This document shows, in pieces, positions 1-33,601 of a stretch of 33,601 nt of DNA. Under the pieces are notes generated by a model that saw only the letters and a program-made list of their open reading frames with translations, was not told the origin of the DNA and searched no databases. Source of the stretch: Candidatus Doudnabacteria bacterium (GTDB lineage Bacteria; Patescibacteriota; Doudnabacteria; UBA920); assembly GCA_016218585.1 (NCBI GenBank), contig JACRDK010000025.1, positions 91,637 through 125,237 on the forward strand. Reading direction: 5' to 3'. The translations under genes and the position numbers were made by a program. The number at the start of each line of letters is the position of its first letter. The stretch's first letter is position 1.

Positions 1-782
1 CCGGCAATCATTGCCGCCCTGAAAGTGGTGGAGGAAACTTGGCATAAGCCGCCTCCGAATTCAGGGACAGTGCCTTCTTTTTTAATAACCAGTTCCGGCA
101 AAAATCCGCTCTCCGCATCAACCGGACCCAAGTATTTATTAAAGCTAAACTCTTCTCCTTTTTGAATAATTAGCCCTTTGAACTTTTCTACGCCAACTTC
201 AATATTGTGCCGGCGATTTTTTGGGCTGCCTTTAAAACTGGAAACTCCTTCGGCGATTAATTCATTAATGCCTAAGGCGTTGGTTTGGGCCAGGGTATTT
301 TTTGGCAGGCTTTCTTCAACAGTTATTTCGCTTTCGCTGCGCCCGGCCGACAAGTTTCTTAAAGCGTCCAGCGCGCTTTTGTAGGAATCAACGGCCAGGC
401 CGTTTTGCGGCGGGGTAAATTCTACGGCCCTGTTATTTTCAATTTTAAGAATTGTATCGGCTGAAGTGGTGTTTACAGTTTGCGCGAAATTATTAATAAA
501 AGCGTAAATTGGTTTTAAGCGGAAGCTGTAATTATTTACAGAGGCTGGCGCTGTTGTTTTATTGCCAACATAATTTTGCAGTTGTTGTTGAAAAGTTTTT
601 GAGGCGCCGGGAAAAACATTGCTCGGGGAGACGGCTTGCGCGCCTTTCCAGGAGTCCAAAGTTTCCTGGTCAACCGGGATTTTTTTGTCGCCATAAACCA
701 AAGAAAAATTATCCGCCGCCCAAGCTTTGGGCGACGCGGTTAGCAGCAAACTAAAAATAAAAATAATAAAATATTTTTTCAC
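1..782 (-). CDS. VanW-like secreted protein, partial (runs off left edge)
   Basis: Reverse complement reads from GTG at 782: VKKYFIIFIFSLLLTASPKAWAADNFSLVYGDKK...KGLIIQKGEEFSFNKYLGPVDAESGFLPELVIKKEGTVPEFGGGLCQVSSTTFRAAMIA. It has a signal peptide and the VanW-type GGGLCQVSSTTFRAA motif. Missing from the ORF track because it is truncated. The GTG start overlaps the tsaE stop (GTGA). Confidence 0.85.
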   Translation of the reverse strand, partial: MKKYFIIFIFSLLLTASPKAWAADNFSLVYGDKKIPVDQETLDSWKGAQAVSPSNVFPGASKTFQQQLQNYVGNKTTAPASVNNYSFRLKPIYAFINNFAQTVNTTSADTILKIENNRAVEFTPPQNGLAVDSYKSALDALRNLSAGRSESEITVEESLPKNTLAQTNALGINELIAEGVSSFKGSPKNRRHNIEVGVEKFKGLIIQKGEEFSFNKYLGPVDAESGFLPELVIKKEGTVPEFGGGLCQVSSTTFRAAMIA

Positions 783-1171
783 CGGGATAAGAATTTAATA
801 ACTTTAGTTTTTTTAGGGAGATGCCTGGAAATTTTATCGGCCCATTCAATAAAGGTAATGGTATTTTTTTGCCCCCAGAATTCCGTTAAGCCCAAGCTCT
901 TGGCTTCTTTAAAATTTTTCGTTCGGTATAAATCCAAATGGTATAACAACACGGTTTTTTTGGGTTGTTTAAGCTTAACCGGAAAGCAGTGAAGCAGTGT
1001 AAAAGTTGGGCTGGTAATGCGGTGCCTGAGCTTGAGGTTTTTAGCTATTGCTTTTACAAAAGTGGTTTTACCGCTGCCCAAATCTCCAATTAATGCAAAA
1101 ATTTCTCCGCCCTTTAGGCTGTCTGCTATTTTTTTGGCTTGTTCGGGTATTTGCGTGAGTTCAATGTTCAT
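779..1171 (-). CDS. tsaE: tRNA threonylcarbamoyladenosine biosynthesis ATPase TsaE
   Basis: Walker A GDLGSGKTTFVKAIA, SPTFTLLH, HLDLYR and FIEWADKI motifs typical of TsaE/YjeE. Confidence 0.93.
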   Translation of the reverse strand: MNIELTQIPEQAKKIADSLKGGEIFALIGDLGSGKTTFVKAIAKNLKLRHRITSPTFTLLHCFPVKLKQPKKTVLLYHLDLYRTKNFKEAKSLGLTEFWGQKNTITFIEWADKISRHLPKKTKVIKFLSR

Positions 1172-1305
1172 AGTTATATCCGGTTTTACTCCCTATATTT
1201 TAACATATTTTTAACAAGTTCGGGACCAAAAAGGAGTCTTTTGCCGCGGTTGACGAAAGGCCGTAAATTAACTATACTAATTAACTAATCTAAGTTAAAA
1301 ATCTT

Positions 1306-2451
1306 ATGGAAATTTCTGTTGAGCAGCAAATATTTGACCAGTTTAAACGGGCGGCAAAAATTGCCGTTGTTTTGCCGGAACATTTAACAGCAGACAGCGT
1401 GGCTACCGGCCTGGCTTTAAAGTTATTTTTGCAAAAGTTGCAGAAAGAGGTGGTTATTTGTTCCAGCGGAGAGATGCCTTTAAATTTGCGTTTTTTGCCC
1501 CAGGCCAACTCTTTCCAAAAACAGGTTTCCCAAGGCAGCAGTTTTGTAATTAGCGTGGATACCGCCGTAAAGAAATTGGACGAAGTAAGCTATCAGAAAA
1601 GAGAAGATAAAGTGCAAATTTATTTAAAATCTTTAGCTCAGGAATTTGACCAAAACGATTTAAACTTTTCTTTGGAAAAATCCCCGCTCGATTTAATTGT
1701 GGCGGTTGGCGGAAAGTCCCTGGAAGATTTTGGCCGAATTTACGAACAGTCAGCCGATCGTTTTTTTGAAACGCCAAAGATTAACATTGACCATAAGCCG
1801 GGCAACGAATATTTTGGCACAATTAATTTGGTGGATATTACCGCAACCTCAACCGCGGAAATATTAACCGAGCTGTTTCAGAAATACGAAGAGCAGTTGG
1901 TGGACGAAGATATTGCCACTTGTTTGCTTGCGGGAATTATAGAAAAAACCGCCAGCTTCCAACACGTCCAAACAACCCCCAAGGCGTTTATTAAAGCCAG
2001 CGAGCTTATTTCCTTCGGCGGACGCCAACAGGAAATTATAAAAAATATTTTTAAAACTAAATCTCTGCCTTTGTTGAAATTGTGGGGCAGGGCCTTGGCA
2101 AGAATGAAAGTGGACGAAGGCGCCGGCCTGGTTCATTCCGTGCTGGCATTGTCCGATTTTGAGAAGTCAGAAAGCAACGAGTCGGAAATTTTACCGGTGC
2201 TTCGCGAATTTGTAGACAACATTAGCGGATATAAAATAATTGCCGTTATTGCCGAAGCACAAAAAAATCAGCCGCACTTAGTAGTCGCAGTCCATGAGCA
2301 GGTGCCTGCGGCGGCTATTATGGAACGGTTGGGCGCCAGCGCCAAGCTAATGAATTTCCAGTTAGGCAATTATAAGATTATTGAGCAGTCTTATGACAAC
2401 GCCACTCTGGAAAATATTGAAAGCAGATTTCTAGGAATTGTAAAATCATAA
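1306..2451 (+). CDS. DHH-family phosphoesterase-like protein with degenerate catalytic motifs
   Basis: NrnA/RecJ-like order of motifs: PEHLTADSVATGLAL, NIDHKPGNEYFGTINLVDITATSTAEIL, LLAGIIEKTASFQHVQTT; most expected metal-binding residues are replaced. Confidence 0.75.
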   Translation: MEISVEQQIFDQFKRAAKIAVVLPEHLTADSVATGLALKLFLQKLQKEVVICSSGEMPLNLRFLPQANSFQKQVSQGSSFVISVDTAVKKLDEVSYQKREDKVQIYLKSLAQEFDQNDLNFSLEKSPLDLIVAVGGKSLEDFGRIYEQSADRFFETPKINIDHKPGNEYFGTINLVDITATSTAEILTELFQKYEEQLVDEDIATCLLAGIIEKTASFQHVQTTPKAFIKASELISFGGRQQEIIKNIFKTKSLPLLKLWGRALARMKVDEGAGLVHSVLALSDFEKSESNESEILPVLREFVDNISGYKIIAVIAEAQKNQPHLVVAVHEQVPAAAIMERLGASAKLMNFQLGNYKIIEQSYDNATLENIESRFLGIVKS

Positions 2452-2457
2452 AACCAA

Positions 2458-2489
2458 CCCCGCCCAAATTTAATTTGGGCGGGGTTTTT
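2458..2489. terminator. Intrinsic terminator after the DHH-like gene
   Basis: CCCCGCCCAAAT..ATTTGGGCGGGG hairpin followed by TTTTT. Confidence 0.85.
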
Positions 2490-2560
2490 GCTAAGCCCTG
2501 CCGGTCAATGTTATAATATCTAGGCAAAAAGAGTTTAAAATAAATTCAACAGAAACAAAA

Positions 2561-4216
2561 ATGTCCGGAAAATTTTTATCCAGCACCCCAAAAGAACTTG
2601 AGGAAAGCCTAAGCGAACTCAACCGAAAAATGGAAGAGCAGGAAACCCAGGCCAAAGCCGGTTCTTTAGGCTTGCCCTACATAGATTTGCACAATTTCCC
2701 CGTTGATTTAAGCGTTTTGGGCATTTTTACCCAGGAAGAAGCCTCAACTATGGGCGCCGTCCCATTCTATAAAGAGTTATCCGATTTGCGCATTGGCACA
2801 GTTGAGCCAAAGCATCCGCTGTTGCTGGAAAAAATAAAAGAGTTGTCGGGAAAAAATAAAATTAGTTTGTATTTTATTTCCAAACATAGCCTTGCGCAAA
2901 CTTTAAAGTTTTACAGCAAGGTTTTACGGCCCAAAGCAGCGATTGACGATACGGTTAGAGCTAAAACCGGAGAGGACTTTTTAGCGCTTTTAAAAGATTT
3001 TCAAAATGAACAGGTGCAAAAGCAGGCAAATGCCACCAGATTTTTAGAAATTATTTTTGGCGCGGCTATGGCCTATAAAGCCTCCGACATTCACATGGAG
3101 CCGGAAGATCATTTTATTAAGTTGCGCTACCGAATTGACGGCGTGTTGCAGGATTTTTTACATATCTCCAAAGATTTGCAGCGCCCCATAACCAACCGCA
3201 TAAAAATATTAGCCAAGCTAAAAAGCAATGTAGAGAACATTCCCCAGGATGGACGCATAACTTTTTATTATGCCGATAAGCCGATAGATGTCCGTGTTTC
3301 CAGCCTGCCTTCTTCTTATGGCGAAGAAATTGTAATGCGCCTTCTTGGCACCGGCGCAACAAATTTAAAGTTAGCCGATTTGGGTTTTAGCGAACAGGCT
3401 AGAGAAGTTATCGAGAGGCAATTGCAAAAACCAAACGGAATGATAATTACCACCGGTCCAACCGGCAGCGGAAAAACCACAACCCTCTATGCTTTCTTAA
3501 ATCAGTTAAATCAGCCCGGAGTAAAAATAATAACTTTAGAAGATCCGGTTGAATATCAGCTGCAGGGGATAGTACAAACCCCGATTGACCATAATGTAGA
3601 CTTTGATTTTGCCAAAGGCTTGCGCGCAATTTTACGCCAGGACCCCGATATAATTATGGTTGGTGAAATTCGAGACCAGGAAACGGCGGAAACGGCAATG
3701 CAGGCGGCGCTTACCGGACACTTGGTTTTTTCTACCTTGCATACTAACGATGCTTCCGGCGCGGTGCCGAGATTGCTGAATATGGGGATCAAGCCTTTTG
3801 TAGCGGCTCCTGCGCTATCCTGCGTTCTGGCTCAGCGTTTAGTCAGGAGGCTTTGTCCTTCATGCAAAGCCCCGGCTAAGCTTTCGCCCACGGTTATGGA
3901 AAAAATTGTAAGCTTGCTAAAAAATTTACCCCCGTCTGCCGGAGTTGCTTTGCCTAAAGAACTGCAGTTTTACCATTCCTCAGGTTGCGCCGAGTGCAAT
4001 AATTTGGGCTACAAGGGGCGGGTTGGCATATATGAAGTATTGGAAAACACCGAGGCCGTGCAAAAATTAATTTTGGCCGAGAATTCTTCAATGGCGGAAT
4101 TTAAAAAGACTGCCGTAGCTCAAGGGATGGTAACAATGGTTCAGGATGGTTTGTTAAAGGCTTTAGCCGGTCTTACTGATGTTGAAGAGGTCTTCCGCGT
4201 CGCGGGAGGGGATTAA
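2561..4216 (+). CDS. pilB: GspE/PilB-type secretion/type IV pilus assembly ATPase
   Basis: Walker A TGPTGSGKTTTLYAF, DPVEYQLQGIVQTPI, RQDPDIIMVGEIRDQETAETAMQAALTGHLVFSTLHTND, and zinc tetracysteine CPSC...CAEC. Confidence 0.93.
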   Translation: MSGKFLSSTPKELEESLSELNRKMEEQETQAKAGSLGLPYIDLHNFPVDLSVLGIFTQEEASTMGAVPFYKELSDLRIGTVEPKHPLLLEKIKELSGKNKISLYFISKHSLAQTLKFYSKVLRPKAAIDDTVRAKTGEDFLALLKDFQNEQVQKQANATRFLEIIFGAAMAYKASDIHMEPEDHFIKLRYRIDGVLQDFLHISKDLQRPITNRIKILAKLKSNVENIPQDGRITFYYADKPIDVRVSSLPSSYGEEIVMRLLGTGATNLKLADLGFSEQAREVIERQLQKPNGMIITTGPTGSGKTTTLYAFLNQLNQPGVKIITLEDPVEYQLQGIVQTPIDHNVDFDFAKGLRAILRQDPDIIMVGEIRDQETAETAMQAALTGHLVFSTLHTNDASGAVPRLLNMGIKPFVAAPALSCVLAQRLVRRLCPSCKAPAKLSPTVMEKIVSLLKNLPPSAGVALPKELQFYHSSGCAECNNLGYKGRVGIYEVLENTEAVQKLILAENSSMAEFKKTAVAQGMVTMVQDGLLKALAGLTDVEEVFRVAGGD

Positions 4217-4260
4217 TTTATTAAAACCCCACAAATAAAAGCATAAAAAATTTAATCCAT

Positions 4261-4296
4261 AAGAGCAAAAGAAAATTTTTTCTTTTGCTCTTATTT
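4261..4296. terminator. 15-bp stem terminator abutting the downstream promoter
   Basis: AAGAGCAAAAGAAAA-TT-TTTTCTTTTGCTCTT followed by ATTTT; ends at the -35 of the next promoter. Confidence 0.85.
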
Positions 4297-4324
4297 TGAC
4301 AAAAATTTTAATTTCTGCTATAAT
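4296..4324 (+). promoter_or_regulatory. Consensus sigma70-type promoter with extended -10
   Basis: TTGACA (4296-4301), 17-nt spacer, TGC-TATAAT (4319-4324). Confidence 0.85.
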
Positions 4325-4330
4325 ATATTT

Positions 4331-4378
4331 AGTCGATTAAACTTACTTTCGCGCCAAAATAGTGCGAAAGTTTGAAAC
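4331..4378 (+). ncRNA. Candidate structured 5' leader RNA, copy 1
   Basis: AGTCGATTAA then stem ACTTTCGC/GCGAAAGT, loop GCCAAAATAGT, then TTGAAAC; the same architecture recurs at 9341-9390. Confidence 0.7.
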
Positions 4379-4450
4379 AAAAATAAAATTAAATTACAAA
4401 ATCAATTCAGGGCTCAAAATTAGCTCTGCAAGATTTTGCAAAGGTGTTAT

Positions 4451-7400
4451 ATGAACCCTTATGCTTACCAGAAGACGCCAATGCGTCCTTCTGTGAGTGC
4501 CCAAGAAGGCGAGTCTTTAACCGGACTAGCCAAGAAGTTTTTAAGTGCCTTAGCGGGAGCGAAAATTAGCGCCGTTACCGCTGTGGCATTTATTTTATTT
4601 GCAGCGGTTTCCGTTGGTGCGATTACGTTGGTTAGTTATTCGGAAATTGCCGGAGAAAATGGTTTGGTAAATGCGGTCCAACCGGTTAAATCAAAAGTTC
4701 TCGGCGTGGCCACCTATGGCTACAATCAGCCAATCTGCCAAAAAAATACCGCCAACTGTTTAAATTACCAATTAATAGGTTACTCCGGCGCGGGTTGGCA
4801 AGTTCAAATAAACTATCAATTGCAGAATAACCTTAAAGGCGCGATTAAGGTAAATACTTGGAATTTTATGGATAATATAGTAGGCAGCGGCAATGGCCGC
4901 ACCGGTTACGATTTAATTCCTGGGAAAACCTATACTTTTGTCTTATATGCCAAGTCAGGATCATCTCTATATAAACTAACAAGCCTGAGCATTACCGCTC
5001 CGCAGGCCCCGACTGATCCGGTTGCTTGCGCGCAAGACGCTTACCTTTGCCCCGATGGATCATATGTCGGAAGAACTGCTCCGTCATGCAATTTTATTTG
5101 CCCAGCGGTTCCGGCTTATGGATATACAACCGCAAATGTTGGTCCTGTTAATCAGGGGGAGTGGAGAGAAGGTTGGATCGAAAGATTTAGCGCAACTAAT
5201 TACGCCACCGAGCCTTCAGATGTAACAATTGAAGGTTGGGCTTATGATTCAGGTAAAAACATTGACTTAAAAATTGTTCTTAAAGATGCTGTGACCGGTC
5301 GCGAGTACCAAGGGCAAATGGTGGCACAGTCGCCTCTAAGAAGCGATATCGTTTCGTATCTAAATAAAATTACCGGCAGCAATAAGTCCAGCACTTCCGG
5401 CATGTTTAGGATGTTGTTTTCTAATGTCCCGGCTGGAAAATATTATTTAGCAAATGCCAGATATAATGGATATTTATTTAATATCCATAGCCAGGCCAAC
5501 CAGCCTTTATATATTAGCGCTAAGCCTTCTTATGGGTATAAAGGCGGTTTGAATATTTACTCTTGGGATACTACCAAACAAGTTGAGACCTCCGCTGGCA
5601 AGACCGGAGTAGAATTATTTTCTTTCGAGGTTAGCAATAGTGCCGGAACCGGCCCTTATGCTTTAAGCAGTTTAACTTTCAGCTCAGCTTCGGCAGATGC
5701 GTTAAAAAGTCTTGGCAACTATTGGGTTACCGACGAATATGGTAACATTATCGGAAAAAAAGATACCGTGGTTTCACCAAGTGTAACTTATGGGTATAAT
5801 GTGATTTTTACTTCGCCTTTAGTTATTTCTGTTAACGCCGTAAGATATTTGAAATTCAAAGCCGACATATTAAGCACCGCGCCAAACACAACTTTTCAAC
5901 TCCAGGCCCTCGGAATTGGCTATTGGTATCCAAATACATATGGATATAGCTATCCCGGCCAAGTTAACGGTTTAAACAACCCAATAAGCAAAACAATTAT
6001 TATTACTTCATCAGCTGGGCAAACTGGTTCGCCCAGGGTGGGGCAGTTAATAAATAAATCAGGCACTGTGTTTTTGGTTGGCAATGGTGTGATTTATGGC
6101 ATTCCTTCTTTGGCCGTGTTTAATTCTTGGGGTTGGAATTTAGGGAATATTGTAAATTCTAATTCGTCTGAAGACGCGCTTCCTCAAGGCGGCGTGGTTC
6201 CATTTAGGGATCCAAATTGCAGTACTGCTTTAGACCAGATCTTGGGCAAGTGTCCGGTTAGCGCTAAGCCAATCGATGTCGCAATTTCCTTAAACAACGC
6301 AGTGGCATCGCCGATAATAGTTATCCCAGGGCAAACAAATCAGAAAATTGCCTCATTTGTAATTAGCAGCGGAACCAGCGGGGAAGTTAATGTCTCATAT
6401 ATTGGTTTCTTTGCTCAAGCAGGGATAGAAAAATTTCAAAATTTGAAAATGATGGTTGGTTCTACCCAAGTTGGAGCGACAGTGGCGGCTCCTATTGCCG
6501 GACAAAATTACTATTTTAGCCCCTCAGCTTCGGGCTTAAAGATTCCGGCAGGCGGCCAAATAATTGTTGACGCTTACGCTGACGCAACAACAAGCGCTAA
6601 TGTTAACAACGCAATACTTATAGCAATTAATAAAATTTCAGGAACGCTGACCGCCAGTGGCAGAGCTTTGCCTGATGGTTTGGGATTGACAGGGCAGTTA
6701 ATTATAACTGACAGCGCCGCAGCAGACAGTGGCTTTAGTATTAAGGCAAGCTCTTTAGCATACTCATTGACAGTAACACCTGGTTTGGGCAAGCAAAAAA
6801 TTGGTTCGTTTGATTTAACAGCCAGCGTCGCAGGAGACGTTGCGATTAACACTATAACTGTTTATATGACAAGAAATGTCATCGGTGATAGTTTTAGCGG
6901 CCTATATTTAAGGGATGGGCTTACAGGTTACCCATTAGGTTCTGTTCAATCTTATGTTACCAGCAATGGCATCTATACATTTACGCCAGGCAGCCCATTG
7001 GTTATTGCCGCCGGTTCTAAAAAGGTGATTGAGATTTATGCTGACATAGCGGCCAGCGCCTCATCTTTAAACATTAGCGGACAAAACTTATTAGGGATTT
7101 TAAAAGTAGCCGCTTATAAATATAATACAGGCGTGGCTATAAATATTCCTTCTCCAGTCGCCGGGCAGTTAATTTATTTTTCAAACACATCCGTTAATCA
7201 TGCTCCGTCCGCTCCGAGCATTCCTTTTGGTTTGGGAACCGCTTTGCAGCCTGGCGTTTCGCAAAAGATACAATTTGTCGCCAACGATGCCGATCAGGAC
7301 CAGCTTACTTATAACATAGTTTGGGGCGATGGCTCAGCTACTACTACGCAAACCGGACTTGCCGGCACAACATTGGAAACATCTCACGTTTGGGCCTCTG

Positions 7401-7861
7401 CCGGGACGTATATTGTCAGAATTTTTGCCAGTGATGGCAAAGGCGGATCGTCTAGCAATTACTATATTGCAACAGTAATAGCTACGGTACCGACGCCGAC
7501 CGTTGCTTTGTCCGCAAGTTTTGTATCTCAAAGTGTTCCTTCTACTGTGGCCGCCGGATCTTATTTGGATGCCGTAATAATATTTAAAAATACCAGCACT
7601 CAAACCTGGACTAACAGCCTTAGTAACTATCAGTTTCAAATTGGTTCTCAAAATCCAACCGGGAATAAAACTTGGGAAGGAAATGCTTTAACTCTTTACA
7701 AAGATATTTTGCCTGGAGAGACGGTAACTTTTGCATTTCACGTTAAAGTTCCCACAGTAGCAGGGACTTATAATTTCCAGTGGCAAATGCTACAAAATAC
7801 TTCCGCTGGGGCGAAATATTTTGGTGATTTAACGCCGAACGTTCAAATTGTTGTAAAGTAA
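4451..7861 (+). CDS. Large membrane-anchored surface protein (MNPY family) with repeated beta-sandwich, PKD-like and NBR1-Ig-like domains
   Basis: Start set at MNPYAYQK by homology with the second MNPY protein. N-terminal TM; internal paralogous ~110-aa beta domains; PKD-like ...ANDADQDQLTYNIVWGDGS...HVWASAGTYIVRIFASDGKGGSS; C-terminal SQSVPSTVAAGSYLDAVIIFKNTSTQTWTN...WQM resembling NBR1 Ig-like. Confidence 0.8.
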   Translation: MNPYAYQKTPMRPSVSAQEGESLTGLAKKFLSALAGAKISAVTAVAFILFAAVSVGAITLVSYSEIAGENGLVNAVQPVKSKVLGVATYGYNQPICQKNTANCLNYQLIGYSGAGWQVQINYQLQNNLKGAIKVNTWNFMDNIVGSGNGRTGYDLIPGKTYTFVLYAKSGSSLYKLTSLSITAPQAPTDPVACAQDAYLCPDGSYVGRTAPSCNFICPAVPAYGYTTANVGPVNQGEWREGWIERFSATNYATEPSDVTIEGWAYDSGKNIDLKIVLKDAVTGREYQGQMVAQSPLRSDIVSYLNKITGSNKSSTSGMFRMLFSNVPAGKYYLANARYNGYLFNIHSQANQPLYISAKPSYGYKGGLNIYSWDTTKQVETSAGKTGVELFSFEVSNSAGTGPYALSSLTFSSASADALKSLGNYWVTDEYGNIIGKKDTVVSPSVTYGYNVIFTSPLVISVNAVRYLKFKADILSTAPNTTFQLQALGIGYWYPNTYGYSYPGQVNGLNNPISKTIIITSSAGQTGSPRVGQLINKSGTVFLVGNGVIYGIPSLAVFNSWGWNLGNIVNSNSSEDALPQGGVVPFRDPNCSTALDQILGKCPVSAKPIDVAISLNNAVASPIIVIPGQTNQKIASFVISSGTSGEVNVSYIGFFAQAGIEKFQNLKMMVGSTQVGATVAAPIAGQNYYFSPSASGLKIPAGGQIIVDAYADATTSANVNNAILIAINKISGTLTASGRALPDGLGLTGQLIITDSAAADSGFSIKASSLAYSLTVTPGLGKQKIGSFDLTASVAGDVAINTITVYMTRNVIGDSFSGLYLRDGLTGYPLGSVQSYVTSNGIYTFTPGSPLVIAAGSKKVIEIYADIAASASSLNISGQNLLGILKVAAYKYNTGVAINIPSPVAGQLIYFSNTSVNHAPSAPSIPFGLGTALQPGVSQKIQFVANDADQDQLTYNIVWGDGSATTTQTGLAGTTLETSHVWASAGTYIVRIFASDGKGGSSSNYYIATVIATVPTPTVALSASFVSQSVPSTVAAGSYLDAVIIFKNTSTQTWTNSLSNYQFQIGSQNPTGNKTWEGNALTLYKDILPGETVTFAFHVKVPTVAGTYNFQWQMLQNTSAGAKYFGDLTPNVQIVVK

Positions 7862-7866
7862 CTAAA

Positions 7867-7907
7867 ATAAAAAAATCCCGTTCCGAGAAATCGGAACGGG
7901 ATTTTTT
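7867..7907. terminator. Bidirectional intrinsic terminator
   Basis: AAAAAATCCCGTTCCGAgaaaTCGGAACGGGATTTTTT between convergent genes. Confidence 0.9.
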
Positions 7908-9270
7908 AGTCGGAACATTTGTAGTTGTAGCGAAAGAAATTTTCAGAAACAGGTATTAGGCATTGTTGCAAAAATTGGCTTTGTAAGCGGTAGCTGCGCT
8001 GGTAAAAAAATAACGGCCGCGGGTAATGGGAAATAAATTGAATTTCATTTTGTCCTTGCCAAAAGTTTTGCCAGTCTTCGTAAGAATTAGGGTCTTCCAG
8101 CAAACCAGGGGCGCCTAAACGGGCATTGTTGCTAAAGCCTAACAGCCACGGAGCGTCGTCCGCTGAAGTTGCTAAAATAAAAGCGCCAGGCTGATTAAAA
8201 TTTTTAATTTCCTCAATCTCAGCTCGGCTAATTAAAGGCTGTTTGGCGGCGGTAAATTGAAAATTTAAGTAAAACAAAAACAAAAGAACCAAGGCAATGC
8301 CCAGTTTTTTGCCCCAGTGTTTGTAATCGATTTGTCCCAAAAAATATGCGCCATAATAAATAAGCGACAAATCCAAATAAATTAAAAATCTTCGGTAAAA
8401 AGGCAGCTTCAGTAAAAACCAAGCCAGACAAACTAGCGAAAAGACCGTCGCAGTTAAAGACCCTCTTTTTTTAAAACTTAAATAAATTCCCGGAAGAGCC
8501 AGAAGCAAGTAGGGCCAGAATAACAAAAAAAGATTTTGCCCGTCCAAAAATAACCCGGTGCGGACGCTGTCATTCTTATTCTGCAGCAATTCACCAACCA
8601 CCGATTTTAAATGCGGAATAAAAATAACCGCTAAGGTTAACGCGAGTCCGGCAGCTAAAGGTAGTGTAATTTTCCGGTATTTTTTATCTAAAATTTGTTC
8701 AGTGAGATAGGATGCCGCCAAAGACAAGAGCAGGACTATTAAAGTTGTCCGGTGAGTTAAAGCAACTGCTAAAGCGCTAAAAATTAGACCGTTCCATTTT
8801 TTTTCCTGATAAAATTTTATTGCTAAAAGCAAAAACGGCATCGCCGCCCAGCTTTTCCACAAAAACATAGAATAGCTTTCGGTTTGGATGAGAGAGCCGG
8901 CACATAGCAGCACAGCAAATAATGCGGATTTTTTATTATTGCCGAATAGCCAATAGAAACTTAAAGCCAACAGCGGGGAAAAAAATAAATAAAATTCATT
9001 AATTAGGATGTTGGGAGGAATAAAAAACAATTTGGCTGCATAAAATAACGGATTGCTATAGCCTCCCCAAAGAGCTACCAGCCAACCGGAAGCTGAGAGT
9101 GGGTTTAAATGAGTTGCGGCAAAAAGGTAGAAACCGTAGTCGTAACCAAACAAACCGACAGGTCCTTTAGCAAGTAGAACCAGTCTAATAATAAGCAGCG
9201 GAACCAAAGCAAACAATAAATAGGCCAATGGGGGAGTAGAAATTTTTGTTTCAGGATTTTTCATTACCAT
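7906..9270 (-). CDS. Polytopic membrane protein (possibly GT-C glycosyltransferase-like)
   Basis: 454 aa with many hydrophobic segments (PPLAYLLFALVPLLIIRLVLLAKG..., LPLAAGLALTLAVIFIPHL, etc.) and a C-terminal soluble tail. Confidence 0.65.
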   Translation of the reverse strand: MVMKNPETKISTPPLAYLLFALVPLLIIRLVLLAKGPVGLFGYDYGFYLFAATHLNPLSASGWLVALWGGYSNPLFYAAKLFFIPPNILINEFYLFFSPLLALSFYWLFGNNKKSALFAVLLCAGSLIQTESYSMFLWKSWAAMPFLLLAIKFYQEKKWNGLIFSALAVALTHRTTLIVLLLSLAASYLTEQILDKKYRKITLPLAAGLALTLAVIFIPHLKSVVGELLQNKNDSVRTGLFLDGQNLFLLFWPYLLLALPGIYLSFKKRGSLTATVFSLVCLAWFLLKLPFYRRFLIYLDLSLIYYGAYFLGQIDYKHWGKKLGIALVLLFLFYLNFQFTAAKQPLISRAEIEEIKNFNQPGAFILATSADDAPWLLGFSNNARLGAPGLLEDPNSYEDWQNFWQGQNEIQFISHYPRPLFFYQRSYRLQSQFLQQCLIPVSENFFRYNYKCSD

Positions 9271-9305
9271 TTAATTATAACAGGAAATAAAAAAATGATT
9301 TTATT

Positions 9306-9334
9306 TTGACAAGAGCTAAAATTTCTGCTATAAT
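9306..9334 (+). promoter_or_regulatory. Consensus sigma70-type promoter, near-copy of 4296-4324
   Basis: TTGACA (9306-9311), 17-nt spacer, TGC-TATAAT (9329-9334). Confidence 0.85.
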
Positions 9335-9340
9335 ATATTT

Positions 9341-9390
9341 AGTCGATTAAAAATTATCTGTTGTGCCAAAATAGTACAATAGATTGAAAC
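9341..9390 (+). ncRNA. Candidate structured 5' leader RNA, copy 2
   Basis: AGTCGATTAA, stem TCTGTTGT/ACAATAGA, loop GCCAAAATAGT, then TTGAAAC. Confidence 0.7.
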
Positions 9391-9578
9391 CCCGGTAGTA
9401 AAATTCAAATGTGATTTTATTTCGGGGTAGAAACAAAAAGGTTACTATCTTGCCCGCGTGCAATGTTATAAAAACATTTACTACGGGGCAGGCAAAAATA
9501 AAAATTAATTAGGCCAGGTTTGATTTTGCGTTATAGCTATACGCGAAATTTTCTAAATTTGCGCCCAAGGAAGAAAAA

Positions 9579-10397
9579 ATGAATCCTTACACATACCACA
9601 AGCCAAAAAGAATGGCTGTGGCCGCAAGTCAGGACAGTCCTTCCGGCTCGCCTAAAGGCGGCGGGTCGTGGCTAAGCAATATAATTAATGCCCCTATAAA
9701 CTCCGCTGTTGCCCTGGCTTTTGTTTTGTTTGCCGCCAGCGCAACCGCAGGCATTGCTGCTATAGCATCGCCGGAAATTGCCATGGACAATTCGAGTTTA
9801 CCAGCAACACATATAGTTGTGTCCAGAGTTTTGGGAGAGTCGGTAACCCAGCCGGTTATTGACGACGCAGCTTTGGAAGCCGCAGAGCCAACCGGTTATT
9901 TAATTGCTAAGCCGGTTAATTTTGACGCTACTTTAGGGCGTTGGGATTATAAATTAAGTTACGAAGTCGCTAACTTAACCGGTCCCGCGGTTTTGTCGAT
10001 TGGCAGCTATGCCGTGCAAAGCAATATTACTGCTTCCGGCACAGTCGAAACCGGTTATATTTTAAAACCTAATAGGGTTTACCGGGCGACTCTTTGGTTT
10101 ACTGATTCAGCCGGCCAAAAAGTTAAACTGGCCAGAGTGGAAATTAAAACAGACAAAGCACAAAAGCCTGGAAAGAATGACCGCAAGCCGATTTTGTGCC
10201 CGCAAACGCAGGTGCAAGGCCAGGTTGCGAGCTCAACGCCAAGCACCAAACCTTCCTTGTGCGTGAAGAAGGAAGACGGCACGCTGGCTTGTTTGCCCCA
10301 GCAGTGTATTGTTCCGGAATGGAAGCCGGAAGATAAAAACGCCAGCGGCACTTCTGAAGGGCTGTTGCATAAAACACCTCTTGCCCCAATTCGATAA
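9579..10397 (+). CDS. Membrane-anchored surface protein, MNPY family (short paralogue)
   Basis: MNPYTYHK..., TM segment VALAFVLFAASATAGIAAI..PEIA..N, V.SRVLG, plus a W-x3-L-x-Y...NLTG...TGYILKPNRVY domain matching the N-terminal ~200 aa of the 4451 protein. Confidence 0.75.
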   Translation: MNPYTYHKPKRMAVAASQDSPSGSPKGGGSWLSNIINAPINSAVALAFVLFAASATAGIAAIASPEIAMDNSSLPATHIVVSRVLGESVTQPVIDDAALEAAEPTGYLIAKPVNFDATLGRWDYKLSYEVANLTGPAVLSIGSYAVQSNITASGTVETGYILKPNRVYRATLWFTDSAGQKVKLARVEIKTDKAQKPGKNDRKPILCPQTQVQGQVASSTPSTKPSLCVKKEDGTLACLPQQCIVPEWKPEDKNASGTSEGLLHKTPLAPIR

Positions 10398-10417
10398 TAA
10401 TATATTAAAATACCCTG

Positions 10418-10448
10418 TCCCATTTTATCGGGACGGGGTATTTTTTTA
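10418..10448. terminator. Intrinsic terminator
   Basis: TACCCTGTCCCattttatcGGGACGGGGTATTTTTTT. Confidence 0.85.
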
Positions 10449-10487
10449 TGCTTCTGTTTTTAAGTAAACTTAAGTATAATATTAGAT

Positions 10488-13265
10488 ATGACTACTCCAA
10501 AAACCCCTAGATATATGCTGGTGGATGGCAATGCATTAATCCATCGCGGTTATCATGCCATTCCGGTGTTAAATACAAAAAGCGGCGAACAAACCAATGC
10601 TGTTTATGGTTTTACCACAATTTTATTGCGCGCTATTAAGGACATTAAGCCGACCCATATTGCCTGCACCTTTGACCTTAAGGGGCCGACTTTTCGGCAT
10701 TTGCAATATAAAGAATATAAAGGGACCAGGGTAAAAACCGACCAGGAACTATATGATCAGATCCCCCGGGTAAAAGAAGTTGTAAGAGGTTTAAATATTT
10801 CCATTTACGAGAAGGAAGGTTTTGAGGCAGATGACCTGCTTGGAACTTTGGCTGTAAAAATCCATAAAGATGATCCGGAAGCGGAAGTAATTATTGTTAC
10901 CGGAGATTTAGACACCTTACAATTGGTTAACCATAAAATTCGCGTTTATACTATGCGCAAAGGAATTACCGACACGGTGATTTATGATGCGCGCGCCGTG
11001 CGCGAGCGCTATGGCTTGGCTCCGGAACAGATGGTGGACTATAAAGCTTTGCGCGGCGATCCGAGCGACAATATTCCCGGAGTAACTGGAATCGGCGAGA
11101 AAACCGCGGCCGGACTGATTAAAGATTTCGGCAGTTTTGAGAATTTATACAAGGAAATAAAATCCGGAAAGGCCGAAGGTAAAATTAAGGCCCGGGTTTT
11201 GGAATTGTTGAAAACCCAGGAAGAGCAGGCAATTATGTCGCATCAATTGTCCAAGATTGATTGCGCCGTGCCCGTGGAAATAAATTTGCCGCAATACGAT
11301 TTAGACAGTTCACATTTGCAAACCACAGTAAAATTATTTCAAACTTTAGAGTTTCGAAGTTTAATAAATAAGCTGCCGAAGACAGAGAGTCAGAGTATCG
11401 GAGAATCAGAGAGTAAGAAACAAAACAAAGAAGATATTCAGACCGATGTGGTATTGTCAGATATAGGAAAGCAAGATTATATTTTTGTTGATACCGAAAG
11501 CAAGTTAGGTGATATGCTAAAAGAATTATCTAAGGCCAAAGAGTTGTGCGTAGACACCGAAACAACAGGTCTTGATCCGTGGCAATCTGAATTAGTAGGA
11601 GTGGGCTTGTGCGCCCTCCCGGGAAGGGCTTTTTATGTTCCGGCTAAATTGGCCGGAGCAAGCCAGGAGCTTAAAGATTTGTTGGCCAATGAAAAAATTA
11701 AAAAAATCGGCCACAACATCAAGTTTGACCTGGAAGTCCTGCAGGCAAATGGTTATAAGCTGGGAGCTATAAGCTTTGATACTATGATAGCCTCTTATTT
11801 GCTTAATTCTGCCACACGCCAGCACAATTTAGATGCATTAGCATTTAATGAGCTGGGCTATCAAATGCAGCCCATAGACGACCTAATTGGCAAAGGGAAA
11901 AAGCAGATTACTATGGATCAGGTAGATCCGGCTAAGGTGAGCTGGTATTGCTGTGAAGATGTGGATATGACTTTAAGGCTAAAAGAGCTTTTTGAACCTA
12001 AGGTTAAAGCCGAAGGTTTGCTGAAAATTTTTGACGACATTGAAATGCCTTTGGCGGAAGTTTTGGGCGGCATGGAAAAAAACGGCATCAAGCTGGATGT
12101 AAAATTTTTAAACCGGCTTTCCGGGGAAGTAGAAATAGATTTAAAACAGGCCGAGAGCGATATTTATAAGTTATGCGGCCAGGAATTTAATATTAATTCC
12201 CCCAAACAGTTAAAAGAAATTTTGTTTGATAAATTAAAGTTAGAGCCGATTGAAAATCGCAAAACTAAAACCGGACTATCTACCGCAGCGGGAGAGCTGG
12301 AAAAAATGATGGGCCAGCACCCAGTAATTCCAAAAATTATGCAGTATCGGGAATTGGCCAAGCTACAATCAACTTATTTGTTGGCTTTGCCGGAATTGGT
12401 AAATAAAAAAACCGGGCGGCTGCATACCAATTATAACCAGACTATTGCCGCCACCGGGAGGCTGTCTTCCACTGACCCGAATTTGCAAAATATCCCGGTG
12501 CGCGGCGAAGGCGCTGGCAGTAAAATACGCCAGGCCTTTGTGGCGGAAAAAGGATACAAATTACTATCTATCGATTATAGCCAGATAGAACTGAGAATTG
12601 TGGCACACTTGGCTGGCGACAAAAAAATGCTGGACGTGTTCAAGCGAGGTGAAGACATCCACACTAAAACCGCCATGGAAATTTTTGGCGTGAGCAAAGA
12701 CCAGGTAACTAAAGATATGAGGCGGGACGCCAAAACCATAAACTTTGGAATTTTATACGGCCTGTCGAGCTTTGGGCTGTCTGCCCGCATTGGCGAAGTG
12801 TCCCGCGTTGAGGCCAAGCAATTCATTGCAAAATATTTTGCCGCTTATCCGGCCGTGGAAAGTTATATTGAACAAGTGAAATTGCAGGTTAACGAAGAAG
12901 CTTTTGTAAAAAATGAACTTGGCCGCATCCGCAGGTTCCCGGAAATTCGTTCCTCCCAATTTTTCATTCGCGCGGCAGCTGAACGGGCGGCGGTAAATTT
13001 TCCTATTCAGTCTTTGGCTGCAGATGTAATTAAGGTGGCGATGATAAATATTTTTAAAGAAATTGAGAAATCAGGAAATTCGGAAATAAAAATGTTGTTG
13101 CAGGTGCACGATGAATTGGTTTTTGAAGTTAAAGAAGACAAGGTTGATTATTGGGTCAAGCAATTAATTCCGCTGATGGAAAGTGCCATTAAACTTTCTG
13201 TGCCAATTACGGTGGAGGCGAAGGTGGGTGACAATTGGGGAGAGATGGAAGCGACAAAATTGTGA
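10488..13265 (+). CDS. polA: DNA polymerase I (5'-nuclease, 3'-5' exonuclease and polymerase domains)
   Basis: 5'-nuclease (DGNALIHRGYHA..., GDPSDNIPGVTGIGEKTA), exonuclease DTETTGL, polymerase motifs SIDYSQIELRIVAHLAGD, RRDAKTINFGILYGLS, QVHDELVFEV. Confidence 0.96.
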   Translation: MTTPKTPRYMLVDGNALIHRGYHAIPVLNTKSGEQTNAVYGFTTILLRAIKDIKPTHIACTFDLKGPTFRHLQYKEYKGTRVKTDQELYDQIPRVKEVVRGLNISIYEKEGFEADDLLGTLAVKIHKDDPEAEVIIVTGDLDTLQLVNHKIRVYTMRKGITDTVIYDARAVRERYGLAPEQMVDYKALRGDPSDNIPGVTGIGEKTAAGLIKDFGSFENLYKEIKSGKAEGKIKARVLELLKTQEEQAIMSHQLSKIDCAVPVEINLPQYDLDSSHLQTTVKLFQTLEFRSLINKLPKTESQSIGESESKKQNKEDIQTDVVLSDIGKQDYIFVDTESKLGDMLKELSKAKELCVDTETTGLDPWQSELVGVGLCALPGRAFYVPAKLAGASQELKDLLANEKIKKIGHNIKFDLEVLQANGYKLGAISFDTMIASYLLNSATRQHNLDALAFNELGYQMQPIDDLIGKGKKQITMDQVDPAKVSWYCCEDVDMTLRLKELFEPKVKAEGLLKIFDDIEMPLAEVLGGMEKNGIKLDVKFLNRLSGEVEIDLKQAESDIYKLCGQEFNINSPKQLKEILFDKLKLEPIENRKTKTGLSTAAGELEKMMGQHPVIPKIMQYRELAKLQSTYLLALPELVNKKTGRLHTNYNQTIAATGRLSSTDPNLQNIPVRGEGAGSKIRQAFVAEKGYKLLSIDYSQIELRIVAHLAGDKKMLDVFKRGEDIHTKTAMEIFGVSKDQVTKDMRRDAKTINFGILYGLSSFGLSARIGEVSRVEAKQFIAKYFAAYPAVESYIEQVKLQVNEEAFVKNELGRIRRFPEIRSSQFFIRAAAERAAVNFPIQSLAADVIKVAMINIFKEIEKSGNSEIKMLLQVHDELVFEVKEDKVDYWVKQLIPLMESAIKLSVPITVEAKVGDNWGEMEATKL

Positions 13266-13289
13266 ATTAAGAATTAGGACTTAAGAATT

Positions 13290-14297
13290 ATGGAAGAAAC
13301 AAAAAACGGAGAGATAATAATTTACAAAGCAGAAGAAGGGCCTCAATTAAAAGTGCAAATGGACGGGGAGACGGTTTGGTTAAATACTGCTCAAATGGCT
13401 GAGCTGTTTGCAAAAGACGAAAAAACAATTGGGGCTCATATACGCAATATATATGCGGAAAAAGAGTTAATAAGAGAAAAAACTTCTCTTAAACAAGCCA
13501 ATACTCAAAAAACAAGCATTGGCTTAAATAAGCCAACTACGTATTATAATTTGGATATGATTATATCTATCGGATATAGAGTTAATTCTAAGCGCGGAAC
13601 TCAGTTCAGGATTTGGGCAACACAACGATTAAAGGATTATTTGGTTAAAGGTTATGCGGTAAATGAAAAACGGCTAAAGGAAGAGCATGACTTAAAAATG
13701 AAGGAGTTGCAAGATACCGCCAAGCTGTTTAGAAATGTTCTTGAAAGCCGGCGCGCGGAGGGTTACGAAAAAGATTTGCTTAAAATAATTACCGACTATT
13801 CCGGCACTTGGGCGCTGCTGAATAAATATGACAAAGGCGAACTGGCAATTGAAGGCGTAAGCAGGCGCGCGCCGGTAGAACTTGCTTATGAAGATTTAAA
13901 AAAGAGCATTGCAATTTTTAAAAAGCGCTTAGTAGTAAAAAAAGAGGCCGGAGATTTATTTGGCCAGGAATCCGGAGAAAAATTTAAAGCGGTTTTAGGC
14001 AGCATAAACCAGACTTTCGGCAGCAAACAGTTATATTCTTCCCTGGAAGAAAAAGCCGCCCATCTATTATATTTTTTGGTTAAAGATCATCCGTTTGCCG
14101 ACGGCAATAAAAGAATTGGTTCGCTTATTTTTATGCTCTATTTAATTCAAAACAACGCATTATTTAGCAGCAAAACCGGAGAGCGAAAAATAAATGATAA
14201 TGCCTTGGCGGCCTTAGTCCTGCTGGTAGCGGAAAGCAAGCCCGCGGATAAAGATGTTATGGTTAAGTTGGTGGTAAATTTAATAACCAATAAATAA
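13290..14297 (+). CDS. RhuM-family / Fic-DOC fusion protein
   Basis: RhuM-like N-terminus (DGETVWLNTAQMAELFAKDEKTIGAHIRNIYAEKEL...YYNLDMIISIGYRVNSKRGTQFRIWATQRLKDYLVKGY) and intact Fic motif HPFADGNKRIG. Confidence 0.9.
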   Translation: MEETKNGEIIIYKAEEGPQLKVQMDGETVWLNTAQMAELFAKDEKTIGAHIRNIYAEKELIREKTSLKQANTQKTSIGLNKPTTYYNLDMIISIGYRVNSKRGTQFRIWATQRLKDYLVKGYAVNEKRLKEEHDLKMKELQDTAKLFRNVLESRRAEGYEKDLLKIITDYSGTWALLNKYDKGELAIEGVSRRAPVELAYEDLKKSIAIFKKRLVVKKEAGDLFGQESGEKFKAVLGSINQTFGSKQLYSSLEEKAAHLLYFLVKDHPFADGNKRIGSLIFMLYLIQNNALFSSKTGERKINDNALAALVLLVAESKPADKDVMVKLVVNLITNK

Positions 14298-14350
14298 AGG
14301 TTCCTCGGATCCGCCTCAGGCGGGTGCAATGGTTAAGATCACACATAGTA

Positions 14351-14398
14351 AAAAAAACCGTCCCGCCTTTTATAACGAAAGGGCGGGACGGTTTTTAA
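14351..14398. terminator. Bidirectional intrinsic terminator
   Basis: AAAAAACCGTCCCGCC...GGGCGGGACGGTTTTTA. Confidence 0.88.
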
Positions 14399-14402
14399 AT
14401 TG

Positions 14403-14882
14403 TTACTTTTCTACATTCAACCTGGCGCTGCCGCCGCCATCACAGGTCATAACCGAAATGCCTTCTGTTCTGGCATAAAGGATTTGGTAATCGTAAGGAG
14501 CGATTCTAATGCTTTGGCCGCTTACTTTAATGGTGTGAGCGGTTTTGTCGCGGTTGTCTAACATAACCGGAGAATTTTTCTTAACTGACATAGTGCCCGG
14601 GTTGGCGCTGCAGTTTACAAACTGGAAACGGTAAGGGTAGGCTTTTATGGCGTCGCCATAAGAAAGTTTTTTGGTGCCGGTTCCTCCGGTGGTGGAAGCG
14701 TTGTCCGGCAGTGGGGCGCCGGTTCCAGGTTCCAAACTTTCTAAGCCATTTTGGCTCAGGCCATCCCCGTTGCCCGGTTTGTTTTTATTGCCGGCCATTT
14801 GGAAATATACGCCAATGCCAATTGCGACTACTACAACTACCGCGATTGCGGCATACACATACTTTTTGTTTAGGTTGTTCAT
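14403..14882 (-). CDS. Membrane-anchored cupredoxin-like domain protein
   Basis: N-terminal TM (YVYAAIAVVVVVAIGIGVYF), low-complexity linker, cupredoxin-like FQFVNCSANPGTMSVKKNSPVMLDNRDKTAHTIKVSG...MTCDGGGSARLNVE. Confidence 0.65.
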   Translation of the reverse strand: MNNLNKKYVYAAIAVVVVVAIGIGVYFQMAGNKNKPGNGDGLSQNGLESLEPGTGAPLPDNASTTGGTGTKKLSYGDAIKAYPYRFQFVNCSANPGTMSVKKNSPVMLDNRDKTAHTIKVSGQSIRIAPYDYQILYARTEGISVMTCDGGGSARLNVEK

Positions 14883-15042
14883 GTTGGTTTCATTATTTGT
14901 TAGCTTAGGTTAAGTATAGTATATATCGCTTATCTTTGCATAGTTGTTTCCGAGCTGTAAATAAAAATATTTTTTTGCTATACTGATATAAATTAATAGT
15001 TAGCGACTTCTTTTTAAGAAGCCCTATTTTTTTAAACAAAAA

Positions 15043-15120
15043 ATGGAAAAAATAATAAAAAAAATTGAAATTTTTGTCAGTTTCCTAATTCATTTTATTG
15101 CCGGTTTGTTCTTAGGATAA
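15043..15120 (+). CDS. Putative 25-aa hydrophobic micropeptide
   Basis: ATG...TAA = MEKIIKKIEIFVSFLIHFIAGLFLG*, preceded by TGC-TATACT and a CTTCTT/AAGAAG hairpin, followed immediately by a terminator. No clear Shine-Dalgarno. Confidence 0.4.
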   Translation: MEKIIKKIEIFVSFLIHFIAGLFLG

Positions 15121-15160
15121 AAAATCCCGCTCTTTCGAAGAAAGGGCGGGATTTTTAAAA
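15119..15160. terminator. Bidirectional intrinsic terminator
   Basis: AAAAAATCCCGCTCTTTCgaaGAAAGGGCGGGATTTTTAAA. Confidence 0.9.
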
Positions 15161-15162
15161 TT

Positions 15163-15426
15163 CTACTTTATTTTACCAATGGCTTTGGTAAGGCGGGATT
15201 TTTTGCGGGAAGCGGTGTTCTTATGAATAACTCTGTTTTTGGCAGCCTTGTCTAAGGTAGACATGGCGTTTTTCATAGCTTCAATGGCTTCGTTTTTCTT
15301 GCCTTCGGCAATCAGCTTTTTTACTTCTTTAACAGCGTCTTTGAATTTATCTTTAGTTTTAATATTGCGAACTCTGCGGCGGATGGACTGTCTCATGGCT
15401 TTAGCCGCGGATTTGATATTTGGCAT
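15163..15426 (-). CDS. rpsT: Small ribosomal subunit protein bS20
   Basis: MPNIKSAAKAMRQSIRRRVRNIKTKDKFK...KNRVIHKNTASRKKSRLTKAI. Confidence 0.95.
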   Translation of the reverse strand: MPNIKSAAKAMRQSIRRRVRNIKTKDKFKDAVKEVKKLIAEGKKNEAIEAMKNAMSTLDKAAKNRVIHKNTASRKKSRLTKAIGKIK

Positions 15427-15542
15427 AGTATAGTTAATTTACGATTTAGTGTATAAAATTTAAGCCACAACAATTAATCTACTGCGACATAGACAACCTT
15501 TGTAGCGACTTGGATATTCTACCATTTATTAAGAAAAATGAC

Positions 15543-15578
15543 AAGTCCCGCTCTTTGGCACAAAGAGCGGGACTGTTG
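15543..15578. terminator. Intrinsic terminator
   Basis: AGTCCCGCTCTTTggcacAAAGAGCGGGACTGTT. Confidence 0.8.
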
Positions 15579-15590
15579 TTTGAGTGAGGG

Positions 15591-16262
15591 TTAGTGCCAG
15601 ATGATGCTAAGGTATCCGCTAAGATACTTATCGCCGCGCTTACCGATTTCGTAGGCCGTGCCTATTAAAAACAGGCTGTTGCGCCAGCTGGCCATAGGAC
15701 CGACGTAAACCCCTCGTTCAATCGCGGGAATGGTCTCGTGCCGGAGTCCGTGCTCGCGTTCGGCCGCCGCTTCATTGGCCGGACCCATGTAGCAACTGGC
15801 TGTTGCGCCAAAGAAGAAGCCGCGGCCGATGTGACGCGAGGCTTCGGCCAACGGCTCGCACGTGGTGAAGTTGACCTTCCCCCGGTAACTATCAATCCAG
15901 GAAGCAAGTATCCACTTGTGCGTTTCCAACTCCAGCCTAGCGCCGAAGACGGCGGTGTTGCCGAGCTGGTGGCCGTGAGCCAGTCCAGCGTGGGGCTCGA
16001 AAAAAACTTCGCCGTTGCCGTGCTCGATCTTTCGCTCAAAGCGATAACCGGCCAGGGCAAAGCCAAAGCGTCTGTCCTCAGAAGAAGCGTAGCCCGGAGT
16101 GAGTACCCAGTTCTTCCACCCGGCAGTGAAACTTGCGCGCTTATATGGCTGCGAGTAAATACCTTCGGTTGAGAAGCTGGTTTGGTCCCGGCTGTGGTCT
16201 TCCTGGGCATAGCCGGGAAGAGCTGCGAGCGCGAAAAAGAAAAGAACGAATCTGACCCTCAT
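15591..16262 (-). CDS. Secreted protein resembling an outer-membrane beta-barrel (probable horizontal acquisition)
   Basis: Signal peptide MRVRFVLFFFALAALPGYAQ, alternating aromatic strands, C-terminus YLSGYLSIIWH, strong SD (AGGAGGATCC), visibly GC-richer than its flanks. Confidence 0.65.
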   Translation of the reverse strand: MRVRFVLFFFALAALPGYAQEDHSRDQTSFSTEGIYSQPYKRASFTAGWKNWVLTPGYASSEDRRFGFALAGYRFERKIEHGNGEVFFEPHAGLAHGHQLGNTAVFGARLELETHKWILASWIDSYRGKVNFTTCEPLAEASRHIGRGFFFGATASCYMGPANEAAAEREHGLRHETIPAIERGVYVGPMASWRNSLFLIGTAYEIGKRGDKYLSGYLSIIWH

Positions 16263-16405
16263 TTAAAGGATCCTCCTATTTTTGATGGCATTTGAAAAAT
16301 CCGCTACCAGTAGTAAGCGGATTTTACGTAAAAATATTACTTAAAATTAGGGCTTATGTCAAGCCCCCTATGTCTTGACACGTATTAGTCGCTGAGGCAT
16401 TAATC

Positions 16406-17485
16406 TTAACTATTTTCGTTAAGAACTTCTTTTTCAAAAATATCAAATCCAAAAGTCTTTTCGAATTCTTCAAGATTAGTCATAAATACTCCATGAGGAA
16501 TGACGTTTTTCATTAGGTCTTTGTTTACTATTCTGCTTATCATCTCTTCTGTGGGGCGCCAGTCCATGCCAGCTTCGGTGTATATTTTTTCCAATTGGTA
16601 AGATTCTTGCAGCATAACCATGCGCTTCAATTCTTCAAAGCTTTTACTCCTTATATTTTTATAAATATTTTCTGCTTTAGTTCCAAGTTCTGCTATTATT
16701 TTTTTTATTTCTTCCACAGTTAAAGTTTTTCCATCAGCAACTACAGAACACCATTTAAGCCCTTCGATTGGATTGCCATATTCTAAAGTCGTGTGGCATC
16801 CAACACAATTTATGCGCCATTTAACGCCTTTAAACAATTGAAAAATTTTAATTTCCTTTACCGATGCCAAATAAGACTCTGGCCATAGTTCGCTTGGCTG
16901 GAGGTTTGGAAAATGTCTTATTAAAAATGAGTATTTTTCATCACCAAACTGAGTATCTTCGTAAGGTCCGTAGGCATCCCATCCTAAGTCGGTAACAACA
17001 TCATTATATAGCCCATGAACCAGTGATCCAGCAACAGTAATAAGCTGTCCATTTGTTCTTGCTATTTCCTTTGTGCCCGGTTCCCATAATATATTGTTTA
17101 CCATTTCGTTAATTTGTTCCGGGGTGTGAAGTGGTGTTGATAATAAGCCAAATGGGTCTGTGGGACAGCTTTCCATAAGCATCCTTGCAATAAAATTAGT
17201 AAAATCTTTAAGGTCGGCCTTTGAGTTATGGTCCATGCCCAGATAGGCTGGTATTGTTTTTTGTAGCAAAGCCCTTAAGTTTGATGGCGGTGGAAGTAAC
17301 TGCTCTAAGTCCTTATAAGATTTTTTCAGAGCACCTATTTTGCGCAAGGCAACAAGATTTCTTTTAATCCACAGGTCATACCATTGCGGGAAAAAATGAA
17401 AAAAATCTAATGGTTGAAACCCATCTATCGTTTGTCCCGCGCTGATTGAATAAATAGCTTTTGAAGCATCTTTAATCCAGTTCAT
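16406..17485 (-). CDS. Conserved-looking protein of unknown function in an operon with a phosphohistidine swivel domain
   Basis: 360-aa ORF starting at MNWIKDASK (SD GGAG upstream), overlapping the end of the swivel-domain gene. Confidence 0.7.
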   Translation of the reverse strand: MNWIKDASKAIYSISAGQTIDGFQPLDFFHFFPQWYDLWIKRNLVALRKIGALKKSYKDLEQLLPPPSNLRALLQKTIPAYLGMDHNSKADLKDFTNFIARMLMESCPTDPFGLLSTPLHTPEQINEMVNNILWEPGTKEIARTNGQLITVAGSLVHGLYNDVVTDLGWDAYGPYEDTQFGDEKYSFLIRHFPNLQPSELWPESYLASVKEIKIFQLFKGVKWRINCVGCHTTLEYGNPIEGLKWCSVVADGKTLTVEEIKKIIAELGTKAENIYKNIRSKSFEELKRMVMLQESYQLEKIYTEAGMDWRPTEEMISRIVNKDLMKNVIPHGVFMTNLEEFEKTFGFDIFEKEVLNENS

Positions 17486-17798
17486 ATATTTCTCCTTTTT
17501 CCCCGTCAACTAAAATTTTCATTCCGGTCTTAATAATTTTAGTAGCTTCTTTGGTATTTACTACGCAAGGAATACCCATTTCACGGCTAAGGATGGCAGG
17601 GTGGGAGGTTATACCCCCAATATCTGTAACTATTGCCAAAGCTTTAACCATGGCATTTGCCATTGTTGGGTCTGTTAAGGTTGTTATCAAAATTTCTCCT
17701 TCCTCAAGTTTAGTCAAATTTTCCGATGGAAGCAGAATTCTTGCGATGCCTTTTGCGGAGCCAGCGCTGGCTCCAAGTCCTTTGAGTATGAGCTTCAT
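17472..17798 (-). CDS. Stand-alone PEP-utilising enzyme mobile (swivelling phosphohistidine) domain protein
   Basis: MKLILKGLGASAGSAKGIARIL...LITTLTDPTMANAMVKALAIVTDIGGITSHPAILSREMGIPCVVNT...VDGEKGEIYE; the catalytic-His loop GGITSHPAILSRE is present. Confidence 0.88.
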   Translation of the reverse strand: MKLILKGLGASAGSAKGIARILLPSENLTKLEEGEILITTLTDPTMANAMVKALAIVTDIGGITSHPAILSREMGIPCVVNTKEATKIIKTGMKILVDGEKGEIYELD

Positions 17799-17811
17799 AA
17801 TTGTTACAGTA

Positions 17812-18704
17812 TTATTTATTGTTTTTTGCCAAGAGCTGATTATATATTTCCTGGTCAATTTTATAATTTTCTCCGCGAATTTTAATAACAGTAATAGGAT
17901 TGCCTTGCTCATCGGTCTTGGTAATGCTTTCCCATTGGTCAAGAATCTTTAAACTTCCTTCAATATCAGAAAGCTTGGTGATTCTTTGGTTATCTTTTTC
18001 TCTTATTAGCACACCGGAAGCAAGAAACGGTTCCGTTGCTGTTTTATGTGTTGTGTTAAACAAATCAATTTCCGAATTTGGATTTAGCTTTTGCGCTATT
18101 CGTTCGTGCCGCTGATTAAATAAGTTTGCAAATTTTGCGGCTTGAATTTTAGGAGGAAATTTTTTGGCCAATGTGCTGTCGGGGTTATCTATCCACTCTC
18201 TTATTACAGGCTCTTCCGCCGCTTCGGCTATTTCTTCTTGTTGGTCGGAAGTTAGTTTTGCGAATTCTGTATCCGGGTATTTGCCCTCTTTTATTCCTTC
18301 CATAAGAATTATTTTTTTGTTTGCACTCCACTTAGCATCATATTCCGCCATCCATTCCTTAGTGCCTGAAGGAGAAAGCAAGGCCTCTCTGACCCTAACT
18401 TTTTCTTTAATTGGCGCAAATGGATTATTCTCTTGGTACCCTGCATTAGGCCGTCAAAAGTTTCTTGGGTTCTGGGTGAAGTGCTTGTATATCCCTTAGC
18501 GCCATCCTTACTGGCTTTAATATTCATACCTCTTGTTACCGCTCTCTTTACGCCCTCAGGCGAAAGGCTTGATGTAGAAATGGCGTTGCCGGCACTATTA
18601 AAAACTTCGCCGCTGGCTTTTTGTGAATGGCGGATCCAGTAATTATGGATTTGAACATTTGTTCCCCGCTTATTTTCTTGTTTTTCAAAATTTAAAGTTT
18701 CCAT
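17812..18704 (-). pseudogene. Histidine phosphatase (phosphoglycerate-mutase-like) split into two frames by an apparent -1 frameshift
   Basis: 18309-18704 encodes IRHSQK...LSPEGVKRAVTRGMNI...YTSTSPRTQETFDGLMQG. The other frame (17812-18381, open back to ~18453) continues GYQENNPFAPIKEKVRVREALLSPSGTKEW...THKTATEPFLASGVL. Confidence 0.7.
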
Positions 18705-18806
18705 ATTGTTATTTTTTGTGGCTTTATAATTATTATATATTAAAATTAATTAAAAGAAATAGTGTGGTGGGGAGAGGTTTTTGGCCTCCCCCCTGAGTGC
18801 GCCGGG

Positions 18807-19511
18807 CTACACAAGCGTGAAGTCCGGGTTGAATTCCGCAACAACGCCGTTTGGGGCGTAAATAATGCCGCCGCCGTTTTTTGGAACCCAGGCCGAGGGG
18901 TCGTAAGGGATGTGCTTGCGCGCAAACCCTTTGACATCCATGTAGTGCAGGAGCACGAGCTGTTCGAAGTTGAGGTCAAACAGCACGGGGCCTGACAGGT
19001 GAAAGCGTCCGATGTTGTTGATTGCGGAATGAATTCGATCATCAAACACATCGGCGGTCTCAGTCCACAGACCTTGCAACTCCGGGCTGTCAGCCAAATA
19101 GGCGTGGGCCGCGAAGTCACCAAACTGTTCCCATGCAGGCACCACCTTTGTGGCGTCGTAGTAGGGGTAGGTGACGGCTGGGGATCGGAGCACAGACAGG
19201 GGGTAGTCGCAAATTTTTTTGACTCCTGCTGCCGTTTGCAGTCCGCCTTCATAGTTGCGCAGGTCGATTCCGGTGATGATTTTGGCCGGACGGACCCCCA
19301 TTTCGGCAAGAAGCTCGCCTTGGCGAAACATCATTGCCGAGCCTTCGGCGTTGAGGCCGAGAAGGTTGGAATCTATGGCCCGCGAATAGATTAGCGCGCA
19401 CATTGTATTGTTGTCTACCGGCAGGCTCGGCTTGTTATAGGTGGCGTGCCGGCGCACAATGGCGCGTACTCCATTTTCGTTCACGAAGTCAGCGATGGTT
19501 GCGGTATTCAT
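18807..19511 (-). CDS. Protein of unknown function, GC-rich, probably horizontally acquired
   Basis: 234 aa starting MNTATIADFVNENGVRAIVRRHATY...; strong SD (GAGGAGGACC) before ATG; promoter TTGTCA-N17-TATAGT upstream. Confidence 0.65.
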   Translation of the reverse strand: MNTATIADFVNENGVRAIVRRHATYNKPSLPVDNNTMCALIYSRAIDSNLLGLNAEGSAMMFRQGELLAEMGVRPAKIITGIDLRNYEGGLQTAAGVKKICDYPLSVLRSPAVTYPYYDATKVVPAWEQFGDFAAHAYLADSPELQGLWTETADVFDDRIHSAINNIGRFHLSGPVLFDLNFEQLVLLHYMDVKGFARKHIPYDPSAWVPKNGGGIIYAPNGVVAEFNPDFTLV

Positions 19512-19619
19512 TTGTTAAGGTCCTCCTCAAGATTTTCTGCGTATTTAACAACTCCCGCCGGAGTATCACCCCAAGTTTATTGTCCCGTGGGCTCTCTGGA
19601 CTTTTTGTTTTAACAAAAT

Positions 19620-19660
19620 ACTATACCATATATTTATAAATATGACAATAGTTATGACAA
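19620..19660 (-). promoter_or_regulatory. Promoter of the 234-aa gene with two TGTCA boxes
   Basis: Minus strand: TTTGTCAT..ATTGTCAT, -35 TTGTCA (19643-19648), 17-nt spacer, -10 TATAGT (19620-19625). Confidence 0.55.
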
Positions 19661-19712
19661 ATTAAATAATAAAAAAGCTTTTAAATAAAAGTAAAATTTA
19701 TGATTTTAAATA

Positions 19713-19754
19713 TTTGTCAGAATTATTGACAAAATGTTCAAAATGATATAAACT
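19713..19754 (+). promoter_or_regulatory. Candidate operator/promoter of TrmB-like gene 1
   Basis: TTTGTCA-GAATTAT-TGACAAA inverted repeat overlapping -35 TTGACA; 17 nt to TAAACT. Confidence 0.6.
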
Positions 19755-19760
19755 TAATGT

Positions 19761-20516
19761 ATGGAAATTATTGAGGTTTTAAATAAAATTGGCCTTGAAG
19801 AAAAGGAGTCCGCTGTATATTTGGCTTTGTTAGAGCTTGGTACTGCAGATGTTGGCGCAATTTCATCAAAGGCTGGAATAAAGCGTCCGACCTGTTATTT
19901 GGTTTTGGATGGTTTAAAAAACCGCGGGCTAGTTTCTCAGGTGCCGGCTAAGGTGAGTTTATTTACCGCCGAAGGGCCGGAAAAATTATCCGGGGAGTTA
20001 TATAAAAAACAGGAACTTTTAAAAAGGTTTTTACCAAACTTACAGGCGCTGCACAATTCAAAAAAAGAAAAACCCCAAGTTAAATTATTTGAAGGTAAAG
20101 AGGGCATTAAGGAAGTTTATAATCAGATTTACAATGCCGACAGCGTTTCTTTTTTTGGCACGGTGAAGGAAGCTTTGTTTTATGACCCCGAAGGCCTAAA
20201 TGCATTTGTTGATCGGGCCGCCAAACACAGTTTTAAAATTCGCGATTTACTTACTTTATCACCTGATGATATTGCCTATGCGAAGAAGGCAAAAGTTGGT
20301 AAGGATTATGAAATTCGGTTTATTTCAACAGGTGTCGGTTTTTTGACCGATAACGCTTTTTTTAACGATAGCGTAGTTTTCTTTTCTTTTCATCCACAAA
20401 TATTTGCGGTCGTGATAACTAGTCGCGAGGTAAGACAGGCAATTGCCACTTTATATGAGTTTGCCTGGAACGCGGCCATGCCTTATGAAGAAGCTATAAA
20501 AAAACAGCTCCATTAG
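19761..20516 (+). CDS. TrmB-family winged-helix transcriptional regulator (1)
   Basis: MEIIEVLNKIGLEEKESAVYLALLELGTADVGAISSKAGIKRPTCYLVLDGLKNRGLV, coiled linker, then VKLFEGKEGIKEVYNQI effector-type domain. Confidence 0.85.
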   Translation: MEIIEVLNKIGLEEKESAVYLALLELGTADVGAISSKAGIKRPTCYLVLDGLKNRGLVSQVPAKVSLFTAEGPEKLSGELYKKQELLKRFLPNLQALHNSKKEKPQVKLFEGKEGIKEVYNQIYNADSVSFFGTVKEALFYDPEGLNAFVDRAAKHSFKIRDLLTLSPDDIAYAKKAKVGKDYEIRFISTGVGFLTDNAFFNDSVVFFSFHPQIFAVVITSREVRQAIATLYEFAWNAAMPYEEAIKKQLH

Positions 20517-20533
20517 TGGAGCTGTTTTTTTAT
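20503..20533. terminator. Bidirectional terminator
   Basis: AAAACAGCTCCAttagTGGAGCTGTTTTTTT. Confidence 0.9.
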
Positions 20534-22590
20534 TTTTTATTTTGAAGTTTTTTTACTTTTTTTATTTCTTCGATTTTATCCCGCAAGCGGGCGGCAAGTT
20601 CAAATTCCAAATTTTGTGCGGCTAAATCCATTTGCTCATTTAGCTCGTCCAAATAAAATTTAATTTCTTCCCCGGTCATTTTAGTCGGGTCAACTTTGCG
20701 CATCTCTTCATCTTCCTCTGCCACTTTTTGTCCGGCCAGGCGGGAGTCGCGAATAGCCTTAATAATTGTTTTTGGAGTAATGCCGTGCTCTTTGTTGTAA
20801 TCTTCCTGAACTTTGCGGCGGCGGGTGGTTTCGTCTATAGCTGCTTTCATTGAGCCGGTGATGCGATCGGCGTACATAACCACATGGCCTTCCACGTGGC
20901 GGGCAGCGCGTCCCATCATTTGCATAAAAAATGTTTCCGAACGCAAAAAGCCTTCTTTGTCCGCGTCGAGTATGGCAACTAAAGAAACCTCCGGCAAGTC
21001 CAAGCCTTCGCGCAGCAAGTTTATGCCAACTAACACATCAAAAACCCCAAGCCTGAGGTCACGCAAAATTTCCAAGCGGTCAAAAGTGTCCACGTCGGAA
21101 TGTAAATACTGCACTTTTATGCCGTCTTCCTTTAAGTATTCGGTAAGCTCTTCAGACATGCGCTTGGTAAGAGTGGCTACCAGCACGCGCTGGCCTTTTT
21201 TGGTAGTGGCTTTAATGCGTTCCATTAAATCGTCCACTTGGTTTTTAATGGGCTTTATTTCAATGGTCGGATCCAGCAGTCCGGTAGGCCTTATTAACTG
21301 TTCAACAATAGAAGGGTAGTTTGCCGATTTATCGGCCTTTCCCGATTGCCCATAAATGGGCTTACTACTTTTATCTTGCTCCAAACATTGCTGGATTTCC
21401 CATTTGCCAGGGGTGGCAGAGACAAATACTGTTTGATCAATTTTTTCCAAAAATTCGGGGAACTTAAGTGGGCGGTTATCTAATGCCGAAGGGAGGCGAA
21501 AACCGTAGTCAATCAACGTGGTTTTGCGCGACCGGTCGCCTTCATACATAGCTCCGATTTGCGGGATTGTTTGGTGAGATTCGTCTATAAATAGCAAAAA
21601 GTCGTCCGGGAAGTAATCTATTAATGTGGAGGGCGGACTGCCGGCCGGCCGGCCTTCAATAACCCGGGAATAGTTTTCAATGCCCGAAACAAAGCCGGTG
21701 TTGCTTAACATTTCCAAATCAAAATTGGTTCTTTGCTCAATCCTGGCCGCTTCCAAAATTTTCCCGGCGCCTTTTAGTTCTTTAGTCCGCTCGGCTAGTT
21801 CTGTTCTAATATCGTCGACTGCTAATTTTAGCCGGTCTTCCGGAGTTACAAAATGTTTAGCCGGAAAAATTGTAAATTCGGTTAAGTCTTCAATCTTATG
21901 GCCGGAAACCGCTTCCAGCCTTTCAATTTTTTCCAAAGTGTCGCCAAAAAAATCCATTCTAATAATGGTGTCTTCGGAAGAAAGGATTATTTCCACCACA
22001 TCGCCGTGGCTGCGAAAAGTTCCTCGCACCAGTTCGGTGTCGTTGCGGTGATATTGCAAATCCGTTAGCCTTCTAAGCAATTTGTCGCGTTTAATTTTTT
22101 CTCCCTGTTTAACGTCTAAGGCTAAATCTAAATAGTTGGCCGGATCGCCTAAGCCGTAAATGCAGGAGACGGAAGCGACAATAAGCACGTCTTTGCGCGA
22201 GAGCAGGCTTTGGGTGGCGGCATTGCGCAGACGGTCAATTTCTTCATTAATTTGAGTTTCTTTTTCTATGTAAGTATCGCTTCTTGGAATATAGGCTTCG
22301 GGCTGGTAGTAGTCATAGTAGGAAACAAAATAATGCACCGCGTTGTCCGGGAAAAATTCCTGAAATTCCGCGGCCAGTTGCGCGGCCAAAGTTTTATTAT
22401 GGGAAATAATCAGCGTGGGCTTATTTATTTTCTCTATAATATTGGCCATAGTAAAAGTTTTGCCGCTGCCGGTAACCCCAAGCAGGGTTTGGAAGCGGTT
22501 TTTGGCTTTTAAGCTTTTAAGCAAGCCGTCAATGGCCTTGGGTTGGTCGCCAGCCGGAGCAAATTTTGAAGTAAGACGAAATTTATTCAT
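20530..22590 (-). CDS. uvrB: Excinuclease ABC subunit B
   Basis: MNKFRLTSKFAPAGDQPKAI, GVTGSGKTFTMAN, YYDYYQPEAYIPRSDTYIEKE, DESHQTIPQIGAMYEGDRSRK, GMN-type helicase motifs and a C-terminal UVR motif. Confidence 0.96.
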   Translation of the reverse strand: MNKFRLTSKFAPAGDQPKAIDGLLKSLKAKNRFQTLLGVTGSGKTFTMANIIEKINKPTLIISHNKTLAAQLAAEFQEFFPDNAVHYFVSYYDYYQPEAYIPRSDTYIEKETQINEEIDRLRNAATQSLLSRKDVLIVASVSCIYGLGDPANYLDLALDVKQGEKIKRDKLLRRLTDLQYHRNDTELVRGTFRSHGDVVEIILSSEDTIIRMDFFGDTLEKIERLEAVSGHKIEDLTEFTIFPAKHFVTPEDRLKLAVDDIRTELAERTKELKGAGKILEAARIEQRTNFDLEMLSNTGFVSGIENYSRVIEGRPAGSPPSTLIDYFPDDFLLFIDESHQTIPQIGAMYEGDRSRKTTLIDYGFRLPSALDNRPLKFPEFLEKIDQTVFVSATPGKWEIQQCLEQDKSSKPIYGQSGKADKSANYPSIVEQLIRPTGLLDPTIEIKPIKNQVDDLMERIKATTKKGQRVLVATLTKRMSEELTEYLKEDGIKVQYLHSDVDTFDRLEILRDLRLGVFDVLVGINLLREGLDLPEVSLVAILDADKEGFLRSETFFMQMMGRAARHVEGHVVMYADRITGSMKAAIDETTRRRKVQEDYNKEHGITPKTIIKAIRDSRLAGQKVAEEDEEMRKVDPTKMTGEEIKFYLDELNEQMDLAAQNLEFELAARLRDKIEEIKKVKKLQNKK

Positions 22591-22625
22591 ATAAAAGTAT
22601 ATTAAGTTTAACACCAATTTTAGAC

Positions 22626-23063
22626 AAAAAAAAGAGGGCCGCCCGGAGGAGGTGGGTCGGCCCGTGGGAGAAGACCAGGCTTTATTGGTCTAGTCCTTGC
22701 AGGTGGTGAAATCCTGCAAGAGGGTAACGGGTGGCGGTGCGCAAATGCGCTTAGGCTTGCCAAAAGAGAGGAGAATGGCACAGCTTCCACACCACCCGCT
22801 GACGGAAGGACGAATCAATGGCCGAACGCGGCAAGGCCAATTGTTTTTGGCTAGCCCTGGCAGGCTTTGCCAAAATCGTCTCCCATCAAAGTTTAGAGAT
22901 TCCTCTTTATTATATTGCAAACTATGATTGCTTGGACGAAAAGGCTCTTAAACGTCCATTGGGCTTTGGGCATCTTTCGATGCCGTGTTGTTAGGGTCTT
23001 TGCGCCCAGAATATTTTACCCGCTGACGGGCAATGGAGCCTTTTAAACTCTTTATAATAGAGT
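22626..23063 (-). ncRNA. Putative structured non-coding RNA of unknown class (~435 nt)
   Basis: Minus-strand promoter TTGACA (23093-23098)-N17-TATTAT (23070-23075). Many hairpins, including GGCATC-GAAA-GATGCC. Rho-independent terminator GGGCCG...CGGCCCTCTTTTTTTT at 22626-22663. GC-rich, with no plausible ORF. Confidence 0.6.
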
Positions 23064-23141
23064 AAACAAATAATACTTACAACAGGTCTTTTTGTCAAAC
23101 ACCCGGGGAATTGGTAGAATTAAGTTAATTAAAGAACAAAA

Positions 23142-23693
23142 ATGATTGCTTACTTAAAAGGAAAGGTTTTGGAAAAAAGTACAAGCTTTTTAATTTTAGA
23201 AAATAATGGTATTGGTTATAAAGTTTTTGTAACTCCTGAGACTTTGGAAGCAAAAACGGGTTCCGAGGTTGCGGTATATATCTACCACAAAGTTTCGGAA
23301 GACGGGCAGTCGCTTTATGGCTTGCCTGATTTTTCAACCTTACAATTTTTTGAAATGTTAATAACGGTTTCCGGAGTGGGTCCAAAAGTTGCTTTAGCAA
23401 TTTTGTCCGCCGCCAGAGTAGATGCGGTTCGCCAGGCAATTGCCAACCAGGACGCGGGAATGTTTAAGCGCATTTCCGGCATTGGCACCAAAACCGCAGA
23501 GAAAATAATTGTGGAATTGAAAGATAAGGTCTTAGGAGGCGGCGAGGGGGCTGCGGGCAGCAGCGAGGTTTTTGATGCTCTGCTGGCCTTAGGTTATAAC
23601 AATCGAGAAGTGCGCGAGGTGATAAATAAAATTGATGCTTCCGCCAGCCAAGGGGAGCAAATAAAACAAGCTTTGAAATTACTTGGAAAGTAA
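23142..23693 (+). CDS. ruvA: Holliday junction branch migration protein RuvA
   Basis: MIAYLKGKVLEKSTSFLILENNGIGYKVFV..., HhH GVGPKVALAILSA and GIGTKTAEKIIVELKDK. Confidence 0.96.
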   Translation: MIAYLKGKVLEKSTSFLILENNGIGYKVFVTPETLEAKTGSEVAVYIYHKVSEDGQSLYGLPDFSTLQFFEMLITVSGVGPKVALAILSAARVDAVRQAIANQDAGMFKRISGIGTKTAEKIIVELKDKVLGGGEGAAGSSEVFDALLALGYNNREVREVINKIDASASQGEQIKQALKLLGK

Positions 23694-23703
23694 TCTTTAA
23701 AAA

Positions 23704-23835
23704 TTATTCTAATTATTCTAATTATTCTAATTGACCTAAATAAAACCTAATTTCTAAATTTTAAGAAGTTTCAATTTTAGAAATTAGGCATTTGGAGATT
23801 GGATATTGATTAGGGCAATTAGGTCAATTAGGTAA
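23704..23835. repeat. Tandem ATTATTCTAA (x3) followed by nested inverted repeats
   Basis: Outer arms AATTGACCTAA (23729-23739)/TTAGGTCAATT (23819-23829); inner arms CCTAATTTCTAAA (23746-23758)/TTTAGAAATTAGG (23776-23788). Confidence 0.75.
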
Positions 23836-23842
23836 TTAGAAA

Positions 23843-24886
23843 TTGTCCAACTTAAATTTAATTCAAGTCAATAATAATCAGAAGGAAGATTATAATCGGT
23901 TTGTGGCCAGTTCGCCAAACGGTAGTTTTTTGCAATCCTGGGAATGGGGTGATTGGCAGCAGTCTTTAGGCAGGGAGGTTTATAGATATTTGTATTTAGA
24001 TGAAAACAATAAGCCAATTGTCTCAGTCCAATTAATAAAAATGCCCCTGCCTTTAGGTCAGTATTATTTGTATGCGCCATATGGACCCGTTTTCGCCGAA
24101 GGCGAAAATTTCCAATTTCCCTGCCTGGCCGGCAGGCAGGCAATTTCCAATTTCCAAAAAGACATCAAAGAAAAATTTCCTGAGACATTGTTTGTTCGCA
24201 TCGAGCCAAAGTTTTTACTATCCACTAGTCACTATCCACTGGTCACTAAATCCCCAAACGTTCAGCCGGGAAAAACGCTGCTAATTAATCTTGCGCAAAC
24301 CGAAGAAGAGTTGCTCGCGCAAATGCACCATAAGACTCGCTATAACATACGTTTGGCGCAAAAACACGAAGTGGAAATAAAAGATGAGTTTAATATTACA
24401 ATCGGCCACGGTTTATTTGCCCAAGAAGCAGCCGGCTTAATTGTGGAGACAGCCAATCGGCAAGGCTATAAGGCTTATGGCAAAGACTACTATGAACATC
24501 TTATAGATTTTTTTACCGTGCAAAACAGAAGCGGCCTTAAGGTTCGTATTTATAAAGCGATTTATCAAAACAAACTTTTGGCTTCGGCCATAATGGTGGA
24601 CTGGGGCAAAACTCGCACCTTTTTGTTTGGCGGGTCGGCCGAGGAAAATAAAAATGTTATGGCTCCTTATTTAATGCATTGGCGGGCAATGGGCGACGCA
24701 AAAAAACAAGGCCTAAATTTTTATGATTTTTGGGGCACGGAAACTTCCTCCGGGCAGTTGGCGGGTTTTGTAAGGTTTAAGTTGGGCTTTGGCGGGCAAG
24801 AGATAACTTATGCGGGAGCTTATGATTTAATTCAAAAAAAATGGGCGCATAAACTTTATAAAGTATTAAAAAAAATCAGACATTAA
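23843..24886 (+). CDS. FemAB-family peptidoglycan bridge / lipid II aminoacyltransferase
   Basis: TTG start; GSFLQSWEWGDWQQSLGREVYRY...YLYAPYGPVF...RYNIRLAQKHEVEI...FYDFWGTE...GFVRFKLGFGGQEITYAGAYDL. Confidence 0.88.
   Translation: MSNLNLIQVNNNQKEDYNRFVASSPNGSFLQSWEWGDWQQSLGREVYRYLYLDENNKPIVSVQLIKMPLPLGQYYLYAPYGPVFAEGENFQFPCLAGRQAISNFQKDIKEKFPETLFVRIEPKFLLSTSHYPLVTKSPNVQPGKTLLINLAQTEEELLAQMHHKTRYNIRLAQKHEVEIKDEFNITIGHGLFAQEAAGLIVETANRQGYKAYGKDYYEHLIDFFTVQNRSGLKVRIYKAIYQNKLLASAIMVDWGKTRTFLFGGSAEENKNVMAPYLMHWRAMGDAKKQGLNFYDFWGTETSSGQLAGFVRFKLGFGGQEITYAGAYDLIQKKWAHKLYKVLKKIRH
24090..24155. repeat. Compound palindrome/direct repeat inside the FemAB-like ORF
   Basis: TTTTCGCCgaaGGCGAAAA, then AATTTCCAATTTCC (24107-24120), CTGCCTGGCCGGCAGGCAG (24121-24139), AATTTCCAATTTCC (24142-24155). 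Confidence 0.85.
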
Positions 24887-24923
24887 AAAATCCCCAAACT
24901 TTTTGAAAGCTTGGGGATTTTAA
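24886..24923. terminator. Bidirectional terminator
   Basis: AAAAAATCCCCAAACTTTTTGAAAGCTTGGGGATTTTAA. Confidence 0.85.
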
Positions 24924-24931
24924 TAACCAAA

Positions 24932-25837
24932 TTATTTTCCTGAGGCGAGCTGGACAAATTTTTCGTTTATAATGCTGATGTCCAGGGACTTGGCTGTGAG
25001 TGAGGCTTTAACAAGGTATTGCAGAGCTTTTTTGTGGCGCATATCTATATAATAGTCATGGCTCAAATTTACCGCCTGTTCAATAGCCGGAAATTCAAAA
25101 AAATATCCAAAGGATTCTTCCAGGGCCGTGGCCTGGCGGCAGCAGTACAGTAATTGTCCGGCCGGGGAATTATTTGGGAATTCATAGTTTAAGTTTAGGG
25201 TCCAAACGGAAAGAATTTTTAATTTTTCCAGATTCAAATTGATGTTGGAAAAAATAGCCTGTAAAATATTATTTTTTGGGGTACATTTAAGCAACGCGCC
25301 CAAAAGCATAACGCAGCCGACCGAAGGGCTGTGAATGTCTACCGCCAAAGCAAATGCCTCAAAGGGCAGGAGCTTAACCGCGTCATCGCTGGTTTGGCGG
25401 GAGAGCCGCAAATAATTACTTAAAAAAGTTTCCGCGGTTTTAGTGTTGGTTTTCATTCGGACAAAAATCTTTTTTACATTTGGTTCGTCCAACAGGCTTA
25501 AAAATATGTCCTCCACTCCTAGTGGCCGTTTATGTTTGGCTGCGCGCTTTAAGGCTTTGGTCCAAGCGCGTTTGGCGTCTTTGCTAAACAAATCATAAAC
25601 ATCAACATTAGTAATTAATCCTTTCGTTTCCTGAGGCTGCGGCTTATTAAAACGCGCGGCAAGTTTATGCCAAAGGCCTTCGGGTTTTGCGCCGGCGCTA
25701 AAAATTAGGCGATAGCCTTCGTATAGAGCAGTGGTTCCCCAGCCTTCGGCAGTTTCCTGGTACTTTAATGCCGCAGGGCTTGAAATTTTCTGCTTTATTT
25801 TAGTTTGAATTGTTGGGTTGTTGATTTTTGTTTCCAT
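24932..25837 (-). CDS. Clp N-domain-like protein lacking an AAA+ ATPase core
   Basis: LFSKDAKRAWTKALKRAAKHKRPLGVEDIFLSLLDEPNVKKIF resembles the ClpA/B/C N-domain repeat; a C-terminal stretch EQAVNLSHDYYIDMRHKKALQYLVKASL resembles the Clp AAA+ lid. No Walker A/B. Confidence 0.6.
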   Translation of the reverse strand: METKINNPTIQTKIKQKISSPAALKYQETAEGWGTTALYEGYRLIFSAGAKPEGLWHKLAARFNKPQPQETKGLITNVDVYDLFSKDAKRAWTKALKRAAKHKRPLGVEDIFLSLLDEPNVKKIFVRMKTNTKTAETFLSNYLRLSRQTSDDAVKLLPFEAFALAVDIHSPSVGCVMLLGALLKCTPKNNILQAIFSNINLNLEKLKILSVWTLNLNYEFPNNSPAGQLLYCCRQATALEESFGYFFEFPAIEQAVNLSHDYYIDMRHKKALQYLVKASLTAKSLDISIINEKFVQLASGK

Positions 25838-25933
25838 ATAGCACCCGATTTTAGGTAAACTATAGTTTGCTTTAAAATACTTTAATATTATAAGCGATTT
25901 CTAAATTTTTGGCTATTAGTATAATATATAGTT

Positions 25934-27229
25934 ATGGTTAAAAAAATAATCAAACAAATTATCCCGTCTTCCTGGCTTAAACCTTTGCGTCCCGCATACC
26001 ATGGCTTGGCGGCCTTAGGCGCAAGTTTTCATTTTGGCCGGCCATCGGAAAAAATGATTGTGGTGGGCATAACCGGCAGCGTTGGCAAGTCTACCACGGC
26101 CGCTATGCTGGCTTATATTTTAAACCAAGCCGGAAAAAAATGCGGCTATATTACCACAGTAAATTTTTACAATGGAGCGGTTGATGTGCTAAATAAACAC
26201 GGGCTCTCTATGCCGGGCGGCTGGTTAATGCAAAAGCAGCTTAAGGAGTGTTATAAAAACGGCTGCAAGTACGTAATAATAGAGTGCACTTCGGAAGGTT
26301 TGGCGCAGAATCGCCACTGGGGAATAAATTTTGATATGGCTCTTCTTACTAATTTGAGCAAGGCTCATTTGGAAGCTCATGGCGGATTTGAAAATTATAA
26401 AAACGCGAAAAAGAAATTATTTTTTGCCACAGCCGGGTCTGCGGTAAAAAATAATTTTGGCAAAAAAATCTTTGGTTCAAACCTAGACGGAGGATTCGCC
26501 GAAGAATTTTTGCAGCTATCCGGGGCGGAAAAATTTGCCGTCAGCCTTCGCGGAAATAAACCCTCAGTTTCTTTAAAAATGTTTAATATAAATCCCGGGG
26601 ACATAAAATTAACTATGGCCGGGGGTTTTAACGCCGACAATGCTGCCTTAGCGGCTGCCGCGGGAGATATTTTAGGCGTAGGCTTAGTCGAGGGCTTAAA
26701 ATATTTGGCTGGGTTTAAGGGTGTGCCGGGCCGAATGGAAGAAATTGAAAACAGCCGGGGAATAAAAATTTTTGTTGACTATGGCTGCGAGCCGGCCTCT
26801 TTTACCGCGGCTATTAAAGCCGCCGCTGCTCTGGCTCCCCAAAAACTTATTCATGTTTTTGGCTCTACCGGAGGACATCGCGATAGCGAAAAAAGATTTT
26901 TGTTTGGCCAAGCCAGTGCGCAGTACGCGAACGAAATTATTATTACCAATGACGACGTCTATGACAGCGACCCGGAAAAAATAGCTAAAGATATAGAATT
27001 AGGAATCAAGAATCAAGAATCAAGGAAGGGGTTACAGGTTCGGACAATTTTGGACAGGCGCGAAGCAATTAGATACGCCATATCAACAGCAAAGGCCGGC
27101 GACTTAGTTTTAATTACGGGAAAGGGCAGCGAACAGTTTTTGGTTCTACCGGGAAATAAAAGGATTGTCTGGGATGACAGGGAAGTGGTAAAACAAGAAT
27201 TGGGACAAAATAGTTCATCAAGTTTATAA
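25934..27229 (+). CDS. Mur ligase family protein (MurE-like)
   Basis: GITGSVGKSTTAAMLAYILNQAGKKCGYITTVNFYNG...NLSKAHLEAHGGFENYKNAKKKLF...FKGVPGRMEEIENSRGIKIFVDYGCEPASF...VLITGKGSEQ. Confidence 0.88.
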   Translation: MVKKIIKQIIPSSWLKPLRPAYHGLAALGASFHFGRPSEKMIVVGITGSVGKSTTAAMLAYILNQAGKKCGYITTVNFYNGAVDVLNKHGLSMPGGWLMQKQLKECYKNGCKYVIIECTSEGLAQNRHWGINFDMALLTNLSKAHLEAHGGFENYKNAKKKLFFATAGSAVKNNFGKKIFGSNLDGGFAEEFLQLSGAEKFAVSLRGNKPSVSLKMFNINPGDIKLTMAGGFNADNAALAAAAGDILGVGLVEGLKYLAGFKGVPGRMEEIENSRGIKIFVDYGCEPASFTAAIKAAAALAPQKLIHVFGSTGGHRDSEKRFLFGQASAQYANEIIITNDDVYDSDPEKIAKDIELGIKNQESRKGLQVRTILDRREAIRYAISTAKAGDLVLITGKGSEQFLVLPGNKRIVWDDREVVKQELGQNSSSSL

Positions 27230-27250
27230 AGTAAGCAAGTTTATCAAGTT
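27218..27250. repeat. Left flank repeats of the IVP cassette
   Basis: TCAAGTTTATAAAGT (27218-27232) and AAGTTTATCAAGTT (27237-27250), inverted relative to 27590-27626. Confidence 0.65.
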
Positions 27251-27253
27251 GGT

Positions 27254-27598
27254 ATGAAGATTGAAAACTTTGAAACTATTATTTCATGGCAGAAGAGTAC
27301 TCAACTGGCTGTTTTAGTTTATACGATCTTGAAGGACAATAAAGATTGTGGTTTTAAAGACCAAATTCAGCGAGCAGCAGTTAGCATAGGCAATAACATC
27401 GCAGAAGGTTATGAGAGACATAGTAATAAGGAGTTTAAACAATTTTTGTATATTGCAAAAGGTTCGGCAGGTGAGGTTCGCTCGATGCTGTATATAGCAA
27501 AAGAGCTTGGGTATATATCAGCAAAAGATTTTGAAAACATGTATAATTTATCTATTGAAATATGCAGGTTAATATCCGGTCTTATTAAAACTTTATAA
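27254..27598 (+). CDS. Four-helix bundle protein (23S rRNA intervening-sequence protein, IVP family)
   Basis: FKDQIQRAAVSIGNNIAEGYERHSNKEFKQFLYIAKGSAGEVRSMLYIAKELGYI is the family signature. Confidence 0.93.
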   Translation: MKIENFETIISWQKSTQLAVLVYTILKDNKDCGFKDQIQRAAVSIGNNIAEGYERHSNKEFKQFLYIAKGSAGEVRSMLYIAKELGYISAKDFENMYNLSIEICRLISGLIKTL

Positions 27599-27626
27599 CT
27601 TGAAAGACTTGATAACCTGATAAACT
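27590..27626. repeat. Right flank repeats of the IVP cassette
   Basis: ACTTTATAACTTGA and AACCTGATAAACTT, complementary to the left flank with 1-nt differences. Confidence 0.65.
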
Positions 27627-27628
27627 TT

Positions 27629-27958
27629 ATGACTTTATTTATAGACACCACAGATTTTAATAAAATGACTTTTGGTTTGGAGGATAACGGAAAAATCAAA
27701 CAAAAGTCTTTTAAAATTGATTCTCATAAAAGCCATGAGACTTTGCAAAAACTTGACGAGTTCTTGCGTGAATCTAAAATCTCTAATCTTAAATCTGGGA
27801 TTCGGAAAATCGTTGTGAACAAAGGCCCGGGCAGTTACACAGGCACCAGAGTAGGCGTAACTATTGGCCAGGCGCTAAGCTTGGCCTGGCAAGTTCCGGT
27901 AAAATTTGTTAGCGCAAGCCAATTTAAAATCGCGGATACGCGGATTGGGAACAGATAG
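27629..27958 (+). CDS. tsaB: TsaB-like (YeaZ) protein, short (N-terminal domain only)
   Basis: IDTTDFNKMTFGL..., VNKGPGSYTGTRVGVTIGQALSLAWQVP; 109 aa, ending in repeat-encoded ADTRIGNR*. Confidence 0.8.
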   Translation: MTLFIDTTDFNKMTFGLEDNGKIKQKSFKIDSHKSHETLQKLDEFLRESKISNLKSGIRKIVVNKGPGSYTGTRVGVTIGQALSLAWQVPVKFVSASQFKIADTRIGNR

Positions 27959-28031
27959 CACAAAGAAAAACACTCCTATGGAGTGTTTTTCTTTTATCCG
28001 CGCAATCCTGGTTTATCCGTAATCCGCGATT
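27928..28031. repeat. ~100-bp inverted-repeat element with central terminator hairpin
   Basis: AATCGCGGATACGCGGATT... (27928) versus ...TTTATCCGTAATCCGCGATT (28031) in inverted orientation; centre AGAAAAACACTCCtatGGAGTGTTTTTCT. Confidence 0.7.
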
Positions 28032-28033
28032 AT

Positions 28034-28777
28034 TTATTCTTTGAGCTTAAAAACCTTAACCGTGATAAACAAAATAGCGATTAGCCAAACAGTAAGAATT
28101 AAAATGTCAAAACCAATTTTGTTAAAGTTAAAGGGAAATAAATAGGCTTGTCTTAAACCGTCGGCCAGATAAGTTATGGGCAGGAGTTTAGCAAAGGTTT
28201 GTAGGGCGCCGGGCAGAGAATCTACCGGGTAAAAAATATTGCCTAAAAAAGTTAGAGGCAGTCCCACGGCAGAGGTGATTGGCGCCGCAGTATCGTAGCT
28301 TTTGGCAAAGCTGGAGATAATCAGTCCGACACACAAGAAAATTGCCCCGCCAAGTAAGACCAGAATTATTGTTGAAATAATGTTGCCGGCAAAGTCAGCT
28401 TTAAAAACAAATATTCCAAGCAAGGTAAGAATAATTGTTTGAGCAATTACCACAATCAATCTGGCGCTTATTAAACTCAAGGCCAGTTGCCACTGTTTAA
28501 TTGGCGTAGCCATTAACCGCTTTATAATGCCTCGGGACTTTAAGTCAACCATCCAGTAGGCCAGGCCATATATGCCGCCCTGCATAATAGTCATGGCAAT
28601 AATTCCGGGGAGGACATAATTGGAGTATTTTATTTGCGCTCCTGAGAATTTGCCGATTGGCAAGACGGACAAAGCAATATAAATAAATGCCGGCATTAGA
28701 ACGGTCCAGAAAAAACCTTCCTTTTCCCGCAGAAACATTTTTAGGTTGGCCTTGAAGAGCTCAATAAACGAATTCAT
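28034..28777 (-). CDS. ABC-2 type transporter permease
   Basis: MNSFIELFKANLKMFLREKEGFFWTVLMPAFIYIALSVLPIG..., six hydrophobic segments, NIFYPVDSLPGALQTFAKLLPITYLADGLRQAYL. Confidence 0.9.
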   Translation of the reverse strand: MNSFIELFKANLKMFLREKEGFFWTVLMPAFIYIALSVLPIGKFSGAQIKYSNYVLPGIIAMTIMQGGIYGLAYWMVDLKSRGIIKRLMATPIKQWQLALSLISARLIVVIAQTIILTLLGIFVFKADFAGNIISTIILVLLGGAIFLCVGLIISSFAKSYDTAAPITSAVGLPLTFLGNIFYPVDSLPGALQTFAKLLPITYLADGLRQAYLFPFNFNKIGFDILILTVWLIAILFITVKVFKLKE

Positions 28778-28823
28778 AATGAACACAGATTAATTACGGA
28801 AAAATATAAAAAACACAGATTGG

Positions 28824-29261
28824 TTATGGATTAACACAGATATGAGCTTTACGGTCGTTAGTATAAATTTGCCTTTTTAAATATAGCGGTGAACTACAGA
28901 AATTTACAAGAAATCCAACTTCGTATTTACTGGCTTTTAAATATGAAAGTTGTTGTTTTTTTGCTTGCTCAATAGTGAAATCGGTCGCTTTAATTTCTAT
29001 AATTATTTTATCCTCAACAACAAAGTCTGGAATAAAGGTGCCAAGAATTTTGCCCGTATTGAGAGAGTTAATATTTATTCTTTTTTGCTGTTCAAATTTA
29101 ATTTGTAATTTATTAAATTCTTCAGCGAGTGCTTTTTGATATATAATTTCCTTTAGGCCTTTGCCATATGTATTAGAGACTGTAAAAATGGCGCCCCTAA
29201 TTTTATAAGTTAAGTCGTTAAATAACAAATCCGTGTTCTTTTGTTTGTTATCAGTGTCCAT
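28824..29261 (-). CDS. GxxExxY family protein (PD-(D/E)XK-like)
   Basis: FTVSNTYGKGLKEIIYQKALAEEF (GxxExxY) plus IPDFVVEDKIIIEIKATDFT...QQLSYLKASKYEVGFLVNF. Confidence 0.92.
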   Translation of the reverse strand: MDTDNKQKNTDLLFNDLTYKIRGAIFTVSNTYGKGLKEIIYQKALAEEFNKLQIKFEQQKRININSLNTGKILGTFIPDFVVEDKIIIEIKATDFTIEQAKKQQLSYLKASKYEVGFLVNFCSSPLYLKRQIYTNDRKAHICVNP

Positions 29262-29264
29262 TAT

Positions 29265-30230
29265 CTATTGTTCGTATTCTTTCCCCGTTAAGTCCAAATA
29301 GACATCTTCCAGGCTGGCGGTTTTGACGGTAAAACCATAAAAAATAATTTGTTTGGTTTTTAGCAAATCAACAATCGCAGAAATTTTATCCAGTGAAGAG
29401 ATTTCTAAAATTACTTTAGGGTAATCGGCGTAAACTTTTTTTATTTCGGGGATGCCGGAAAAAACTTCTTGGTTTAATTTAGTTTCGGTAAAAAAAGAAA
29501 TTTGAGTTGTGTCGGAAAGCCGGTCAATAAGTTTTCTTGGTTCATCAATTTCCAAAAGCTTGCCGCTGTCCATAATAGCTACGCGATGGCACAAAAATTC
29601 GGCTTCTTCCATAAAGTGGGTGGTGAGAACTATGGTAATGCCTCTGCGGTTTAAAGTTTTAACGAGCTCCCATAAATCACGCCTGGCTTTTGGGTCCAGC
29701 CCGGTAGTAGGTTCGTCTAAAAAAAGAATTTCCGGGTTATGAACTAAAGAAGTGGCTATGGTAAAGCGCTGTTTTTGCCCGCCGGACAAATCTTTTACTT
29801 CAGCATTTTCCTTGTCGCTCAAATTTACCAATTCCAACAATTGTTTTCTTCCGTGTTCATCTGTTCTTGTATCCGTGCCCATCTGTTTTTTCCCGTAGAG
29901 GGAACTGAATAAATCCAACAACTCGCCTAAAGTTAGGTGGTGCAGATATTGGCTGGATTGCAGCTGTATGCCGATGCGTTTTTTTATTTCATCAGGCTGC
30001 TTTAAATTGTCTAACCCTAAAACCGTAACTGTGCCGGAAGTTTGGGTGTTTAACCCTTCTATAATTTCCAAGGTTGTAGTCTTGCCCGCGCCATTGGGGC
30101 CCAAAAGCCCAAAAATTTCGCCTTTTTGCACGGTAAAGGAAATGCCTCCGACAGCAGTAAGGCCTGTTTTGTTTTCCCCTTTTTTTGAATAGGTTTTAAC
30201 TAGGTTATCTATTTTTATCACGTTTTCCAT
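29265..30230 (-). CDS. ABC transporter ATP-binding protein
   Basis: Walker A GPNGAGKTTTLEII, signature LSGGQKQRF, Walker B ILFLDEPTTGLD. Confidence 0.95.
   Translation of the reverse strand: MENVIKIDNLVKTYSKKGENKTGLTAVGGISFTVQKGEIFGLLGPNGAGKTTTLEIIEGLNTQTSGTVTVLGLDNLKQPDEIKKRIGIQLQSSQYLHHLTLGELLDLFSSLYGKKQMGTDTRTDEHGRKQLLELVNLSDKENAEVKDLSGGQKQRFTIATSLVHNPEILFLDEPTTGLDPKARRDLWELVKTLNRRGITIVLTTHFMEEAEFLCHRVAIMDSGKLLEIDEPRKLIDRLSDTTQISFFTETKLNQEVFSGIPEIKKVYADYPKVILEISSLDKISAIVDLLKTKQIIFYGFTVKTASLEDVYLDLTGKEYEQ
29850..29888. repeat. CACGGAT/CAGATG-type repeat inside the ABC ATPase ORF
   Basis: Minus strand: AACAGATGGGCACGGATACAAGAACAGATGAACACGG, encoding QMGTDTRTDEHGR. Confidence 0.6.
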
Positions 30231-30245
30231 ATTAGGAATTATAAC

Positions 30246-32498
30246 ATGGATTTCTTTAAGAAAAATAAGTATACTATGGATATGGTATTTAGGCGTTCAA
30301 CAATAGAAATGGGCGGTATTCAGCCTGAGGCTGGTGCCGCTGCTAATCCTGAGCAGGAAACTGCTGTTTTTAAGCTTGCTGATAATGATGTGGTAGATTA
30401 TTACAAAATGGTTCGCAGTGATGTTGATGCTGAAAAAGAAAGGGTTAATGAAATAAAAAATCAAGTTAGGCAGGCGGATTTAAATTCCGATCAACTTATA
30501 AAAATTATGGAGCAGCCGGGGGATTATTACAAGAAATTATTAATTTTAGAAAATGTTCCAGAAAAAGCCCGTGGTGAAAAGTGGGCGGACTGGCTTGAAA
30601 AAAGGTTTGTATCTTCTGTGCCAGAAGAAGTGACTGGTGTATTGAGCGACAAGATCGTCTTGAATGTAATAAGTTATGATGGGGAGTATGTGAACAGTCC
30701 TTATTATGACACTTTATTATACGCATTGGGGGAAAACGGCCATGCTTCGGAAAAGTCATTATGGAAGATAATGGATTGGTTTAAGGAAAAAGACAGAAAA
30801 AAAATTGAGCGTAATGCCGGCTTAAATTATGAGGGTATGGTGCCGGGTGATGTTCACGCTGTAGATAACGAAGGCGATTTGTGGGATGAAGAATATAAAT
30901 CTCTGTACGACATAAATTATTACCAGAAAAAAGTTGTTCTGGATTTTTTGGGAAAGTTCGGCGGCGAACAAACAGTTTTGGGTATGGTGGATTTAGTTAA
31001 AGACGGCGATGTAGAATTTTTTAAAGAACAGATTACAGATGCTTTGTCTAATATTAATCCCGAGCTGGCATCCAGAGAGTTAATGAAAATTATAGCCGAT
31101 GCGCAAAACGAAGACATAGTCAGGCGCGATGCCGGTAAAATTCTTTATAGGCTGGAACTTGGCCGAATTGGTATGTCTAAAGAGGGTGTTGAATATTTGG
31201 GCAGGCTGTATGACCTGGGTAATTTTAATAATCCTGAATTTTTTGCGCAAAGAATATCCCCGGATGGCAAGGTTGGTATTTTTGACAAGAACCAGGAATT
31301 GCAAAAGTATTTTGAGTTGGGAGATTTAGCAGACCATCAGACAAGAATTAAAGCTAAGGTCCTGCATCTAACTCAAGAGATGATTTTAGAAACAGGTTCC
31401 TCCAGGTCCGTAAGCGAAGCGGAACGGAGGCGAAAAATCTTTGAAGAATTTAATGAAAAATACTTTGCTGTTAGCCAGGAATTTTTCGCCAATACAGGCC
31501 TGCATTTCAATAATTTTAGCTTGCAGGAGCAGGGTTGGTTTTTGCATTTTGTTGCGGAGGCAGAACAGCAACAGAGGAAAGAAGTATTTTCTTTGGCAAA
31601 AGAATTTGGGGAGTCCGGGGTACGTTCGTTTCTTAGTCTGGATTATGGTGATGAATTAGGCCAGGCAATTTTGGATATTGCCGCTAAACTGGATAAAAAG
31701 TCCGCCCAGGCTGTGTTTTTTAAATATTCGGAGATTGTAGATGCCGCTTACAAGGCTAAAGATTACTTAACCGGGCATTTTAATTCTGAGGCTGCGGGCC
31801 AAGAAGACATTTCCAGAAAACTAGCGGAAAACCTACTGAAAAAAGGAAAAAACCTGCTATCTGAATTTGCCAAAAACAACACGCAAATCGAAAGCGTGTC
31901 GGTTATGAATAAATTGGATTCGTTAAAGACAGAGGTATTGATGTTTGCCCAGGCTTTTAAAGTTTTACCAAAAGAAGCAAAATTTGATTTTAATGAAGTT
32001 GAGGGAACCGAAATTCAAGACAGGGATTCTTCTTTGTTAACCAGCGCTGAACGAGGGCAGATGCTTGAAATTTTTGAACTAAACAGGGTCGGAAATTATC
32101 CGGACGGATTAAAGAAGCAAACTTTGAAAGATTTTAGAAATTTAATTCACGAGCCCGGGCACACCTTTAGAATTTTAAAACATAATGAAAAAATTATTGC
32201 CTTTTTGCATTATGACCAGCTTAGCAAAAATGAAATTTATGTTGGTTCTTTAAATTTGCATCCTTCTGCAAAAGACAGCCCGGTGGCCACGGCTATGCTT
32301 AAATCCGCGCTGGAGGAGAAGGGCGGAAATAATTTACTTAAAGCGGTGGTTTGGGAAAAGAATCCGGCTAAAACTTATTATTCCATGTTAGGTTTTAGAA
32401 AGGTTGGAGAAGATACGAATTACGAAAATACCGGAGAAAAATATTGGCAGATGGAACGACCTCCTACAAACGAAAATAAATTAGAAAAAGCCGCCTAA
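30246..32498 (+). CDS. Large alpha-helical (HEAT-like) protein with C-terminal GNAT acetyltransferase-like domain
   Basis: C-terminus HTFRILKHNEKIIAFLHYDQLSKNEIYVGSLNLHPSAKDSPVATAMLKSALEE...KTYYSMLGFRKVGE is GNAT-like; N-terminal ~550 aa helical. Confidence 0.65.
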   Translation: MDFFKKNKYTMDMVFRRSTIEMGGIQPEAGAAANPEQETAVFKLADNDVVDYYKMVRSDVDAEKERVNEIKNQVRQADLNSDQLIKIMEQPGDYYKKLLILENVPEKARGEKWADWLEKRFVSSVPEEVTGVLSDKIVLNVISYDGEYVNSPYYDTLLYALGENGHASEKSLWKIMDWFKEKDRKKIERNAGLNYEGMVPGDVHAVDNEGDLWDEEYKSLYDINYYQKKVVLDFLGKFGGEQTVLGMVDLVKDGDVEFFKEQITDALSNINPELASRELMKIIADAQNEDIVRRDAGKILYRLELGRIGMSKEGVEYLGRLYDLGNFNNPEFFAQRISPDGKVGIFDKNQELQKYFELGDLADHQTRIKAKVLHLTQEMILETGSSRSVSEAERRRKIFEEFNEKYFAVSQEFFANTGLHFNNFSLQEQGWFLHFVAEAEQQQRKEVFSLAKEFGESGVRSFLSLDYGDELGQAILDIAAKLDKKSAQAVFFKYSEIVDAAYKAKDYLTGHFNSEAAGQEDISRKLAENLLKKGKNLLSEFAKNNTQIESVSVMNKLDSLKTEVLMFAQAFKVLPKEAKFDFNEVEGTEIQDRDSSLLTSAERGQMLEIFELNRVGNYPDGLKKQTLKDFRNLIHEPGHTFRILKHNEKIIAFLHYDQLSKNEIYVGSLNLHPSAKDSPVATAMLKSALEEKGGNNLLKAVVWEKNPAKTYYSMLGFRKVGEDTNYENTGEKYWQMERPPTNENKLEKAA

Positions 32499-32517
32499 GG
32501 TTAAGGCGGCTTTTTGT
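32489..32517. terminator. Bidirectional terminator
   Basis: AAAAAGCCGCCTtaaggttaAGGCGGCTTTTTG. Confidence 0.88.
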
Positions 32518-33315
32518 TTAAGCGGTAATTTTTTTGGCGGTTTGCCAGGTGGTGTTAAATAAAAATTTATGCATCTGATAAATTGTTGGATGTTCAACAA
32601 TCATTCCGATAATGTGTCCGTTGTATCGGCTAATGTATGAAACCTTGTTGTCATAAATAAACATTATGCTGGTAAATGGCTGGCTTGGCGGCAGTACGCG
32701 AATTTCTGTATTTTGTGAGTCAAAGCTTTTGTGGTGTTGGCGAATAAAAGGGGAATCTATGGTAATCATCCGCTTTTTTATTTGCTTGGATTTTCTGTCG
32801 CTTACGTAGGATTTGTTTAACTCCGGGAATTCTTTGTTTACCACTTCATTGTCTATATAAGATAAAATTTCCGTAGCCGAGGTTAAAGAGTCTTGGGCCA
32901 CTTTTAGGGCTCCTTCTAAGCCTTCATAAAATTTGACCCCTGGCTTGGAAGAAATTAACTGAAACATACTTCTTAAATCCGGCAGGGCACGGCCTAATTC
33001 TTCGGCGGCGTTAAACAGCGCTGCTTTTTTCTTGGCAAGCATGAGTTCCAGATTTTCGGGATGTTTGGCCAAAAACCGAATAGGTTTGCCTGGTTCGTCT
33101 AATTTTTCAACCAAACCTTTTTCCACCAAGCTGTCTAAGTGGTAATAGGCGTTGCCGCGCTTGAGACCAGTGTCAGAGAGTAGAGGTTTTATGCCTGTTG
33201 GCCCGGCCTTAAGCAGAAGTTCATAAATTTGGGCTTCTGCTGAATTTAACCCCGCGGATTGAAGGATTTCCGCATACTGGGAAGAATTAGTGCTGTTTTT
33301 ATTGGTTATTTCCAT
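32518..33315 (-). CDS. TrmB-family winged-helix transcriptional regulator (2)
   Basis: ILQSAGLNSAEAQIYELLLKAGPTGIKPLLSDTGLKRGNAYYHLDSLVEKGLVEKL...PGVKFYEGLEGALKVAQDSL. Confidence 0.87.
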   Translation of the reverse strand: MEITNKNSTNSSQYAEILQSAGLNSAEAQIYELLLKAGPTGIKPLLSDTGLKRGNAYYHLDSLVEKGLVEKLDEPGKPIRFLAKHPENLELMLAKKKAALFNAAEELGRALPDLRSMFQLISSKPGVKFYEGLEGALKVAQDSLTSATEILSYIDNEVVNKEFPELNKSYVSDRKSKQIKKRMITIDSPFIRQHHKSFDSQNTEIRVLPPSQPFTSIMFIYDNKVSYISRYNGHIIGMIVEHPTIYQMHKFLFNTTWQTAKKITA

Positions 33316-33355
33316 ATACTTGCTACTTAATACTATTTTTGGCTTATCTAAAGGT

Positions 33356-33398
33356 ATTATATATCATTTTCAAAATCTTGTCAAGTTAAAACTGACAA
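33356..33398 (-). promoter_or_regulatory. Promoter/candidate operator of TrmB-like gene 2
   Basis: Minus strand: TTTGTCAGTTTTAACTTGACAAGATTTTGAAAATGATATATAAT. -35 TTGACA (33379-33384), 17-nt spacer, -10 TATAAT (33356-33361). Confidence 0.75.
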
Positions 33399-33467
33399 AT
33401 TTTGTGATGAATATACTTTAAATTACTTAATATATTGAATAATATGTATATTTATATCAGTATATTA

Positions 33468-33496
33468 TTGACACTTTGTCAAGAATGGGGTATACT
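33468..33496 (+). promoter_or_regulatory. Promoter for a gene beyond the right edge
   Basis: TTGACA-CTTTGTCAAGAATGGGG-TATACT (17-nt spacer); the -35 forms an inverted repeat TTGACActtTGTCAA. Confidence 0.7.
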
Positions 33497-33601
33497 GCTA
33501 AGTCAACCTAGAAATGGGTTGAGTACATTACAAAAGGAACGATAGTATTAAGTACCTTAATTCTTGATTCTATCTTCTAAATACTAATTTACATATTCTT
33601 G

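Follow-up and report, generated by a model that had tools for sequence, protein, structure and literature searches.

The window, by which we mean the whole stretch of 33,601 nt that was analysed, lies at the end of contig C22 of a 1.19-Mb genome. It contains two divergent genes on the forward strand, whose products both start with MNPYxY at the N-terminus and continue with a hydrophobic segment. MNPY gene 1 (4451–7861) encodes 1136 aa with one N-terminal hydrophobic segment and PKD and Ig-like domains; MNPY gene 2 (9579–10397) encodes 272 aa with no Pfam domain. Each gene is preceded by a sigma-70-like promoter, TTGACA-N17-TATAAT with TG (4296–4324 and 9306–9334, forward strand). Both match the consensus at 12 of 12 positions; the first-pass annotation had already called them consensus promoters. 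The same leader was found in G003, a genome of the same genus. A near-perfect palindrome, AAGAGCAAAAGAAAA/TTTTCTTTTGCTCTT, is situated at 4260–4297, between a PilB-like ATPase gene and the copy 1 promoter; it probably serves as a terminator and directly adjoins the −35 box.

Hairpins in the two leaders

Both leaders begin with AGTCGATTAA (4331–4340, identical to 9341–9350, forward strand), and transcription of copy 1 appears to start near 4331–4340. Other leaders have ACAAGTT.. at this position; AGTCGATTAA is local to the window's own genome. The hairpin of copy 1 (4345–4371, forward strand) has a 10-bp stem, ACTTTCGCGC/GTGCGAAAGT, and the loop CAAAATA (4355–4361). In copy 2 (9356–9384, forward strand), an 11-bp stem, ATCTGTTGTGC/GTACAATAGAT, carries the same loop (9367–9373). 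The first-pass annotation had described two leader copies with an identical loop, TTGAAAC and AGTCGATTAA, and both were found in place. It had given each an 8-bp stem (4345–4352 with 4364–4371; 9357–9364 with 9376–9383) and an 11-nt loop (GCCAAAATAGT, 4353–4363; 9365–9375). The arms do pair, but the dimensions had to be corrected: GC and GT within the supposed loop also pair, which gives 10 bp in copy 1, 11 bp in copy 2 and a loop of 7 nt. TTGAAAC stands at 4372–4378 and 9384–9390. Copy 1 scored 34.8 bits with model R1 and folds at −14 kcal/mol (z-score −3.7); the z-score of copy 2 was −3.5.

The pattern CAAAAT(N)A occurred at 544 sites in 415 kb of the genome, and all nine flanking pairs were formed only at copies 1 and 2. 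With permuted loops as a control, nine of nine pairs were found in 3 of 9316 cases. The exact loop with TTGAAAC occurred only twice in the whole genome. A CRISPR repeat, suggested by the TTGAAAC end, was rejected because there are only two genome copies and their stems differ.

The copy 1 leader folds into a second hairpin near the start codon (4397–4438, forward strand). It has an outer stem (4397–4403/4432–4438), an inner 7-bp stem (4408–4414/4422–4428) and the loop CAAAATT. Hairpins with CAAAAT-type loops were seen at comparable places near the start codon in G003, G005, G008 and G011. The loop might have paired with ATTTTG close to the SD, but this was rejected, as the ATTTTG of copy 1 pairs with a local CAAAATC instead. 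No intrinsic terminator was found on the sense strand of either leader. Transcription attenuation is therefore unlikely, and an effect after initiation, on translation or stability, is more likely.

Covariation in three gene contexts

Among 98 relatives, the exact-loop pattern matched in the window's own genome only, because a single loop base or the tail is different in the relatives. The relatives missed in this way were recovered by a protein-homology search. For set A, MNPY homologues were collected by protein similarity and their leaders were then read. The site was defined as the first [CG]AAAAT[T/C]?A in the leader plus ten bases on each side, with pairing ignored. Set A comprises ten leaders; those of G008 and G009, which have the promoter and GAAACAAAAA and no such hairpin at position 1, were left out. 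Paired cells made up 91% (shuffled: 59%), and there were 31 double-change cells compared with a shuffled mean of 10.8, with double changes at nine of the ten pairs. Covariation was 0.867 vs. 0.247 in shuffled data, and it fell to 0.10–0.21 when the partner was slid by 1–3 columns. The pair adjacent to the loop was C-G in all ten leaders. Tandem hairpins are present in A leaders.

Set B consists of orthologues of a CAP-domain membrane protein (PF00188), collected by protein only. Leaders with promoter, hairpin and GAAAC were found in G001, G005, G008, G011, G013, G014, G015, G017 and G018; a second family of the order (G031, G035) has such leaders too. The loop is altered in G000 (the window's genome), G002, G003, G009 and G012/G019, and the leaders in G004 and G016 have no hairpin. 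Some orthologues without the hairpin keep the rest of the leader. Since some orthologous genes lack the hairpin or have altered loops, it is not indispensable. The MAFFT alignment of set B (A8) was misaligned and was left out.

Set C was first revealed by model matches and then collected by its flanks only. Its architecture is GTAGAAAATTAAG-[hairpin]-(CA)GGGAGACTAGCCCA-ATG, upstream of a Lys/Arg-rich peptide of 13–44 aa. The flank search gave exactly one locus in 14 of 49 class genomes, including the window's own (G000:C30:14243), and no match in the controls. The loop was C-AAAA-[T/C]-n(0-2)-A in 12 of the 14; it was shifted in G017 (AAAAATCA), and G013 has another hairpin. In these 12, 92.5% of cells were paired, with 22 double-change cells vs. 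7.1 in the control. The hairpin abuts the SD, lying directly 5' of GGGAG-ATG. Most terminators 3' of set C genes have CAAAA in the loop. Such loops are otherwise rare, with 6 of 231 terminator-like hairpins in a sample of the own genome, one of which is the set C terminator.

The own-genome locus of this peptide (L128, G000:C30:14243–14330) and 13 relatives (L122–L135) form a leader RNA that is strongly conserved and single-copy, in which CTACT and AGTAG flank a variable hairpin; one encoded peptide is MATKKKAKKKVAKKKTTKKSSKKRA. The own-genome locus lies after apparent atpC and pcnB genes. Neither Pfam nor Rfam gave a match to this leader locus. In G027 (L172), a coding region with a Lys-rich end (KKAKKTAKRKTSKKRR-stop) is closely followed by a CCAAAATCAG-loop hairpin and then a T-rich run.

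Over all 32 canonical hairpins, 124 double-change cells were counted, compared with 40 in the control. Covariation was 0.993 vs. 0.242, and slid controls reached at most 0.23. In these figures, the B rows and two second-position rows were chosen with their pairing known, while the A and C sets were not. The consensus is a stem of 9–11 bp with free sequence and the loop C-AAAA-[U/C]-n(0-2)-A, with an almost invariant closing C-G. Loop length varies between 7, 8 and 9 nt at one position. The stems of different hairpins are unrelated in sequence, and only 8–10 loop-proximal positions are conserved. The same loop recurs in three leader contexts and three gene families that are unrelated to one another, even within one genome (A, B and C in G005). 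The hairpin sits about 15–20 nt past the inferred transcription start of surface-type genes and is often repeated near the start codon. Its distance from the promoter is constant in A and B leaders, and its distance to the start codon ranges from about 15 to over 200 nt.

It is nearly certain that the hairpin is a selected RNA structure. The first-pass annotation had taken the conserved loop and covarying stem as the hallmark of a functional RNA, and the A and C sets, collected blind to structure, do covary above controls. Further members with covarying stems, which it had proposed to look for, were found in all three sets, and they sit at gene starts. The surface-protein (MNPY) regulon that it had proposed proved too narrow, as the hairpin also precedes genes for CAP-domain membrane proteins and the Lys-rich micro-peptide.

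Leader motifs and distribution

TTGAAAC had been regarded as part of the hairpin unit, a view that was given up. In copy 1 it belongs to TTGAAACAAAAA (4372–4383, forward strand), a generic leader motif, TTGAAAC(AAAAA), that is also present in hairpin-less leaders. In a sample of the own genome, GAAAC[ACG]AAAA followed 9 of 76 TGNTATAAT promoters, where 0.24 were expected (an enrichment of about 38-fold); two of these nine sites are coding starts. As the sites are mostly without a hairpin, this is a generic A-rich leader motif and not a hairpin part. TTGAAAC was also dropped as a defining feature because the promoter plus TGAAACAAAAA pattern mixes real leaders with coding starts (MKQK..). The GAAAC[ACG]AAAA motif is enriched 3' of extended −10 promoters, often beside the start codon, for example as GAAACAAAAATG at ~2551–2563 before the PilB-like ATPase. 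It may serve the lineage as a translation start signal without an SD.

The copy 2 leader contains a further module, M2 (9390–9493, forward strand), which is common to leaders in G002, G005 and G007. It consists of a local hairpin CCCCGGTAGTAAAAT..CGGGG, then GAAACAAAAA, and then CTTGCCC..TTTACTACGGGGCAGGC. The general pattern, CCCCGGTAGTAAAA..GAAACAAAAA..CTTGC..TTTACTACGGGGCARGC, spans about 105 nt (L004, L053, L109, L140). M2 is part of the leaders of MNPY genes as well as CAP-domain genes, and one leader has it twice. Its CCCCGGTAGTAAA could pair locally or with the downstream TTTACTACGGGG; three pairs have double changes among six sequences, which are too few to call a switch. On the reverse strand of L004 (G002), the hairpin CCGGTATAGCTCTCGGAGATTATACCGGGCAAGC is tandemly duplicated in the 5' leader of an MNPY gene.

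A stem-blind pattern scan of a collection of 85,462 species gave 39 loci. Nine of them pair at 7 or more of nine positions, and all nine are leaders with promoters from the class Doudnabacteria; the remaining 30 pair at 2–6 of nine. In a sample of the phylum, 21 of 35 class genomes had a match at E≤0.01, compared with 17 of 345 others, where about 3–4 were expected by E-value. Among the inspected out-of-class matches, only G069 was convincing: there, two CAAAATTA hairpins in tandem accompany a promoter, and a membrane-protein gene lies downstream. Two of the best out-of-class matches, L166 and L171, were set aside as intergenic and without a recognisable leader, as were matches within coding sequence (L089, L110). 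Judged by these matches, the hairpin is mainly a feature of the class Doudnabacteria, whose members are uncultured, ultra-small bacteria. Own-genome figures are quoted from model R1; model R2 misses copies 1 and 2, probably because 7-nt loops do not pass its pre-filter.

No Rfam 15 family matched in the window at the gathering cut-off. Permissive scans of both leaders gave sub-threshold matches only, and a scan of ten relative loci gave only tRNAs. The element had not been recognised as a known family in the first place, and these scans agree. Searches of PMC open-licence papers brought up nothing relevant on such motifs in Patescibacteria; the small size of the hairpin may explain its absence from motif surveys.

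Proposed function and comparison with known systems

From sequence comparison, we infer a regulatory role in cis for this RNA hairpin, as a control signal that several genes have in common and that has not been described so far. We give about an even chance to its being the site of a putative trans-acting RNA-binding protein that affects translation or mRNA stability. Such a protein would read the loop and closing pair on a helix, of which only the pairing would matter. Bound near the 5' end and the ribosome site, it would alter the translation or stability of the mRNAs as one regulon. A constant loop and closing pair, a free but paired stem, several unrelated mRNAs, tandem sites and placement at the 5' end or the SD are what is expected of a loop-reading RNA-binding protein. 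A conserved loop, a covarying stem and several mRNAs per genome, as in a protein-binding leader hairpin regulon, were all found. The variable distance to the start codon fits poorly with one simple occlusion mechanism.

Cells of Patescibacteria attach to a host and differentiate into an attached and a swimming state; the regulation of these states has been called completely unknown, and translational control is suspected (PMC11665869). As a concrete cis element, the hairpin links surface-protein genes within a single lineage, in a group that lacks Hfq. It is a rather bold and improbable extension that a lineage-specific post-transcriptional regulator jointly switches the surface proteins, the CAP-domain membrane protein and the Lys-rich micro-peptide, for instance when cells change between attached and free-swimming life. 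Possibly the micro-peptide itself would be the autoregulated RNA-binding regulator, similar to boxB/N. In its own mRNA the hairpin sits at the SD, and most of its terminators have loops of a similar kind.

The alternative that fares best, though we consider it unlikely, is a 5'-end stabiliser. A hairpin near +15 would shield abundant mRNAs from RNases, and the loop would be kept for folding stability or for a ribonuclease. The constant promoter distance in A and B leaders agrees with this, and surface proteins are often abundant. However, in C, and at the second site in A leaders, the hairpin stands beside the start codon, a long way from the 5' end. A pure stabiliser requires no invariant loop or closing pair, and CAAAA loops are rare in the other strong hairpins of the own genome.

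Direct contact with the ribosome or an r-protein, with the loop as a standby or enhancer element, is doubtful. The hairpin is near the start codon in C and several A leaders, and Patescibacteria ribosomes are unusual (PMC11665869). Yet none of the matches inspected when the class and genus were searched with the models lay in rRNA, contrary to what an rRNA mimic would lead one to expect, and many well-positioned genes have no hairpin.

Antisense control, in which a small RNA forms a kissing complex with the loop, is very unlikely. A conserved, unpaired A-rich loop in many mRNAs would suit it, but the loop changes in length by 0–2 nt in its middle, so protein or structural recognition fits better than antisense pairing. 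Moreover, it would offer only five or six weak A/U-rich contacts, and Hfq (PF17209) was absent from all 49 class genomes, while 5 of 14 control genomes have it.

We give hardly any weight to a small-molecule riboswitch or transcription attenuator, a reading that the first-pass annotation had entertained. The leader position and the alternative pairings of the larger M2 in copy 2 speak for it; the conserved hairpin positions are too few for a typical aptamer, and the missing terminators and Rfam matches count against it. A DNA-level inverted repeat (operator), a mobile palindrome or chance can practically be dismissed: an inverted repeat does lie near the promoter, but its arms share no sequence between copies and yet pair, the loop is always on the mRNA strand, and covariation is far above controls.

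Some known hairpins resemble the element in part. Stabiliser hairpins of the ompA or S-layer mRNA type are found in the 5' UTR of abundant mRNAs for envelope proteins, close to the 5' end. In contrast to the present hairpin, in which conservation lies in the loop and closing pair, they have no loop that is kept across a regulon. Lambda boxB is a small hairpin with an A-rich loop that is read by the short basic N peptide. One of the genes with the present hairpin likewise encodes a basic micro-peptide, and any link is speculative; there is no antitermination context, and the peptide is low-complexity lysine.

The targets of ANTAR proteins (EutV/NasR/AmiR) are short hairpins in which certain residues of the terminal loop are conserved; they are often tandem, recur across a regulon and are bound by a dimeric RNA-binding protein (PMC3369931). 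The present hairpins are likewise short, loop-conserved, often tandem and common to a regulon. They differ in that ANTAR targets have short stems and hexanucleotide loops with A1 and G4 (PMC3369931), while the loops here are 7–9 nt, begin with C and sit on stems of 9–11 bp. The second ANTAR hairpin also overlaps or competes with an intrinsic terminator, which neither of the two window leaders has. With CsrA/RsmA the element would have in common that translation of surface and motility mRNAs is controlled through specific loops, with several sites per leader. CsrA requires GGA (PMC4894983), which is absent from every loop in alignments A5, A7 and A9. In mechanism, the hairpin comes closest to the ANTAR and CsrA targets, but its loop does not fit the definition of either.
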